The notes under the pieces: model-generated
Database searches by the model: none
The model's input: the letters and a program-made list of their open reading frames with translations, nothing else
Told to the model about the DNA's origin: nothing
In this document: piece by piece, positions 1-60,202 of the stretch
How the letters are laid out: every line of letters begins with the position of its first letter
Numbering within the stretch: position 1 is the stretch's first letter
Position numbers and translations under genes: made by a program
Source of the DNA: Gallionellales bacterium GWA2_60_142
GTDB lineage: Bacteria; Pseudomonadota; Gammaproteobacteria; Burkholderiales; Gallionellaceae
Direction of reading: 5' to 3'
NCBI GenBank assembly: GCA_001801085.1
Contig: MGWR01000029.1
Span: 1-60,202 of the forward strand
Length of the DNA stretch: 60,202 bases

Positions 1-2
1 CC

Positions 3-278
3 GAGGATGCGCAGCAGATGATGTCCAGCCTGCGCAAGAAAGCCGAGACGCCGGAACGCATCTACGACCTCAAGGAATCGCTCGCCGATTACCACCTTCA
101 GGGCGAGCATCAAATGCTGCAGGTCGATCCTGACCAGTTGCTCGTCGCGATCCAGGCGTACAAGAAGGCCAGGAGTTTGGAGCGTAGTTGGCTGATCGAG
201 AAGCCGAAGCCGGTGTGGATTTCAAAAAAAGAACTGGTCAGGGGCAAGACCCTGCCGGGCAGACGACGCAAGGACTGA
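3..278 (+). CDS. C-terminal fragment of an unidentified protein
   Basis: The frame is open from base 3 to a TGA ending at 278, so this is probably the tail of a gene that starts outside the window; an internal ATG at 18 could give an 86-residue product but has no ribosome binding site. The readable part is hydrophilic and basic (ends GRRRKD) with a predicted helical middle containing YDLKESLADYHLQGEH. I recognise no domain. It is followed by a palindromic repeat rather than by a terminator with a T-run. Confidence 0.45.
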   Translation, partial: EDAQQMMSSLRKKAETPERIYDLKESLADYHLQGEHQMLQVDPDQLLVAIQAYKKARSLERSWLIEKPKPVWISKKELVRGKTLPGRRRKD

Positions 279-315
279 AGCGAGTTTGCCGGCCATCAAA
301 TGGACTCATGTTTTT

Positions 316-386
316 GTGGGAGCGGCTTCAGCCGCGATAGTCGCTGTAATCAATAGCGCAGCAATCGCGGCTGAAGCCGCTCTTAC
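316..386. repeat. REP-like inverted repeat
   Basis: Two 22-base arms (316-337 and 365-386) are inverted copies with two mismatches, around GAGCGGCTTCAGCCGC. The spacer is 27 bases. A related arm with the core GCGGCTAAAGCCGC lies at 13021-13042, so this is a dispersed extragenic palindrome. It lies between the first gene fragment and dbpA and could form a transcript hairpin. Its right arm ends three bases before the first possible ATG of the dbpA frame (389), which argues that dbpA starts further downstream. Confidence 0.7.
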
Positions 387-424
387 AAATGAATTCCAAA
401 GTCGCAGTAAATAAAATGATTGCC

Positions 425-1828
425 ATGACCAATACAAACCAACCTCCTGCCGGACGCCCGTTCGGCGAACTGCCGCTGCCGGCCGCGATGCTGGCGAACC
501 TGCAACAGCTCGGCTACCTGACGATGACGCCGATACAGGCCGCCAGCCTGCCGATCACGCTGGGCGGATACGACCTGATCGCGCAGGCCAAGACCGGCAG
601 CGGCAAGACCGCGGCGTTCGGCCTGCCGCTGCTGACCAAGCTGAATCCGCGCTATTTTGCGGTGCAGGCCATGGTGCTGTGCCCCACGCGCGAGCTCGCC
701 GATCAGGTGGCGCAGGAGATACGCCGTCTCGCGCGCGCCGCCGACAATATCAAGGTCGTCACGCTGTGCGGCGGCAGCACCATGCGTCCGCAGATGGCCA
801 GCCTGGAACACGGTGCGCACATCGTCGTCGGCACGCCGGGCCGCATCATGGATCATCTCGACCGCGGCACGCTGAATCTGGAGTCGCTCAACACGCTGGT
901 GCTGGACGAGGCCGACCGCATGCTGGACATGGGCTTCTACGACCAGATCGCCTATGTGGCGCGGCATTGTCCTGCCCGTCGCCAGACGCTGCTGTTCTCG
1001 GCGACTTACCCGGATGGCGTCCTGCGGCTGGCGCGCCAGTTCATGCACAAGCCTCAGGAGGTGAAACTGGAAGAGCAGCACGACGACGGCAAGATACGCC
1101 AGCGCTTCTACGAGGTGAGTCGCGAGGGCCGCTTGCAAGCCGTCGCTGCGCTGCTGAAACACTATCGCCCGGTCAGCACGCTGGCCTTCTGCAACACCAA
1201 ACAGCAATGCCGCGACTTGCTCGACGTGTTGCAAGCGCAGGGCATCAGGGCGCTGACGCTGAACGGCGATCTGGAACAGCGCGAGCGCGACCAGGTGCTG
1301 ATCCAGTTTGCCAACCGCAGTTGCTCGGTGCTGGTCGCCACCGACGTCGCCGCGCGCGGCCTGGACATCGCCCGGCTCGAAGCGGTAATCAACGTCGATG
1401 TCACGCCCGACCCCGAGATCCATGTCCACCGCATCGGCCGCACTGGCCGTGCCGACGAAGACGGCTGGGCGCTGAGCCTGGCCAGCCCGTCCGAGATACA
1501 CCGCGTGGAGACCATCGCCAAAACGATGGGCTTCGAGCCCGAGTGGCATCAGGTAAACGAACTGGAAGGCGACGACGCTCCGCTGGTTCCTCCCATGGTC
1601 ACGCTACAGATACTCGGCGGCCGCAAGGAAAAAATCCGTCCCGGCGACGTGCTGGGCGCGCTCACCGGTGATGCCGGATATACCCGCGAGCAGGTCGGCA
1701 AGATCACTGTGACCGATTTCTCCACCTACGTCGCCGTCGCGCGCAACATCGCAAATGAGGCCGAGCGCAAATTGTCGGCGGGCAAGGTAAAGGGCAAGAC
1801 CGTGAAGGTGAGGGCGCTGGAGGAATAG
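425..1828 (+). CDS. dbpA: ATP-dependent RNA helicase DbpA
   Basis: DEAD-box helicase of the DbpA type, which acts on 23S rRNA helix 92 during large-subunit assembly. Visible motifs are the Q-motif (MTPIQ), Walker A AKTGSGKT (about residues 55-62), PTRELADQ, TPGR, DEAD (161-164), SAT and HRIGRTGR. From about residue 389 to the end is the DbpA RNA-binding domain (PPMVTLQILGGRKEKIRPGD), which separates it from RhlE/RhlB types. I start it at 425 because family members begin close to this point; ATGs at 389 and 416 are in frame but add non-conserved residues. No clear ribosome binding site helps. Expected length about 460; here 467. Confidence 0.93.
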   Translation: MTNTNQPPAGRPFGELPLPAAMLANLQQLGYLTMTPIQAASLPITLGGYDLIAQAKTGSGKTAAFGLPLLTKLNPRYFAVQAMVLCPTRELADQVAQEIRRLARAADNIKVVTLCGGSTMRPQMASLEHGAHIVVGTPGRIMDHLDRGTLNLESLNTLVLDEADRMLDMGFYDQIAYVARHCPARRQTLLFSATYPDGVLRLARQFMHKPQEVKLEEQHDDGKIRQRFYEVSREGRLQAVAALLKHYRPVSTLAFCNTKQQCRDLLDVLQAQGIRALTLNGDLEQRERDQVLIQFANRSCSVLVATDVAARGLDIARLEAVINVDVTPDPEIHVHRIGRTGRADEDGWALSLASPSEIHRVETIAKTMGFEPEWHQVNELEGDDAPLVPPMVTLQILGGRKEKIRPGDVLGALTGDAGYTREQVGKITVTDFSTYVAVARNIANEAERKLSAGKVKGKTVKVRALEE

Positions 1829-2017
1829 CCCCGATTCACAGGATGCTATCGTCAGTGCCGAGATTTAATCAAACCGGGTGAGACAAAGCGGCTGACTACG
1901 GTGAATTGACTGAAGCTCTCTCTCCACGTGACCTTCGTCCGTCCGCAGGCCACCCATGCATGGGCTTGCAGCGCCGTTCCGGAATTACGAGGGCACCTCT
2001 AATGTTTCCGTATTTGG

Positions 2018-2026
2018 TGCTATAGT
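2018..2026 (+). promoter_or_regulatory. Possible extended -10 promoter of lemA
   Basis: TGCTATAGT is an extended -10 (TGn plus TATAGT) ending 32 bases before the lemA start. No convincing -35 is present, which is tolerated by extended -10 promoters. The GAGGAG ribosome binding site at 2047-2052 lies downstream of it. Inference from sequence only. Confidence 0.35.
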
Positions 2027-2058
2027 TTTCCCGCGTGTTCAATCTTGAGGAGCCGACG

Positions 2059-2667
2059 ATGCGTTTTTTGTGGATGGTTTTGCTGACGATGCTGTTGAGC
2101 GGTTGCGGCTACAACACTTTTCAAACGACAGACGAGCAGATCAAGGCGAGTTGGGCGGAGGTGCTGAACCAGTACCAGCGCCGCGCCGATCTGATTCCCA
2201 ATCTGGTGAACACGGTGAAGGGTTTTGCGGCGCAGGAGCAGACGGTGCTGCTCGGCGTCACCGAGGCGCGGGCCAGGGTCGGCAGCATTCAGGCGACGCC
2301 GGAGCTGGTCAACGATCCGCAGGCGTTCGCCAACTTCCAGGCCGCTCAGGGGCAACTGACCTCGGCCCTGAGCCGCTTGTTGGTGGTGTCGGAGAACTAT
2401 CCGCAACTGAAGTCTGATGCGAACTTCCGTGACTTGCAGGCACAGCTCGAAGGCACCGAGAACCGCATTACCGTGGCGCGCAAGCGTTACATCAAGGCGG
2501 TGCAGGAATACAACGTCGCGGTGCGTTCCTTCCCGACCAACCTGACGGCGATGCTGTTCGGGTATGCGGTCAAGCCTTCGTTCACTGTGGAGAACGAGAA
2601 GGCGATCTCGGCTCCGCCTGCGGTGGACTTCTCCGTACCTCAGCCCGCCGCTGTACCGGCGAAGTAA
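2059..2667 (+). CDS. lemA: LemA family lipoprotein
   Basis: LemA-family protein, 202 residues, role not defined in bacteria. The N-terminus is a lipoprotein signal with lipobox LLSGC, so the mature protein is predicted to be lipid-anchored. After it comes the typical LemA helical region (WAEVLNQYQRRADLIPNLVNTVKGF, split here by family-conserved Asn and Arg residues) and a short Pro/Ala tail. Start chosen at the ATG preceded by GAGGAG; an upstream GTG at 2035 is in frame but lies before this site. The next gene begins directly after its stop, and LemA plus TPM genes form a common pairing. Confidence 0.9.
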   Translation: MRFLWMVLLTMLLSGCGYNTFQTTDEQIKASWAEVLNQYQRRADLIPNLVNTVKGFAAQEQTVLLGVTEARARVGSIQATPELVNDPQAFANFQAAQGQLTSALSRLLVVSENYPQLKSDANFRDLQAQLEGTENRITVARKRYIKAVQEYNVAVRSFPTNLTAMLFGYAVKPSFTVENEKAISAPPAVDFSVPQPAAVPAK

Positions 2668-3501
2668 ATGAACATCCTGGCGCGAGTCTTTCTGCTTGCG
2701 CTGCTGCTGGCCGGGGTGGCGCAGGCGGAAGTTGCCGTCCCGGCGCTGTCCGCTCGCGTCACCGATCTCACTTCCACGCTGGACGCGCAACAGGCCCAGT
2801 CTCTTGAATCCAAGCTTGCCGCATTCGAGGCGAAGAAAGGTGCGCAGATCGCGGTGCTGCTCCTGCCGACTACCCAGCCCGAGACCATAGAGCAATACGG
2901 CATACGCGTCGCCGAAAGCTGGCGACTCGGGCGCAAGGGCGTGGACGACGGCGTGCTGCTGCTGGTCGCGAAAGAGGATCGCGCGATGCGCATCGAGGTC
3001 GGCTACGGGCTGGAAGGCGCGCTGAACGACGCCACCGCGAAGCGCATCGTCGCCGAGATCATCACGCCGTTCTTCAAACGCGGCGAGTTCTATCAGGGGA
3101 TAGACGCAGGCACCGCGGCAATCATCAATGTGGTCGAGGGCGAGCCGTTGCCCGAGCCGCAGCGCGGCACGTCAGGCGACAAGGGCGATATCGAGTCGCT
3201 GCTGTTCATAGCCTTCGGTGCGGTGGTGGTCGTCGGCGGCATACTGCGCTCTTTGCTCGGCCGCCTTCCCGCGGCGCTGCTGACCGGCGGCGGGCTGGGG
3301 CTGGTGGCCTGGCTGACGGCAGTCCCGTTAATGATGGCGCTGCTGGCCGGGGCGATGGCCTTCGTGTTCGTCTTGCTGGGCGGTATGCGCCACGGCTTCG
3401 GCGGCATGGGCGGCGGAGGCGGTCGTGGCGGGTTTGGAGGAGGCGGCTTCGGCGGCGGGGGCGGAGGCTTCGGTGGCGGCGGAGCGTCTGGACGGTGGTA
3501 G
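2668..3501 (+). CDS. TPM-domain (YgcG-like) membrane protein
   Basis: The ATG follows the lemA stop with no gap. Residues 1-20 form a signal peptide ending AQA. Residues of about 30-155 are a TPM/Psb32 domain (KKGAQIAVLLLPTTQPETIE, SWRLGRKGVDDGVLLLVAK), next come two hydrophobic segments (about 180-245), and the protein ends in a Gly-rich tail (GGGGRGGFGGGGF). This arrangement is typical of YgcG-like proteins paired with LemA; the function is unknown and is thought to concern the cell envelope. The Gly-rich end is repetitive at DNA level. Confidence 0.85.
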   Translation: MNILARVFLLALLLAGVAQAEVAVPALSARVTDLTSTLDAQQAQSLESKLAAFEAKKGAQIAVLLLPTTQPETIEQYGIRVAESWRLGRKGVDDGVLLLVAKEDRAMRIEVGYGLEGALNDATAKRIVAEIITPFFKRGEFYQGIDAGTAAIINVVEGEPLPEPQRGTSGDKGDIESLLFIAFGAVVVVGGILRSLLGRLPAALLTGGGLGLVAWLTAVPLMMALLAGAMAFVFVLLGGMRHGFGGMGGGGGRGGFGGGGFGGGGGGFGGGGASGRW

Positions 3502-3511
3502 GGGTAATGAT

Positions 3512-4009
3512 ATGAACTTGAAACGCATCATGCGGCATCTGGCTAGCGGACGCGCGAACGTGCATCGCGTGCTGCCGCCGCGAGCGCTGGAGACGATAGA
3601 GCGCGCGATCGCCGCGACCGAGATGCAGCACGACGGGCAGATACGCTTCGCGGTCGAGGCCGCGCTGGACTGGCAGCCGCTGCTGGCCGGGCAGACTGCG
3701 CGCGAACGCGCCGTCGAGGTGTTCTCCGAACTGCGCGTGTGGGACACCGAGTACAACAACGGTGTGCTGATCTACCTGTTACTGGCCGACCGCGACGTGG
3801 AGATCGTAGCCGACCGGGGCATCTACGCGAAGCTTGGCCAGCCGGTCTGGGAAGAAATCTGCAAGGAAATGGAATCGGAGTTCCGCGAGGGTCGCTTCGA
3901 GGCCGGCGTACTGGCTGGCGTGCGTGCGGTCGGCGACCATTTGATCGTACATTTCCCGCCGCGCAACGATAAGCCCAACGAGATACCGGACAGCCCGGTG
4001 GTGTTGTAG
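3512..4009 (+). CDS. Second TPM-domain protein
   Basis: 165 residues without signal peptide. A TPM-like domain covers most of the protein (DGQIRFAVEAALDWQPLL, VFSELRVWDTEYNNGVLIYLLLADRDVEI, GVRAVGDHL). Start set at the ATG 10 bases after the previous stop, with GGGG upstream; a longer frame from 3425 lies inside the previous gene and is not credible. It completes a lemA-TPM-TPM operon, an arrangement common in proteobacteria. Function not established. Confidence 0.82.
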   Translation: MNLKRIMRHLASGRANVHRVLPPRALETIERAIAATEMQHDGQIRFAVEAALDWQPLLAGQTARERAVEVFSELRVWDTEYNNGVLIYLLLADRDVEIVADRGIYAKLGQPVWEEICKEMESEFREGRFEAGVLAGVRAVGDHLIVHFPPRNDKPNEIPDSPVVL

Positions 4010-4039
4010 CAGTTCGATTCCTGGGTTACTGAGGATCAG

Positions 4040-5155
4040 ATGAAAATCGGCATACCGAAAGAGATCAAGACCAACGAGAACCGCGTGTCGATGGTGCCGG
4101 CGGGGGTGGAGGCGCTGGTGTCGGCCGGGCACGATGTCGTCGTCGAGAGCGGCGCGGGACTGGGCAGCGGCTTTGCCGATGAGCAATACGCAGCGGCCGG
4201 CGCACAGATCGCGGCCGATGCCGAGACGGTATGGGCGGCTGCCGACCTGATTGTGAAGGTCAAGGAGCCGATCGCGCCGGAATGGCCGCGCATCCGTCCC
4301 GGCCAGGTGATCTTCACCTATTTTCATTTCGCGGCCAGCGAGGCGCTGACCCGCGCGCATCTGGCTTCCGGCGCGGTGTGCATCGCCTACGAGACGGTCG
4401 AGCTGCCGTCGGGCGAGTTGCCGCTGCTGACGCCGATGTCGGAAGTGGCCGGGCGCATGGCGGTGCAGGAGGGCGCGAAGTATCTGGAAAAGCTGTACGG
4501 CGGGCGCGGCATCCTGCTCGGCGGCGTGCCGGGTGTGCCGCCGGCGAAGGTGGTGATCCTTGGCGGCGGCATGGTCGGCGTGAATGCGGCGAAGATGGCC
4601 GCGGGACTGGGGGCGAGCGTAGTCATCCTCGATGTGTCGCTGGAGCGGCTGCGCCATCTGAGCGACGTGATGCCGGCGAACGTGCAATTGATCTTCTCGA
4701 ACCACCACAACCTGCTGGAGCAGATCGCCGGCGCCGATCTGGTGATAGGCGCGGTGCTGATCCCCGGCGCGGTAGCACCCCGGCTGATCCGCCGTGTAGA
4801 CCTGAAGACGATGCGGCAGGGCGCGGTGATCGTCGATGTCGCGATCGACCAGGGCGGCTGCGTCGAGACGATGTATCCGACCACGCACGAGAACCCGACC
4901 TTCGTCGTCGACGGCGTGATCCACTACGGCGTGGCAAACATGCCCGGCGGCGTGCCGACCACCTCGACGCTGGCGCTGACCAACGCGACCCTGCCCTATG
5001 TGCTGCAGCTGGCGAACAGGGGATGGCGGCAGGCGCTGCAGGAATCTCCCGCATTGCTGAAGGGGCTTAATATCGCCGGCGGCAGGGTGATACACCGCAA
5101 GGTCGCCGAGGCGTTCGGGCTAGACTGCCACCTGGCCGAATCGGCGCTCGGTTGA
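4040..5155 (+). CDS. ald: Alanine dehydrogenase
   Basis: NAD-dependent oxidative deamination of L-alanine to pyruvate and ammonium, or the reverse. The N-terminus MKIGIPKEIKTNENRV is diagnostic. K75 (in KVKEP) and H96 (in YFHF) fit the catalytic Lys/His pair of the family. The NAD-binding Rossmann loop is GGGMVGVNAAKMAAG (about residues 174-188), and DQGGCVET follows near 273. Length 371 matches the family. A GAGGA-like site precedes the ATG. It is spaced 30 bases from the TPM gene and may or may not share its transcript. Confidence 0.95.
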   Translation: MKIGIPKEIKTNENRVSMVPAGVEALVSAGHDVVVESGAGLGSGFADEQYAAAGAQIAADAETVWAAADLIVKVKEPIAPEWPRIRPGQVIFTYFHFAASEALTRAHLASGAVCIAYETVELPSGELPLLTPMSEVAGRMAVQEGAKYLEKLYGGRGILLGGVPGVPPAKVVILGGGMVGVNAAKMAAGLGASVVILDVSLERLRHLSDVMPANVQLIFSNHHNLLEQIAGADLVIGAVLIPGAVAPRLIRRVDLKTMRQGAVIVDVAIDQGGCVETMYPTTHENPTFVVDGVIHYGVANMPGGVPTTSTLALTNATLPYVLQLANRGWRQALQESPALLKGLNIAGGRVIHRKVAEAFGLDCHLAESALG

Positions 5156-5201
5156 ATTGGTGCTTTCGATTGAATGTCGGGCGATGCACTCCGAAAGCGG
5201 C

Positions 5202-5228
5202 TTGCCGTTCCCGAAATCTTTGTACAAT
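5202..5228 (+). promoter_or_regulatory. Possible promoter of the HDOD gene
   Basis: TTGCCG (5202-5207), 15-base spacer, TACAAT (5223-5228). The spacer is short, so the call is weak. If real, transcription would begin at about 5235, right at the ATG used for the HDOD gene, giving a nearly leaderless mRNA; no ribosome binding site is visible there. Confidence 0.3.
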
Positions 5229-5235
5229 GCACGGC

Positions 5236-6111
5236 ATGTTTGATATTCCCAACGATCTGGCCCCGAAGCTCGCTTCTGCGGTCGAAAGCATGCCGGCGTT
5301 CCCGAAGAGCGTACAACGCATACTGGAGTTGTCGCGCGACATCAATTGCCCGCCCAAGGAGTTGGTGGAAGTCATCGAGAAGGATCCGGTGATGACCATG
5401 AAGCTGTTGCGCGTGCTGAATTCGGCTTATTACAGCTTCCCCAAGAAAATCACTTCGGTCAACCAGGCCGTGGTCTATCTCGGCCTGAACACCGTCAAGA
5501 ACATGGCGCTGTCGTTCGCGGCGATAGGCACGCTGCCGCAGGATAATGCGGCTGGGTTCGATATGCAGCGCTACCTGCTGCATTCGCTGACCACCGCCGC
5601 GCTGGCGCGGCTGCTGGCGCAGCGGTTTAATGTGACCGGAGCCGAACCGACCGATTGCTATATCGCCGGGTTGCTGCACGATTTCGGCAAAGTGGTGTTC
5701 GCGCAATTCATGCCCGAGGAGTTCAAGCTTGCGCTGGAGAAGAGCATGGAGGAGTCCATCCCACTGTATCTGGCGGAGCGGATGATGATCGGCACGGATC
5801 ACATGGTGGTTGGTGCGATGCTGGTAGATAAATGGCAATTCCCGAGCGACATCTCGTCGCTTATCCTCAACCATCACTCGGCGGCCGAGAACCACTCCGG
5901 GGTGGCGGCATGCCTGTTCGCCGCGAACCAGATCAGCAGGCGGCTCGGCTTTGCGGGCCCCGGATATCACGAGGCCGACGAGTTGCCGCCGGCGCTGGTC
6001 GATCTGTTCGGCGGTGATCTGGACGAGGTGATCGAGAGTCTGGGCGATATCTCCAAACTCATGGAAGAAGCGCAGGTCTATGCCCAGGCCAGCAAGGAGA
6101 GCAGTGCATGA
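5236..6111 (+). CDS. HDOD-domain signalling protein
   Basis: 291 residues made almost entirely of an HDOD domain: MPAFPKSVQRILELSRD, a VIEKDPVMTMKLLRVLNSAYY helix region, and YIAGLLHDFGKVVFAQ, which keeps the HD-like LLHDFGK. HDOD proteins are mostly non-catalytic relatives of HD hydrolases that act in signalling. An ATG at 5227 is also in frame but overlaps a possible -10 box. The stop overlaps the next start (ATGA, 6108-6111), so it is translationally coupled to the metallo-beta-lactamase-fold gene. Confidence 0.85.
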   Translation: MFDIPNDLAPKLASAVESMPAFPKSVQRILELSRDINCPPKELVEVIEKDPVMTMKLLRVLNSAYYSFPKKITSVNQAVVYLGLNTVKNMALSFAAIGTLPQDNAAGFDMQRYLLHSLTTAALARLLAQRFNVTGAEPTDCYIAGLLHDFGKVVFAQFMPEEFKLALEKSMEESIPLYLAERMMIGTDHMVVGAMLVDKWQFPSDISSLILNHHSAAENHSGVAACLFAANQISRRLGFAGPGYHEADELPPALVDLFGGDLDEVIESLGDISKLMEEAQVYAQASKESSA

Positions 6112-6995
6112 AAGTGAAATTCTGGGGGGTGCGCGGTTCCATTTCCGCTCCGGGGCCGGACACGGTGCGTTACGGCGGCAATACGACCTGCATCGAGGTG
6201 CGCACCGCGGAGGATGATCTGATCGTACTGGACGGCGGCACGGGCATATTTCCCCTCGCGCAGTCGCTGCTGAAGTCCTTGCCGGTGACGGCGCATATCT
6301 TCATTACGCACAGTCATTGGGACCACATCCAGGGGTTGCCGTTCTTCCTCCCGATTTTCATCCCGGGCAACAAGATATTCCTGTACGCGGCGTTCGATCC
6401 GATCACCGGAGCGGGGCCGGAGCGCATCATGAACGTGCAGATGCAATACAGCTTCTTTCCGGTACGCGAGGCGGAGATGAAATCTCGCATCGAATACGTC
6501 GTCGCGATGCCGCACGAGACGATCTCCGTGGGCGAGGCGAGGGTGACGCCGTTCATGCTCAACCATCCGGTGGTCAATCTCGGCTATCGCGTGGAGAGCA
6601 ACGGAAAATCGCTGTTCTTTACCGGAGACCATGAGCCTTATGCCAATATCTATGCGCCCGGCGATGAGGGCCACGAAGAATATTCGCGGCTGATCAAGGA
6701 GCAGCATGCGTCCCTCGTCGAGGCGGTGCGCGGCGTGGATGTGCTGATCTCCGACAGCGCCTACACCGTCGAGGAATTTCCGGCGAAGAAGGGATGGGGG
6801 CACGGCACGTTCGATGGCAGCATCGAGCTGGCGATTGCCGCCGGCGTGAAGGTGCTGTATTGCACCCACCACGAGCCGACCCGCTCCGACGACGATCTGG
6901 AGCGCGCATTCGCCGCCGCGCTGGAACGCTATTCCGGCTTGCTCAACGGCTTGGATGTCCGTCTGGCGCGGGAAGGCGAAGAACTGGAGTTTTAG
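6108..6995 (+). CDS. Metallo-beta-lactamase-fold hydrolase
   Basis: 295 residues. Starts MKVKFWGVRGSI, typical of the PhnP/cAMP-phosphodiesterase-like branch. The metal-binding HxHxDH motif is HSHWDH (H68, H70, D72, H73), further ligands are likely in LNHPVVNLGYR (H), FTGDHEPY (D/H) and CTHHEP near the C-terminus. The substrate cannot be told from sequence; a phosphodiester is possible. It overlaps the HDOD gene by 4 bases, so the two products are probably made together. The following gene is convergent. Confidence 0.82.
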   Translation: MKVKFWGVRGSISAPGPDTVRYGGNTTCIEVRTAEDDLIVLDGGTGIFPLAQSLLKSLPVTAHIFITHSHWDHIQGLPFFLPIFIPGNKIFLYAAFDPITGAGPERIMNVQMQYSFFPVREAEMKSRIEYVVAMPHETISVGEARVTPFMLNHPVVNLGYRVESNGKSLFFTGDHEPYANIYAPGDEGHEEYSRLIKEQHASLVEAVRGVDVLISDSAYTVEEFPAKKGWGHGTFDGSIELAIAAGVKVLYCTHHEPTRSDDDLERAFAAALERYSGLLNGLDVRLAREGEELEF

Positions 6996-7035
6996 GTTGA
7001 CAGCCTTGCGGGCCGACTGGTGCGGACGGCCTTGC

Positions 7036-8202
7036 TCAGTTCCGGGCGTCTGCCGGACAATCGACCATGAGCAAGGTGATGTCGTCAAAGGCATGTCTTT
7101 GGCCGAGATGGCCGTTTAGCGCCGTGCGCAAACTTTCATAGCGTTCATTGGCCGGGGTTTGCTTGATAACCTCTTTGATACGCCTGCCGCCGAACGCTTC
7201 TCCGTTCTCGTTTTCGGCCTCCGGCATGCCGTCGGAATAGACGACCAGTTGGCTCTGTTCGCTCCATTGGAACATTTCCGTCTGTGCGGTGAACGTACGG
7301 TCGAGTATTCCCAGCGGCAAGTTAACCGAATCGAACGAGTGGATGATGTCGCCATCCCGGCCGACCAGCAGTGCCGCCGGAATGCCGCCGTTCCAGACTT
7401 CGATCACGCGATTTCGGCTGTCGATGCAGGCAATCAGCGCGGCGACGTAGCGATCGACCGGGGATTGCTCTTTGACCGCCCAGTTCATTTCCTCGACGAT
7501 CAGGGACACCGGCAGGTTTTTCTCCACCATGCGGTAGAAAATGTGGTTTACCGGGAGCAGGTTGAGTGCGGCGGGCAGGCCGTGTCCGGTCGAATCGGCC
7601 AGCATCACGTAGAGCCGTCCGCCTTGTGTGCGAGAAACCGCGATCAGGTCGCCGCCGATGACGTCGGTGGGTTGCAGCCAGTACTGGATCTGCGGGTCGG
7701 CCATGCGCTCCGGCCTCATCATGCGCAGCATCAGGTCGGCGACCAGTCTGCGCTCGTCCTCCGCCGCCTGATGATAGGCCTCAAGTTGCGCCTTGCTGGC
7801 AACAAAGGCGCGAGTGTTGGACAGGATGTCAGCCTGCTTGATGAGTGCCGCCTGAAGCTTTTCCAGGCTCACCGGCTTGAGCACATACTCGTCTATGCCG
7901 ATTTCGATCGCGCGCACCAGATAGTCCGCATCGTTGAATGCCGTGGTCAGGATAATCGGGATAGCCGGGTTGCCTGCCTTGATCGTCGTGGCCAATTCCA
8001 GCCCATCCATTTCCGGCATCAGAATGTCGCTGACGATCAAGTCCGGTCGTTGGGCATGGTATAGCTCCAGGGCCTCACGACCGTTTTCGGCCAATATCAG
8101 ACGGGCGCATCGATGGGACAGGAAGTGCGCAATCTGCTCGCGAATACTCTCGTCGTCTTCGGCATAAAGGACGACCAGTTCGGACAAATGATTATTGGCC
8201 AT
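7036..8202 (-). CDS. Response regulator with SpoIIE-type PP2C phosphatase output
   Basis: 388 residues. The N-terminal receiver domain has the acidic EDD pocket near residue 15, phospho-acceptor D59 (LIVSDILMPEMDG) and K109 (YVLKPV). A linker helix is followed by an RsbU/SpoIIE-like PP2C domain with GGDLIAV, MLADSTGHGLPAAL and VVYSDGMPEAEN, whose Asp residues would bind metal. Such proteins usually dephosphorylate a protein such as an anti-sigma-factor antagonist; no partner is encoded nearby. It is 3 bases downstream of the kinase gene, which fits a two-component pair. Confidence 0.9.
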   Translation of the reverse strand: MANNHLSELVVLYAEDDESIREQIAHFLSHRCARLILAENGREALELYHAQRPDLIVSDILMPEMDGLELATTIKAGNPAIPIILTTAFNDADYLVRAIEIGIDEYVLKPVSLEKLQAALIKQADILSNTRAFVASKAQLEAYHQAAEDERRLVADLMLRMMRPERMADPQIQYWLQPTDVIGGDLIAVSRTQGGRLYVMLADSTGHGLPAALNLLPVNHIFYRMVEKNLPVSLIVEEMNWAVKEQSPVDRYVAALIACIDSRNRVIEVWNGGIPAALLVGRDGDIIHSFDSVNLPLGILDRTFTAQTEMFQWSEQSQLVVYSDGMPEAENENGEAFGGRRIKEVIKQTPANERYESLRTALNGHLGQRHAFDDITLLMVDCPADARN

Positions 8203-8205
8203 GGG

Positions 8206-9738
8206 TTACGCCTCCCCTGTGTTATTTCCCTGCCCCAGCGGAATACTGATTGTGAATTCCGCGCCGTCTGATGTGTTGCGACAGGCAATGTTGCCGTCCA
8301 TATGTTTCTCGATGATCGTCTTGCTCATGTACAGGCCGATCCCGGTACCGCTGACTTTGGTGGTGAAGTAGGGGTCGAATATTTTGTCCAGCGCATCTTC
8401 CGGAATGCCTCCCGCATTGTCGCGGATCGCGACCATCCCGACGTGACCGCTCGATTTCAGTTCGATCTCTATCCTGCGTTGAGCCGATTTATTTTCCACC
8501 AGAGCATCCTTGGCATTCGCCAGCACGTTGAGGATGACCTGCGAGAACTCGTTGACATGACCGTAAGTCCGCAGTCCGGGATCCTCGCTCAGCGAGATTT
8601 GGATTTTGTGGTTTTTCAGCGTGGCTTCCAGCAGCCGTATGGACTCGGCGACCGCGTCGTGCAGATTGAACGTGACCTTGATCTTGTCCGGACGGAAGAA
8701 GTCGCGGAAATCGTCTATGGTCTCGGACATGCTGGTCACACATTGCTGTGCGGTATCGACATATTCCTCCAGCTCCTCCCGGTTCAACTGCTTTTCCCGG
8801 TAATCGAACAGGATGTTTTGCACGACCAGGCTCAATGTGCTCAAGGGCTGGCGCCACTGGTGAGCGATGTTGCTGATCATTTCTCCCATCGCTGCGCTGC
8901 GGCTTTGCTGGATCAACAGACGCTCCTTTTCGATGGTCTGATGCGTTTGCTCGATCACCCGCTCCTCCAGCGAGGCATTGACGGACTGGAGTTCCCGCAG
9001 CGTTTCATTCAGTTCGATGTTGGCTTTTTCGAGTTGGCTGCGGGCGGCTTCCGTTGCAGCTTTCTGCCGCGACAGTTGCTGGAACAGGTCGGCGTTCTCG
9101 AAACGCTGCTGGAGAGAAGAAACGAAAGTCTTGTTCAATCCATGCCCGGCATACAGTATCACCGTGGTGAACAAGGCGAGCATCAGCGCCAACAGCCAGT
9201 GATGCAGGTCGTCCGCAATCGCCACCTGCACGATCAGCGGAAACATGATGCCGAGCACAAAGGCATATAGCGACGGAGGATGCACCGGGTTCATCGTGAC
9301 GGCGCCCGCCACCAGTCCCAGCATCACGCTGATCAGAACGCTTTGCTCGGCGATCTCGATCGGGAAGAACACCACGGCGCCCACCGCCCACAGGATGCCG
9401 CCGCCAAGCGCGAAAACCGTGAAGTGGTTATGCCAATCCACGCATTCGGCCAGCGTGTTCAATCGGCTGTGGTCCCGATCCCATTTGACAAACTCCACCG
9501 CATGGAAGGCATAGAAGGTGGCGAGCCATAACAGTAGCCAGTAATGAGGGGCGTGGTTCCAGTACAGCCAGACGAACAAAGGTTGCAGCAATAGCTGGCT
9601 CAGGATCAGCGAAGGATACATGGACATCCGCGTACGAAGCTGCTCGGCGCGTATGCGCAGGTTGGATTCGTCGATACGGAAGTCGATGCGGCCGATGCAG
9701 GAACCGAAAAGAGCGCGATTGGATGACAAGGCAAACAT
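8206..9738 (-). CDS. Membrane sensor histidine kinase
   Basis: 510 residues. About six hydrophobic segments lie between residues 40 and 200 with no large extracytoplasmic domain, a coiled coil follows (about 205-280), then the H-box IAHQWRQPLS with H293, the N-box NVLANAKDAL, and G-boxes DNAGGIP and GTGIGLYMSK. The HQWRQPL motif places it among kinases with an unusual H-box common in proteobacterial environmental sensors. The start has GGAG 8 bases upstream. It presumably phosphorylates the adjacent PP2C-type regulator. Confidence 0.9.
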   Translation of the reverse strand: MFALSSNRALFGSCIGRIDFRIDESNLRIRAEQLRTRMSMYPSLILSQLLLQPLFVWLYWNHAPHYWLLLWLATFYAFHAVEFVKWDRDHSRLNTLAECVDWHNHFTVFALGGGILWAVGAVVFFPIEIAEQSVLISVMLGLVAGAVTMNPVHPPSLYAFVLGIMFPLIVQVAIADDLHHWLLALMLALFTTVILYAGHGLNKTFVSSLQQRFENADLFQQLSRQKAATEAARSQLEKANIELNETLRELQSVNASLEERVIEQTHQTIEKERLLIQQSRSAAMGEMISNIAHQWRQPLSTLSLVVQNILFDYREKQLNREELEEYVDTAQQCVTSMSETIDDFRDFFRPDKIKVTFNLHDAVAESIRLLEATLKNHKIQISLSEDPGLRTYGHVNEFSQVILNVLANAKDALVENKSAQRRIEIELKSSGHVGMVAIRDNAGGIPEDALDKIFDPYFTTKVSGTGIGLYMSKTIIEKHMDGNIACRNTSDGAEFTISIPLGQGNNTGEA

Positions 9739-10169
9739 CGTCTATCTCCGTGATGCGGGCGTTCGGACGCCGGGCGTTAAGGGCAATTCATCCAGTCGGC
9801 CCGGACTAGTCCGCGACGATAGCTGGCGCACTGCGCGATAGGGTAGCGTCCTGGATGCCGCATTCGGAACAAGATGCCTGTGCATGCCTTATCCTTCATG
9901 TTGCTGACGGAGGAATCGAAAAATTGCAGATGGCGGCGACGCGTTGTGGTTCATGCCACAAATCCATTACTCGATCATGGAATAAGTTTAAGCCGGTTTA
10001 TTGGCATTTTCTATAGGCGGATGACTATGAGCGCATCCTCAGCCGGCTTTTGCGCATGTGCATTTCCCGGCGCAGGCGCATAATTCAAATCGACAGACAA
10101 TGATCGGCAAACAAGTATCGGTTCCGGCGAGTGGTGTCGGCCGATGCCGGTTCGCGAGGAGGTGTTGTT
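9739..10169. other. Divergent intergenic region between kinase and HD-GYP genes
   Basis: About 430 bases with no credible gene; short open frames here lack ribosome binding sites and family resemblance. It must hold promoters for both directions. A hairpin TTGTGG-ttcatg-CCACAA lies at 9944-9961 and could be an operator. The region is more AT-rich between 9960 and 10025 than its surroundings. The HD-GYP ribosome binding site closes it on the right. Confidence 0.5.
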
Positions 10170-11405
10170 GTGATCAGGAAAATCGACATTCGGGAGCTGC
10201 GTGCGGGCATGTATGTGCACGACCTCAATTGCAGTTGGGTAGCCCATCCCCTGTATCCGACCCGGTTCAAGGTCAAGTCCGACCAAGAGGTCGAGAAGCT
10301 GATCGAACTGGGGGGCTCCTCGGTTTATATCGATTCCGCAATGGGCGACGATGCCCCCCATGCGGCCACCGAGGACGAGGTTCGCCTATCGGTCGAGGCC
10401 GCGTTGCTCAAGATCGCCGAGACGCCGGGAGCGAAGGGAAGTGCGCAGGGCATATCGACACGCGAGGAATTGGCATCCGCGATGCAGATACACAAGGAAG
10501 CCAACCAGACCATACAGCAAGTGATGTCGGACATTCGTCTCGGCAGGCAATCCGAAATGGAAAGCATAGAACCGGCGATTCAGGGCATCGTCGATTCGGT
10601 TTTCCGCAACTCGGGAGCGCTGATCCAGCTCGGCGGCATACGCAGCAAGGATCAGTATACTTTTGCGCATTCGGTGAACGTCAGCGCCTTGCTCGCTGCA
10701 TTTGCGCGGACGATGAAGCTGAACAATGACATCATCAGGCAACTCAGCATCGGCGGCATGTTGCACGACATCGGCAAGATGCGCGTTCCCGATGCGATAC
10801 TCAACAAGCCGGAGCGGCTGACCGAGAGCGAGTTCGAGGAAATGCGCCGGCATGTGCAGCATGCGGTGGATATTCTGGAAGGAGTCTCTTGGATAGCGCC
10901 GATTTCGCTACAGGTGACCGCGCAGCATCACGAACGCTACGACGGCTCCGGGTATCCGGGGGGACTGAAAGGCGACCAGATATCCCAGTTCGGCCAGATG
11001 GCCACGATAGTCGATGTCTACGATGCGATCACTTCCGCGCGGGTCTATCACCAGGCCATGCCGCCCGCGCTGGCGATCCGCAAGATACAGGAGTGGAGCG
11101 GGCAGTATTTCAACGAGGAGCTGGTGGGACACTTCGTTCGCAGCGTGGGCATCTTTCCGCTGGGCACGCTGGTCAGGCTGGAGAGCGGGCTGCTGGCCGT
11201 CGTGGTCGAACATTCCGGCACGAGTCTGCTCAATCCGGTGATCCGTGTCATGTACGACACCGGCAAGCGGAGCGAGGTGGAACCATATGATCTGGACCTG
11301 TCGCAGCAATCTGCGGACCGGATCGCAGGGTATGAGTCCCCGGCGAAGTGGGGGATCGATCCAGCCCGTTTTCTGGCTGCCGCAACGGGCACGGCCGTGC
11401 ATTAG
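10170..11405 (+). CDS. HD-GYP domain c-di-GMP phosphodiesterase
   Basis: 411 residues. An N-terminal DUF3391-type domain (IRKIDIRELRAGMYVHDL) precedes an HD-GYP domain: H167, MLHDIGK (H199, D200), HHERYDGSGYP (253-263) and VDVYDAITSARVY. These are the metal and GYP motifs of enzymes that degrade cyclic di-GMP. The GTG at 10170 is chosen because a perfect AGGAGG lies at 10157-10162, 7 bases upstream; the longer frame from 10131 has no such site. It lies divergently from the kinase/phosphatase pair, suggesting a local signalling block. Confidence 0.92.
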   Translation: MIRKIDIRELRAGMYVHDLNCSWVAHPLYPTRFKVKSDQEVEKLIELGGSSVYIDSAMGDDAPHAATEDEVRLSVEAALLKIAETPGAKGSAQGISTREELASAMQIHKEANQTIQQVMSDIRLGRQSEMESIEPAIQGIVDSVFRNSGALIQLGGIRSKDQYTFAHSVNVSALLAAFARTMKLNNDIIRQLSIGGMLHDIGKMRVPDAILNKPERLTESEFEEMRRHVQHAVDILEGVSWIAPISLQVTAQHHERYDGSGYPGGLKGDQISQFGQMATIVDVYDAITSARVYHQAMPPALAIRKIQEWSGQYFNEELVGHFVRSVGIFPLGTLVRLESGLLAVVVEHSGTSLLNPVIRVMYDTGKRSEVEPYDLDLSQQSADRIAGYESPAKWGIDPARFLAAATGTAVH

Positions 11406-11441
11406 TACTTCAGCAAATCTTTCGATTTTCGATACGGGATC

Positions 11442-12848
11442 ATGCACATGGACTACGACGTACTCATCATCGGTTCCGGCCCCGCCGGACAGCATGCAGC
11501 CTGGCAGGCGGCGCGCATGGGCAAGCGCGCCGCGATCGTCGAGCGCAAATCCAGAATCGGCGGAGCGGGATTGCAGACCGGCACGATACCCAGCAAGGCC
11601 ATGCGCGAAATGGCCTACCTGCTATCGCGCTCAGGCCAGGGCGGCATGCGCCAGGCGCTCGCGCCGGACGGGCGAACCCGCCGCGGCCTGCTGGCCGACG
11701 CGGTGCGGCGCAAAGAGGCGGTGATCGCGCAGCAGGAATCGGTGATCCTGCAACGCTTGCTGAGTTCCGGCGTCGCGCTGATCCCCGGCGAGGCCTCGTT
11801 CGTCGATGCGCATACGATGCAGGTGGTCGACGCCGGCGGCAACGCGCGCATGATCTCCGCCGGCGTCATCGTGCTGGCTGCCGGTTCCCGCCCGCGCCGT
11901 CCGCCCGATGTCCCATTCGACAAGAAGACCGTGCTGGACTCGACCTCGATCCTGAACCTGCGCCAGTTGCCGGACAGCCTGCTGGTCGTCGGCGGCGGGG
12001 TAATCGCTTGCGAATTCGTCTCGATATTCGCCGCGTTGGGCGTGCAAGTCAGCGTGGTCGATAGCCACGCGCAACTGCTGGCCTATTTGAGCGAGGATGT
12101 CGTCGGCGTGCTGGCCGAAAGCTTCCTCGCGATGGGCGTAGCTTTCCACATGCAGGAGCGGGTCAGGGAGATACGCCGCGAACCGGCGGGCATTACCACC
12201 GTGCTGGGAAGCGGGAAGGAAATACGCACCGATGTCGTGCTCTTCGCCCAAGGGCGCGAGCCCAACAGCGCAGGTCTGCAAGCCGAGCGCGCCGGCGTCA
12301 AGGTCGAAGGCGGCTGGATCGAGGTCAACCGCCACTTCCAGACTGCCGTGCCGCACATCTACGCTGTCGGCGACCTGATCGGCCGCCCGGCGCTGGCCTC
12401 GACCGGAATGGAGCAGGGCCGCGCCGCAGTACTGTATGCCTTCGGCGGCGAGCAGCATGTGATGGCGGAGAACCTGCCGATGGCCGTCTATACCATTCCG
12501 GAAATCTCCTATGTCGGCAAGACCGAGAAGGAGCTGAAGCAGGACAACATCCCCTGCGTGGTCGGGCGCGCCTATTTCCGCGACAGCGCGCGCGGCCAGA
12601 TCATCGGCGACGCGCAGGGCCTGCTCAAGCTGATCGTGGATGCGCGCGACGAAAAGCTGCTGGGCGTGCATATCGTCGGCGAGCAGGCCAGCGAACTCAT
12701 CCACATTGGGCAACTGGTGATGAACCTGGGCGGCAGCGTGCGCGACCTGATCGCCAACGTGTTCAACTATCCGACGCTGGCCGAGTGCTACAAGCTGGCC
12801 GCGCTGGATTGCGCGCAACAATTGAAACACCAACCTCGACTTGCGTAG
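11442..12848 (+). CDS. sthA: Soluble pyridine nucleotide transhydrogenase
   Basis: FAD flavoprotein that moves reducing equivalents between NADPH and NAD+. FAD-binding GSGPAG is at residues 11-16, a second Rossmann motif VVGGGVIACEF is near 180, and the C-terminal dimerisation domain ends with FNYPTLAECYKLAALDC. In place of the CxxxxC redox pair of dihydrolipoamide dehydrogenases it has GGAGLQTGTIPSK: both cysteines are absent, which fits a transhydrogenase rather than a disulfide reductase. Starts at 11442 or 11448 are equally possible. Its stop codon lies inside a dispersed repeat. Confidence 0.9.
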   Translation: MHMDYDVLIIGSGPAGQHAAWQAARMGKRAAIVERKSRIGGAGLQTGTIPSKAMREMAYLLSRSGQGGMRQALAPDGRTRRGLLADAVRRKEAVIAQQESVILQRLLSSGVALIPGEASFVDAHTMQVVDAGGNARMISAGVIVLAAGSRPRRPPDVPFDKKTVLDSTSILNLRQLPDSLLVVGGGVIACEFVSIFAALGVQVSVVDSHAQLLAYLSEDVVGVLAESFLAMGVAFHMQERVREIRREPAGITTVLGSGKEIRTDVVLFAQGREPNSAGLQAERAGVKVEGGWIEVNRHFQTAVPHIYAVGDLIGRPALASTGMEQGRAAVLYAFGGEQHVMAENLPMAVYTIPEISYVGKTEKELKQDNIPCVVGRAYFRDSARGQIIGDAQGLLKLIVDARDEKLLGVHIVGEQASELIHIGQLVMNLGGSVRDLIANVFNYPTLAECYKLAALDCAQQLKHQPRLA

Positions 12849-13075
12849 GGCGGATGAGCGTAGCGTTATCCGCCGAATGAGGTTTTGGAATTTCTCTTAA
12901 TGCGGCGAAAGGCGGTGGAAGGCGCTACGCTTTTCCGCCCTACGATACTAAGCGCGATGAAACCTGCGCTAAGTGGCTGGTTACAGCCGCGAAAGGTGGT
13001 GTGGAGTCGGAACGTGTCCATCGCGGCTAAAGCCGCTCCTACGGGAGGCAGCAGGTCGCGTAGGGCGGATGCAAC
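12844..13075. repeat. Cluster of dispersed short repeats
   Basis: Three copies of a GTAGGGCGGAT-type repeat are seen: direct at 12845-12875 (with TAGCGTTATCCGCC), inverted at 12921-12945 (GGCGCTACGC...CCGCCCTACG) and a short direct copy at 13059-13070. A second family, the GCGGCTAAAGCCGC palindrome also seen near position 316, is at 13021-13042 with a partial inverse arm at 12973-12992. The first copy contains the sthA stop codon (TAG, 12846-12848). No gene is credible in this gap between two convergent genes; the structure may act in transcript termination. Confidence 0.7.
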
Positions 13076-13098
13076 AAAGTCAGGCAATCCACACGAAA

Positions 13099-13896
13099 TC
13101 AAACGGCGAGGTCGGACAAAGCACGGATCAGCTTGTTGGACTTGGCCTGAAAGTTGACCTTGTGCATTGCCAGCAGATTCGCGCGGTGTCGTATCGTGGC
13201 GGCAGAAGGCGGGTCCGATTTCAGCGCGAACGCAATCCGGTTGAGATTGTCGTCGGCGGTGACGACCACAACGCGGTCGTCGAAGCTGGCGCGCAGGTTG
13301 TCCAGGCTCTGGTCGTAACGTTCATGGCCGAACCACAGGTTGACGGCGAGGATGCCGTCCTCGGTCAAAGCCGAGAAACAATCGTCGTAGAACTGCCGGC
13401 TGCCCAGCCGCTCGGGCAGGCCGCCCGCATCGTATCCGTCCGCGATCAGTACGTCGAAACGCCCGGTTTCATTTGCCACGAAGTCAGCCCCGTCGCCCTG
13501 CAACACCCTGAAGCGCGCATCGTCGGCGGGGATCGCGAATTCGTTGCGCAGCGCGATCACTTCCGGATCGATCTCGACGACGGTGATGTCCGCTTGCGGC
13601 AAATGTCGATAGCAATACTTGGCCAGCGAGCCGCCGCCCAGACCGATCATGCCTATGCTCGCGGGCGCGGGATCGAACAGCAGGAAGCACATCGCATCGG
13701 TGGTGTAAGGGATGACCAGTTCGTCCGGGTCGTCGATGGACATTTCGCTCTGTATCGAACCGCTGCCGAAGTGCAGCGCGAGGATTCCGTCGCGTTCTTC
13801 CAGATGCGGCTTGCCCGGTTCGATGTCGGTCTGCTCTTCGACCGTCCAGCCCAGCAGCTTTTCGATCCGGTGTGTGAGTTTGTCTCTCGATGACAT
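13099..13896 (-). CDS. Spermidine synthase-like methyltransferase-fold protein
   Basis: 265 residues with a class I SAM-binding Rossmann fold: MIGLGGGSLAKYCY (motif I), VVEIDPEVIALRNEF, GDGADFV and FDVLIADGYDAGGLP. This layout is that of polyamine synthases and their uncharacterised relatives. No N-terminal beta domain typical of a full SpeE is clear and the substrate is not predictable. It lies 9 bases downstream of the Lon-family gene and probably shares its transcript. Confidence 0.75.
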   Translation of the reverse strand: MSSRDKLTHRIEKLLGWTVEEQTDIEPGKPHLEERDGILALHFGSGSIQSEMSIDDPDELVIPYTTDAMCFLLFDPAPASIGMIGLGGGSLAKYCYRHLPQADITVVEIDPEVIALRNEFAIPADDARFRVLQGDGADFVANETGRFDVLIADGYDAGGLPERLGSRQFYDDCFSALTEDGILAVNLWFGHERYDQSLDNLRASFDDRVVVVTADDNLNRIAFALKSDPPSAATIRHRANLLAMHKVNFQAKSNKLIRALSDLAV

Positions 13897-13905
13897 GGTT
13901 TTCGT

Positions 13906-16326
13906 TTAGCGCAGACGCTTGCGTTCGGTCTTGGTGTGTTCCGACGCATGGCAGGCGCGGCGATATCCGACCAGCGTGCGCTGGGCGTGGCCCAGCACGC
14001 TGTCGCGCGGGTAGTTGCCTGTGTCGTTGGCCTCGCCCGCCGGCACCCCGGTGAGCAGCGCGATGCCCTCGGTGACGTGATCCACTATGTGGACATGGAA
14101 CAGTCCCTGCTCGACCGCCTCGACGACTTCGCGGTCCAGCATCAGGTGGCGGCGGTTGCGCCGCGGGATCAGTACGCCCTGGTTGCCGTCTAGTCCGGCG
14201 GTGGAGCAGATGCGGAAATAGCCTTCGATCTTTTCGTTGAGACCGCCGATGGGCAGCACGTCGCCGTGCTGGTTCAGCGCGCCGGTGACCGCGATGCCCT
14301 GCTTGAGCGGCAGGCCGGACAGCGAGGAGAGCAGCGCGTACAGTTCGGCGCAGGAGGCCGAGTCGCCCTCGATGCCGCTGTATTCCTGCTCGAACACGAC
14401 GGAGCCGTTCAGCGCGAGCGGCGCATTGTGCGAGAACAGCGCGGACAGGTAGTTTTGCAGGATCAGCATGCCCTTGTCGTGGATCGGCCCCGACATCTCC
14501 ACTTCGCGCTCGATGTTCAGCAGACCGTCGTCGCCGGCATGGGTGCGCGCGGTGATGCGCACCGGGAAGCCGAAGCGGTAATCGCCCAGATCGACCTGGG
14601 TCAGGCCGTTGAGCTGGCCGACTTTCTCGCCGGAGAGTTCGATCAGCAGGTCGCCTTCGGCGACGGCCTCGCGCAGGCGCTGGTCGGGATAATCGTGGCG
14701 CAGTTTGTGCGCCGCCAGCGCCGCTTCGATGTCGGCCGCCTCGACCAAGCGTCCGGCGCGGGCGTTGCACAGCGCGGCGCTTTCCATCACCAGCGCCTCG
14801 GTGCGGGCGAACACCGCGCTCTGGCGCGACTGGTCGTCCGCCTCGCGGTGGCCGTCTTCCAGCAGGCGTGCGACTGCGGCGGCCGAGAAGTGCGGCAGGC
14901 CCAGCCTGCGGCAGGTGTGGGCGACGAAGATGGCCGAGGAGCGGCGGGTCTCGGTGCTGGCGGTGAAGCTGTCGGCGAAGTCCACCTTGACGCGGAAACT
15001 GCGCGCGAACTCGGGGTCTTCTTCCTGTAGCGCGTAATACAGCTCGCGCGAACCGATCAGCACGATCTTCACGTCGACGTCCACCGCCTCGGGTTCGAGC
15101 GAGACCGTGGAAATCGGCGCATAGGTCGTGCCGGGTTCCTCGATCTGCAAGCGGCGACTGCGCAGCACGCGGCGCAGCTTCTCCCACACCAGCCCGTCGG
15201 CCAGCAGGTCGCGCAGGTGCAGCAGCAGGTAGCCGCCGTGCGCCTTGTGCAGGCTGCCGGCGCGGATGCGCGAGAAGTCCGTCACCAGCACGTCGTTCTC
15301 GGACTGGTATTCGATGCTGCCGAACAGCGAGCGGAACAGCGGGTTCTCCTCGACGATCACCGGCGCGCCGGCCAGCCCGTCGTTGTCGACGACCAGGTTG
15401 ACGCGGTAGCGCGACAGCACCTTGATCAGCGTCTCCTTGCGCAGTTCCTCGTCGTCCTCGGACGGCTTGAACAGATCGACGTTGTCGAGCACGTCGTGCA
15501 TCACCTGGTCCAGATACGCGCCCAGTTTGACCGAGTCCTTTATCTGCTTCTTCAGGCCTATGCGTATTTCCTGCAGTTCGTGCTCCAGCACTGGCTTGAC
15601 CACCTGGCGGCGCAGTGCGGCCAGCGCGTCGTTCATCGTCCGTTCGAACGGGCGGATCTTCTCGAAATAGCGGGCGATCTCCGCGCGCAGTTCCTGCTCG
15701 GCCGTAGCGATCTCGGCGCGGTGCTCCTTCGACAGCGTCAGCACCTCGTCCTCGGTCAGCGCATGGCCCTTCTTGCCGCGCAGCGTGAATAGCAGGTGGC
15801 CGGATTCGCGGTGCATCGTGAAGCTGCGCGCCTCGGCATAGGCTTCCAGTTCCGCGTAGACCTTGGCTTCGCTGGCCTTGTACTTTTTCTGGATGCGTTC
15901 GCTTTCGGCCTTGAAGTCAGGACCGTCCAGTTGTTGCGGGATCTCGGTCAGCAGCGTCTTGGTCAGGCGCGCCATGAACTGGCGCAGCTGTTTGCCCTGT
16001 CCGGCGGGCAGGCGCAGCGCGCGCGGACGCTCGGGCGTGTCGAAGTTGTGCAGATAGCATAAGTCGGGCGGCGTGGCGCGGTCCGCGGCGGCGGCCTGCA
16101 TCGCCTGTTGCAGCAGCGAGGCGCGGCCGCTGCCGACCTCGCCCAAAACGAACAGGTTGTAGTCCGGCTGGTCCATGCCGAGGCCGAAGCGCGCGGCGAT
16201 CTCGGCGCGTTCCTGTCCTATCCACGGCAGGGTCTGCTGCTGCAATTCTGAGGTGTCGGCGAAGCCCAGCGTGTCGGGGTCTATGGTCAGGCGCAGTTCG
16301 GAGGGAGTCAGTTTCGATGTGGGCAT
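13906..16326 (-). CDS. Lon-family (S16) ATP-dependent protease with AAA_32 domain
   Basis: 806 residues. It lacks the Lon N-terminal substrate domain and instead resembles the YcbZ/LonB-like family: LGEVGSGRASLLQQ as a degenerate Walker A near residue 66, a long charged helical insert (about 150-290), then AAA-like segments (HGGYLLLHLRDLL) and a C-terminal S16 protease domain. The catalytic pair is S656 (EGDSAS) and K699 (LNEKIEGY), 43 residues apart as in Lon. The Walker A has Arg-Ala in place of the usual Lys-Thr, so ATP use is uncertain. First gene of a probable pair with the methyltransferase-fold gene. Confidence 0.9.
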   Translation of the reverse strand: MPTSKLTPSELRLTIDPDTLGFADTSELQQQTLPWIGQERAEIAARFGLGMDQPDYNLFVLGEVGSGRASLLQQAMQAAAADRATPPDLCYLHNFDTPERPRALRLPAGQGKQLRQFMARLTKTLLTEIPQQLDGPDFKAESERIQKKYKASEAKVYAELEAYAEARSFTMHRESGHLLFTLRGKKGHALTEDEVLTLSKEHRAEIATAEQELRAEIARYFEKIRPFERTMNDALAALRRQVVKPVLEHELQEIRIGLKKQIKDSVKLGAYLDQVMHDVLDNVDLFKPSEDDEELRKETLIKVLSRYRVNLVVDNDGLAGAPVIVEENPLFRSLFGSIEYQSENDVLVTDFSRIRAGSLHKAHGGYLLLHLRDLLADGLVWEKLRRVLRSRRLQIEEPGTTYAPISTVSLEPEAVDVDVKIVLIGSRELYYALQEEDPEFARSFRVKVDFADSFTASTETRRSSAIFVAHTCRRLGLPHFSAAAVARLLEDGHREADDQSRQSAVFARTEALVMESAALCNARAGRLVEAADIEAALAAHKLRHDYPDQRLREAVAEGDLLIELSGEKVGQLNGLTQVDLGDYRFGFPVRITARTHAGDDGLLNIEREVEMSGPIHDKGMLILQNYLSALFSHNAPLALNGSVVFEQEYSGIEGDSASCAELYALLSSLSGLPLKQGIAVTGALNQHGDVLPIGGLNEKIEGYFRICSTAGLDGNQGVLIPRRNRRHLMLDREVVEAVEQGLFHVHIVDHVTEGIALLTGVPAGEANDTGNYPRDSVLGHAQRTLVGYRRACHASEHTKTERKRLR

Positions 16327-16418
16327 GTTGTTCTCAATGATGCGGCTTGCTTGGTCTGGGTTCGATTAAACGACTTATGCCGTTCGATGGCAATCGTCAT
16401 CTTTCTGAATGGGGGGCT

Positions 16419-17186
16419 TCACAGTATGCGGCGCTGTTTTAAACGGATTACGACCCAGTATATCGCCAGTGCGGCGACGACATGCTTGGCCGTGTGTCCG
16501 CTGAACAGGCCGGTCAGTTCGGCGATCCGGTGGTCCGTGAGATCGCACAGCAGCGCCAGCAGATAGAGGCCGATGACGATCAGGATGTCGCGGTCGCCGC
16601 TGTAGCGCGGCGGATAGAGCCTGAGCAGCAGCGGGATCAGCAGCATGGGATAGAACTGCATCAGGCCGTAGGCGCGGAGGTCGCCGAGGCCATGGGTCTC
16701 GCTCCAATTCCACCAGGCCACGCTGCCCAGTCCGGCAGCGTACAGCATCGGCAGCAGGTGCAGCCCACTGGAAACGCTGACGCGCTCGCACAGGATCGCG
16801 GCGAACAGCGACATCAGCGCCAGCGAGATCGCCGCCCTGTCCCACACCAGTCTGTCGTTGTCGGGCGCCAAGTGGTAGTAGCCGGAACCGAGGGCGACCA
16901 GGACAGCAGCAATGAAAAACAGCCGATAGGGCAGGGCTTCGCGTGCATCGATGAAGACGCGCCGCCCCGCTGCGCCGGAGAGGAAACGCAGCCCCGCAAG
17001 CCCAGCCAGCGCGAACAGCGCGTTGGAGAGAGTGTCGGCGCAGCCGGTGAGGCCGAAGCAGGTGCTGCGGTCGGCGAAGTCATGGTATTGCAGCGGCTGC
17101 GGGATGCGCGGCAGCAGCGCCCAGGTCAGCCCGGCCAGCGCCGCGACCAGCAGCCACAGGGCTATGGCCTTCCTGTCAGGTCGCAT
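16419..17186 (-). CDS. Ceramidase-like (CREST superfamily) membrane protein
   Basis: 255 residues with about seven hydrophobic segments. The motifs fit the alkaline ceramidase/CREST family: Ser and His in [18 protein letters not shown] and the late His pair in [14 protein letters not shown], which would bind zinc. Whether it cuts a ceramide or another amide lipid is unknown. Its start overlaps the macrodomain gene by 11 bases, so it is the last gene of a three-gene operon. Confidence 0.78.
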
Positions 17187-17682
17187 CGACGATCCTGCGA
17201 TAGACGGCGGCGTCGCCGGCGGAGAAACAGCAGAACACCACTACACGGATCGATTCCAGTTCGGGCAGCGTCGCCCTGACGGTCGCGACCGCGATGCGTG
17301 CGGCGTCCTCGAAGGGATAGCCGTAGACGCCGGTGCTGATGCTGGGGAAGGCGACCGAGCGCGCGCCATGTGCGGCTGCGAGCCGCAGCGACTTGCGGTA
17401 GCAGGCGGCCAGCAGTTCAGCTTCGCCGTCGTCGCCGCCATGCCAGACCGGGCCGACGGTGTGGATCACGAACTTCGCCGGCAGGCGGTAGCCTTTGGTG
17501 ATCTTCGCCTCGCCGGTCTGGCAGCCGTTCAGCTTGCGGCATTCGTCGAGCAGCTCCGGCCCGGCGGCACGGTGGATCGCGCCGTCCACGCCACCGCCGC
17601 CGAGCAGCGATTCATTCGCGGCGTTGACGATGGCATCGACCCGCAGCGTGGTGACGTCGGCCTGTACGACGGTGAGGGTCAT
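17176..17682 (-). CDS. Macrodomain ADP-ribose / O-acetyl-ADP-ribose hydrolase
   Basis: 168 residues, a single macrodomain of the MacroD/YmdB type: [27 protein letters not shown] is the signature (shown in parts: the catalytic-site Asn-Ala-Ala-Asn and GGGGVDGAI), with [13 protein letters not shown] as the second ligand loop. Likely removes ADP-ribose from proteins or hydrolyses O-acetyl-ADP-ribose. Start at 17682 is supported by GAAGGAGAA just upstream; it overlaps the glycosylase stop by 4 bases (ATGA). Confidence 0.92.
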
Positions 17683-18188
17683 ATTCGTTCTCCTTCGAGG
17701 ATGGTTTTCCATGCTTCCAGCTTTTGTTCAAAGCGCAGCGAGGCGTTCGCCGGGCTGGTCGACGGCAGGCGCTGCAGCCGCAAAGGCAGGTGACCGAGTT
17801 GCGGCAGCACATGTTTGCGGAAGCTCTGCTCGGCCATGGCCCCGTTGAAGTACACCCGCTCGATATGCGGATGTTTCCTGAAGAACGCCGCGAAGTCGTT
17901 GGGATGGATGGAGTCCTGATTGATGTCCGAGTCCAGACTGCCGGGGCGCGTGCAGGAGGCAAGCACATCCCACAGCGCGATGCCTGCCGCTCTCAGCTTC
18001 AGCGCACGCTGCTCGTAGGGCAGGGCGGGAATAGCTCCGGTCAGGTTGCCCATGATGGGCCAGAACGCGTTGCGCGGATGGGCGTAATACTGGTTCGCGC
18101 GCAGCGATTCCCGGCCCGGCATGCTGCCGAGGATCAGGATGCGCGCGCCGGCATCGGCGATGGGCGGGAAACTCTGGACTCGCGACAT
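17679..18188 (-). CDS. DNA-deoxyinosine (hypoxanthine) glycosylase, uracil-glycosylase superfamily
   Basis: 169 residues. [11 protein letters not shown] is the catalytic-side motif of the hypoxanthine-DNA glycosylase branch of the uracil-DNA glycosylase fold, followed by [14 protein letters not shown] and the late motif LPSTSPAN. Such enzymes excise deaminated adenine from DNA. It is the first gene of the overlapping minus-strand trio with the macrodomain and ceramidase-like genes. Confidence 0.87.
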
Positions 18189-18221
18189 GGTGGTTCGGGA
18201 TAAGGAGCGCTTCGTATGCCG

Positions 18222-18248
18222 GAACTATAGCGCAGCCTGTTATAGTTC
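18222..18248. promoter_or_regulatory. Inverted repeat in divergent promoter region
   Basis: GAACTATA (18222-18229) and TATAGTTC (18241-18248) are perfect inverted 8-base arms 11 bases apart, midway between the divergent glycosylase and CYTH-CHAD genes. Each arm contains TATAGT on its own strand, so it may be a pair of overlapping divergent -10 elements or an operator. No good -35 is seen on either strand. Confidence 0.4.
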
Positions 18249-18276
18249 GCGCTCCCGACCTTCGTTCGAGACAGAC

Positions 18277-19782
18277 ATGGCCGTCGAAACCGAACTCAAA
18301 CTGCGCATCTCGCCCGAGCATCTTGCCCGGTTGAAGCGCCATGCGCTGCTGAAGGAATATCAGGTCGCGCGCCCGCTTACGCGCCGGCTCTACAACGTTT
18401 ATTACGACACGCCCAAGCTCGACCTGCATCGGGCGATGATGGCGCTGCGGCTGCGCCGTGTCGGTGGCAAGTGGCTACAGACGCTGAAGGGCGGCGGCGA
18501 CGTCAGGGCCGGATTGCACAGCCGCAACGAGTGGGAAATACCCGTCGGCGGCGAGGCGCTGGAGTTCCCGCCGTCGCCGGAGTGGGACGAGCATCTGCCG
18601 CGGCCGCTGCGCAAGAAGCTGCGGCCGGTGTTTGTCACCGATTTCACCCGCACCACCAGGCTGCTGGACTGGCACGGCAGCCGCATCGAGGTCTGTCTCG
18701 ACCACGGCGAGATACGCACCGAACAGCACAGCCTGCCGATCTGCGAACTGGAACTGGAACTGAAGTCGGGCGAGCCGGGCAAGCTGTTCGAACTGGCGCT
18801 GGCGATCCTCGACGTCGTGCCCTGCGAGCTGGAGGTGGTCAACAAGGCGGAGTACGGCTTCCGGCTGCTGGCGGGACAGGCCGAGCGCCCGGTCAAGGGC
18901 GCGCTGCCCGACATCGCAGCGGCGGCTACGCTGCCGGAGATGTTGCAGGCGCTGATCTGGTCCTGCCTGCTGCACCTGCAGGCCAATCTGCGCGGGGCGA
19001 CGGCCAGCGACGACGCCGAATACCTGCACCAGATGCGCATCGCGCTACGCCGCCTGCGCGTGGTGCTGCGCATGGCCGCACGCTACCGCGCCGACGAACA
19101 GCTGGCCGCGCTGGGCGAAGAGATCGCGGCACTGGGTGTGGCGCTGGGCTGCATCCGCGACTGGGACGTGTTCATCGCCGGCGTGCTGGAGCCGATGCGC
19201 GAGCGCATGCCCGGCCATCCCGGCCTGCAGGCCCTGCTGGCCGCCAGCGAACACAGGCGGAGCATGTGCCATCTGGAATTGCACGGCGAGGAAGAGGCGC
19301 GCGACCTGCAGCGCCTGATACTGCGATTCGCATTGTGGATGAACGGGCCGTACTGGTCGCGGCCGGACGGCGATGCGCCGCGCGATTTCGCCGCGCGCCT
19401 CTTGCGCAAGCTGTCGCGCCGGTTCGCCGCGGCGGCGCAACAGATCGATCCGCCGGAAGCCGGGCGGCTGCATGCTTTGCGCATCTGCGCGAAAAAACTG
19501 CGCTACGGCTCTGAATTCTTCGCGCCGCTGTACGGCAGGCGCAGCGCCGACGATTATCTGGCCTCGCTGGGCCGGGTGCAGGACGTGCTCGGCCTGATTA
19601 ACGACGTCGCGGTGGCGCACCGGCTGCTGGACGGGCTCGCCGCCGGGCCGGAACTGGTGGCGCATCAGGAGGCCGTCGCGCTGGCCAAGGGCTGGATCGC
19701 GCACGGCCTGTCGCGCCAGACCGGTATCTTGCACAAGGCGCTGCGACGCTTCGAAGAACAGCCGGCGTTCTGGAAGGGCTGA
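18277..19782 (+). CDS. CYTH and CHAD domain protein (inorganic triphosphatase-like)
   Basis: 501 residues. The CYTH domain occupies about residues 1-200 with the ExExK motif (ETELKLRI, residues 4-11) and many acidic and basic residues that line the triphosphate tunnel. The CHAD domain fills about 215-500 with the conserved helices YLHQMRIALRRLRV and LHALRICAKKLRYG. CYTH enzymes such as YgiF hydrolyse tripolyphosphate; CHAD binds polyphosphate. The start is the ATG just before the EXEXK motif, as in the family; a longer frame from 18121 lies over the opposite-strand glycosylase. The product fits polyphosphate metabolism. Confidence 0.9.
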   Translation: MAVETELKLRISPEHLARLKRHALLKEYQVARPLTRRLYNVYYDTPKLDLHRAMMALRLRRVGGKWLQTLKGGGDVRAGLHSRNEWEIPVGGEALEFPPSPEWDEHLPRPLRKKLRPVFVTDFTRTTRLLDWHGSRIEVCLDHGEIRTEQHSLPICELELELKSGEPGKLFELALAILDVVPCELEVVNKAEYGFRLLAGQAERPVKGALPDIAAAATLPEMLQALIWSCLLHLQANLRGATASDDAEYLHQMRIALRRLRVVLRMAARYRADEQLAALGEEIAALGVALGCIRDWDVFIAGVLEPMRERMPGHPGLQALLAASEHRRSMCHLELHGEEEARDLQRLILRFALWMNGPYWSRPDGDAPRDFAARLLRKLSRRFAAAAQQIDPPEAGRLHALRICAKKLRYGSEFFAPLYGRRSADDYLASLGRVQDVLGLINDVAVAHRLLDGLAAGPELVAHQEAVALAKGWIAHGLSRQTGILHKALRRFEEQPAFWKG

Positions 19783-19786
19783 CCGG

Positions 19787-20863
19787 CTAGCCCTTGGTGC
19801 GCACCAGGAACACCGTCACTTCCTCGCGGTCGTGGTAGAGCTGCTTGGCCTGCATGCGGTAGTTGATGCCTTCCTCGTCCAGCTGCGCGCGGATGCCGTT
19901 CAGCGCGCCGTCCACGGCGGCGAGGCGCTGCTTCATCGGCAGCTTGAGGTTGAAGATCGCGTGTCTGGCATAGCCGGCGACGAACCAGTTGCCGATCAGC
20001 GCACCGACCTTGGCGGGCTTCTCCACCATGTCGCACACCAGCCAGTCCACCGCCTTGCGAGGCGCGTACTTGAAACCGTCCACGCGCAGGTGCTCGACCA
20101 GCGGGTGCTTGGCCAGCACGCCCTTCATCGGGCCGTTGTCCACCGCGGTGACGCGGATGCCGCGCTTGACCAGTTGCCAAGTCCAGCCGCCGGGAGCTGC
20201 GCCCAGATCGACGGCGGTCATGCCTTGCCGCATCAAGCGCGTCTGCTCGCTCTTGTCCATGAAGACCTCGATGGCCTCGGCCAGCTTCAGCGTCGAGCGA
20301 CTGGGTGCTTCCGCCGGCATGCTTTGCCTCGGGATGCCCATGTGCCATGGCGCGCTGTTGTAGGGTTCGCTGCTGCCGATCAGCGCGGTGGATTTATCGG
20401 GGAAGAACACATGCAGGCGCGGCAGTTTGCGGTCTACCTCCTGTCCTTCGGCTGGCAGTTTGCCCTGCGCGCGCAGCGGCGCTTCCAGCAGAGGCTGGAA
20501 GCGGCGGGTGAAAGAGGACAGCGTCTTGCCGTCGTTGGTGTCCGGCGTTTCCAGCCACAGTATGCCGAAGGTGTCGGGCAGCGCCTCGATGGCTTCGACC
20601 AGCGGCGTCAGGCGATCGCGTTCCGACAGTTCTTCGATGATGTACTGCAGCCGGATCAGCTGGCGCGCGAACACCAGTTCGCGGAAGGAAAGCTTTTGTT
20701 CGTTCAGCACGAGCACGACATAGCCGCTGTCCGCGACGATGGGAGGCTGTTCGGCGATCACCGGCTTTTGCAGCCGCGCCTGGCGCAGCGCTTCCTGCGC
20801 GCAGTCCTGTTCGAAGCCGGGGCGGCAGTACAGCAGCCAGTGGGTGGTGTCGGGTTTGTGCAT
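19787..20863 (-). CDS. rlmM: 23S rRNA 2'-O-ribose C2498 methyltransferase RlmM
   Basis: 358 residues, close to E. coli RlmM (366). The N-terminus resembles the THUMP-like part (WLLYCRPGFEQDCAQEA), the C-terminal half is a Rossmann methyltransferase with AVDLGAAPGGWTWQL as the SAM motif and the substrate-side segments VDWLVCDMVEKP and LKLPMKQR. Start is at MHKPDTTHW, where homology begins; the upstream extension to 21082 runs into the next gene. Convergent with the CYTH-CHAD gene, 4 bases apart. Confidence 0.93.
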   Translation of the reverse strand: MHKPDTTHWLLYCRPGFEQDCAQEALRQARLQKPVIAEQPPIVADSGYVVLVLNEQKLSFRELVFARQLIRLQYIIEELSERDRLTPLVEAIEALPDTFGILWLETPDTNDGKTLSSFTRRFQPLLEAPLRAQGKLPAEGQEVDRKLPRLHVFFPDKSTALIGSSEPYNSAPWHMGIPRQSMPAEAPSRSTLKLAEAIEVFMDKSEQTRLMRQGMTAVDLGAAPGGWTWQLVKRGIRVTAVDNGPMKGVLAKHPLVEHLRVDGFKYAPRKAVDWLVCDMVEKPAKVGALIGNWFVAGYARHAIFNLKLPMKQRLAAVDGALNGIRAQLDEEGINYRMQAKQLYHDREEVTVFLVRTKG

Positions 20864-20880
20864 ATGGGCCTCTGTGTAAA

Positions 20881-21492
20881 TTAAGCGTCCGAGCGCAGGC
20901 GCGGAAGATGGATATGCCAGCGGATCGCGGCCAGGCGGACCGCCACCGTGCTGACCATCGCGAACAGGATGGCCAGGCTGTGGGGTAGCCCCGAGCGGTC
21001 GAGCGCGATCAGCAGCAGCGCGCCGGCGAACGAGGCGGTGGCGTAGAGGTCGGTGCGGAAGATCAGCGGGACTTCGTTGCACAGGATGTCGCGGATTACG
21101 CCGCCGAATACGCCGGAGATCACGCCCATCAGCGCGGCGATCAGCCAGGGGACATCGAGCTGCATCGCGACGCTGGTGCCGATCACGGTGAACAGCGCCA
21201 GACCGATCGCATCGGGAACGAGGAAGAAATTCTTCGGCAGGCGCAGGCGACGGCCCAGAAAGAAAGTGAGCGTGCCAGCGACCATGCCGACCACTACGTA
21301 GACCGGATCGTGTATCCAGTACACCGGCAGGCGTCCCAGCAACAGGTCGCGCACCGTGCCGCCGCCGATACCGGAAATCACCGCGATCACGACCACGCCG
21401 AACAGGTCGAGCTCACGGCGGCGCGCTTCCAGCGTGGCGGTGATCGCGCAGACGGCAACGGCGCACAGGTCGAGGAGGTAGATCAGGTTCAT
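20881..21492 (-). CDS. TRIC / UPF0126 family membrane protein
   Basis: 203 residues with about seven hydrophobic segments in two homologous halves, marked by SGIGGGTVRDLLLG and SGVFGGVIRDILCNE. This is the YadS/UPF0126 family, related to trimeric intracellular cation channels. Transported ion unknown. Start at ATG 21492 (MNLIYLLDL) gives the family-standard length; the longer frame to 22233 is antisense to the phosphatase gene. It lies 17 bases upstream of rlmM and may be co-transcribed with it. Confidence 0.85.
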   Translation of the reverse strand: MNLIYLLDLCAVAVCAITATLEARRRELDLFGVVVIAVISGIGGGTVRDLLLGRLPVYWIHDPVYVVVGMVAGTLTFFLGRRLRLPKNFFLVPDAIGLALFTVIGTSVAMQLDVPWLIAALMGVISGVFGGVIRDILCNEVPLIFRTDLYATASFAGALLLIALDRSGLPHSLAILFAMVSTVAVRLAAIRWHIHLPRLRSDA

Positions 21493-21519
21493 GGTGCGGG
21501 CAAGGAGGCAGAGGCGCGC

Positions 21520-21525
21520 ATTATA
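21520..21525 (-). promoter_or_regulatory. Possible -10 box for the TRIC-rlmM transcript
   Basis: TATAAT on the minus strand, 27 bases upstream of the TRIC start. No matching -35 hexamer is visible 16-18 bases upstream, so the evidence is the -10 match and its position between divergent genes only. Confidence 0.35.
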
Positions 21526-21618
21526 CGAGCCGGGGCGTTTCCACGCGTGCGCTATTCGGCATTCGGTCAGGGGCGGGCGGCGTGGTAATATCCGCGCCTC
21601 TTTTTTTGGCGGTTTCTC

Positions 21619-22275
21619 ATGAGCAAGCGTTATGACCTGATAGTGTTCGACTGGGACGGCACGGTGATGGATTCGACGGCGGTGATCGCCGGTTCGATTC
21701 AGGCTGCATGCCGCGACCTCGGACTGAACGTGCCCAGCGACAAGGCCGCGCGCCATGTGATTGGGCTGGGGCTGGCGCAGGCCTTGCAGCATGCGGTGCC
21801 GGATGCGCCGGAAGCGATGTATGAGCCGCTGGCCGAGCGCTACCGCCACCACTTCCTGGCGCAGGACCAGACCATCCCGCTGTTCGAAGGCGCACGCGAG
21901 ACCATCGCCGAGCTGCATGCCGACGGCTACTGGCTGGGCGTCGCCACCGGCAAGAGCCGCGCGGGACTGGAACGCGTGCTGGATGCGAGCGGATTGAGGT
22001 CGTATTTCCACGCGACGCGCACCGCCGACCAGACCTTCTCCAAGCCGCATCCGGCGATGCTGGTGGAGCTGATGGACGAACTGGGGGTCTCGCCCGAACG
22101 CACTCTGATGATAGGCGACACCACGCACGACGTGCAGTTGGCGCAGAACGCCGGCGTAGACGTGGTTGCGGTGTCTTACGGCGCGCATCCGCCGGAGCAG
22201 TTGCTCGAACTGCAACCGCTCACGCTGGTGCATGATTTTGTGGAATTGCGCGACTGGTTGCGCGTCTACGCTTAA
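21619..22275 (+). CDS. HAD-family phosphatase (phosphoglycolate phosphatase-like)
   Basis: 218 residues, HAD superfamily with nucleophile motif FDWDGTVMDS (Asp at about residues 10 and 12), a helical cap (about 20-90), GVATGKSRAGLERVL and the metal motif MIGDTTHDV. Resembles Gph-like enzymes that act on phosphoglycolate or other small phosphates. The context just upstream of sppA is typical in betaproteobacteria. Its stop codon lies in a perfect 16-base tandem duplication. Confidence 0.85.
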   Translation: MSKRYDLIVFDWDGTVMDSTAVIAGSIQAACRDLGLNVPSDKAARHVIGLGLAQALQHAVPDAPEAMYEPLAERYRHHFLAQDQTIPLFEGARETIAELHADGYWLGVATGKSRAGLERVLDASGLRSYFHATRTADQTFSKPHPAMLVELMDELGVSPERTLMIGDTTHDVQLAQNAGVDVVAVSYGAHPPEQLLELQPLTLVHDFVELRDWLRVYA

Positions 22276-22301
22276 CGATTTCTGGGCTTAACGATTTCTG
22301 G
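22270..22301 (+). repeat. Perfect 16-base tandem duplication over the phosphatase stop
   Basis: GCTTAACGATTTCTGG occurs twice back to back (22270-22285, 22286-22301). The first copy carries the TAA stop of the phosphatase gene. The second fills the gap before the sppA ribosome binding site (GGAAGGA). It looks like a recent slippage duplication. Confidence 0.85.
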
Positions 22302-22312
22302 AAGGAATATAA

Positions 22313-23254
22313 ATGTCTGAAAACAACGATTGGGAACGCGGCGTACTCGAAAAGCTGGCGATGTCTGCGATACAGGAGCAGCGCCGCGCGCGGCACTGGG
22401 GCATCTTCTTCAAGGTGCTGACCTTCGGCTACCTGTTCCTCGTGCTGTTCCTCGTCATGGGCTGGTTCAACAGCAAGGACACGGTGCTCAGCGACAAGCA
22501 CACCGCGCTGATCGACATGCAGGGTGTGATCGCGCCGGACACTGCGGCGAGCGCCGATTTCATCATCCCCGCGCTGCAGGACGCGTTCGAGGACAAGGGT
22601 ACGCAGGGCGTGATCCTGCGCATCAACAGTCCCGGCGGCAGCCCGGTGCAGTCGGGGCAGATCAACGACGAGATTCGTCGCCTGCGCGCCAAGCATCCGC
22701 AGATTCCGTTTCATGTGGTGGTCGAAGATATCTGTGCCTCGGGCGGCTATTACGTTGCGGTCGCTGGCGACAAGATTTTCGTCGACAAGGCCAGCCTGAT
22801 CGGCTCGGTCGGCGTGCTGATGGACGGCTTCGGCTTCACTGGCGCGATGGAAAAACTGGGCGTCGAGCGTCGCCTGCTGACCGCAGGAACCAATAAAGGC
22901 TTCCTCGACCCGTTCTCTCCGGCGAACCCGGAGCAGCAGGTCTACGCACAGCAGATGCTGGCCGAGATACACCAGCAGTTCATCGACGTGGTGCGCCAGG
23001 GACGCGGCAAGCGCCTGAAGGAAACCCCGGATACGTTCAGCGGCCTGGTGTGGAACGGCCAGCGCGGCATCGAGATGGGGCTGGCGGACGGCTACGGCAG
23101 CGTCGAGTCGGTGGCGCGCGACGTGATCAAGGCCGAGAAAATTGTCGACTTCACGATGAAGGAAGACTTCGCCGAGCGGCTGGCGAAGCGCTTCGGCGCG
23201 GGCGTGGCGAGCGCACTGGGCTACTCGGCGCAGGGCGGCGTTTCGTTGCGCTAG
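22313..23254 (+). CDS. sppA: Signal peptide peptidase SppA (S49 family)
   Basis: 313 residues, short single-domain form. One N-terminal transmembrane helix (about residues 31-52) anchors it with the catalytic domain outside. S143 (CASGGYYVA) is the nucleophile and K195 (GTNKGFLDP) the general base, 52 residues apart as in the short Bacillus SppA. Degrades signal peptides after cleavage. GGAAGGA precedes the ATG. Confidence 0.9.
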   Translation: MSENNDWERGVLEKLAMSAIQEQRRARHWGIFFKVLTFGYLFLVLFLVMGWFNSKDTVLSDKHTALIDMQGVIAPDTAASADFIIPALQDAFEDKGTQGVILRINSPGGSPVQSGQINDEIRRLRAKHPQIPFHVVVEDICASGGYYVAVAGDKIFVDKASLIGSVGVLMDGFGFTGAMEKLGVERRLLTAGTNKGFLDPFSPANPEQQVYAQQMLAEIHQQFIDVVRQGRGKRLKETPDTFSGLVWNGQRGIEMGLADGYGSVESVARDVIKAEKIVDFTMKEDFAERLAKRFGAGVASALGYSAQGGVSLR

Positions 23255-23281
23255 TTAATTATCGATACAGTTGGTTTTAAA

Positions 23282-23407
23282 CCTCCGGCTTTAGCCGGTG
23301 ACTTTGACCGTCCGGTGTTGACTCATGCGCGTTTAGTCGGAGCGATTGACTACTTTAGTCGTCGCGACGGCTGCGCTAATCCACCTGCTTTAGCAGATGG
23401 TAGTCAA
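23282..23407. mobile_element. IS200/IS605-like double-hairpin remnant
   Basis: A left hairpin CCGGCTTTAGCCGG (23285-23298) is followed by ACTTTGAC, and a right hairpin CCACCTGCT/AGCAGATGG (23381-23400, one mismatch) by TAGTCAAG. A third small stem GACTA/TAGTC is at 23348-23360. These end hairpins look like those of IS200/IS605 elements, but the 126 bases hold no transposase, so this would be a non-autonomous or decayed copy. Position: between sppA and the phosphatase gene. Recognition is from memory of element ends. Confidence 0.5.
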
Positions 23408-23471
23408 GTATTAGCACTGCCAAGTGCGATGAACTTGTGCAAGATAACTCTGTTTGTCACATCCTATTGCA

Positions 23472-23963
23472 ATGAATAATAGAGAAAAAGTAAGCATTCT
23501 GTTCGTCTGCATGGGGAACATCTGCCGCTCGCCCACCGCCGAGGCGGTGTTCCGTCACTATGTCGAGAATGCCGGATTGTCCGAACAGATTCGCATTGAT
23601 TCCGCGGGCACGCACGATTACCACATCGGCGAGCCGCCCGATGCGCGCACGCAGCGGGCGGCGCAGCAGCGCGGCTACGACATGAGCGGGTTGCGCGGGC
23701 GACAGGTGGAGGCGGCGGACTTCGAACGCTTCGACTATGTGCTGGCGATGGATCAAGCCAACCTGGCCATTCTGCAACGCCTCGCGCAGCAGGGTGGCGG
23801 CAATCCTCACCTGTTCCTCTCATACGCCAAACATCACAAGGAACGCGAAGTGCCCGATCCCTACTTTGGTGGCGCGGACGGCTTCGAACGCGTGCTGGAC
23901 ATGGTGGAGGATGCGGCGGAAGGGTTGTTGCAGCATATCCGCGAGAAACATCTCGCGCGTTAG
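23472..23963 (+). CDS. Low-molecular-weight protein tyrosine phosphatase
   Basis: 163 residues. The P-loop is VCMGNICRSPT with nucleophile C13 and R19 (CX5R), and the general-acid Asp is in VPDPYFGG. Family length about 155. Removes phosphate from tyrosine in proteins; some relatives control exopolysaccharide export, but no capsule genes are nearby. No strong ribosome binding site precedes the ATG; the upstream frame from 23454 would add non-conserved residues. Confidence 0.9.
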   Translation: MNNREKVSILFVCMGNICRSPTAEAVFRHYVENAGLSEQIRIDSAGTHDYHIGEPPDARTQRAAQQRGYDMSGLRGRQVEAADFERFDYVLAMDQANLAILQRLAQQGGGNPHLFLSYAKHHKEREVPDPYFGGADGFERVLDMVEDAAEGLLQHIREKHLAR

Positions 23964-23979
23964 TTACGACTCCGGCAAA

Positions 23980-24180
23980 GGAGCCTCGTAAACCGTAGCG
24001 AGCGGCTTGAGTGCAAGGCGCACGGAACGCAGAAACCGGAATGTACTTAATGTTTGCCGCTACGCGGCAACGGATTTCGACAACGAAGTTGCGGTGAAGG
24101 CTAATGCGCGAAGCGCGTTATGCCGTAGCCAAGACCGCGCAACGCAGCAATCGAGTCGCGCAGTAGGTTTTCGAGGCTCC
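23980..24180. repeat. Palindromic repeat family, copy A
   Basis: Terminal inverted repeats GGAGCCTCGTAAACC (23980-23994) and GGTTTTCGAGGCTCC (24166-24180) match at 14 of 15 positions when inverted. The interior shares long blocks with copy B (57671-57985), among them GTGCGCCTTGCACTCAAGCC, CATTCCGGTTTCTGCG and AACTTCGTTGTCGAAATC (in B orientation). It fills the whole gap between the convergent phosphatase and msrA genes: 16 bases after one stop, 3 after the other. Internal hairpins include TTGCCGC-tac-GCGGCAA. I cannot name the family. Confidence 0.75.
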
Positions 24181-24183
24181 TCG

Positions 24184-24693
24184 TTACTCCCCCAGATTCA
24201 TCCGTCTTATGTAGTGGCAGGTATAGCCCTGAGGATGTTTGACCAGATAGTCCTGGTGATATTCCTCTGCGCGGTAAAACTCCTTGAACGGCACGACCTC
24301 GGTGACGATCTTTGCCTGCCATTCGCCCGATGACTCCACGGTGCGGATGACTTCCTCGGCGGTGCGTTTCTGTTCCTCATTTGTATAGAAGATCGCCGAA
24401 CGGTATTGCGTGCCGATGTCGTTGCCCTGGCTGTTCTTCGTGGTCGGGTTATGCATGCGGAAGAACTCGAACAGCAAGTGACGATAGGTCAGCCGCTTAG
24501 CGTCGAACACGATCTTCAGCGATTCGGCATGCCCGCTGCGCCCGGCCTTCACGATCTCGTAGGTTGCGTTCGGCGTCTCGCCCCCGGTATAGCCGACCTC
24601 GGTCTCCAGCACGCCGGGAATCTGGCGCACCAGCTCCTCCATGCCCCAGAAGCAGCCGCCGGAGAGGTATGCGGTTTGGTTGGGTGTGGGCAT
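24184..24693 (-). CDS. msrA: Peptide methionine-S-sulfoxide reductase MsrA
   Basis: 169 residues. Active-site GGCFWGME with nucleophile C14, then YTGGETPNATYE, GHAESLKI, FFRMHNPTT, and a C-terminal QGYTCHYIRR whose Cys may resolve the disulfide. Reduces methionine-S-sulfoxide. The ATG at 24693 has AAAGGAG 5 bases upstream. An in-frame extension upstream (TTG at 24774) would add a signal-peptide-like stretch (PLFILLSLFANTSHA), so a secreted form is possible; the extension begins within a DNA hairpin. Confidence 0.92.
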   Translation of the reverse strand: MPTPNQTAYLSGGCFWGMEELVRQIPGVLETEVGYTGGETPNATYEIVKAGRSGHAESLKIVFDAKRLTYRHLLFEFFRMHNPTTKNSQGNDIGTQYRSAIFYTNEEQKRTAEEVIRTVESSGEWQAKIVTEVVPFKEFYRAEEYHQDYLVKHPQGYTCHYIRRMNLGE

Positions 24694-24766
24694 GGCATCT
24701 CCTTTCGGTTGGGCGTGGGAGGTGTTCGCGAAGAGCGAGAGCAGGATGAATAGGGGGGCGATAAGA

Positions 24767-24789
24767 GCCTGCAAGCGCAGCTTGCAGGC
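24767..24789. terminator. Perfect 10-base hairpin downstream of the HEPN-like gene
   Basis: GCCTGCAAGC and GCTTGCAGGC flank a 3-base loop. On the minus strand it comes 19 bases after the stop of the low-GC gene. No T-run follows, so it would be an imperfect terminator or a repeat. It also contains the TTG that could start an extended msrA. Confidence 0.45.
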
Positions 24790-24808
24790 GGCTCGGTTGC
24801 CAGAGAGG

Positions 24809-25525
24809 TTAGATGACACCGATCTTGAAGTAGGAAATATCAACTTTCCAGTCACGTAGTGCCTCCACAAAGTGGCGATAAAAAAGATGGTATGTATGAA
24901 TATCCTTATCTGGTACTGCATCCTGCGAGAATAGAATATTGGAGACGCGCCCCTTACCAAAGTGGCATAGGTCGCGAAAGTAATAGGCGAAAAATTCATG
25001 AACCGCACGCATCGCTTTTATTGCGTCGTCCGAGTACCACATCGTCGGATTTTTAGACATATCGAGTAGTGGTGTGCGATCAGATTCGCCAGTATGGCTG
25101 CTGTCCTTATCCGGTGTCCATCGTACTGTTTGAGCCTTAGGATGGACAAAGATGTCACGCAGGCGCTTCAGTTCCTGTAAGGCTTGTACTGGCCTCATTC
25201 CACGATCTAGTTTTCGAGAGCGAAAGCTTGTTCGGAGATAAAAATCAAACTTTCCGATAGCGCTCATTTTGTCTACATCTGAGAAGGTGGACGACTCGAG
25301 ATGGAGAGTCTCGATGAGTATGTTTGCTACCACTTCTGGAAGCATCATGGTGCATGCGAGTGATCCGCGTGCGAAGCTGTTCGAAATGTCATTGTCAGCG
25401 GCGTTTTCACTTGCGACAAGGAGATGCACTCCATCAACAAAAAGAGTCATAAATGCCCGATCGTATGTAACGCTCGGGAAGTAGTCTTCGTCGTTTGGGT
25501 ATTCCATTTCTTCTGGGTTGGACAT
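24809..25525 (-). CDS. Hypothetical protein with HEPN-like RX4H motif, low GC
   Basis: 238 residues, not assigned to a family with certainty. ELKRLRDIFVHPK contains R-x4-H, the active-site pattern of HEPN ribonuclease domains, in a helical context (SFRSRKLDRGMRPVQALQEL before it). The C-terminal part (VHEFFAYYFRDLCHFG) is helical. Base composition is clearly lower in GC (about 40-50% in lines counted) than the neighbours (about 60% or more), which suggests transfer. No ribosome binding site stands out. It sits alone between smpB and msrA; no antitoxin-like partner is seen. Confidence 0.5.
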   Translation of the reverse strand: MSNPEEMEYPNDEDYFPSVTYDRAFMTLFVDGVHLLVASENAADNDISNSFARGSLACTMMLPEVVANILIETLHLESSTFSDVDKMSAIGKFDFYLRTSFRSRKLDRGMRPVQALQELKRLRDIFVHPKAQTVRWTPDKDSSHTGESDRTPLLDMSKNPTMWYSDDAIKAMRAVHEFFAYYFRDLCHFGKGRVSNILFSQDAVPDKDIHTYHLFYRHFVEALRDWKVDISYFKIGVI

Positions 25526-25820
25526 ACTTGACTCTGTAGGCTAGCGTTAACTAAATACCCTGCATGCCTGATAGGCTGGAGCTGGATGTTGCATCAGGAT
25601 GAAAGGCAATGGCAATCCGTATGTTTTGCATACTAGCGATGTTCCATTCCATAACTTGAGCAGTCTCACGCTTGGCAGCCCGCTTGTGGCTACGGCCACC
25701 CGCGTTGCAAGCTTAACCTGTGCAAGCGCAAACAACACGCCGCAGGCTTGTTGCGGCGGAGACTAACCTTCAGGTTATGTCGGAGCCAATAGCCTGCGCC
25801 GCAAGCGCGCATAACTTATG
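25526..25820. other. Non-coding gap with an attC-like imperfect hairpin
   Basis: No credible gene. From 25711 to 25780 the sequence starts GCTTAAC (fits RYYYAAC), ends GTTATGT (near GTTRRRY), has outer arms TAACCTG/CAGGTTA, and inner arms CGCAAACAA / TTGTTGCG that pair with one unpaired A. That resembles an integron attC site, with the low-GC gene beyond it. A second GTTATG...CATAAC pair lies at 25774-25815. No integrase is present, and the match to attC is imperfect. Confidence 0.35.
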
Positions 25821-26270
25821 CTAGCGCCGCTCTTTCTTCATCGCCGCAGCCGCCTCGCGTTTCGCATCCTTCTCCTTTTCCGTGGCTCTCTTATCATGCT
25901 GCTTCTTGCCCTTGGCGAGGCCGATCTCCAGTTTGACGCGGCCGCCCTTGTAGTGCATGTCCAGCGGCATCAGCGTGTAGCCGGCGCGTTGCACCTTGCC
26001 GATGATCTTGTCGATCTCGCTGGCGTGTAGCAGCAGTTTGCGGGTTCGGGTGGGGTCGGGGAGGATGTGGGTGGAGGCGCTGGTCAGCGGGCTGATGTGC
26101 GAGCCGATCAGGAAGAGTTCGTTGTCTTTGACGACGACGTAGGCTTCCTTGAGTTGCGCGCGCCCGGCGCGGATGGCCTTGACCTCCCAGCCCTGGAGCA
26201 TGAGGCCGGCTTCGTATTTGTCCTCGATGAAGAAATCGTGGAAAGCCTTCTTGTTCTGGATGATGCTCAT
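25821..26270 (-). CDS. smpB: SsrA-binding protein SmpB
   Basis: 149 residues. Carries tmRNA into stalled ribosomes for trans-translation. Conserved segments: [40 protein letters not shown] and the basic tail region [20 protein letters not shown]. Length and motifs are normal. It is divergent from ratA, the usual arrangement. No tmRNA gene was recognised in the window. Confidence 0.96.
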
Positions 26271-26339
26271 GAAACATGATGAGTTTTGTGGTGTGTTCGG
26301 CTATTCTACCAGCCTTTGATTCGGCAGCTTCGGTAAGCA

Positions 26340-26650
26340 ATGGCCCTGGTGGAGAAAACGGTACTGGTAGCGCATAGCGCGGAGCAGATGTTTAATCTGG
26401 TGGATCGCGTGGAGGATTATCCGCAGTTCCTGCCTTGGTGCGGCGGCGCGAGCGTTATCGAGCGGGAGGGGGCGACGGTGCATGCCACGGTGCACATCGA
26501 TTACCACCACCTTAAGCAGCATTTCACCACCGAGAATACGCGCACGGCGCCGCACCGGATCGACATGACGCTGCAGGACGGGCCGTTCCAGCATCTGGAC
26601 GGAAGCTGGCAATCATCCACCGGGCAGAAAAGATTTATCCAGAGACATGA
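26340..26650 (+). pseudogene. ratA: ratA (START-like RatA family) with out-of-frame internal deletion
   Basis: The frame starts normally (KTVLVAHSAEQMFNLVDRVEDYPQFLPWC) and is RatA-like through FQHLDGSW (about 26609), then continues in unrelated residues and stops at 26693 inside ratB (117 residues; family about 145). In another frame, bases 26621-26650 read RAEKIYPET-stop, the ordinary RatA C-terminus, and that TGA overlaps the ratB ATG (ATGA). So about 41-42 codons, not a multiple of three bases, are missing between the two parts. RatA relates to ubiquinone-binding/ribosome-association proteins. Inactivation is inferred. Confidence 0.85.
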
Positions 26651-26955
26651 ACGAGACCATCAGCATCGAAGTGGTGTACGGATTGCCGTATGAGCAGACC
26701 CTGCTTAAGAAGGCTGTCCCCGTCGGCACGACCGTGGCCGAAGCGATACAGGCGAGCGGCATCCTGCAGAAACATCCCGATATCGATCCGGCGGCCAAGC
26801 TGGGCATCTTCGGCAAGCTGACCAAGGGCGATGCGGTGCTGCGCGACAAGGATCGGATCGAGATCTATCGCCCGCTGATCGCCGACCCGAAGGAGGTGCG
26901 CCGCAAGCGCGCCGAAGAGGGAAAGGTCATGAAAAAGGGCGGCGGCGAAGCGTGA
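26647..26955 (+). CDS. RnfH family ubiquitin-like protein (RatB)
   Basis: 102 residues, beta-grasp fold of the RnfH family: ISIEVVYGLPYEQTLL, VPVGTTVAEAIQASG, LGIFGKLTKGDAVLRDKDRIEIYRPL and DPKEVRRKRAEE (segments in order). Such genes follow ratA, often overlapping by ATGA as here. Function is not well defined. Its stop codon lies at the edge of the repeat copy C. Confidence 0.9.
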   Translation: MNETISIEVVYGLPYEQTLLKKAVPVGTTVAEAIQASGILQKHPDIDPAAKLGIFGKLTKGDAVLRDKDRIEIYRPLIADPKEVRRKRAEEGKVMKKGGGEA

Positions 26956-27097
26956 ACACCCCCGTCAATCTACTGCGCAGGCGGATTGCGGCGTTGCGCG
27001 GTGCTCACTCTCTCGCCTACCTGTTTGGTATGTCTCGGTCGTTGCGCTCCGTGCGCCTTGCACTCCGCCTTGCTCGCAACGATTGCCGGGGGTGTTC
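26954..27097. repeat. Palindromic repeat family, copy C
   Basis: Arms GAACACCCCCGTCAATC (26954-26970) and GATTGCCGGGGGTGTTC (27081-27097) pair at 16 of 17 positions. The core begins TACTGCGCAGGCGGATTGCG and ends TGCGCCTTGCACTC...GCTCGCAAC, as in copies A and B, but lacks their middle blocks (144 bases here). The outer arms share no sequence with those of A or B. It overlaps the ratB stop codon and its right arm supplies the GGGGGTG upstream of the next gene. Confidence 0.75.
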
Positions 27098-27099
27098 GG

Positions 27100-27981
27100 A
27101 TGCTTGATCACGACCTGCACTGCCATTCCAACGTGTCCGACGGCACGTTGACGCCGACCGAGCTGGTCGAGCGCGCGGCCGGGCGCGGCGTGAAGATGCT
27201 AGCGCTGACCGATCACGACGACGTGAACGGGCTGGACGAGGCGCGCGCCGCGGCGGCGCGGCACGGCATGGACTTCGTCAATGGCGTGGAGATCTCGGTG
27301 TCCTGGCGCAGTCACACGCTGCATGTCGTCGGCCTGGCCATCGATCCGCTTTACCCGCCGCTGGTGCAAGGGCTGCAGGGCCTGCGCAGCGGACGCGGCG
27401 AGCGCGCGCAGAAGATGGCCGACGAGTTGGCCAAGGCCGGCATCGGCGGCACGCTGCAGGGGGCTTATCGCTATGCGGCCAATCCCAACATCATCGGGCG
27501 CACGCATTTTGCGCGCTATCTGGTCGAGGCCGGGCACTGCAAGGACGTGAAGAGCGTGTTCAACCGCTATCTGGCGAAGGGCAAGCCCGGCTATGTGCCG
27601 CACGAATGGGCCAGCCTGCCGGATGCGATCAGCTGGATACGCGGCAGCGGCGGCATCGCGGTGCTGGCGCACCCGGGCCGTTACATGGTCGGGCGTCACA
27701 GCATGGGCAAGAAGACCATGCGCGAGTTGCTGGTCGAGTTCGTCGAATGCGGCGGGCAGGCGCTGGAGGTGGTGACCGGCAGCCACACGCAGGAGCAATA
27801 CGCCGAGTTCGCGCGCTACGCCGAGGAGTTCGGGCTGCTGTGCTCCTGCGGTTCCGATTTTCATAGCCCGAACGAGAGTTATCGCGACATGGGACGTTTG
27901 CCGGACCTGCCGCTGAGCTGCCGTCCGGTGTGGGAAAACTGGGCGACGGCCGCACCGTCCCCGATACTGAAGGTGGCTTGA
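27100..27981 (+). CDS. PHP-domain phosphoesterase (RNase AM / nucleoside 3',5'-bisphosphate phosphatase-like)
   Basis: 293 residues. Metal-binding PHP motifs: DLHCHSNVSDGTLTP, LTDHDDVNGL, GVEISV, VLAHPGRY and GSDFHSP. In E. coli the YciV (Rnm) gene also stands before yciO, as here, and its family acts on nucleotides and 5' ends of short RNAs. ATG 27100 starts the conserved part; the longer frame from 26986 lies in repeat copy C. GGGGGTG at the end of copy C serves as the likely ribosome binding site. Stop overlaps the yciO start by one base. Confidence 0.85.
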   Translation: MLDHDLHCHSNVSDGTLTPTELVERAAGRGVKMLALTDHDDVNGLDEARAAAARHGMDFVNGVEISVSWRSHTLHVVGLAIDPLYPPLVQGLQGLRSGRGERAQKMADELAKAGIGGTLQGAYRYAANPNIIGRTHFARYLVEAGHCKDVKSVFNRYLAKGKPGYVPHEWASLPDAISWIRGSGGIAVLAHPGRYMVGRHSMGKKTMRELLVEFVECGGQALEVVTGSHTQEQYAEFARYAEEFGLLCSCGSDFHSPNESYRDMGRLPDLPLSCRPVWENWATAAPSPILKVA

Positions 27982-28610
27982 TGGCGCAACATTTCGTGAT
28001 TCATCCGGACAACCCCAATACGCGATTGATCCGTCAGGCGGCGGCGATGCTGCGCGAGGGCGCGGTGATCGTCTATCCGACCGATTCCGGCTATGCGCTG
28101 GGCTGCCGTCTCGACGACAAGGACGCGGTGACGCGCATCCGCCAGATACGCCAGCTCGACGAGCAGCACCACATGACGCTGATGTGCCGCGACCTGTCCG
28201 AAATCTCGCGCTATGCGCGGGTGGACAACGTCAAGTTCCGTTTGCTGAAGAGCAACACGCCCGGCAGCTACACCTTCATCCTGGAGGCGACCAAGGAAGT
28301 GCCGCGCCGCCTGCAGCATCCGAAACGCAGCACGGTCGGCATACGCGTTCCCGATCATCCGGTGGCGCTGGCGCTGCTGGAAGAGATCGGCGAGCCGATG
28401 TGCAGTTCCTCGCTGATCCTGCCGGACGCGCACCATCCGCTGACTGACGTGGACGAGATACGCGAGTATGTGGATCGTACTGTCGACCTGGTCGTCGAAG
28501 GCGGCGCGGTGGGGCTGGATCCGACCACGGTGATCGACCTGACCGGCGATGCGCCGGTGCTGCTGCGGCGCGGCCGCGGCGACATCGCTCCGTTCGGGAT
28601 CGAGGAATAG
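27981..28610 (+). CDS. YciO/Sua5 family protein
   Basis: 209 residues. YrdC-like fold with MLREGAVIVYPTDSGYALG, RIRQIRQLDEQHHMTLMC (parts), SSSLILPD and TTVIDLTG. Such proteins relate to TsaC, which makes the threonylcarbamoyl-AMP for tRNA t6A; YciO members are poor in that reaction. Start overlaps the PHP stop by one base (TGATG). The next gene begins 2 bases after the stop. Confidence 0.88.
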   Translation: MAQHFVIHPDNPNTRLIRQAAAMLREGAVIVYPTDSGYALGCRLDDKDAVTRIRQIRQLDEQHHMTLMCRDLSEISRYARVDNVKFRLLKSNTPGSYTFILEATKEVPRRLQHPKRSTVGIRVPDHPVALALLEEIGEPMCSSSLILPDAHHPLTDVDEIREYVDRTVDLVVEGGAVGLDPTTVIDLTGDAPVLLRRGRGDIAPFGIEE

Positions 28611-28612
28611 CA

Positions 28613-29254
28613 ATGGACGAACTGATCCAGACCATCAGCCTCGCGGCGATCCCGGTGCTGTTCGCGATCACGCTGCACGAGGCGGCGCATGGCTATGTGG
28701 CGCGCCACTTCGGCGACATGACCGCGTACCAGCAGGGGCGCATCAGCCTGAACCCGATGCGCCACATCGACCCGATAGGCACGGTGCTGGTGCCGCTGCT
28801 GACGATGCTGGTCGGCGGCATCCTGTTCGGCTGGGCCAAGCCGGTGCCGGTGAATTTCGCCGCGCTGCGCCATCCCAAGAAGGACATGCTGTGGGTCGCG
28901 ATCGCCGGGCCGGCGTCGAATCTGGTGATGGCGCTGGGCTGGGCGCTGGTCTACAAGTTCGCATGGTCGTTCCCCGACAATTATTTCGCCGAGCCCATGT
29001 TGGGCATGGCCGAGTGGGGCATCAAGATCAACGCGGTGCTGATGGTGCTGAACCTGCTGCCGCTGCCGCCGCTGGACGGCGGGCGCGTCGCGATCAGTCT
29101 GCTGCCGTACCGTCAGGCGTTCCAGCTGTCGAAGATAGAGCCGTACGGCATGTTCATCCTGATCTTTCTGGCGGTCACGCCGGTGCTGGGCTGGATACTG
29201 CTGCCGCTGGTCAGGCTGGTGTATAAATTGATTTCTGTTTTGTTTGGGATATAG
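28613..29254 (+). CDS. M50 family (site-2 protease-like) membrane metalloprotease
   Basis: 213 residues, four to six hydrophobic segments. Zinc motif HEAAH near residue 22 and the second motif NLLPLPPLDGGR near 143; both fit the M50 rhomboid-unrelated site-2 protease family. GAGGAA precedes the ATG. Substrate unknown. In the same run as yciO and trpS (2 and 6-base gaps). Confidence 0.9.
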   Translation: MDELIQTISLAAIPVLFAITLHEAAHGYVARHFGDMTAYQQGRISLNPMRHIDPIGTVLVPLLTMLVGGILFGWAKPVPVNFAALRHPKKDMLWVAIAGPASNLVMALGWALVYKFAWSFPDNYFAEPMLGMAEWGIKINAVLMVLNLLPLPPLDGGRVAISLLPYRQAFQLSKIEPYGMFILIFLAVTPVLGWILLPLVRLVYKLISVLFGI

Positions 29255-29260
29255 GTAGAT

Positions 29261-30463
29261 ATGTTTGCGGATAGGGTTTTATCGGGCATGCGCCCCACGG
29301 GAAGTTTGCATCTGGGGCATTACCACGGGGTGCTGAAGAACTGGGTGCAGATGCAGCACGAATTCGAGTGCCTGTTCTTCGTGGCTGACTGGCACGCGCT
29401 GACGACGCATTACGACAACCCGCAGGTGATCGAGCAGAGCGTGTGGGACATGGTGGTGGACTGGCTCGCGGCCGGCGTCGATCCGGCGCATGCGACGATG
29501 TTCATCCAGTCGCGCGTGCCCGAGCATGCCGAGCTGCATTTGCTGCTGTCGATGATCACGCCGCTGGGCTGGCTGGAACGCATGCCGACCTACAAGGACC
29601 AGCAGGAGAAGCTGTCCGGCAAGGATCTTTCCACCTACGGCTTCCTCGGCTATCCGCTGTTGCAGAGCGCGGACATCCTGATCTATCGCGCGACACAAGT
29701 GCCGGTGGGAGAAGACCAGGTGCCGCACATCGAATTCACCCGCGAGATCGCACGCCGCTTCAACCACATCTACGGACGCGAACCGGGCTTCGAAGAGAAG
29801 GCCGAAGCCGCGGTGAAGAAACTGGGCAGCAAGAAGGCCAAGCTGTATGCCGAGCTGCGCGTGCGCTTCCAGGAGCAGGGCGACGACGAAGCGCTGCTGT
29901 CCGCGAAGGCGCTGCTGGACGAGCAGCAGAGCTTGAGCCACGGCGACCGCGAACGCCTGTTCGGTTATCTGGAAGGCGGCGGCAAGATGATCCTGTCGGA
30001 GCCGCAGGCGATGCTGACGGTCGCCTCCAAGATGCCGGGGCTGGACGGGCAGAAGATGTCCAAGTCCTACCACAACACCATCACGCTGCGCGAGGATGAG
30101 GCCAGCGTCGGCAAGAAGATCCGCACCATGCCGACCGACCCGGCGCGCATCCGCCGCACCGATCCGGGCACGCCCGAAAAGTGTCCGGTGTGGTCGCTGC
30201 ACCAGGTGTATTCGAGCGAAGACACCAAGCAATGGGTGCAGCAGGGCTGCACCTCCGCGGGCATAGGCTGCATCGAATGCAAGCAGCCGGTGATCGACGG
30301 CGTGCTGGCCGAGCAGCGTCCGATGCGCGAGCGTGCGCAGCAGTATCTGGACGATCCTGCACTGGTGAAGAACATCATCGCCGATGGCTGCGAGAAGGCG
30401 CGCGAACTGGCGCGCGAGACCATGCGCGACGTGCGCGAGGCGATGGGACTGAGCTACAGCTAG
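29261..30463 (+). CDS. trpS: Tryptophanyl-tRNA synthetase
   Basis: 400 residues, class I synthetase. HLGH (HIGH) lies in GMRPTGSLHLGHYHG near the N-terminus, and KMSKS is at the expected late position (GQKMSKSYHN). Charges tRNA-Trp. LLQSADILIYRATQVPVGEDQ is the central catalytic region. Longer than the common 330-340-residue type, with an insertion around 180-240 (EKAEAAVKKLGSKKAK) typical of one bacterial subgroup. Confidence 0.95.
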   Translation: MFADRVLSGMRPTGSLHLGHYHGVLKNWVQMQHEFECLFFVADWHALTTHYDNPQVIEQSVWDMVVDWLAAGVDPAHATMFIQSRVPEHAELHLLLSMITPLGWLERMPTYKDQQEKLSGKDLSTYGFLGYPLLQSADILIYRATQVPVGEDQVPHIEFTREIARRFNHIYGREPGFEEKAEAAVKKLGSKKAKLYAELRVRFQEQGDDEALLSAKALLDEQQSLSHGDRERLFGYLEGGGKMILSEPQAMLTVASKMPGLDGQKMSKSYHNTITLREDEASVGKKIRTMPTDPARIRRTDPGTPEKCPVWSLHQVYSSEDTKQWVQQGCTSAGIGCIECKQPVIDGVLAEQRPMRERAQQYLDDPALVKNIIADGCEKARELARETMRDVREAMGLSYS

Positions 30464-30468
30464 GCGAT

Positions 30469-31278
30469 ATGAGCGGAACCCAGCTGCCATTGCATCCTGT
30501 CGCGCATATCCACGGCGAGCCGCTGCTGGAGATGCCGCAGGACCTGTACATCCCGCCGGATGCGCTGGAGCTGGTGCTGGAGAGTTTTCAAGGGCCGCTC
30601 GACCTGCTGCTGTACCTGATCCGCCGGCACAACCTCGATGTGCTGGATATTCCGATGGCGGAACTGACCCGGCAGTACATGGGCTACATCGAGCTGATGC
30701 AGCAGAACCGGCTGGAGCTGGCCGCCGAATATCTGCTGATGGCGGCCGTGCTGATCGAGATCAAGTCGCGCATGCTGCTGCCGCGTCCGCCGAAGATGAG
30801 CGATGCGGAACCGGAAGACCCGCGCGCCGAGCTGATGCGCCGCCTTCTGGAATACGAGCAGATGAAGGAGGCCGCGCAGAAGCTCAACGAGCTGCCGCAG
30901 GCCGGGCGCGATTTCCAGATCGTGCAGGTGCTGATCGAGCGCACCGTGCAGGAGCGCCTGCCCGAAGTCAGCGTCGAAGACTTGCGCCAGACCTGGATGG
31001 GACTGCTGGCGAGAGCCAAACTGAACAAGCACCACAAGGTGCGCCGCGAACAGCTGTCGGTGCGCGAGCAGATGACGCATGTGCTGCGCTGCCTGCAGGG
31101 CGGCGAGTTCGTGCCGTTCGACCAGCTGTTCGAGCTGGACGGCGGCGTGCCGAAACTGGTGGTGACCTTCATCGCCGTGCTCGAACTGGCGAAGGAATAT
31201 CTGGTAGAAATCCAGCAAAGCGAAACATTTGGGAGCATCTATGTCCGAACAAGCCGAGCCATTGAAGCAGCAGAGTGA
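30469..31278 (+). CDS. scpA: Segregation and condensation protein A
   Basis: 269 residues. Kleisin of the SMC complex. The conserved N-terminus is [23 protein letters not shown], followed by [31 protein letters not shown] (in segments) and a C-terminal winged-helix part ([18 protein letters not shown]). Start at 30469 just after trpS, with scpB overlapping its end by 38 bases. Part of the trpS-scpA-scpB cluster. Confidence 0.93.
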
Positions 31279-32062
31279 CGCCGACGGAGGTCCGGCAGTC
31301 GAAGGAGAAGATATCAGCATCGACCTGTTCGGCGGGAAGATGGACCGCGAGCGGCTCAAGGTCGTGCTCGAAGCCGCGCTGCTGACCAGCACCGAACCTT
31401 TGCCGGTGTCCGAGCTGAAGAAACTCAGCGATGTCTCGCTGGACACGCGCCAGATGGAAAGCGTGCTCGAAGAATTGGCGCAGGACTGGCAGGGGCGTGG
31501 CGTGGAGCTGAACCGCGTCGCCAGCGGCTGGCGTTTCCGCGCGAAGCCGGAGGTGCAGCAATACTTGGATCGCCTGAACCCGCAGAAGCCGCCGCGCTAT
31601 TCGCGCGCGGTGCTGGAGACGCTGGCGATCATCGCCTACCACCAGCCGGTCACGCGCGGCGACATCGAGGATATCCGCGGCGTCGCGGTGTCCTCGCAGA
31701 TACTGAAGACGCTGGAGACGCGCGGCTGGGTCGAAGTCGTAGGTACCCGCGACGCCCCCGGCAAGCCCGAATTGTTCGCGACTACCAAGCAAATGCTGGA
31801 CGACCTGAATCTGCGCATGTTGAGCGACCTGCCGTCACTGCAGGAGATAGGCTCGCTGCTGGAGCAGGAGACGGCTGAAGCCGCTTCCATGCGGACATCT
31901 GCGCCTGAGCCCATAGCCGCACCGGCAGCAGAGCCTGCACCCGCACCCGTCGCAATACCGGCATCCGCTTCGGTGCCGGTTTCCAGCCCATCACATGCGG
32001 AGACGGATGCCCCCGAAGGTTGGCCCTTTGGGCCCGACGATGCGGCGACCGCCGGATCGTGA
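31241..32062 (+). CDS. scpB: Segregation and condensation protein B
   Basis: 273 residues. Two winged-helix domains: [21 protein letters not shown] at the start of the first and [21 protein letters not shown] in the second, followed by the [13 protein letters not shown] part. The C-terminal 70 residues are a long Ala/Pro-rich tail rather than the compact end of many ScpB proteins. Start at ATG 31241 with GGGAGC upstream; overlaps scpA by 38 bases. Confidence 0.93.
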
Positions 32063-32076
32063 ATCGTGCCCCTGCG

Positions 32077-32205
32077 GTTGGGGACATCGTCCTGAACTTA
32101 TCCTCGTTGCAGGAGATTCGCGAGTACATTGTCAATAACCCAGCGCAACAGGCGGATGCAGTCGGGCCGGTCTCATCGGCAAGAGCGATTGCGCCAAATG
32201 ACTGA
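32077..32205 (+). pseudogene. Possible remnant of a REP-associated transposase C-terminus
   Basis: In one frame the sequence just after scpB reads LQEIREYIVNNPAQ, which resembles the C-terminal IREYIxNNP motif of REP-associated (Y1-type) transposases. The rest of the frame is unlike any transposase. Only about 20 residues match, so this is a suggestion from motif memory. Confidence 0.3.
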
Positions 32206-32339
32206 GGGTTACCAGTGGGCAGAGATTTTTTTATTGTTTTAAGCGCGGATTTGCGCCATTATTCGCGCCGCCCGGTTGGCGCCTACTGGCGCACCGATCC
32301 TAAATTTCTTCGGAATTTCCTGAATATTTCTGTTTACCG

Positions 32340-33086
32340 ATGCGCATTCTGATCAGCAATGACGACGGTTATTTCGCACCCGGCCTGTCCTGTCTGGCCG
32401 AGCATCTTTCCTATGTCGCAGAAGTCGTCGTGGTCGCGCCCGAGCGCGACCGTTCGGGCGCTTCCAATTCGCTGACGCTGGATAGACCGCTCAAGCTGCG
32501 CAAGGCCCCCAACGGTTTCTATTACGTCAACGGCACGCCGACCGACTGCGTGCATCTGGCCGTCACCGGCATGCTGGACTATCAGCCGGACATGGTCGTC
32601 TCGGGCATCAATGCCGGCGCGAACATGGGCGACGACACGATCTATTCCGGCACGGTGGCGGCGGCGACCGAAGGCTTTTTGCTCGGCATTCCGTCCATCG
32701 CTGTCTCGCTGGTCGGCAAGGAGTTGGTCCATTACGAAACGGCGGCGCGGGTTGCGACCGGACTGGTGCAGCGCTTTGCCGCGCAGACGCATAGCCATCC
32801 CTGGCTGCTGAACGTGAATGTGCCGGACGTGCCCTATGAAGATTTGCAGGGCATCGAAGTGACGCGCCTCGGCAAGCGCCACAAGGCAGAGCCGGTAATC
32901 AAGGCCAGTAACCCGCACGGCGAAACCGTGTACTGGGTGGGTGCTGCCGGCAAGGCGCAGGATGCGGGCGAGGGTACGGATTTCAACGCGCTGGCGCAGC
33001 AGCGTGCATCGATCACGCCGTTGCAAATCGATCTGACGCAATATGGCCAGCTCGACGCGGTGCGCGATTGGATGGGGCACCGATGA
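32340..33086 (+). CDS. surE: 5'/3'-nucleotidase SurE
   Basis: 248 residues. Metal-dependent nucleotidase. N-terminal [11 protein letters not shown] holds the metal-binding DD, next NSLTLDRPL, the loop [22 protein letters not shown] (segments) and [12 protein letters not shown]. Typical length about 250. No strong ribosome binding site. Overlaps pcm by 4 bases (ATGA). First of surE-pcm-nlpD. Confidence 0.95.
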
Positions 33087-33739
33087 TCGCGAAAATCAAC
33101 GGCATCGGCATGACCTCGCAGCGCACCCGCATGCGCATGATCGAGCGCCTGCGCGAGCAAGGCGTCAAGGACGAGGTCGTGCTGGCGGCGATGCTCGAGA
33201 CGCCGCGCCACCTGTTCATCGACGAGGCGCTGGCCAGCCGCGCCTACGACGACGTGTCGCTGCCGATCAACTACAACCAGACCATCTCCCAGCCCTATAT
33301 CGTCGCGCGCATGATCGAGATCATGCGCAACGGCAAGCAGCTCAACCGCGTGCTGGAGGTCGGCACAGGCTGCGGCTACCAGGCTGCGGTGCTGTCTCCG
33401 GTGGCGAAAGAGGTTTACACCGTCGAGCGCATCCAGCCGCTGTACGAGCGGGCGCGCCGCCAGTTGCGCGACCTGAAGCTGCGCAACGTCAGCGTGCGCT
33501 ACGCCGACGGCACCGCGGGCTTGCCGGAACTGGGTCCGTTCGACGGCATCATCATGGCTTGCGCCGCACCGGCATTGTCCGCCGTACTGCGCGAGCAACT
33601 GGCGGTCGGCGGCAGGATGGTGATCCCGGTCGGGATGCAGGAACAATGGTTGTATCTGGTCGAACGCGACGAGCGCGGCTTCCGCGAGACCCGGCTGGAG
33701 CCGGTGAAGTTCGTACCCTTGTTGATGGGAAAAGCATGA
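33083..33739 (+). CDS. pcm: Protein-L-isoaspartate O-methyltransferase
   Basis: 218 residues. Repairs isoaspartyl residues. The SAM-binding [11 protein letters not shown] and preceding [13 protein letters not shown] are family-specific, with PRHLFIDEA earlier. Start at 33083 overlaps the surE stop (ATGA). The stop overlaps the nlpD start by 4 bases, so the three genes are coupled. Confidence 0.95.
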
Positions 33740-34650
33740 GCAGATTTAATCGTATATTCGCCTTGCTGGTCGCGGCGGTTATTCTGGCCGGATGCGCATC
33801 GAGCAAGCAGCGCGCGCCGGTGGTCGAGCGCAGCGGTGCGGCTTCGAAGGCGGCGGTCGCTGCCGAGACGGCGCGTGCAAAAGCGCAGCGCGAGAGGGAT
33901 TGGCGACCTGCCGTGCATGTGGTGCAGAAAGGCGAGACGCTGTACAGCATCGCGTTCAATTACGGTTTCGATTACCACGAACTGGCCGAACTGAACGGCA
34001 TCACCGATCCGAACCTGATCTCGATAGGTCAGCAGATTCGTTTGTTCCCGGGTGCGTCGCGTCCCGTGCCCGTGGCGGAAAGTAAGTCATCTGAGCCGGC
34101 GATCAAGGATCAGCCCAAGCTGGTGAAGTATGCTTATAGCGAGGCGGCGGTGGCGCAACTCGCCAAGCCGGAGACGGCCGACAAGCCGGTTGTTGTTGCG
34201 CCTAAACCGGAGAAGGTCGAACCCAAGCCGAAACCGGAGGTCAAGCCGGCCGAAGAGAGCGCCGAAGTCGAACCCGATGCCGACATCGAGTGGAGCCTGC
34301 CGACGCAGGGCAAGGTGATCGCCGGATTTTCGGAAGCGGCCAATCGCAAAGGTGTCGATATCTCCGGAAAACTGGGGCAGCCGGTCAACGCCAGCGCGCC
34401 GGGCAAGGTCGTCTACAGCGGCAGCGGCCTGCGCGGTTACGGCAAGCTGGTCATCGTCAAGCACAACAGCACTTTCCTCAGCGCCTATGCCCACAACGAC
34501 AAGGTCCTGGTCAAGGAAGGGCAGAACGTCATGCGCGGCCAGAAGATCGCCGAAATGGGCAACACCGACGCCGATCAAGTCAAGCTGCACTTCGAAGTGC
34601 GCCGATTCGGCAAACCGGTCGATCCGGCGAAATATCTCTCCCTCAAATAA
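33736..34650 (+). CDS. nlpD: NlpD-like lipoprotein with LysM and LytM domains
   Basis: 304 residues. Lipoprotein signal with lipobox LAGC (C20). A LysM domain (HVVQKGETLYSIAFNYGF to SIGQQIRLF, about residues 60-105) binds peptidoglycan. After a Lys/Pro/Glu-rich linker, the C-terminal LytM domain (about 180-304) reads KGVDISGKLGQPV and HFEVRRFGKPV: the first metal ligand His is absent, so it is likely a catalytically inactive amidase activator like E. coli NlpD. rpoS, which usually follows, is not present. Confidence 0.92.
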   Translation: MSRFNRIFALLVAAVILAGCASSKQRAPVVERSGAASKAAVAAETARAKAQRERDWRPAVHVVQKGETLYSIAFNYGFDYHELAELNGITDPNLISIGQQIRLFPGASRPVPVAESKSSEPAIKDQPKLVKYAYSEAAVAQLAKPETADKPVVVAPKPEKVEPKPKPEVKPAEESAEVEPDADIEWSLPTQGKVIAGFSEAANRKGVDISGKLGQPVNASAPGKVVYSGSGLRGYGKLVIVKHNSTFLSAYAHNDKVLVKEGQNVMRGQKIAEMGNTDADQVKLHFEVRRFGKPVDPAKYLSLK

Positions 34651-34678
34651 GGGCACGTAAGACATTTGTTCCGGCACC

Positions 34679-34696
34679 GGCACGGCGCGCCGTGCC
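34679..34696. repeat. Perfect 18-base palindrome
   Basis: GGCACGGCGCGCCGTGCC is a perfect palindrome between nlpD and the radical SAM gene, followed by CCTACG. Looks like another dispersed intergenic palindrome family; could act as a hairpin at the end of the surE-pcm-nlpD transcript. No T-run follows. Confidence 0.6.
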
Positions 34697-34726
34697 CCTA
34701 CGAATTTGGGGGCTTCCTTGAACGAT

Positions 34727-35572
34727 ATGAAACTCAGCACCACCGACCATGACCGCGACAGCGCGAACCTGCGCTATGTCTATCCGGTCGTCTCCCGCCG
34801 TGCTGGCGGCGTGTCGGTCGGCATCAACCTGAACCCCGATAACGCCTGCAACTGGCGCTGCCTGTATTGCCAGGTGCCCGATCTGACGCGCGGCACTGCT
34901 CCCCCGGTCGATCTGGCGATGCTGGAAAGCGAGTTGCGCGGTTTTCTGAACGATTTGCTCCACGGCGACTTCATGCAGGCCCGCGTGCCGGAAGGCATGC
35001 GCCGCATCAACGACATCGCGCTATCCGGTAACGGCGAGCCGACCAGCGCTGCGGAATTCGCCGGGGTCGTCGAACTGATCGCTCGCGTGCGCCGCGAGTC
35101 CGGCTTGCCGGAGGATGTGAAGACCGTGCTGATTACCAACGGGAGTTTGTTGTATCGCGAAGATGTACAGCGCGGCCTGCGCGAACTGGCGAAAATCAAC
35201 GGCGAGCTATGGTTCAAGCTGGATCGCGCCAGCGAATCGGGGATGCAGGCCGTCAACGACACCCGTATCGCGCTCGACAAGGTGCGCGCCAATCTGATTT
35301 TGGCAATTTCGGCTTGTCCGACCTGGTTGCAGACCTGCTGGTTCGCGCTGGACGGCGTACCGCCGACCATGCAGGACGAGGGGGATTATCTGGAGTTCGT
35401 TGCCGGATTGCTGCGCGAAGGACATAAACTGCAAGGAGTGCTGCTGTATGGCTTGGCGCGCCCTTCGTTGCAGCCGGAGGCTGCGCGCCTGTCCAATTTG
35501 CCGGCAGATGAGATGCGGCACTTTGCCGATCGCATCCGCAGCTTAGGGGTGGAAGTCAGGGTTACGGCTTAG
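34727..35572 (+). CDS. Radical SAM enzyme, unassigned subfamily
   Basis: 281 residues. The 4Fe-4S motif CNWRCLYC (CxxxCxxC) is at about residues 42-49, followed by GNGEPT (SAM-binding) and LITNGSLLY. Family resembles COG0731-type proteins. Substrate not predictable. Start set at ATG 34727; a TTG at 34718 has a better-placed GGGGG upstream and could be the real start. Convergent with, and overlapping by 4 bases, the small gene that follows. Confidence 0.8.
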   Translation: MKLSTTDHDRDSANLRYVYPVVSRRAGGVSVGINLNPDNACNWRCLYCQVPDLTRGTAPPVDLAMLESELRGFLNDLLHGDFMQARVPEGMRRINDIALSGNGEPTSAAEFAGVVELIARVRRESGLPEDVKTVLITNGSLLYREDVQRGLRELAKINGELWFKLDRASESGMQAVNDTRIALDKVRANLILAISACPTWLQTCWFALDGVPPTMQDEGDYLEFVAGLLREGHKLQGVLLYGLARPSLQPEAARLSNLPADEMRHFADRIRSLGVEVRVTA

Positions 35573-35778
35573 CACTGAAAACGGTACATCTTGCGCAGGA
35601 AGGCATCCACATCCATGATCCTTGGCACGGACGGCATCTCGACATGTTCTGCGCATACTTCGCGCAATCCCAGTGCGGGAACCCAGCCGGCGCTCAGCAC
35701 CTCGTCGCCATACCCGGAAGCCGTAGTTTCGCAGCGTTCTACCTCATAGCTGCTCATATCCATCGTCAGTACGCTCAT
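35569..35778 (-). CDS. Small conserved-looking protein, 69 residues, three Cys
   Basis: Start ATG at 35778 has AGGAGA 6 bases upstream, a strong sign that it is translated. The protein has Cys in VERCETT, REVCAEH and at the extreme C-terminus (FQC). It is acidic in its middle and has no signal peptide. I do not recognise the family with confidence; I have a vague memory of similar short proteins in related bacteria. Ends inside the radical SAM gene, on the opposite strand. Confidence 0.65.
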   Translation of the reverse strand: MSVLTMDMSSYEVERCETTASGYGDEVLSAGWVPALGLREVCAEHVEMPSVPRIMDVDAFLRKMYRFQC

Positions 35779-35893
35779 GATGTTCTCCTGTTGCTTGGTG
35801 AGAGCCGCGAAATGCGCCGCCCTTGATTGAGGTATCGGCCTAGCTGAGCGGAAATTTAGCTTTCGTACCGGATTTATTAAGGCCTCACTTTGG

Positions 35894-35899
35894 TATCAT
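35894..35899 (+). promoter_or_regulatory. Possible -10 box of the rep gene
   Basis: TATCAT, 35 bases before the ATG at 35934. The upstream -35 region is weak (GATTTA, 17-base spacer). Its position argues against the in-frame ATG at 35898 being the start. Confidence 0.35.
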
Positions 35900-35933
35900 G
35901 GCGGCCTTTCCGGCAACACTTCAGCAGTCTCGA

Positions 35934-37931
35934 ATGTTAAGTAAACTCAATGAAGTACAGCGCGATGCCGCGTCTTACCTCGGTGGCCCCTTGTTGGTGC
36001 TGGCCGGGGCGGGCAGCGGCAAGACGCGCGTGATCACCCACAAGATCGCCTATCTGGTCGAGGAGTGCGGTTATGAGGCGCGCAACATCGCGGCGATTAC
36101 TTTCACCAACAAAGCGGCCACCGAGATGCGCGAGCGCGTCGCCACGCTGTTGCCGGGCAGCAGGTCCAAGGGGCTGGTGGTCAGTACGTTCCATTCGCTG
36201 GGGATGAACATCCTGCGCGCCGAGGCCGGACTGCTGGGCTACAAGCCGAAGTTTTCCATCTTCGATTCCAGCGACAGCTGGAAGATATTGAGCGAGCTGA
36301 CCAATTCCGGGGACAAGCAGGAAATCCGCGACTTGCAGACGCAAATCTCGAACTGGAAGTCGGCCTTCGTTTCTCCGGCGCAGGCGGGCGAACAGGGCGG
36401 AAGCGATGTGGAGCAGGTGCAGGCGCGCGTCTATGCGCGCTATCAGGAGACGTTGCGCGCCTATCAGGCGGTGGATTTCGACGATTTGATTCACTTGCCG
36501 GTGGTGCTGTTCAAGGAGCATCCGGAGGCGCTGGAGCGCTGGCAGCACCGGCTGCGCTATCTGCTGATCGACGAATATCAGGACACCAACGATTGCCAGT
36601 ACCAGCTGACCCGGCTGCTGGCGGGTGTCCGTGCCGCGTTCACCGCGGTGGGCGACGACGACCAGGCGATCTACGCCTGGCGCGGCGCGAGTGTCGAGAA
36701 TTTGCACAACCTGCGCAACGACTATCCCAGCCTGCGCGTAATCAAGCTGGAGCAGAACTACCGCTCGTCGCAGCGCATCCTCAAGGTCGCCAACCACCTG
36801 ATCAACCACAACACCAAGGTGTTCGAGAAGCATCTGTGGAGCGATCACGGCATCGGCGACCCGATCCGCATTTATGCGGCGCGCGACGACGAGCACGAGG
36901 CCGAAAGCGTGGTGATGAAACTGATGACGCACAAGTTCGAGAACCGCACGCGCTTCGCCGACTACGCGATCCTGTATCGCAGCAATTATCTGGCGCGCGC
37001 GTTCGAAGAGCAGTTGCGCGCCCAGCGCGTGCCGTACACCGTCAGTGGCGGCACGTCGTTCTTCGACAAGGCCGAGATCAAGGACATCATTTCCTATCTG
37101 CGGCTGATCGCGAATCCGGATGACGATCCGGCCTTCATCCGCGCGATCACCACGCCGAAACGCGGCGTCGGCAACACTACGCTGGAGAAGCTGGGCAGCT
37201 ATGCCGGCAAGCGCAAGGTCAGCCTGTTTGAGGCGGCGTTCGAGTCGCCCATGGCCGACGAGCTGCCGCCGCGCCAGTACGAAGACCTTATGATGTTCTG
37301 TAAATTCATCAACCGCATCGCGGATCGAGCCGAGGCCGATCCCTGCGGCGAACTGCTGGACGAGTTGCTGCGCGCGATCAACTACGAGACCTGGCTGTAC
37401 GACTCGCACGAGTCGCGGCAGGCCGAGACCAAGTGGAAAAACGTCGAAGACTTCATCGGCTGGCTGAAGCGCAAGTCCGAAGCCGACGAGAAATCGCTGA
37501 TCGCGATGGTGCAGACCATCGCGCTGATTAACATGCTGGAAGGCAAGGACGAAGAGCCCGACGCGGTCACGCTGTCCACGCTGCATGCCGCCAAGGGGCT
37601 GGAGTTTTCGCATGTGTTCATCGTCGGCGCCGAGGAAGATATCCTGCCGTTCCGCGACAGCGACGAGAAGGGCATCGAGGAAGAGCGCCGCTTGATGTAC
37701 GTCGGCGTCACCCGCGCCCAGCGTTCTTTGCAGATCAGCTACTGCAACCGGCGCAAGCGCGGCAAGGACTGGTTCGCCTGCGAGCCCAGCCGCTTCATCG
37801 ACGAGATGCCGGAAGACGAGCTGCAATATGCCGGCGGCCATGCGGATGCCGTGCCCACCGTCACCAAGGACGAAGGCATGGACAAGCTGGCGCGGCTGAA
37901 GGCGATGTTGAACAAGACGTCTGCCGAATAG
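35934..37931 (+). CDS. rep: ATP-dependent DNA helicase Rep
   Basis: 665 residues (E. coli Rep 673). UvrD/Rep-family superfamily 1 helicase with Walker A LAGAGSGKTRVIT, ITFTNKAATEMRERV, LIDEYQDTN, VGDDDQAIYAWRGA, LEQNYRSSQRIL and late VTLSTLHAAKGLEFSHVF plus VGVTRAQRSL (in segments). Moves 3' to 5' and removes proteins ahead of replication forks. Start at ATG 35934 fits the family N-terminus; the ATG at 35898 overlaps a possible -10 box. DUF455 follows 3 bases later. Confidence 0.95.
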   Translation: MLSKLNEVQRDAASYLGGPLLVLAGAGSGKTRVITHKIAYLVEECGYEARNIAAITFTNKAATEMRERVATLLPGSRSKGLVVSTFHSLGMNILRAEAGLLGYKPKFSIFDSSDSWKILSELTNSGDKQEIRDLQTQISNWKSAFVSPAQAGEQGGSDVEQVQARVYARYQETLRAYQAVDFDDLIHLPVVLFKEHPEALERWQHRLRYLLIDEYQDTNDCQYQLTRLLAGVRAAFTAVGDDDQAIYAWRGASVENLHNLRNDYPSLRVIKLEQNYRSSQRILKVANHLINHNTKVFEKHLWSDHGIGDPIRIYAARDDEHEAESVVMKLMTHKFENRTRFADYAILYRSNYLARAFEEQLRAQRVPYTVSGGTSFFDKAEIKDIISYLRLIANPDDDPAFIRAITTPKRGVGNTTLEKLGSYAGKRKVSLFEAAFESPMADELPPRQYEDLMMFCKFINRIADRAEADPCGELLDELLRAINYETWLYDSHESRQAETKWKNVEDFIGWLKRKSEADEKSLIAMVQTIALINMLEGKDEEPDAVTLSTLHAAKGLEFSHVFIVGAEEDILPFRDSDEKGIEEERRLMYVGVTRAQRSLQISYCNRRKRGKDWFACEPSRFIDEMPEDELQYAGGHADAVPTVTKDEGMDKLARLKAMLNKTSAE

Positions 37932-37934
37932 CCC

Positions 37935-38750
37935 ATGCGAGAGACGGCGCCGGAATTACGACAGGCCGCGTTGCACTGGCTCGCAGAATGCGACGCGGCC
38001 AAAAAGTCTGGCGGTGTGCGCCGTCTGATGCGGGCATGGAACGCGGGCGATATCTGGCTGGACGGCGAAGCTGCGTTGATCGCGAATCGGACTGCTCCTG
38101 GTCATCCGGACAAGCCCGAGCTGGTGTCGCCGCGCGCGGTGAAACGCCGTGCGATGAATACGCCGGAAGGCCGGGCCGCATTGATCCATGCACTGGTGCA
38201 CATCGAGTTCAATGCGATCAACCTCGCGCTGGATGCGGTCTGGCGCTTCCCCGGCATGCCGCGCGACTATTACGCCGACTGGCTGCAGGTCGCCGACGAG
38301 GAAGCGTTGCATTTCACCTTGCTGGCCGATCACCTGAAAGAGCTGGGCTACGCCTACGGCGACTTCCCCGCGCACAACGGCCTGTGGCGTATGGCTGTCG
38401 AGACGCGGCACGATGTCCTCGCGCGCATGGCGCTGTTGCCGCGGACGATGGAGGCGCGTGGGCTGGACGTCACGCCGGGCCTGCGCGCGAAGCTGGTGCA
38501 GGCGGGCGATAGCGCCGTCGGCGGAATCATGGACATCATCCTGCGCGACGAGATCGGCCATGTCGCCATAGGCAATCGTTGGTACGGCTGGTTGTGCGAA
38601 CGACGCGGACTGGAGCCGGTCGCGACCTATGCGCAACTCGCCGCAGAACATCATGCTCCGCCGTTGCGCGGTCCGTTCAACCTGGAAGCGAGGCGCGCGG
38701 CGGGATTCAGCGAAGCGGAATTGGCGGCGCTGTCGAGTCGGCGCGAATAG
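37935..38750 (+). CDS. DUF455 ferritin-like protein
   Basis: 271 residues, mostly helical. Conserved acid and His residues: HIEFNAINLALDAVWRFPG, DEEALHFTLLADHL and DEIGHVAIGNRWY. This fits a ferritin-like di-iron fold (DUF455). Function not established. It is 3 bases after the rep stop, so co-transcribed with rep. Confidence 0.8.
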   Translation: MRETAPELRQAALHWLAECDAAKKSGGVRRLMRAWNAGDIWLDGEAALIANRTAPGHPDKPELVSPRAVKRRAMNTPEGRAALIHALVHIEFNAINLALDAVWRFPGMPRDYYADWLQVADEEALHFTLLADHLKELGYAYGDFPAHNGLWRMAVETRHDVLARMALLPRTMEARGLDVTPGLRAKLVQAGDSAVGGIMDIILRDEIGHVAIGNRWYGWLCERRGLEPVATYAQLAAEHHAPPLRGPFNLEARRAAGFSEAELAALSSRRE

Positions 38751-38855
38751 CATATGAGGTGCCGGGGGACTACAATCCAAGCCGGAAGGATGTGCATGTT
38801 TAAATACGCCGCTATTTCCTGAATCCGGGATGGAGCCGAACTCGCAAAATACCTG

Positions 38856-40376
38856 ATGTCTACTTACAACCCTTTGTCTTTAATCAAGTCCATCGAGTGG
38901 GCGAAGCAGCTTGGCGTGGCCTCGCTCTACGCTTTGCTGATTTATATCGGCGATGCGATTTTTGAAAGCGGCGCCGTCATCGCGCATCTCGAATTGGCCT
39001 GCGGTTTTGCGTTGGCAGCGATGCTGATCGGCGGCAAGCGTTATGTCCTGGGGGTGTTTCTCGGCGCAGTCATGGCTCATATGATCCTGGGCGCTACGGC
39101 AGGTGAAATCTTTATCATTGCATCGAGCGATGCATTCGAAGCTTTGTGCGGAATCTGGCTTCTGATGCATGGCGAAAAATTCGATTCGCGCCTTCAGTCA
39201 TTGCGAGATTATCTCAAGCTGATTTTGCTGGGTGGTTGCGTAAGTATCGCTATTAGCGCTCTGGTTGCAAATACGCTATTGCTGTTCTTCGGATTTATTG
39301 CTTACGAAGATGTGGTTAACGGCATGCTCCACTGGTGGATGAGCGATACGCTAGGCGTCATTCTGGTTACCCCGTTGATCCTCGTTTGGTGGTGGGGAAA
39401 AGGTCTTTGGCGCGAAACGAAGCAGGTGGCTGAAGCGGCCTTGCTTCTGGGCCTGACGATATTGGTGGGGCAAATCGTTTTTTTCGATTGGCTGCACAAT
39501 ATCGTAGGGCCGACGGCCAACGGTTACTGGATGTTCATGCTGATCACCTGGGTAGCTATGTTTCTTGGCGCTCGCGGCACAACGGTCGCATTGCTCGTGG
39601 TGGCAATTCAAGCCTTGTTCGGCGCAACCCAGGATGTCGGATATTTCGCCGAAGACATCGAGCGGACAGGCCTGATCAATTACTGGTTCTATATGTTGAC
39701 GCTATCGCTGGTCGGAATGTCGCTGGCTACCTATGTGCGCGAAATCAGGCAGGCGAATTTTGCCGTAGCCCATCGCGATGCGCTGATACGCGAGATACAT
39801 CATCGCATCAAGAACAATATCCAGGGCATCACCGGGTTGCTGCGCCAGCTTGCGGAAAAACAACCGGACACCAGAGAAGCAATCGATCAAACCATCAGCC
39901 AGGTGCAAAGCATCGCGACGATCCACGGCTTGCAGGAGCGTACCGCACTGGATAACGTCGAACTCGGTGAGCTGACTGGGGCCGTGGCAAGCGGTGTCGG
40001 CTCGTTGTGGGGAAGCGTCATTCAGGTCGATACGCCCCCGGACTGGAAGCCTTGCGTCGTTGATGCGGCCGAGGCCGTGCCGCTGGCGTTGATATTGAAC
40101 GAACTATTGTCGAATGCCATCAAGCATGGAGACCGGGCCGGACAGATCAGGGTCGTGCTCGAGCATGGACACGTTCCGGATTCCGTTCGTATCGTCATTC
40201 GCAATCTCGGTCACTTGCCGTCCGGTTTCAATTTCGAGCGCGATACCGGCACCGGATTGCAGTTGGTAAAATCGCTGATGCCTCGGCATGGCGCGGGAAT
40301 ATCTTGGCAGCATCGCGACAACACAGTGATCGCTGCGCTGGAGCTGGAACCGCCCGTCATTACTTTCAGGTCATGA
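38856..40376 (+). CDS. MASE1-like membrane sensor histidine kinase, HisKA_2 type
   Basis: 506 residues. Eight or so hydrophobic segments over residues 15-290 form a MASE1-like sensor. The H-box REIHHRIKNNIQGITGLL is of the HisKA_2/HWE-like type, followed by a LILNELLSNAIKHG N-box and TGTGLQLVKSL. Kinases with this H-box often pair with ANTAR regulators, as with EutW/EutV; the next gene is one (3-base gap). Signal unknown. Confidence 0.88.
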   Translation: MSTYNPLSLIKSIEWAKQLGVASLYALLIYIGDAIFESGAVIAHLELACGFALAAMLIGGKRYVLGVFLGAVMAHMILGATAGEIFIIASSDAFEALCGIWLLMHGEKFDSRLQSLRDYLKLILLGGCVSIAISALVANTLLLFFGFIAYEDVVNGMLHWWMSDTLGVILVTPLILVWWWGKGLWRETKQVAEAALLLGLTILVGQIVFFDWLHNIVGPTANGYWMFMLITWVAMFLGARGTTVALLVVAIQALFGATQDVGYFAEDIERTGLINYWFYMLTLSLVGMSLATYVREIRQANFAVAHRDALIREIHHRIKNNIQGITGLLRQLAEKQPDTREAIDQTISQVQSIATIHGLQERTALDNVELGELTGAVASGVGSLWGSVIQVDTPPDWKPCVVDAAEAVPLALILNELLSNAIKHGDRAGQIRVVLEHGHVPDSVRIVIRNLGHLPSGFNFERDTGTGLQLVKSLMPRHGAGISWQHRDNTVIAALELEPPVITFRS

Positions 40377-40379
40377 ATC

Positions 40380-40985
40380 ATGAATGCAAACGCTACTTCT
40401 GAAACGACTATCCTGCTGGTCGACGATGATCGGCTGGTGCTATCCACGCTCTCCATGGGGTTGGTCAGGGCGGGTTACCGCGTTATCACCGCAGAATCGG
40501 CGGACGATGCGGAAGCATTTCTGGCGAGCGGGGAGCGTCCCGATCTGGCCATTCTCGACGTCAGGATGCCGGGCACGAGCGGGCTGGTGTTAGCGGAGCG
40601 GTTGCGTTCGCTGGATCAAGTGCCGTTCATGCTGTTGACGGCTTACAGCGATCGGGAAACCGTCGATCAGGCAACGGCTTCCGGTGCGTTGGCTTATCTT
40701 GTCAAGCCGGTCGATACGCCGCAACTGGTGCCTGCGATCAAGGCCGCTCTGGCGCGTGCCAGAGATATCCACGGTTTGGAAACGACCGGACGGCAGTTGC
40801 AACAGGCACTCAACAGCGAGCGCGAGATCAGCATTGCGATCGGGATAACCATGGTGCAGTACCATCTCGATCGGAAAGCGGCTTTCGAGTTGTTGCGCAA
40901 AACTGCGCGCACCCAGAGCCGTAAATTGGCGGCGTTTGCCGTAGAGATCATTAGCGCGAGCGAAACCCTGAATCTTGGGCCATAG
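40380..40985 (+). CDS. Response regulator with ANTAR RNA-binding output
   Basis: 201 residues. Receiver domain with acidic pocket VDDD, phospho-acceptor in LAILDVRMPGTSG and K in YLVKPVDTP. The C-terminal 60 residues are an ANTAR domain (ISIAIGITMVQYHLDRKAAFELLRKTAR in part, then SRKLAAFAVEII). ANTAR domains bind tandem small hairpins in RNA to block terminators. Its kinase is just upstream. The pilus cluster begins 300 bases later. Confidence 0.9.
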   Translation: MNANATSETTILLVDDDRLVLSTLSMGLVRAGYRVITAESADDAEAFLASGERPDLAILDVRMPGTSGLVLAERLRSLDQVPFMLLTAYSDRETVDQATASGALAYLVKPVDTPQLVPAIKAALARARDIHGLETTGRQLQQALNSEREISIAIGITMVQYHLDRKAAFELLRKTARTQSRKLAAFAVEIISASETLNLGP

Positions 40986-41285
40986 GCTCTGAAGAATTCG
41001 GCTCAGGGAAATCCGATTGATTCGCTGTGGCTCTTTATAGTATCTTGTAATCAAATTCGGTTCGCCCTTGCCCCCGGCCACCGACTCAACGAGACCCGGA
41101 ACACGTCTCCGAATCTTTTCCGTCATGGTTTTTCCCGCGAAGGGATATGACGAAAAATGCCCATAGGGCTGGAGACGAACATGTTCTGCAATTTCACCGC
41201 TTGTTTTCCCTATCGACTGTCAGTTCATGCTTGCCGCCGCACGAGCGCGCTTGCTGCTGCACAAGTTCGGCAAAATGGTCGCGGA
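40986..41285 (+). promoter_or_regulatory. Leader region of the pilus cluster with two tandem stem-loops
   Basis: 300 bases without a gene. It contains a stem GAGAC/GTCTC with 9-base loop (41091-41109), followed 11 bases later by a stem CGTCAT/ATGACG (41121-41126 with 41147-41152) with an inner CCC/GGG. Short T-runs (TCTTTTCC, GGTTTTTCCC) follow or lie in between. Neither loop has the A1-G4 hexaloop of known ANTAR targets, so I make no firm link to the regulator. No strong promoter hexamers with proper spacing were seen. Confidence 0.4.
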
Positions 41286-41663
41286 ATGCAAAAAGGCTTC
41301 AGCCTGATCGAATTGATGGTTACCGTAGCGATAATCGGCATCCTCGCCGCAGTCGCATTCCCCAGTTACCAGAGTTATCTCGTCAAAGGAAACCGCGCTG
41401 CCACACAGGCATTCATGGTGGACGTAGAGAACCGTCAGAAGCAATACCTGCTGGATGCTCGCAGCTATGCCGGGGATGTCGCCACACTGGGCATGGCGGC
41501 ACCCAGCGATGTTTCGAATTTCTACACGATTTCGATTGCGGCCTCGGCGACTCCGCCGGCATTCACCATCACGGCAACGCCTATCGCAGGCACAAGGCAG
41601 GAAAGCGACGGCGCGTTGACGCTGGATAGCAGCGGTGCTAAGTCGCCCGCCGACAAATGGTGA
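41286..41663 (+). CDS. pilE: Type IV minor pilin PilE
   Basis: 125 residues. Prepilin signature MQKG^FSLIELMVTVAIIGILAAVAFPSY: cleavage by PilD after Gly4, Glu at mature position 5 and a long hydrophobic helix. The globular part is short, with no C-terminal Cys pair. A core type IV pilus component. Starts the cluster pilE-fimT-pilV-pilW-pilX-pilY1, in which pilE is first rather than last. FimT begins 4 bases after its stop. Confidence 0.85.
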   Translation: MQKGFSLIELMVTVAIIGILAAVAFPSYQSYLVKGNRAATQAFMVDVENRQKQYLLDARSYAGDVATLGMAAPSDVSNFYTISIAASATPPAFTITATPIAGTRQESDGALTLDSSGAKSPADKW

Positions 41664-41667
41664 TGAA

Positions 41668-42132
41668 ATGAACATCCGGCGATATTCCTGTGGTTTTACG
41701 CTGGTCGAACTGCTAGTGGTGGTGGCGATTCTTGGAATATTGGCCGCTCTCGCGGCACCCAGTTTCAGTTCGCTTACCCAGGGCCAGCAGGTAAAAAACG
41801 CCAGCTTCGAGTTGTTCGCCGCGCTCAGTCTGGCCAGGAGCGAGGCCATCAAGCGCAACGGTAATGTCACCGTAACTCCCGCTGCCGGAGGATGGGAGGA
41901 TGGCTGGAACATAACTTCGGGCGGAACAACCATCAGCACCCAGGGCATCCTCAAGGGAATCATCGTTACCGGCGGTCCGGCCAGTGTGGTTTACGTCAGA
42001 AGCGGCAGAATCTCCGGATCAACCGCGCCCTCATTTCAGATCGACAGCGAAACGACGGCCACGGCAAACGTACGTTGCATCAAGATCGATCTGAGCGGGA
42101 TGCCGCGCACCGTCAAGGGGGCATGCTCATGA
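41668..42132 (+). CDS. fimT: FimT/GspH-like minor pilin
   Basis: 154 residues. Prepilin peptide MNIRRYSCG^FTLVELLVVVAILGIL, with Glu5 in the mature form, and a GspH-like globular part (LARSEAIKRNGNVTVTP, AGGWEDGW). FimT proteins help pilus assembly and bind DNA in some species. Starts at ATG 41668 (the earlier in-frame ATG lies in pilE). Overlaps the next start by 4 bases. Confidence 0.87.
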   Translation: MNIRRYSCGFTLVELLVVVAILGILAALAAPSFSSLTQGQQVKNASFELFAALSLARSEAIKRNGNVTVTPAAGGWEDGWNITSGGTTISTQGILKGIIVTGGPASVVYVRSGRISGSTAPSFQIDSETTATANVRCIKIDLSGMPRTVKGACS

Positions 42133-42671
42133 ACATGAACCGTAACCGTGGCTTCAGCCTGATCGAGGTTTTGATCACTATCGTGATCCTGATGGTCGGA
42201 TTGCTGGGGTTGGCCGGTTTGCAGGGCAGGGCGCTGACCTCGCAAATGGAATCCTATCAACGCTCGCAGGCGCTGATTCTGTTGAAGGACATGATCGACC
42301 GGGTCAATGCCAACCGCAAAAATGCTGCATCTTATGTGACTGAGTTAAATCCGGCCGTTGCATGTCCGGTAACGGGAGCGGGAAGTTCCGTTGCCAGCAC
42401 AGATCTGGCCGAATGGTGCACTGCACTGCAGGGCGCTGCTGAAGTGCAAGGGACAGCAAAAGTCGGTGCGATGATCGGTGCACGGGGCTGCATAACCCAG
42501 ACCGCTGCGCCGGCGAGCGGTGTCCCCAGCCAATATCTTGTTGCCGTGGCATGGCAAGGATTGAACAGCACAGCCATCCCAAGCATAACTTGCGGGCAAA
42601 ACCAGTATGGCGCCAATGATGCCTTGCGCCGCGTGGTTGCACTTCCCGTCGTCATAGCGGATTTGAATTGA
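42129..42671 (+). CDS. pilV: Type IV pilus minor pilin PilV
   Basis: 180 residues. Prepilin motif RG^FSLIEVLITIVILMVGLLGLAGLQG. The following helix and Cys-containing globular part (four or more Cys) fit PilV. ATG 42129 overlaps the fimT stop (ATGA); further ATGs at 42123 and 42135 are possible. PilW begins one base after its stop. Confidence 0.87.
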   Translation: MNMNRNRGFSLIEVLITIVILMVGLLGLAGLQGRALTSQMESYQRSQALILLKDMIDRVNANRKNAASYVTELNPAVACPVTGAGSSVASTDLAEWCTALQGAAEVQGTAKVGAMIGARGCITQTAAPASGVPSQYLVAVAWQGLNSTAIPSITCGQNQYGANDALRRVVALPVVIADLN

Positions 42672-42672
42672 T

Positions 42673-43725
42673 ATGAGCTCATTTAGACGCCAGCAGACTT
42701 TAACAAACCGGCAAACCCAGAATGGCTTGTCGCTGATCGAACTGATGATTTCCATCACCATCGGTTTACTTATCCTTTCTGCGCTGACTACGCTATTCGT
42801 CAATCAGAGCAAGACACGAAGCGAACTGGATAAATCGAATCGCATGATAGACAACGGTCGTTATGCGCTGGAAGTGCTGACCGAGAATTTGAGGATGGCG
42901 GGTTTCTATGGGAATTATTTACCCAGTGGTGCGCCCGCAACCACGCCTGATCCCTGTAGTTTGGCGACCATTACCGATCCGGGGACGAGCCTCGATGTGC
43001 TGCGCCATCATGTGCAGGGCTACACTGTTGAGGCGCAGGCGAGTCAAATCGCAAGCTTGCCGGCATCTTGCGGTTTTACCTACACGGCGGGTAGCACTAC
43101 CTCGTTAAAGCCGGGCAGCGACATATTGGTGTTGCGGCGCGTCGGCACCGCAACGCCTGTCGCCGCTGTAAACGCGGCAGCTTCACCCAATAGTGCCAAT
43201 ACGGTTTATTTGCAGGTGTCGAACTGTAATACCGATGCCGGTTATCAGTTGGTTTCGGGGGCCGGGCCTTTTGCTGCTTTCCACGACAAGAATTGCACGA
43301 CTATCGCAAGCCTGCGGCCATTCATCGTGCAGGTCTATTTCGTGTCTTCCGACAACAATCCCGGCGATGGCATTCCTACGCTGAAACGCCAGGAACTTGA
43401 TCAGGCTACCGGCGTATTTGTGATCACGCCATTGGTTGAGGGGATCGAATACATGCAGGTCGATTACGGATTGGATGCCGATACCGATGGGGCCGCCGAC
43501 AGTTACATCGCTAATCCTGCGGCTGCGAACTGGCCGAACATCGTATCGGTGAAACTCAACATCATCGCTAGAAACATCGAGACCAGCGCTGGACATACCG
43601 ACATCAAGAGTTATGTATTGGGTAGTGCCGGCACATTCGGGCCTTTCGCAGACGCTTATAAACGCCATGCCTATACCCAGGTTGTTCGCCTAGTCAATCC
43701 ATCCGGGCGGAGGGAGGTGCCATGA
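42673..43725 (+). CDS. pilW: Type IV pilus minor pilin PilW
   Basis: 350 residues. Long prepilin leader (18 residues) ending NG^LSLIELMISITIGLLIL, with Glu5. The rest has the PilW pattern, DNGRYALEVLTENLRMAGFYG and Cys residues in the middle (DPCSL, SCGFTY, SNCNTDAG), with SNRMIDNG before. Late part includes EYMQVDYGLDADTDGAADSY, a Ca-like acidic loop. Overlaps pilX by 4 bases. Confidence 0.88.
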   Translation: MSSFRRQQTLTNRQTQNGLSLIELMISITIGLLILSALTTLFVNQSKTRSELDKSNRMIDNGRYALEVLTENLRMAGFYGNYLPSGAPATTPDPCSLATITDPGTSLDVLRHHVQGYTVEAQASQIASLPASCGFTYTAGSTTSLKPGSDILVLRRVGTATPVAAVNAAASPNSANTVYLQVSNCNTDAGYQLVSGAGPFAAFHDKNCTTIASLRPFIVQVYFVSSDNNPGDGIPTLKRQELDQATGVFVITPLVEGIEYMQVDYGLDADTDGAADSYIANPAAANWPNIVSVKLNIIARNIETSAGHTDIKSYVLGSAGTFGPFADAYKRHAYTQVVRLVNPSGRREVP

Positions 43726-44252
43726 TCCTATTAAATAAACAACGCGGTAGCACCCTGTTGGTGGCACTAGTGATGCTGGTGTTGCTGACGCTGATCGCGC
43801 TTTCCGCAATGAAGGCGACAACGACCAGCATTCAGGTGGTCGGTAATGCGCAGCTTCGCGAGGAAGCGAATACCGCTGCGCAGCAGGCCATCGAGGGTGT
43901 GATCAGCAGCGACTTCACCGCAGCTCCGGCGGCCTCGTCCGTTGCGGTGTCCTTCGGTGCGGCGAATTACACCGTTGAGATTGAAACTCCCACTTGCACA
44001 AGCTCTCTCGGACTAAGCAATGACATGCTTAATCCTCTCATTGCGGCTGACGCCGTTTGCCTAGGCAGCGCTACTGCGGTCAACACCGGGATCATGGTCT
44101 CTGGCGTGGCGGCGGCGACGACCGGGCAATCGTGGTGCTATCAACAAAACTGGGATATTCGGGCCGCAGTGAGCGATAGCGACACCGGGGCGAACACCGC
44201 TGTGCATCAGGGCATATTTACCCGGGTGCCTGCCGGGACAGAGTGTCCATAG
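43722..44252 (+). CDS. pilX: Type IV pilus minor pilin PilX
   Basis: 176 residues. N-terminus MILLNKQRG^STLLVALVMLVLLTLIALSAM. Mature position 5 is Val rather than Glu, common in PilX-like pilins. The remainder has a Cys-rich end (CYQQNW, ECP). ATG overlaps pilW by 4 bases. Promotes pilus assembly with PilVW and PilY1. Confidence 0.83.
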   Translation: MILLNKQRGSTLLVALVMLVLLTLIALSAMKATTTSIQVVGNAQLREEANTAAQQAIEGVISSDFTAAPAASSVAVSFGAANYTVEIETPTCTSSLGLSNDMLNPLIAADAVCLGSATAVNTGIMVSGVAAATTGQSWCYQQNWDIRAAVSDSDTGANTAVHQGIFTRVPAGTECP

Positions 44253-44320
44253 CAGCGTTCTTCCGGCGGGTTGCCGACATGTGTATGGTTGATCTTATAG
44301 TGCAGTTTGGAGGTGTTCTT

Positions 44321-47300
44321 ATGAAAACGATACGACTTATTCTGGCCCATCTGCTGATGGCATTGATGTGTTATTCCACGGTAAGTCGGGCAGAGGATAT
44401 CGACATTTACAGCGGCCTGGGCACTACCTCCAACGTGCCGAATGTGCTGTTTGTGATGGACAACTCCGCCAATTTTGAAGCGAGTTCCGGCGGGGTGACT
44501 TGCACGCAACAAGCCGATGGTTCCCTCGTTATTAATGGTTCTGAAAGTCCCACAGATATGAGCGGCACAGTGGGCGGAATCGAACAATGCGCATTGTGGA
44601 ATGTAGTGAAAAGCCTGCCGGTCAACGCAGACTCAACAGCCCGCGTCAATATCGGCTTTATGATGTACAACGGCAACAACATCACCGATGTGGCAGGGCT
44701 GAACTGCGGCGGAAGCCTCGGCGGTTGCCTGACACAGCCTATGATTGCCATGACGGCTGCCAATAAAAGCGGGGTGCTGAATTGGATCGCATCGTGGAAT
44801 ACGTCTCCCAGCGCAGCTATCGGCAACGTCAAGGCTGCCGGTAAGGCCACTGCGGCGACGATGCAGGAAGCTTGGGCCTATTACACCGGCGGCACCGGCT
44901 TGTCCGGGCGCTCTTATGCGGGTGTCGGCAACCATCCCTCTTCTGGTTGCCAGAAGAACTTCATAATCTACATCGCAAATTCGTTCGCTGCTTCCGCCGG
45001 CCCCGGCGATGCGAGTAGCGGTGGGCCACTTAACGCTCTTACCGCAGCCATTAACAGCCAGACTCAACCGGATGGACTTACCGATTCTGAGTGGGCTGCG
45101 AAAAAATCGGCGTGGAATGCGCCGATCTTGAATACTGTCGCCACTGCATGTTCGGCTACCCCTTACAATTTTGCATCGCCCTCGTCCAATCACAGCGAAA
45201 ACGGTGGCGATTATGCCGACGAGTGGGCGCGTTTCATGCAACAGTCCGATATCTACGACGAACCAATCGGCACTCAAAGCATCACTACTTATACCGTGGG
45301 GCTGCTGGATCCTGCAAAGTGCAAGCCGGAATATCCTGCGCTCCTGAGCAATATGGCGGTCTATGGCGGAGGGAAATATTTTGCTACGACCAGCTACGAT
45401 ACGATCGTGAACGCCATCCTGAAAATTCTCAACGAAGTGCAGGCGGTCAATAGCGTGTTTTCGTCCTCCAGCCTGCCGGTCAGTGTGAACGCACAAGGCA
45501 CTTATCTGAACCAGATTTACATGGGAATGTTCCGCCCCGATTCAGGCGCCCTGCCTAGGTGGGCGGGTAATCTCAAGCAATACCAGTTCATGATAGATTC
45601 AGCCACGGGGGGGCTGAACCTTGGCGACAGTGTAGGCAATTTGGCGCTCGACTCTTCGGGTACGGGATTCCTTTCGCCCAATGCCATCAGCTTCTGGACC
45701 TGTACCGATACGGCGCTCAACTCCTATCCGTCCACTCGTTTGACGGCGGCACAACAGGCATTGCTGGTAGCCAACAATCAGACAAACGTCAGCAGTTCCT
45801 GTGTCGATCCGGCCAATGGTTTCTGGGTGAACAGCCCGAGCAGCGCCAAAGCCGCGGCATTGGGGTTCGATCTGCCGGATGGCGAGTTGGTGGAAAGAGG
45901 GGGCGCGGCACAGCAATTACGCCATGCCAGCCTGTCCGTGGATTACACCGCCTCGCCAGCCGCGCCGCGCAAGCTCTATACCTTTTGTCCAACCGGGGCG
46001 AGTTGCAACGAAGACCTGACCAATGCTGCCAATGTCTTCGCTACATCGAATGCAGCCCTCACGGCGGGAATGTTCGGCTCATCCTCCAGCGTTAATGTGT
46101 CGACACTCAGCCGTTCCGCCACGACGGCAACGGTTGCGACCTCGGGCAACCACGGATTCACGACAGGCGAGTCCATTGCCATCGCGAATGCCACGCCGAG
46201 TAACTACAACGGCACCTTCACCATTACCAAGATAGACAACACGCATTTCACCTATCCTGTCATCGAATATCCACCCACAACGGCGACGGGCAGTTATACC
46301 GCCAGCCTGCCATCTGCGCCCCAAGCGGTTACGCTGGCCCGCAGCGGTAATACCGTGACGGCGACTTCGCTTGCGCACGGCTACATTGACGGGCAGACGG
46401 TGACTATCAGTGGCGCGAACCAGTCGGCTTATAACGGCAATTTCGCTATTGGCGGGGTGACGGACAACGCCTTCACTTTTACCGTGACGGAAACCCCGAC
46501 AACGGTAGCCAGCGGCGGCACCGCCACCGGTGAGAAACAGGCAACGGGAGGCTGCCCTTCACCCTGCATGGTTTCTTTCGCTATTGCTTCGGTGACTCGC
46601 AGCGGCACAACGGTCACGGTCAATACGACTGATAACCATAATTTTCTTTCTTCTGTCGGCAAGGTGATCAATCTTTCAGGCGTCGTGGATGGCAGCGGCA
46701 ACCCCGTGGCCGAATACAGCGGCAATATCACTACAACCAGTTGGAATAATCCCACGAACAACCGCAGTTTCACTTTTACTACGGCGGTTTCGCCGGCCAC
46801 GCCGGCCACTATTGCAGCCGGATATACGTCTATTACCGCCAGCACCCCCAGTGCTGTGCGGGTCATCACCAGCCTGACGCGTAGCGGCTCGACTGTGACG
46901 GTCGTTGCAGCAGGGCATGGTTATACGACTGATGATTCGGTCAGCATAGGCGGCACTCCGGGTGCGAACGAGGAAGCCTATGTCGGCACCCATACCATCA
47001 CGGTGGTGGATGCCAACACTTTCACTTACGCCATCGTTACCGCGCCGGCCAGCCCTGCCAGCGGCGCGGGCGGCGCAACCATGACCGCTACCCGTTCGAC
47101 CGGTTTCCTGTCCGGTGATCGCGATAACCTGATCAACTGGGTTCGCGGCGAGGACAATTATGGCGATGAATCCGGACCCGGCGGCACAGTGAATGTTCGT
47201 CCGTCGATTCATGGCGACGTGCTGCATTCTCGTCCGACAGTGATCAACTATGGCTCGCATTCTGTCAGCATAGAATCGACAAGCGATTCGGGCGCCACCC

Positions 47301-49012
47301 GCACCGCGACGGCATCGGAAGCGTCAGATATCGCGGTGATCGCAGGGGCCGGGCCTCAGCCGATTGTTACTTTCGCCAATAAGCAGGCTTGTCCGGTAAC
47401 GGTTGCATCTGCGACTACTTTTACCTATCCCACCACAAATTGCGGAGAGTCTGGCGCGCAAACCGTGTCGGTCGGCTCCAAGGTGGTGGTGTTCTATGGG
47501 GACAACGGCGGCGTATTCCATGCCGTCAATGGCAATCAGACCGCGCTGTTCGGCAGCGCCGGCCCCGGCGACGAGATGTGGGGCTTCATTCCGAGCGAAT
47601 TCTTTCTCAAGCTCAACCGGTTGCGCACCAATAGCCCTCAGTTGAATTTGCCCTCGACTCCACCCGGTATTTCACCGGACCCGGCGAAGAAAGATTATTT
47701 CATCGACGGCACAACCGGCTTTTACCAATTGCTGGATGGCAGTGGCAATACTCTGGCGGCGCACCTCTACCTCACCATGCGTCGCGGCGGCAGGTTGATC
47801 TATGCTCTGGATGTCACGGATCCCGCTGTGCCGAAAGTCTTGTGGAAAATCGATCCTGCCGGGCTTACTACCCCGAGCGGATTCACGGCAAGTGCGGATT
47901 TCGCCGAGCTTGGTCAGACCTGGTCGCAACCGAAAGTGGCCAGAATCAAGGGATATTGTGGCGGGCTTTCCTGTGCCGGCAATCCGCAAACCCCTGTGCT
48001 GATTTTTGGCGCCGGCTATGACACCAATGAAGATGTCGAGCCACCTTCAGCCGATGTCATGGGCCGCGGTATTTTTGTGGTGGATGCCATCACGGGGGCG
48101 CTGATATGGAAAGCCACTTACTCGGCAGGTTCAACCGCCTACACGGGCAATACGATCAAGGCCTCCGCCGCAGTTTCCGGAATGAATTACAGCATTCCCG
48201 CTGATCTTACCATTATGGATCGTGATGCAGACGGGTTCATTGACAGGCTTTATGCGGCCGACACGGGCGGCAATATCTGGCGCGTCGATCTGGAGCCTGG
48301 CAACAACAGCACGCCCGACAACTGGCGGGTGTACAAGCTGGCTGCACTGGGATGTGGATCGGGTCCTTGTTCCGCAGGTAGTACGCCGCGCAAATTCTTC
48401 TATCCGCCAGAAGTGATCAATACGCTGTCTTACGATGCCGTGATTGCAGGTTCGGGCGACCGCGAGCATCCGCTATATGTCGATCTGGCGGCCGACAAGA
48501 CCAATCGGGTGTATCTGCTGAAGGATACATTTACCGGGGATAACGCAAGCGGCATGACCACGGTCGATCAGGGAGATCTTTTCGATGCTACCAGCGCATC
48601 TTGGAATGGCACATTAAGCGGTTACATGATTGAGCTTGACGAAGGCGAAAAAGTCGTTAATGCGCCGCTGGTGACGGCAGGTTTCGTTTATTTCGGGACC
48701 AACCAGCCAACCGAGCCATCCGCAAACTCATGCACGTCGAACTTGGGGGTTGCCAAAGGCTATCAGCTCCAGCCATTCACCGGCTCATATGATAGTGTCG
48801 TATTCGCCGGAGGCGGATTGCCGCCATCTCCGGTTTCTGGCGTGGTAAACATCGCGACGGCAACAGGAATCAAACTCGTTCCATTCCTGATTGGTGGCGG
48901 TAATCCGGATTGTGTCGGTTCTGATTGCACCTCGGCGCTCGGCGGACAGAAACCCGTTATTTCGGTCCCAACAAGCCGTACCCGGACCTACTGGTATCAG
49001 GAAATTGACTGA
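44321..49012 (+). CDS. pilY1: PilY1-like type IV pilus tip-associated adhesin
   Basis: 1563 residues. Signal peptide ends VSRA. The N-terminal half has a vWA-like start (VLFVMDNSANF; the metal-site DxSxS is only partly kept) and Cys-rich parts. Residues of about 591-930 hold four beta-rich repeats of 75-90 residues (see finding). The C-terminal beta-propeller follows (VVFYGDNGGVFHAVNG, then ALDVTDPAVPKVLWKIDP). A Ca-binding loop DRDADGFID is at D1300-D1308, as in P. aeruginosa PilY1. GGAGG (44309-44313) sets the start. Terminator downstream. Confidence 0.9.
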   Translation: MKTIRLILAHLLMALMCYSTVSRAEDIDIYSGLGTTSNVPNVLFVMDNSANFEASSGGVTCTQQADGSLVINGSESPTDMSGTVGGIEQCALWNVVKSLPVNADSTARVNIGFMMYNGNNITDVAGLNCGGSLGGCLTQPMIAMTAANKSGVLNWIASWNTSPSAAIGNVKAAGKATAATMQEAWAYYTGGTGLSGRSYAGVGNHPSSGCQKNFIIYIANSFAASAGPGDASSGGPLNALTAAINSQTQPDGLTDSEWAAKKSAWNAPILNTVATACSATPYNFASPSSNHSENGGDYADEWARFMQQSDIYDEPIGTQSITTYTVGLLDPAKCKPEYPALLSNMAVYGGGKYFATTSYDTIVNAILKILNEVQAVNSVFSSSSLPVSVNAQGTYLNQIYMGMFRPDSGALPRWAGNLKQYQFMIDSATGGLNLGDSVGNLALDSSGTGFLSPNAISFWTCTDTALNSYPSTRLTAAQQALLVANNQTNVSSSCVDPANGFWVNSPSSAKAAALGFDLPDGELVERGGAAQQLRHASLSVDYTASPAAPRKLYTFCPTGASCNEDLTNAANVFATSNAALTAGMFGSSSSVNVSTLSRSATTATVATSGNHGFTTGESIAIANATPSNYNGTFTITKIDNTHFTYPVIEYPPTTATGSYTASLPSAPQAVTLARSGNTVTATSLAHGYIDGQTVTISGANQSAYNGNFAIGGVTDNAFTFTVTETPTTVASGGTATGEKQATGGCPSPCMVSFAIASVTRSGTTVTVNTTDNHNFLSSVGKVINLSGVVDGSGNPVAEYSGNITTTSWNNPTNNRSFTFTTAVSPATPATIAAGYTSITASTPSAVRVITSLTRSGSTVTVVAAGHGYTTDDSVSIGGTPGANEEAYVGTHTITVVDANTFTYAIVTAPASPASGAGGATMTATRSTGFLSGDRDNLINWVRGEDNYGDESGPGGTVNVRPSIHGDVLHSRPTVINYGSHSVSIESTSDSGATRTATASEASDIAVIAGAGPQPIVTFANKQACPVTVASATTFTYPTTNCGESGAQTVSVGSKVVVFYGDNGGVFHAVNGNQTALFGSAGPGDEMWGFIPSEFFLKLNRLRTNSPQLNLPSTPPGISPDPAKKDYFIDGTTGFYQLLDGSGNTLAAHLYLTMRRGGRLIYALDVTDPAVPKVLWKIDPAGLTTPSGFTASADFAELGQTWSQPKVARIKGYCGGLSCAGNPQTPVLIFGAGYDTNEDVEPPSADVMGRGIFVVDAITGALIWKATYSAGSTAYTGNTIKASAAVSGMNYSIPADLTIMDRDADGFIDRLYAADTGGNIWRVDLEPGNNSTPDNWRVYKLAALGCGSGPCSAGSTPRKFFYPPEVINTLSYDAVIAGSGDREHPLYVDLAADKTNRVYLLKDTFTGDNASGMTTVDQGDLFDATSASWNGTLSGYMIELDEGEKVVNAPLVTAGFVYFGTNQPTEPSANSCTSNLGVAKGYQLQPFTGSYDSVVFAGGGLPPSPVSGVVNIATATGIKLVPFLIGGGNPDCVGSDCTSALGGQKPVISVPTSRTRTYWYQEID

Positions 49013-49102
49013 CGCTAACAAACGCCATGCGTTATGTGATGCCCGGCGGGTTTGGGCTAACAGGAACTAAAAGTCCGAGGGGAAGCAGCTTTCGGAGGTT
49101 GT

Positions 49103-49135
49103 AAAAAAGCCCGCCGGAGATCGACGGGCTTTTTT
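49103..49135. terminator. Bidirectional intrinsic terminator
   Basis: Stem AAAAAAGCCCG (49103-49113) and CGGGCTTTTTT (49125-49135) with an 11-base loop and a T-run on either strand. It lies between the convergent pilY1 and FabMG-like genes and can serve both. Confidence 0.9.
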
Positions 49136-49142
49136 ATCGTCG

Positions 49143-50462
49143 TTACTTGCAGTGATTTTCCACAAGCTGTTTGGCGATGATGTCGTGATTCAGCCAGATC
49201 ACCGGCGCAGTGGGGGTGGAGGTTTCGTAGAACATCAGCGGCCCGGTTCCTTCCAGCACCAGTGCGCTCAGGAGGTCGGTCACCAAGGCCTTGCGATCCT
49301 TGTGCATCTGGGTGATCTCGTCCGAGGTGCCTATCATCAGGTCGGCCAGTTCGCGGCTGTTGTCCATTGGCCAGGCTTCGAAGTTGCGGAAGCCGGTCAT
49401 CACGTCGCTGGCATTGTAGGCGTCGATCTTTTGCAGCAATTCTTCCAGCGTGGAGCCTTCTTGCAGCAGTTCGCGGCAGGCTTGCCATTGCGCCTCGGCC
49501 CAGGCTTCGCCATGTTCCTGCTTCAATGCATTCAGCAGCGGGAATAGCGAGAGTTCGACGCCGACGAAGATGTCGGATGAGTTGGTGCGGATCTCGGGGC
49601 AGTTGTACACCGTTGCTTTGACACCCTTGGCCCAAGCGGCTTCGGCGACGCGTTCGAGACGCATCTTGGCCTGGCCTTGGGTGTAGTTGGTGTAGGTCTG
49701 CCACTGGTAACCGCCGTCGATCAGGATCTCGGTGCCGTGATAACCATAAGCGGTATAGCGCACCTGTCCGCCGGCCTTTTCCAGTCGCGCACGTATCGCG
49801 GCGCTGCCTTCGATCAGGTACTGGAAGGTGTTGGCGGTGACTTCGTCGAAGTTCATCAGGATCAGCTTGCCCAGATCGCTGTCGATCAACGAGCGGGAAG
49901 ACAGGAAACGCTCGCCCTGGCCTTTGTAGATTCGGTTCGCGATCGCCAGGAATACCTTCACCTTGGGGATGCCGCCCGCCATGGTGTGGGCGAAGAATAC
50001 GTTGCTGCCGTCCGGAATCATGCCGTCCAGTTCGGCCATCACTTTGGCCACTGAGCTCTTGAAACGCTGCATGCCGGCCTCGCGGCATTTTTCGATATGC
50101 GCCCAGTCGAGCTTGTCGTCCTGCCAGCTTTTTAGCGTCATGCCGCCGAGCATATCGGTGGGAGTGTGTTCGCCCACGGGTGCGTCCAGATCGAAGCCTG
50201 CCATCAGGGGGACATTGATGATGCGTCCGCCGAGATTGGCTTCGGCGGTGGCCAGCTCTTCGTCGTTCAGCGGACGTAGGGCGTTGTTCTCGTCGCGGCG
50301 ACCGACGGTGATGCCGATGATAGTCATGCCCGTCTTGCGCGCCTCATCGATCAGGCCATTGGCATAGCCGCGCCCGAACAATTCGCCGAACAGCACAAAC
50401 ACATCACCCTTCCGGAAGATGTTGGTCTTCGGAATATCCCGCAACGAAACTCGTGAATTCAT
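49143..50462 (-). CDS. FabMG-like enoyl-ACP reductase family protein (tentative)
   Basis: 439 residues. The N-terminus has a Rossmann-like run GDVFVLFGELFGRGYANGL followed by GITVGRRDENN, and a conserved middle (FFAHTMAGGIPKVKVFLAIAN, YTAYGYHGTEILIDGGYQ in segments). The length and sequence resemble the FabMG group described from metagenomes, but I recall this from annotations, not from a catalytic motif. Start at ATG 50462; the alternative ATG at 50489 would add nine residues. GGAAGG is upstream. It is transcribed alone from a promoter at 50507-50534. Confidence 0.55.
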   Translation of the reverse strand: MNSRVSLRDIPKTNIFRKGDVFVLFGELFGRGYANGLIDEARKTGMTIIGITVGRRDENNALRPLNDEELATAEANLGGRIINVPLMAGFDLDAPVGEHTPTDMLGGMTLKSWQDDKLDWAHIEKCREAGMQRFKSSVAKVMAELDGMIPDGSNVFFAHTMAGGIPKVKVFLAIANRIYKGQGERFLSSRSLIDSDLGKLILMNFDEVTANTFQYLIEGSAAIRARLEKAGGQVRYTAYGYHGTEILIDGGYQWQTYTNYTQGQAKMRLERVAEAAWAKGVKATVYNCPEIRTNSSDIFVGVELSLFPLLNALKQEHGEAWAEAQWQACRELLQEGSTLEELLQKIDAYNASDVMTGFRNFEAWPMDNSRELADLMIGTSDEITQMHKDRKALVTDLLSALVLEGTGPLMFYETSTPTAPVIWLNHDIIAKQLVENHCK

Positions 50463-50506
50463 AGAATCTGCCTTCCAGCTAACGAACATTTAGAATTATT
50501 TTGCTA

Positions 50507-50534
50507 ATGATAGCCTGATTTGGCGTTAATCCAA
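50507..50534 (-). promoter_or_regulatory. Promoter for the FabMG-like gene
   Basis: On the minus strand TTGGAT (50529-50534), 16-base spacer, TATCAT (50507-50512). Consensus-like spacing, 44 bases upstream of the ATG. Confidence 0.6.
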
Positions 50535-50643
50535 ACCCGCGCGTTCATCCCGCACCTGTTTGAATGGCCGGGTGCTTCATATGAAGAACCTGATGGGATC
50601 AAGGGAATCGACCTGCGCGTAGGTTTTTCGAAGAACCATCGTA

Positions 50644-50649
50644 TATAAT
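50644..50649 (+). promoter_or_regulatory. -10 box of the ccm cluster
   Basis: TATAAT, 33 bases before the ccmA ATG. The -35 region is weak (AGGTTT). No ribosome binding site is seen directly ahead of ccmA, so the exact start is decided by family alignment. Likely promoter of ccmABCDEFGHI. Confidence 0.45.
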
Positions 50650-50682
50650 CCCGCGCTGTTCAAAATCCCGGGTTCTCTCTTC

Positions 50683-51330
50683 ATGCTGGAAGTCAGCAAT
50701 CTTGCCTGCAGTCGCGGCGATCATCGCTTGTTTACCGGATTGAGTTTTGCGCTGCATCCGGGGCAGATCATGCAGGTGCAGGGCGAGAACGGCAGCGGCA
50801 AGACCAGCCTGTTGCGAACGCTGTGCGGCTTCCTGATGCCGGATGAGGGCGACATCGCCTGGAACGGCAGCAGCGTGAGCGAGCTGCAGGAAGAGTATTA
50901 CGCCGAAATGCTGTACCTCGGCCACCTGAACGCGATCAAGGATGAGTTGAGCGGGCTGGAGAACCTGCGTATCTCGGCGGGGCTGTCGGGTATCGAACTC
51001 GGTGAAAAGGAAGCGATTGCCGCATTGCGCCGCATGGGTCTGAAAGGTCGCGAACTGCTGCCGACCAAGGTGCTGTCTCAGGGGCAGCGCCGCCGTGTCG
51101 CGCTGGCGCGATTGCTGGTTAGCGACGCCAAGCTGTGGGTGCTGGATGAACCATTGGCGGCGCTCGATGTCGCAGCCGTGGCCTTGATAGAAGAATTGAT
51201 CGCCGAGCATCTGGCGCGGCAGGGGATGGTGATCTTCACCACCCACCAGCCGTTGCAGGTTGCGGGGATGGAGATGCGCACGCTGACCCTGACACGTGCA
51301 GGCTCGGGGTCTCGCGGGAGGTCGGCGTGA
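50683..51330 (+). CDS. ccmA: Heme exporter ABC transporter ATPase CcmA
   Basis: 215 residues. ABC ATPase with Walker A GENGSGKTS near residue 34, LSQGQRRRVALARLL as the signature and VLDEPLAALD as Walker B. With CcmB forms the ABC complex that releases holo-CcmE. Stop overlaps the GTG start of ccmB (4 bases). Confidence 0.95.
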   Translation: MLEVSNLACSRGDHRLFTGLSFALHPGQIMQVQGENGSGKTSLLRTLCGFLMPDEGDIAWNGSSVSELQEEYYAEMLYLGHLNAIKDELSGLENLRISAGLSGIELGEKEAIAALRRMGLKGRELLPTKVLSQGQRRRVALARLLVSDAKLWVLDEPLAALDVAAVALIEELIAEHLARQGMVIFTTHQPLQVAGMEMRTLTLTRAGSGSRGRSA

Positions 51331-52010
51331 AGAAGGAATCAATGTTCGGATTGTTGCTGCTGGTGATACGGCGCGACCTGATGCTGGCGATGCGCCGCCG
51401 CGCCGACGTGCTGACCACGCTGATTTTCTTCGTGATGGTGGTGAGCCTGTTCCCGCTGGGCGTCGGGCCCGAGATGGATATGTTGCGGAAGATGGCGCCG
51501 GGCGTGTTGTGGGTGGCGGCGTTGCTGTCCTCGATGCTGTCGCTGGGACGCTTGTTTTCGGCGGATCATCTCGACGGCACGCTGGAGCAGATGATGCTGG
51601 CGCCGCAATCGCTGTCGATGCTGGTGCTGGGCAAGATGGCGGCGCACTGGATGGTGTCCGGCCTGCCGCTGGTGCTGATGGCACCGGTGCTGGGAATACA
51701 GTTCGACATGTCGGCGGAAGCGCTGGGCATATTGATTGTCGGCCTGCTGCTCGGGACTCCGATCCTGAGCATGATAGGTGGCATAGGTGCGGCGCTGACG
51801 CTGGGGCTGCGCGGCGGCGGGGTGTTGTTGTCGCTGCTGGTGTTGCCGTTGTGCATACCGGTGCTGATCTTCGGCACCGGCGCGGTAGAAGCGGTATCGA
51901 CCGGATTGAGCGTGGCGTCGCACCTGTCGTTGTTGGGCGCGCTGTTGGTTTTGGCTTTGGCGTTTACCCCCTGGGTGACCGCGCAGGCATTACGTATTTC
52001 GATGGAGTGA
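51327..52010 (+). CDS. ccmB: Heme exporter permease CcmB
   Basis: 227 residues with six hydrophobic helices. Segments WVAALLSSMLSLGRLF and HLDGTLEQMML are typical. Starts with GTG at 51327, overlapping ccmA (GTGA). Part of CcmABCD. Confidence 0.93.
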   Translation: MKKESMFGLLLLVIRRDLMLAMRRRADVLTTLIFFVMVVSLFPLGVGPEMDMLRKMAPGVLWVAALLSSMLSLGRLFSADHLDGTLEQMMLAPQSLSMLVLGKMAAHWMVSGLPLVLMAPVLGIQFDMSAEALGILIVGLLLGTPILSMIGGIGAALTLGLRGGGVLLSLLVLPLCIPVLIFGTGAVEAVSTGLSVASHLSLLGALLVLALAFTPWVTAQALRISME

Positions 52011-52014
52011 TAAG

Positions 52015-52749
52015 TTGGCAATTAACTGGTTCAAGTATTCCGCACCCACTACCTTCTACGGCCTCGCCGGTAAGCTGATCCCGTGGTTCGGCATCTCCGC
52101 CGCGATCCTCTTTGCCGTCGGCCTGTATATCGGTTTCTTCGTCGCTCCCATCGATTACCAGCAAGGCGAGTTTTATCGCATCATCTTCATTCACGTACCG
52201 GCTTCGATCATTTCGATGTTCCTGTACCTGATCATGGCGGGCTATGCGGCGCTGGGCCTGATCTTCAATACCCGTTTGTCGTCGATGATGGCGACCGCGA
52301 TTGCGCCGACCGGCGCGCTGTTCGCCTTCATTTCGCTGTGGACCGGCGCGCTGTGGGGCAAGCCGATGTGGGGCGCATGGTGGGTGTGGGACGCGCGCCT
52401 GACTTCCGAGCTAATCCTGCTGTTCCTGTACCTTGGCTACATCGCGCTGCACGCGTCCATCGACGAACCGCGCCGTGCCGACCGCGCCGCCGCATTGCTG
52501 GCCATCGTCGGTTCGGTGAACGTGCCTATCATCTATTTCTCGGTGAAGTGGTGGAACACCCTGCACCAAGGCTCGACCATCAAGTTCAGCGGCACCAGCA
52601 TGCATGTCGCAATGCAGCAGGCGATGTTCATCACGCTGGTGGCCTGCTGGCTGTACGCAATCGCGGTGATCCTCGCGCGGGTGCGCAGCATCATCCTGGA
52701 GCGCGAGCGCCACACCAAATGGATAACCGAATTGCCGGAGGTTAAGTAA
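52015..52749 (+). CDS. ccmC: Heme transporter CcmC
   Basis: 244 residues with six transmembrane helices. The Trp-rich periplasmic motif is WGKPMWGAWWVWDARLT, and conserved His residues lie in IFIHVPAS and in the SGTSMHVAMQ loop. Delivers heme to CcmE. Uses TTG at 52015 as start, the only start giving family length. Its TAA overlaps the ccmD ATG. Confidence 0.93.
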   Translation: MAINWFKYSAPTTFYGLAGKLIPWFGISAAILFAVGLYIGFFVAPIDYQQGEFYRIIFIHVPASIISMFLYLIMAGYAALGLIFNTRLSSMMATAIAPTGALFAFISLWTGALWGKPMWGAWWVWDARLTSELILLFLYLGYIALHASIDEPRRADRAAALLAIVGSVNVPIIYFSVKWWNTLHQGSTIKFSGTSMHVAMQQAMFITLVACWLYAIAVILARVRSIILERERHTKWITELPEVK

Positions 52750-52919
52750 TGAATGGTCTGGATATCTGGATGCGCGAGAACCCGATCGCCTATGTGGTGT
52801 TGGGCTCTTACGCAGTAGCCTTTCTGATTTTTGCGGTCGAGATCGCGATGGTCAGGCACAAACGTAAAATTACTTTGCAGCAGGTACACCTGATGCGCGA
52901 TGCAGGAGACGAAGAATAA
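52749..52919 (+). CDS. ccmD: Heme exporter subunit CcmD
   Basis: 56 residues: [12 protein letters not shown], then one membrane helix ([21 protein letters not shown] in about residues 14-35) and a basic then acidic tail. Small single-helix protein that joins CcmC and CcmE. It starts at the overlapped TAATG with ccmC, and its stop overlaps the ccmE ATG by one base, both marks of true translation. Confidence 0.9.
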
Positions 52920-53401
52920 TGAAAGCACGTGAAAAGAGATTCTTGTTCATCGCCGTGGGCATTGCCGCCGTGGGCTTGGCGGTCGCGCTGGTGCTGAACG
53001 CGCTGGACAAGAACGTCAGTCTGTATTTCACGCCGACTCAGGTGTTCAACAACGAAGCGCCGCATGGCCGCAGCTTCCGCATCGGCGGTCTGGTCGAGGA
53101 GGGCAGCGTCAAGCGCGAGGCCGACGGCCTGACCGTCAACTTCGCGATCACCGACACGCACAAGCGCATTCCGGTGGTGTACAAGGGCATCCTTCCCGAC
53201 TTGTTCAAGGAAGGTAAGGGCGTGGTCGCGCAAGGCTCGGTCGGACCCGACGGCGTGATGCAGGCCGATGAAGTGCTGGCCAAGCACGACGAGAACTACA
53301 TGCCGCCCGAGGCAGCCGACGCACTGATGAAAGCCGAAGCCGCCAACGCGGCAGCCGCCAGTGCAGTCAGCGCGCCTGCTGCTGCATCCGCCGTCAAATA
53401 A
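52919..53401 (+). CDS. ccmE: Cytochrome c-type biogenesis heme chaperone CcmE
   Basis: 160 residues. N-terminal anchor (about 7-28) and beta-barrel domain. Heme attaches to H123 with Y127 nearby ([11 protein letters not shown]). The C-terminal tail is Ala-rich. Carries heme from CcmC to CcmF. One-base overlap with ccmD. Confidence 0.95.
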
Positions 53402-53418
53402 TTCCTGAAAGTTTCGAG

Positions 53419-55404
53419 ATGATTCCAGAGATAGGCAATTTCGCGTTGATCGTCGGGCTGTTCCTGGCGCTCACGCTGGGCGTGCTGCCCATCATCGGCG
53501 CGGCACGCAACAACGCGGTTCTGATGGGCGTCGCACGTCCGCTGGCCGCCGGGCAGTTCGTGTTCCTTGGTGTCGCGCTGCTCTGCCTGACCTACGCCTT
53601 CGTCGCCAACGACTTCTCCGTGCTATATGTCGCGCAGCATTCCAATACGCAGCTGCCGACGATCTACCGCATTTCCGCAGTCTGGGGCGGCCACGAAGGC
53701 TCGCTGCTGCTGTGGGCGTTCCTGCTGTCCGTGTGGACGCTGGCCGTCGCCCTGTACAGCAAGCATCTGCCGGAAGAAATGGTCGCGCGTGTGCTCGGTG
53801 TGATGGGCCTGATCGCGGTCGGATTTCTGTTGTTCATGCTGATGACGTCGAATCCGTTCGACCGCCTGTTGCCGGCCGCGGCCGACGGGCGCGACCTGAA
53901 TCCGCTGCTGCAAGACCCGGGGCTGGTGATACATCCGCCGATGCTGTACATGGGCTATGTCGGCTTCTCGGTCGCGTTCGCCTTCGCCATCGCCGCATTG
54001 CTGGGCGGACGGATGGATGCCACCTGGGCGCGCTGGTCTCGCCCGTGGACGACCGTGGCTTGGGTGTTCATGACGATGGGTATCGCGCTCGGCAGCTGGT
54101 GGGCATATTACGAACTGGGCTGGGGCGGCTGGTGGTTCTGGGACCCGGTCGAGAACGCCTCGTTCATGCCCTGGCTGCTCGGCACCGCACTGATGCACTC
54201 GCTGGCGGTCACCGAGAAGCGCAACGCGTTCAAGAGCTGGACCGTACTGCTCGCGATCGCTGCGTTCTCGCTGTCGCTGCTGGGCACCTTCCTCGTGCGT
54301 TCAGGCGTACTGACTTCGGTGCACTCGTTCGCGGCCGATCCCAAGCGCGGCATTTTCATCCTGACTTTCCTGGTGATCGTGATCGGCGTATCGCTGCTGC
54401 TGTTCGCATGGCGCGCACCCAAGATCGGTCTGGGCGGTAAGTTCGATCCGCTGTCGCGCGAATCGCTGCTGTTGTCCAACAACGTGCTGCTGTCGGTCGC
54501 CGCTGCCTCGGTGTTCATCGGCACGCTGTATCCGCTGTTCATGGATGCGCTCGGGCAGGGCAAGCTCTCTGTTGGTCCGCCGTATTTCGAGGCGGTGTTC
54601 GTGCCGCTGATGATTCCCATGCTGCTGCTGATGGGCCTGGGCCCGCTGGCGCGCTGGAAGAAAGTCGATGCGCCCGAACTGGCCAGGCGCGTGCGCTGGG
54701 CGTTCGGCGCCGCGCTGGTGATCGCATTGCTGTTGCCGCTGACGATGGGCAAGTGGAGCGTGATGGTCTCGGTGGGACTGCTGCTGGCGTTCTGGATCAT
54801 CGCATCGGTAAGCCTGAGCCTGCGCGAGCGCCTGGCCGGCCGCGACGATTTCATGCAGCGCCTGCGCGGCCAGTCGCTGAGCTATTACGGCATGCAGCTC
54901 GCCCACCTCGGCGTCGCGGTGTTCATCATCGGCGTGACGATGGTGAAGGGCTACGAGACCGAGCGCGACGTGCGCATGGATGTCGGTGATGTACTGAACA
55001 CCGGCGGTTACGAGTTCCGCTTCAACGGCGTGACCGAGGAGCAGGGGCCGAACTATGTTGCGGGCAAGGGCCATGTGACGATCAGCAAGGACGGCAAGGT
55101 AGTCACCGAACTGTATCCGGAGAAGCGCCAGTACAACGTGTCCGGCATGCCGATGACCGAGGCGGCAATCGACACCGGGCTACTTGGGGACCTGTACGTG
55201 TCGCTGGGCGAACCCATCCCGGACAGCAACGGCGCATGGGCCGTGCGCGTCTATATCAAGCCGTTCGTGGACTGGATCTGGGCCGGTTGCCTATTGATGT
55301 CGCTGGGCGGCGTACTGGCGATCAGCGACCGTCGCTATCGCATCCACAACAAGCGATTGGCTGAAGCTAAAACAGAAATGCCGCTGGAGGAGAAGACAGC
55401 ATGA
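53419..55404 (+). CDS. ccmF: Cytochrome c heme lyase subunit CcmF
   Basis: 661 residues, about 14 transmembrane helices. The Trp-rich WWD motif is WGGWWFWDPVENASFMPWLL. Conserved His residues appear in TIYRISAVWGGHEGSLLLW and other loops. Joins heme to apocytochrome with CcmH/I. The stop overlaps the ccmG start by 4 bases. Confidence 0.95.
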   Translation: MIPEIGNFALIVGLFLALTLGVLPIIGAARNNAVLMGVARPLAAGQFVFLGVALLCLTYAFVANDFSVLYVAQHSNTQLPTIYRISAVWGGHEGSLLLWAFLLSVWTLAVALYSKHLPEEMVARVLGVMGLIAVGFLLFMLMTSNPFDRLLPAAADGRDLNPLLQDPGLVIHPPMLYMGYVGFSVAFAFAIAALLGGRMDATWARWSRPWTTVAWVFMTMGIALGSWWAYYELGWGGWWFWDPVENASFMPWLLGTALMHSLAVTEKRNAFKSWTVLLAIAAFSLSLLGTFLVRSGVLTSVHSFAADPKRGIFILTFLVIVIGVSLLLFAWRAPKIGLGGKFDPLSRESLLLSNNVLLSVAAASVFIGTLYPLFMDALGQGKLSVGPPYFEAVFVPLMIPMLLLMGLGPLARWKKVDAPELARRVRWAFGAALVIALLLPLTMGKWSVMVSVGLLLAFWIIASVSLSLRERLAGRDDFMQRLRGQSLSYYGMQLAHLGVAVFIIGVTMVKGYETERDVRMDVGDVLNTGGYEFRFNGVTEEQGPNYVAGKGHVTISKDGKVVTELYPEKRQYNVSGMPMTEAAIDTGLLGDLYVSLGEPIPDSNGAWAVRVYIKPFVDWIWAGCLLMSLGGVLAISDRRYRIHNKRLAEAKTEMPLEEKTA

Positions 55405-55928
55405 TGCGATTCATATTGCCGTTCGTCGTGTTCGTGGTGCTCGCGGTGTTCCTGTTCGTGGGCCTGAACCTGAATCCGCGCGAAGTACCGTCGCCGCTGG
55501 TTGGCAAGTCGGCCCCCGCGTTTACTCTGCCGCAACTGCACGAGCCGGCCAAACAGTTCTCGCCGGCTGACATGAAGGGCCAGGTCTGGTTGCTGAACGT
55601 GTGGGCATCCTGGTGCGTGTCCTGCAAGGAAGAGCACCCGGTGCTGATGGAGTTGTCGCGCCGGAACATGGTGCCGATCTATGGCCTGGACTACAAGGAC
55701 AAGCAGGCTGATGCCGAGCTGTGGCTGAAGAAGGGCGGCGACCCGTATGTGCTCAGCGTGGCCGACGCGGAAGGTCGCATTGGCATCGACTACGGCGTGT
55801 ACGGCGTGCCCGAGACCTACGTGATCGACAAGCAGGGCGTGATCCAGTACAAACAGATCGGGCCGGTGACGCCGCAGAGTCTGACCGAAAAAATCCTTCC
55901 ACTGGTAGCGGAGCTGCAAGCGAAATGA
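55401..55928 (+). CDS. ccmG: Thiol:disulfide interchange protein CcmG (DsbE)
   Basis: 175 residues. One N-terminal anchor; thioredoxin fold with C72-C75 in WASWCVSCKEEHP. Reduces the heme-binding Cys of apocytochromes. GVPETYVIDKQG contains the cis-Pro loop. Starts and ends in 4-base overlaps. Confidence 0.95.
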   Translation: MMRFILPFVVFVVLAVFLFVGLNLNPREVPSPLVGKSAPAFTLPQLHEPAKQFSPADMKGQVWLLNVWASWCVSCKEEHPVLMELSRRNMVPIYGLDYKDKQADAELWLKKGGDPYVLSVADAEGRIGIDYGVYGVPETYVIDKQGVIQYKQIGPVTPQSLTEKILPLVAELQAK

Positions 55929-56416
55929 GATACCTGCTGATATTGATGTTGAGCCTGCTGCCGGTGTTTGCACATGCCGGCGAGGCCAAGGACATGGCCG
56001 AAGACCCGGTGCTGGAACAGCGCATGATAGGCCTGGCCGAGAAACTGCGTTGCCTGGTGTGCCAGAACGAATCGCTGGCCAGCTCGCATGCGGAACTCGC
56101 CGAAGACCTGCGCCGCGAAGTGCGCGAGCAGATGCAGAAGGGCATGACAGACCAGGAGATCATCGACTATCTGGTCTCGCGCTACGGCGACTTCGTGCTG
56201 TACGACCCGCCGGTGAAGACCTCCACGCTGGTGCTGTGGTACGGCCCGTTCGCGCTGCTGCTGATCGGCGCGGGTGTGCTGGTCTACCAGTTGCGCAAGC
56301 GCAGGAGCCAGATCGCTGAACCTCAAATCTCCGCGGAAGATTCGCGCCGCGCGGCTGAGCTGCTGGATCAAACGAATTCGCCGGAAGAACTGAACAAGAA
56401 AGACAGGCAAGCATGA
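55925..56416 (+). CDS. ccmH: Cytochrome c maturation protein CcmH (CcmL-like)
   Basis: 163 residues. Signal peptide ends AHA. LRCLVCQNES (C43, C46) is the redox motif; DPPVKTSTLVLW leads to one C-terminal transmembrane helix (about 100-120). Short CcmH form without the TPR domain, which is in the next gene. Overlaps ccmG and ccmI by 4 bases. Confidence 0.95.
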   Translation: MRYLLILMLSLLPVFAHAGEAKDMAEDPVLEQRMIGLAEKLRCLVCQNESLASSHAELAEDLRREVREQMQKGMTDQEIIDYLVSRYGDFVLYDPPVKTSTLVLWYGPFALLLIGAGVLVYQLRKRRSQIAEPQISAEDSRRAAELLDQTNSPEELNKKDRQA

Positions 56417-57675
56417 CTTTATTCTGGATAGTCTGCGCAGTGCTGCTGGTGATCGCACTGCTGTTCCTCGTGCTGCCGCTGTGGCGCGCGACCGCCAACA
56501 ACAACGACGTGCTGCGCGATGCCGCCAACCTCGAAATCCTGCGCGACCAAGCCGCCGAAATGGAGAAGGACCTGCATAACGGTCTGCTGACTCAGGAGGC
56601 CTACGAGCAGGGCAAACTCGAATTGCAGGCGCGCCTGCTGGACGAGGTCAAGACTACCGGCCAGGGCGAGAAGCTCGCACACAATCCCGCGCGCAAGCTG
56701 GCGGTGATTTTGGCTGTGCTGCTGCCGCTGTTCGTCGTACCGTTCTACTTCGTCGTCGGTAACAGCAAGGCTCTGCTGCCGCAGGACGAACTGGCGGTTG
56801 CCGACGGCTTCGGCGTGATCCGTTCCGAGGCCGCGCTACAGGAACTCGAAAAGAAGATGGAGCGCCTGCCGGAGAATCCGGACGGCTGGGTGGTGCTGGC
56901 GCGTTCCTATAGCGCAATGCAGCGTTACCCCGATGCGGTGCGCGCCTACGGCAACCTGGTCAAACTGGTGCCGAACGAGGCGCAGTTGTGGACCGACTAC
57001 GCCGATGCGGCCGCGATGAACAACAACCAGTCGCTGCTAGGCGAACCAACCAAGTTCCTTAACAAGGCGCTGGAACTCGATCCAGACAACACTTCTGCGC
57101 TGGCATTGTCCGGCTCGGCGGGGATGGAGCGCGGCGACTACTATGCAGCGGCCCTCCACTGGCAAAAGCTGGTCGACCTGCTGCCGCCGGACTACCCGGA
57201 CATCCAGATGATTCACGAGGGCATCAAACAGGCCAAGGAGTTCCTGGCTATGCAGAAGGGCGGCAAACAGAAGCTGGCGCAACTCGAAAAGATGAAGGGC
57301 GCAGCCCCTGTCCAGCCGGCGACCGATCCCGCGCAGGCGATCACTGGCCGCGCATCGTTCGCAGCGGGCATGGCCGGCATGGCCGCCCTGACCGACACCG
57401 TGTTCATCCTCGCGCGCGCCGCGAACGGCCCGAAGATGCCGCTCGCCGTGTTGCGCAAACAGGTAAAGGACTTGCCGCTGGAATTCACGCTGGACGACAG
57501 CCTGGCGATGCAGCCCGAACTGAAACTGTCCGGCTTCGACGAAGTGGTCGTCATCGCCCGCGTGTCCAAGTCCGGTAGCCCGATGGCCCAGCCCGGCGAC
57601 CTGGAAGGCAGTGTGCAGGCGGTCAAGCCGGGAAGCAAGAACCTGAGTCTGGTGATCGACCGGGTCGTAAAGTAA
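56413..57675 (+). CDS. ccmI: Cytochrome c maturation protein CcmI
   Basis: 420 residues. Two N-terminal transmembrane helices (about 3-25 and 98-115) around a helical loop, followed by TPR-like repeats (NPDGWVVLARSYSAMQRYPDAVRAY) and a C-terminal beta part (VFILARAANGPKMPLAVLRKQ). Binds apocytochrome c and presents it to CcmH/F. The stop lies at the edge of repeat copy B. Confidence 0.93.
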   Translation: MTLFWIVCAVLLVIALLFLVLPLWRATANNNDVLRDAANLEILRDQAAEMEKDLHNGLLTQEAYEQGKLELQARLLDEVKTTGQGEKLAHNPARKLAVILAVLLPLFVVPFYFVVGNSKALLPQDELAVADGFGVIRSEAALQELEKKMERLPENPDGWVVLARSYSAMQRYPDAVRAYGNLVKLVPNEAQLWTDYADAAAMNNNQSLLGEPTKFLNKALELDPDNTSALALSGSAGMERGDYYAAALHWQKLVDLLPPDYPDIQMIHEGIKQAKEFLAMQKGGKQKLAQLEKMKGAAPVQPATDPAQAITGRASFAAGMAGMAALTDTVFILARAANGPKMPLAVLRKQVKDLPLEFTLDDSLAMQPELKLSGFDEVVVIARVSKSGSPMAQPGDLEGSVQAVKPGSKNLSLVIDRVVK

Positions 57676-57985
57676 CTCGCAAACCTACTGCGCGGCTCGA
57701 TTTACCCGCAAGGGGCAGGCCGGTGGGTGCCCCGGCGGCTTCGCCGCCACCCATCCGCTCGCGGCGTTGCGCGGTGTCGGTTTCGGCATAACGCGCTTTG
57801 CGCATTAGCCTACACCGCAACTTCGTTGTCGAAATCCGGGGCCGCGTAGCGGCAGACTGTAAGTACATTCCGGTTTCTGCGCTGACCAGCGACTTGGCTG
57901 GCGTTCTTTGCCAGCTTAGTCGATTGGCCATGCAAAGCTCCGTGCGCCTTGCACTCAAGCCGCTCGCTACGGTTTGTGAGCTACT
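57671..57985. repeat. Palindromic repeat family, copy B
   Basis: Arms AGTAACTCGCAAACC (57671-57685) and GGTTTGTGAGCTACT (57971-57985) pair at 13 of 15 positions. Core TACTGCGCGGCTCGA... to ...AGCCGCTCGCTAC as in copies A and C. It carries two extra modules absent from A: a hairpin with GGCGGC-ttc-GCCGCC (57734-57748) in a 57700-57758 insert and a GACCAGCGACTTGGCTGG block near 57880-57940. The left arm contains the ccmI stop codon. Confidence 0.75.
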
Positions 57986-58010
57986 TTCATTTTTCCTGTA
58001 ACGCTTGAAA

Positions 58011-58043
58011 AACGGCATCCCTCGAAAGACGGATGCCGTTTTT
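58011..58043 (+). terminator. Intrinsic terminator of the ccm cluster
   Basis: Stem AACGGCATCC (58011-58020) and GGATGCCGTT (58031-58040), 10-base loop, followed by TTT (T-run 58039-58043). It is 24 bases after the end of repeat copy B. The A-run before the stem allows partial use from the other strand. Confidence 0.85.
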
Positions 58044-58182
58044 GTTGTGGGCGCGCGCCGCAGGCAATGCATTTGACAGGCCATTCCGCGCGACATAGGA
58101 TTCGTCGCGACACATGGCGTGCGACAGAACCGACAGATATCCAGCACGCTATGCCGTATCCCAATCCGATATAGCCATCAGG

Positions 58183-59337
58183 ATGTTAAACGCGCCGATC
58201 ACGTCTCGCTCCACTGCATCGCCGGATATCCGGCCCGGTGCGACGCCGCGCGAGCTGCGCTGTACCGGCGAGTGGCTGTTGCGGTCGGCGGCGCAGATCG
58301 ATGTGCGCATCGATGCCTGCCTGAGCGTGATGCCGCTGCCAACCGGCGGAGAAATGCTGATCGATGCACAGGCCGTCACCGCGCTGGACACCTCGGGCGC
58401 ATGGCTGTTGCATCGCACCCGGCGCGATCTGGAACTGGGTGGTTGCACGGTGAGCTTCACCGGACTGCGGCCCGAGTTCGAAGCGCTGCTGCGACTGATC
58501 GCTACGCGCACGACACCTGCCACTCATGGGCCGCAGTCAGAACCCGGTGCGTTGAACCGCATCGGCGGCAAGGCATGGGAGAGTCTGCTTGGCGCGTTCG
58601 GGCTGCTGTCCTTTCTGGGCGCCAGCGCGATCGCGCTGATGCGCGAACTGGTGCAGCCGCGTCGCATCCGCTGGAAATCCATCCTGTACAACCTGCAAAC
58701 CGCCGGTGTGGCGGCGCTGCCGATCACCGGCCTGCTCGCCTTCCTGCTCGGCATTGTCATCGCCTATCAGGGTGCGGAGCAGTTGAGCCGCGTCGGCGCG
58801 AACATCTATATCGCCGATCTGGTCGGTCTGTCGATGGTGCGCGAGCTCTCGCCGCTGATCACCGCGATCATCATCGCGGGCCGTTCCGGTTCGGCCTACG
58901 CGGCGCAGATCGCCACAATGAAAGTGACCGAGGAGGTCGACGCGTTGCGCACTATCGGCATAGCTCCGATCGACCTGCTGGTGCTGCCCAAGGTGATCGC
59001 GCTGGTGATCGCGCTGCCGCTGCTGACGGTCTATACCGACATCATGGGCATACTCGGCGGCATGGTGATGGCGCGCGCCCAGCTCGATGTCGGCTACGCC
59101 ACCTTCATCGACAGGCTCGACGAAGCGGTCAGCCTGACCTCGTTCCTGATCGGCATCGGCAAAGCCCCGGTATTCGCGGTGATCATCGCGCTGGTGGGCT
59201 GCTATCAAGGCTTCCAGGTGAGCGGCAGCGCCGAGAGCGTAGGTCAGCAAACCACGAAGAGCGTGGTGCAGGCGATCTTCCTAGTGATCCTCGCCGATGC
59301 GCTGTTCTCCATCGCATTCAGTTGGCTGAACATATGA
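58183..59337 (+). CDS. mlaE: Phospholipid ABC transporter permease with STAS domain (MlaE-like)
   Basis: 384 residues. The first 105 residues are a STAS-like domain (MLIDAQAVTALDTSGAWLL), fused to an MlaE permease with the GLSMVRELSPLITAIIIAGRSGSAYAAQ segment (in parts) and about five helices. In E. coli the STAS protein MlaB is separate. Start at ATG 58183 is not well supported: a longer frame begins at 58114. Overlaps mlaF by 4 bases. Confidence 0.85.
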   Translation: MLNAPITSRSTASPDIRPGATPRELRCTGEWLLRSAAQIDVRIDACLSVMPLPTGGEMLIDAQAVTALDTSGAWLLHRTRRDLELGGCTVSFTGLRPEFEALLRLIATRTTPATHGPQSEPGALNRIGGKAWESLLGAFGLLSFLGASAIALMRELVQPRRIRWKSILYNLQTAGVAALPITGLLAFLLGIVIAYQGAEQLSRVGANIYIADLVGLSMVRELSPLITAIIIAGRSGSAYAAQIATMKVTEEVDALRTIGIAPIDLLVLPKVIALVIALPLLTVYTDIMGILGGMVMARAQLDVGYATFIDRLDEAVSLTSFLIGIGKAPVFAVIIALVGCYQGFQVSGSAESVGQQTTKSVVQAIFLVILADALFSIAFSWLNI

Positions 59338-60146
59338 GCGCCGCCGCCGACACCGCCGTGAATTCCGAAGCGGATGACGCCGTCATCGATATTCGCGGCC
59401 TGAACACGAGTTTCGGCGACGCGGTCGTGCATCGCGACGTGAACCTTACGGTGCGCCGCGGCGAGATATTCGCGCTGGTCGGCGGCAGCGGCTGCGGGAA
59501 ATCGACGATGCTGCGCGAGATCATCATGCTGCAGCAGCCGGTGTCGGGCTCGATCCGGGTGTTCAGCAGCGAGGTGGTCGGGCTCTCCGACGAGCAGGCG
59601 CTGCCGTTCCGGCGACGCTGGGGCGTGATGTTCGAGCGCGGCGCGCTGTTCAGTTCGCTCACGGTGACGGAGAACGTCGCGATGGTGATACGCGAGCACA
59701 CCGATCTCGATCCGTCGCTGGCAGATGAGATGGCCGCCCTCAGGATCGCACTCACCGGCCTGCCGGCCGACGCCGGACGCAAGTACCCGAGCGAACTCTC
59801 CGGCGGCATGCGAAAACGTGCGGCGCTGGCGCGCGCGCTGGCGCTCGATCCCGAGCTGCTGTTGCTGGACGAGCCAACGGCAGGCCTCGATCCCTTGAGT
59901 GCGGTCGGCATCGACGAACTGGTGCGCAACTTGCGCGATGCGCTCGGCCTGACCATTATGATGGTCACGCACGACCTCGACTTGTTGTGGCGCGTCGCGG
60001 ACCGGGTTGCGGTGCTGGGCGAAGGGCGTATTCTGGGCGTGGGGACGATGCAGGAACTGTCGCGCTCGGAAGACGCGACGATACGGGAATATTTTCACGG
60101 CCCGCGTGGGCGGGGAGCGATGGAGCAGGCATGGAATCGAAAGTGA
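59334..60146 (+). CDS. mlaF: Phospholipid ABC transporter ATP-binding protein MlaF
   Basis: 270 residues. Walker A GGSGCGKST, signature LSGGMRKRAALARAL, Walker B LLLLDEPTAGLDP and H-switch MVTHDLD. Drives phospholipid transport with MlaE and MlaD. Start overlaps the mlaE stop (ATGA); overlaps mlaD by 16 bases. Confidence 0.93.
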   Translation: MSAAADTAVNSEADDAVIDIRGLNTSFGDAVVHRDVNLTVRRGEIFALVGGSGCGKSTMLREIIMLQQPVSGSIRVFSSEVVGLSDEQALPFRRRWGVMFERGALFSSLTVTENVAMVIREHTDLDPSLADEMAALRIALTGLPADAGRKYPSELSGGMRKRAALARALALDPELLLLDEPTAGLDPLSAVGIDELVRNLRDALGLTIMMVTHDLDLLWRVADRVAVLGEGRILGVGTMQELSRSEDATIREYFHGPRGRGAMEQAWNRK

Positions 60147-60202
60147 ATCTCGCGGTGGTCGGACTCTTCGTGCTGATACTCGGCGGGCTGCTGATCGGCG
60201 GC
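60131..60202 (+). CDS. mlaD: MlaD-like MCE protein, N-terminal part
   Basis: Only the first 24 codons are inside the window: MESKVNLAVVGLFVLILGGL, an N-terminal anchor helix as in MlaD/MCE proteins. The rest lies beyond the right edge. Overlaps the mlaF end by 16 bases in another frame. Assigned by position and anchor only. Confidence 0.75.
   Translation, partial: MESKVNLAVVGLFVLILGGLLIGG

Follow-up and report, generated by a model that had tools for sequence, protein, structure and literature searches.

A MITE-type hairpin repeat with IS5-family ends, paired outer arms and a bias toward stop codons in Gallionellaceae

Three copies in the window and the spread of the core

The window, the whole 60,202-nucleotide stretch of the Gallionellales bacterium GWA2_60_142 contig that was analysed, contains three copies of a hairpin element, named A, B, and C (Table 1). 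According to Pfam, copy A is flanked by a low-molecular-weight phosphatase gene and a PMSR (msrA-type) gene, both of which face it with their 3' ends, and copy B starts at TAA (57673-57675), which is the stop codon of a CcmH/CycH-like gene. Copy C separates an RnfH-family gene (stop TGA, 26953-26955) from a PHP-domain gene, the start of which is read here as ATG 27100, whereas the listed open reading frame begins further upstream. In all three copies, the core is bounded by CTACTGCGC on the left and GCTCGC(T/A)ACG on the right. Inserts inside the core lengthen A and B, while C has none and leaves approximately 110 nt between its arms.

The original prediction described three copies with a common core and differing, self-complementary outer arms. 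The coordinates and strands of A, B, and C agreed with this description, and the counts of paired arm positions (14/15 in A, 13/15 in B, and 16/17 in C) were reproduced. With a fixed register and equal bases, such pairing is expected with probabilities of 4e-8, 9e-7, and 3e-9 for A, B, and C, respectively. On these odds and on a swapped-arm control in 109 copies, described below, chance was ruled out as the source of the arm pairing. The description of the inner stem was slightly inaccurate, as this stem is imperfect in copy A, with GACTCGA on one side and GGCTTGA (complement) on the other. No clear target duplication was seen in the window flanks of A, B, or C. The second hairpin nested in the core of B (ACCAGCGACTTGG..AGTCGATTGGCC) has a variable inner stem of its own, and a hairpin similar to it by eye stands alone at the site of copy A in the nearest relative, G009.

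Table 1. Positions and strands of copies A, B, and C and of their parts within the window.
Feature	Position	Strand	Basis or remark
Copy A, whole element, 201 bp	23980..24180	minus	neighbors from Pfam
A, left outer arm (terminal inverted repeat)	24166..24180	minus	14/15 complementary to 23980-23994
A, right outer arm	23980..23994	minus	pairs with 24166-24180
A, insert module 1 in core	24078..24133	minus	counterpart in B, 57777-57831
A, apical GC-rich module 2	24052..24071	minus	counterpart in B, 57838-57857
Copy B, whole element with several inserts	57671..57985	plus	weak match to R1, 18.5 bits
B, left arm	57671..57685	plus	outer bases overlap native stop codon
B, right arm	57971..57985	plus	pairs with B left arm
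B, GC-rich insert, left inner stem	57701..57761	plus	
B, second hairpin element nested in core	57882..57933	plus	
Copy C, whole element, short form	26954..27097	plus	
C, left arm	26954..26970	plus	
C, right arm	27081..27097	plus	contains GGGGGTG, Shine-Dalgarno-like, few bases before ATG 27100 (read from sequence)

When copy A was compared with its own assembly (G000) by blastn, 30 matches were obtained, which were grouped into 19 copies. A covariance model of the core only, R1, was built from nine copies aligned without arms. It gave 24 matches in G000 among the matches listed and 23 under stricter filters, with copy B being a weak match of 18.5 bits. Among the matches listed, 28 of the 41 genomes in the relatives set, including the own genome, were positive for R1, and 3 of 24 same-genus genomes were without a match. 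Order-wide, 42 of 120 genomes and 33 of 78 genera were positive, the own genome included. A contig scan, of which the best 80 of 100 stretches were considered, placed the core in at least three phyla (Nitrospirota, Geobacteraceae, Lysobacterales, Burkholderiaceae, and others, together with further Gallionellaceae); the cross-phylum genomes are mostly MAGs, and binning errors are therefore possible. The distant set used below comprised 66 of 84 matches and still includes other Gallionella and Sideroxydans genomes; ten matches taken as duplicates, two truncated at the edge of a contig, three with lower scores, and three echoes on the opposite strand were left out. The plasmid search returned no match to a Gallionella copy. 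One contig (G110:C5; L442, L443) carries head-to-tail arrays of the element with periods of approximately 142 and 122 bp.

The covariation of the core stems was 0.482, compared with 0.167 after shuffling and at most 0.102 after sliding. G-T cells outnumbered A-C cells in the core by 415 to 81, mainly in a few fixed columns, although this count leans on a structure predicted for that same strand. Moreover, the non-complementary internal loops CTACTGCG and CTCGCTACG, which face each other, were conserved across phyla. The apical modules differed at one locus between copies of G005 and G011 that were otherwise alike, and at an orthologous locus G000 differed from G012, G007, and G006. Whole modules also differed between orthologous copies of G000 and G009. 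Such module swaps at orthologous loci fit conversion between copies, which would in turn yield a common core with locus-specific arms.

Transposon ends and insertion sites

In the genomes G075 and G052, near-identical copies lie between exact 4-bp direct repeats in 10 of the 11 cases of this arm type. Nearly all of these repeats read YTAR (e.g., TTAG/TTAG and CTAA/CTAA), and CAGGCCGTTGAAAAA is an end type among the fresh short copies. Of 39 CAGGCTG-type copies, 20 had an exact target duplication and 9 had one with a single mismatch, whereas shuffling gave a mean of 5.1 and a maximum of 14 exact cases; for the GGGCACC type, 8 of 24 were exact (shuffled mean 0.46, maximum 4). In one subfamily the target was TNA, as read from few copies.

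The same ends, CAGGCCGTTGAAAAAC..GTTTTTCAGCGGCCTG, bound a 1.3-kb insertion sequence in G052, which encodes a 360-aa IS5-family transposase (NF033581, 305 bits against a cut-off of 140; DDE_Tnp_1). That genome also holds 24 matches to the element. Its two copies of the insertion sequence have unequal flanks, TTAA/CTAA and CGAT/TTAA, and one of them is interrupted. A search of 16 genomes for the IS5 protein gave matches in 2, strongly in G052 only, and G075, which is rich in fresh copies, is without it. In the case of G000, no insertion sequence with these ends was detected by end patterns, PF01609, or the IS5 protein, and the PF01609 transposase was likewise absent from G000, G009, and G016. 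No insertion sequence with GAAGCTG ends was found in 11 genomes, as all 15 pattern matches adjoin copies of the element; among the CAGGCTG pattern matches, some were checked for an adjoining copy. The shared ends were seen in G052; no insertion sequence matched A, B, or C at their exact ends.

Further evidence came from a Troglogloeales genome (G045), in which GGGCACCTCTAAAAAC arms also enclose a different repeat, the CCCCTAAATCC core of which is unrelated (L389, 1560-1690; L399, 1395-1515). On one side the arm is perfect, on the other it carries two or three changes, and the core shares no 9-mer with the family core. As the same arm surrounds an unrelated core, the arm is best read as a transposon end and the core as its passenger.

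Accordingly, the identification of the element as a mobile, non-autonomous MITE with the ends of an IS5-family insertion sequence is well supported. Judging from these sequences, IS5-like transposases would move it in trans. The original prediction knew of no named family of this kind; this view needs amending, since the 3' half of the element appears to be related to Rfam sX9, and the complete element is a MITE, its kind of arm being the end of an IS5-family insertion sequence. Bacterial MITEs moved by IS5 are similar in being short, in lacking a transposase gene, in having terminal inverted repeats and a 4-bp target duplication, and in ends that match an IS5-family element in a genome also holding copies. 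The present family differs from them in that old copies keep their arms paired while the arm sequence turns over, and in a core with conserved internal loops and covarying stems that occurs in several phyla with several kinds of ends.

Insertion sites were compared between G000 and its relatives, the matched flanks of G000 and G009 being mostly 80-96% identical. At the position of copy C, G009 and G007 have an empty site in which the stop and start codons overlap as TGATG without any arm-like sequence; G017, G001, and G004 have other spacers there. In G009, the site of copy B is likewise empty, and that of copy A is occupied by another repeat. A copy at lysS (G000:C40:1513), for which the gene assignment was confirmed, was different: its left arm starts with the native gene end GAGTGATC, common to G009, and its right arm is an inverted copy of the left arm. 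Copy B shows an arm overlapping the native end in a similar manner over six bases. The comparison with relatives covered nine G000 copies, of which these are two. Both would fit a left arm that was overwritten and then paired anew through template switching, although two cases are too few to settle the matter.

The original prediction had raised the possibility that arms are copied from the insertion site. Matches between arms and native sequence at the site were found for the lysS copy and, over a shorter stretch, for B, but not at the site of C. As a rule, an origin of the arms at the insertion site was discarded, considering that the empty sites of C lack arm-like sequence and that fresh copies have near-identical arms at many sites. 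At one site (L206, G009:C1), corresponding to the copy G000:C48, the apparently empty relative retains CAGCCTG, as if the element had been deleted between two CAG arm triplets. Other repeats occupy the same gene junctions in relatives (L240, L244, L248), and such junctions seem to turn over quickly.

In-step change of the outer arms

The arms lie outside R1, and their pairing was therefore an independent test. Among the matches listed, 109 of 120 copies were usable, 11 having been dropped for an odd core start or a short flank. At least 8 of 11 outer arm bases were complementary in 79 of the 109 copies (72%), compared with 4.9% when arms were swapped between copies. The distribution was two-humped, with at most 5 of 11 bases paired in 24 copies. 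The outer 10-mers comprised 93 distinct sequences in the 109 copies, although subfamilies with a consensus exist. Two outcomes had been named that would speak against the original prediction, namely arms without self-complementarity in further copies and a single arm sequence everywhere. Neither describes the family, the 24 poorly paired copies and the subfamilies notwithstanding.

In the distant set, 65% of the 65 copies with both flanks reached at least 8 of 11, compared with 19% after swapping. Two arm types, GGGCACCTCTAAAAAC and CAGGCTGTTGAAAAA, recur across phyla; arm types in the family as a whole include CAGGCTG, GGGCACC, GAAGCTG, and TACATAGCG. The arm end was profiled in 122 of 181 distinct copies, those with at least 12 of 16 positions paired. 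The paired fraction was 0.93 at position 15 and had dropped to 0.25 by position 20, with a sharp stop at 16-18, and from position 20 the pairing of the flanks was not above the null. This sharp fall indicates a defined arm end, that is, terminal inverted repeats of fixed length.

Changes were then counted against the consensus arms of the subfamilies, with each copy placed under one subfamily and arms too far from any consensus left out. In 68 distinct arm pairs, 121 paired positions had changed in step, whereas 65 changes were left-only, 73 were right-only, and 45 affected both sides without pairing. Independence would give 18 in-step changes, and re-dealing the right arms within subfamilies gave a mean of 43 and a maximum of 68. 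Covariation of the arms, as collected with a core-based profile, was thus confirmed both by pairing and by in-step change.

Orthologous copies showed the same behavior. At one locus, the arms were GACACCTCG/CGAGGTGTC in G007 and GATACCTCC/GGAGGTATC in G012, and at another, ACACC/GGTGT in G022 and ATATC/GATAT in G010. Unpaired changes also occurred among orthologous sets, so that pairing was kept imperfectly. The predicted in-step change of the arms therefore held well beyond chance, including at orthologous loci, and it was the insertion site as the general source of the arms that did not hold.

Stop codons, selection, and a possible role in cis

Copies of the element mostly abut stop codons in the sense direction. 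With genes called by a codon-usage script rather than taken from annotation, which applies to all stop and start analyses here, the stop codon of the facing gene lay within 25 nt of the core at the left end in 61 of 71 cases in the near set, and at the right end in 19 of 50. In the far set, the corresponding numbers were 27 on the left and 11 on the right. One peak in the distance to the stop, at 14-17 nt, corresponds to stops that directly adjoin the arm; a second peak, at 1-7 nt, consisted mostly of copies with a coding, unpaired left arm. Among 38 copies whose arms pair poorly, 20 had a stop no more than 12 nt away on the left and 1 had such a stop on the right. Moreover, a Shine-Dalgarno-like motif was present in 19 of 28 start-adjacent arms and in 41 of 210 other arms. 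Stop/start overlaps were probably the landing sites of copy C and, as read from the flanks, of a copy at a locus shared by G018, G010, and G022.

Some copies were also conserved. In 10 of the 12 ortholog pairs, similarity was higher in the core than in either 300-bp flank; these pairs come from fewer loci (one trio counts as three and one set as two), the flanks of one pair barely align, and the conservation partly reflects ascertainment, as a pair could enter the comparison only when R1 detected both of its members. In four aligned genomes (L331, L261, L259, and L100; L461 is the same record as L331 and is not counted), a copy with differing apical modules lies directly behind a stop codon that follows GGMGGMM. 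The upstream gene was groEL in both of the genomes tested. This copy lacks the left arm, and a terminator-like hairpin then follows. Among three other orthologous copies, two were near-identical throughout, and the third had diverged DNA downstream; the core differences were 2 of 110. Most simply, these observations would mean that an action in cis preserves some copies. The sense orientation at stop codons, the Shine-Dalgarno-like arms on the start side, and the left-armless copy kept behind groEL are new observations.

The manner in which the arms stay paired was evaluated from mismatches. Selection on RNA is expected to leave G-U more often than A-C on the transcribed strand, and we know of no reason for template switching to favor G-U in the arms. 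No preference for G-U was found in the arms: 16 G-U stood against 43 A-C in one count, and the consensus-based count gave 33 against 49 cells (25 against 35 distinct). A-C exceeded G-T for either direction of neighbor transcription. The sense strand also had no folding advantage, as it gave the better fold in just 42 of 119 copies. Template switching can create and repair stems in RNA genes through reverse-complement copying (PMC8794818). The conserved unpaired loops of the core persist, though template switching would tend to remove them. The arms may thus stay paired through template switching, selection, or both, and both together are favored.

Taking these results jointly, we consider it probable that A, B, and C are old MITE-type hairpins at stop codons, with drifting paired arms and, preferably, a function in cis. 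In this explanation, a covarying core of roughly 110 nt between terminal inverted repeats of 15-17 bp would be mobilized in trans by IS5-like transposases and would land at or next to stop codons, occasionally where a stop and a start codon overlap. Such positions may tolerate an insertion, as a YTAR target can regenerate a stop codon and an arm can act as the ribosome-binding site of the next gene. Some copies would then remain in place through species divergence. The core would be kept uniform by purifying selection and conversion between copies, while the arms, lying outside most exchange, would drift and retain complementarity through template-switch repair, selection for a paired stem, or both. 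As a cis-acting hairpin in the gap between stop and start or at an mRNA 3' end, the element may tune mRNA end formation, decay, or the translation of the next gene. This cis-acting function is the preferred one, and we infer it only.

A neutral MITE, with arms paired only by template-switch (quasipalindrome) correction and a closeness to stop codons that reflects tolerance of insertion, is a serious but rather unlikely alternative. The indifference of the arms to G-U and the lack of a better-folding strand are consistent with it, as are the frequency of in-step changes, for which a mechanism is known in RNA genes (PMC8794818), and the right arm of the lysS copy, which matches the native gene end. 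However, such correction has not erased the internal loops CTACTGCG/CTCGCTACG across phyla, and the greater conservation of the core than of coding flanks, the sense bias at stops among poorly paired copies, and the groEL copy kept across genomes all argue against a neutral repeat.

The element could also be a self-spreading translational-coupling cassette that lands in stop/start overlaps, with the Shine-Dalgarno sequence in one arm and its mask in the other, which we regard as improbable. The ribosome ending the upstream gene would open the outer stem and free the next start, and the arms would change together under selection, each locus tuning its own strength, with some copies (groEL and others) becoming fixed host regulators. 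It is more doubtful still that the element is purely a selected RNA structure, in which the stem is needed and every arm change is compensated by a second point mutation. Covariation and fixed G-U columns in the core, the sense bias at stops, and Shine-Dalgarno-like arms beside start codons would fit such selection, but the expected excess of G-U over A-C on the transcribed strand is missing from the arms and the sense strand has no better fold energy.

The resemblance to sX9 (RF02228) raises the reading that the copies are a family of trans-acting small RNA genes, multicopy by happenstance, and this was judged very unlikely. The 3' half of three copies (L019, L014, and L020) among the seven searched aligns over all 76 positions of the model at 31.7-37.6 bits, with an E value of 0.0011 in 21 kb, and sX9 transcripts have been reported in Xanthomonas (PMC10924375). 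These scores, however, are below the gathering score of 44, no Rfam family reached the gathering level in the window, and Rfam models as a small RNA what is half of the hairpin. The placement of copies is, moreover, tied to stop codons and neighboring starts, with target duplications and insertion-sequence ends. In two Xanthomonas stretches, sX9 is intergenic and follows the end of a gene by 42 and 45 nt, in the same direction; the match in Xanthomonas sacchari is between proC and the next gene. With R1, the X. sacchari stretch reached no more than 12.9 bits, and the X. citri stretch gave no match. A phage collection searched with the sX9 consensus gave one partial match each in two records of one Yersinia phage, which were taken as chance. 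Least probable of all is that arms are made at insertion through inverted copying of the target site: the lysS copy, with its native left arm and inverted right arm, and the overlap of copy B with a native stop would agree with it in single copies, but as a general rule it is refuted by fresh copies that have nearly one arm at many sites and direct rather than inverted duplications, and by the two empty sites without the arms of C.

With regard to known systems, the ERIC (RU-1) repeats of enterobacteria are intergenic, 127 bp long, MITE-like, and co-transcribed, and their orientation is described as mattering for the stability of the upstream mRNA (PMC2229807). Compared by description, they appear to be the best functional likeness. 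To our knowledge, in-step change has not been described for ERIC arms. Hairpins arising by template switching (quasipalindromes) are similar in that reverse-complement copying makes and repairs stems (PMC8794818), but they concern RNA genes, whereas the present element is dispersed and mobile with locus-specific arms. As judged by titles and abstract openings, nothing on the full element beyond sX9 was found in the open-licence literature.

These findings have several implications. As sX9 stands in top lists of small RNA annotations (PMC9029176), an abundant Rfam family may be part of a mobile repeat, and some sX9 annotations may represent repeat copies rather than small RNA genes. The repeat settles between stop and start codons and possibly supplies a ribosome-binding site there. 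Finally, once inserted, each copy goes on to evolve its two ends in step with one another, which provides many natural replicates; these offer a direct means of asking if template switching or selection produces the paired changes seen in hairpins, a question still open for RNA genes.
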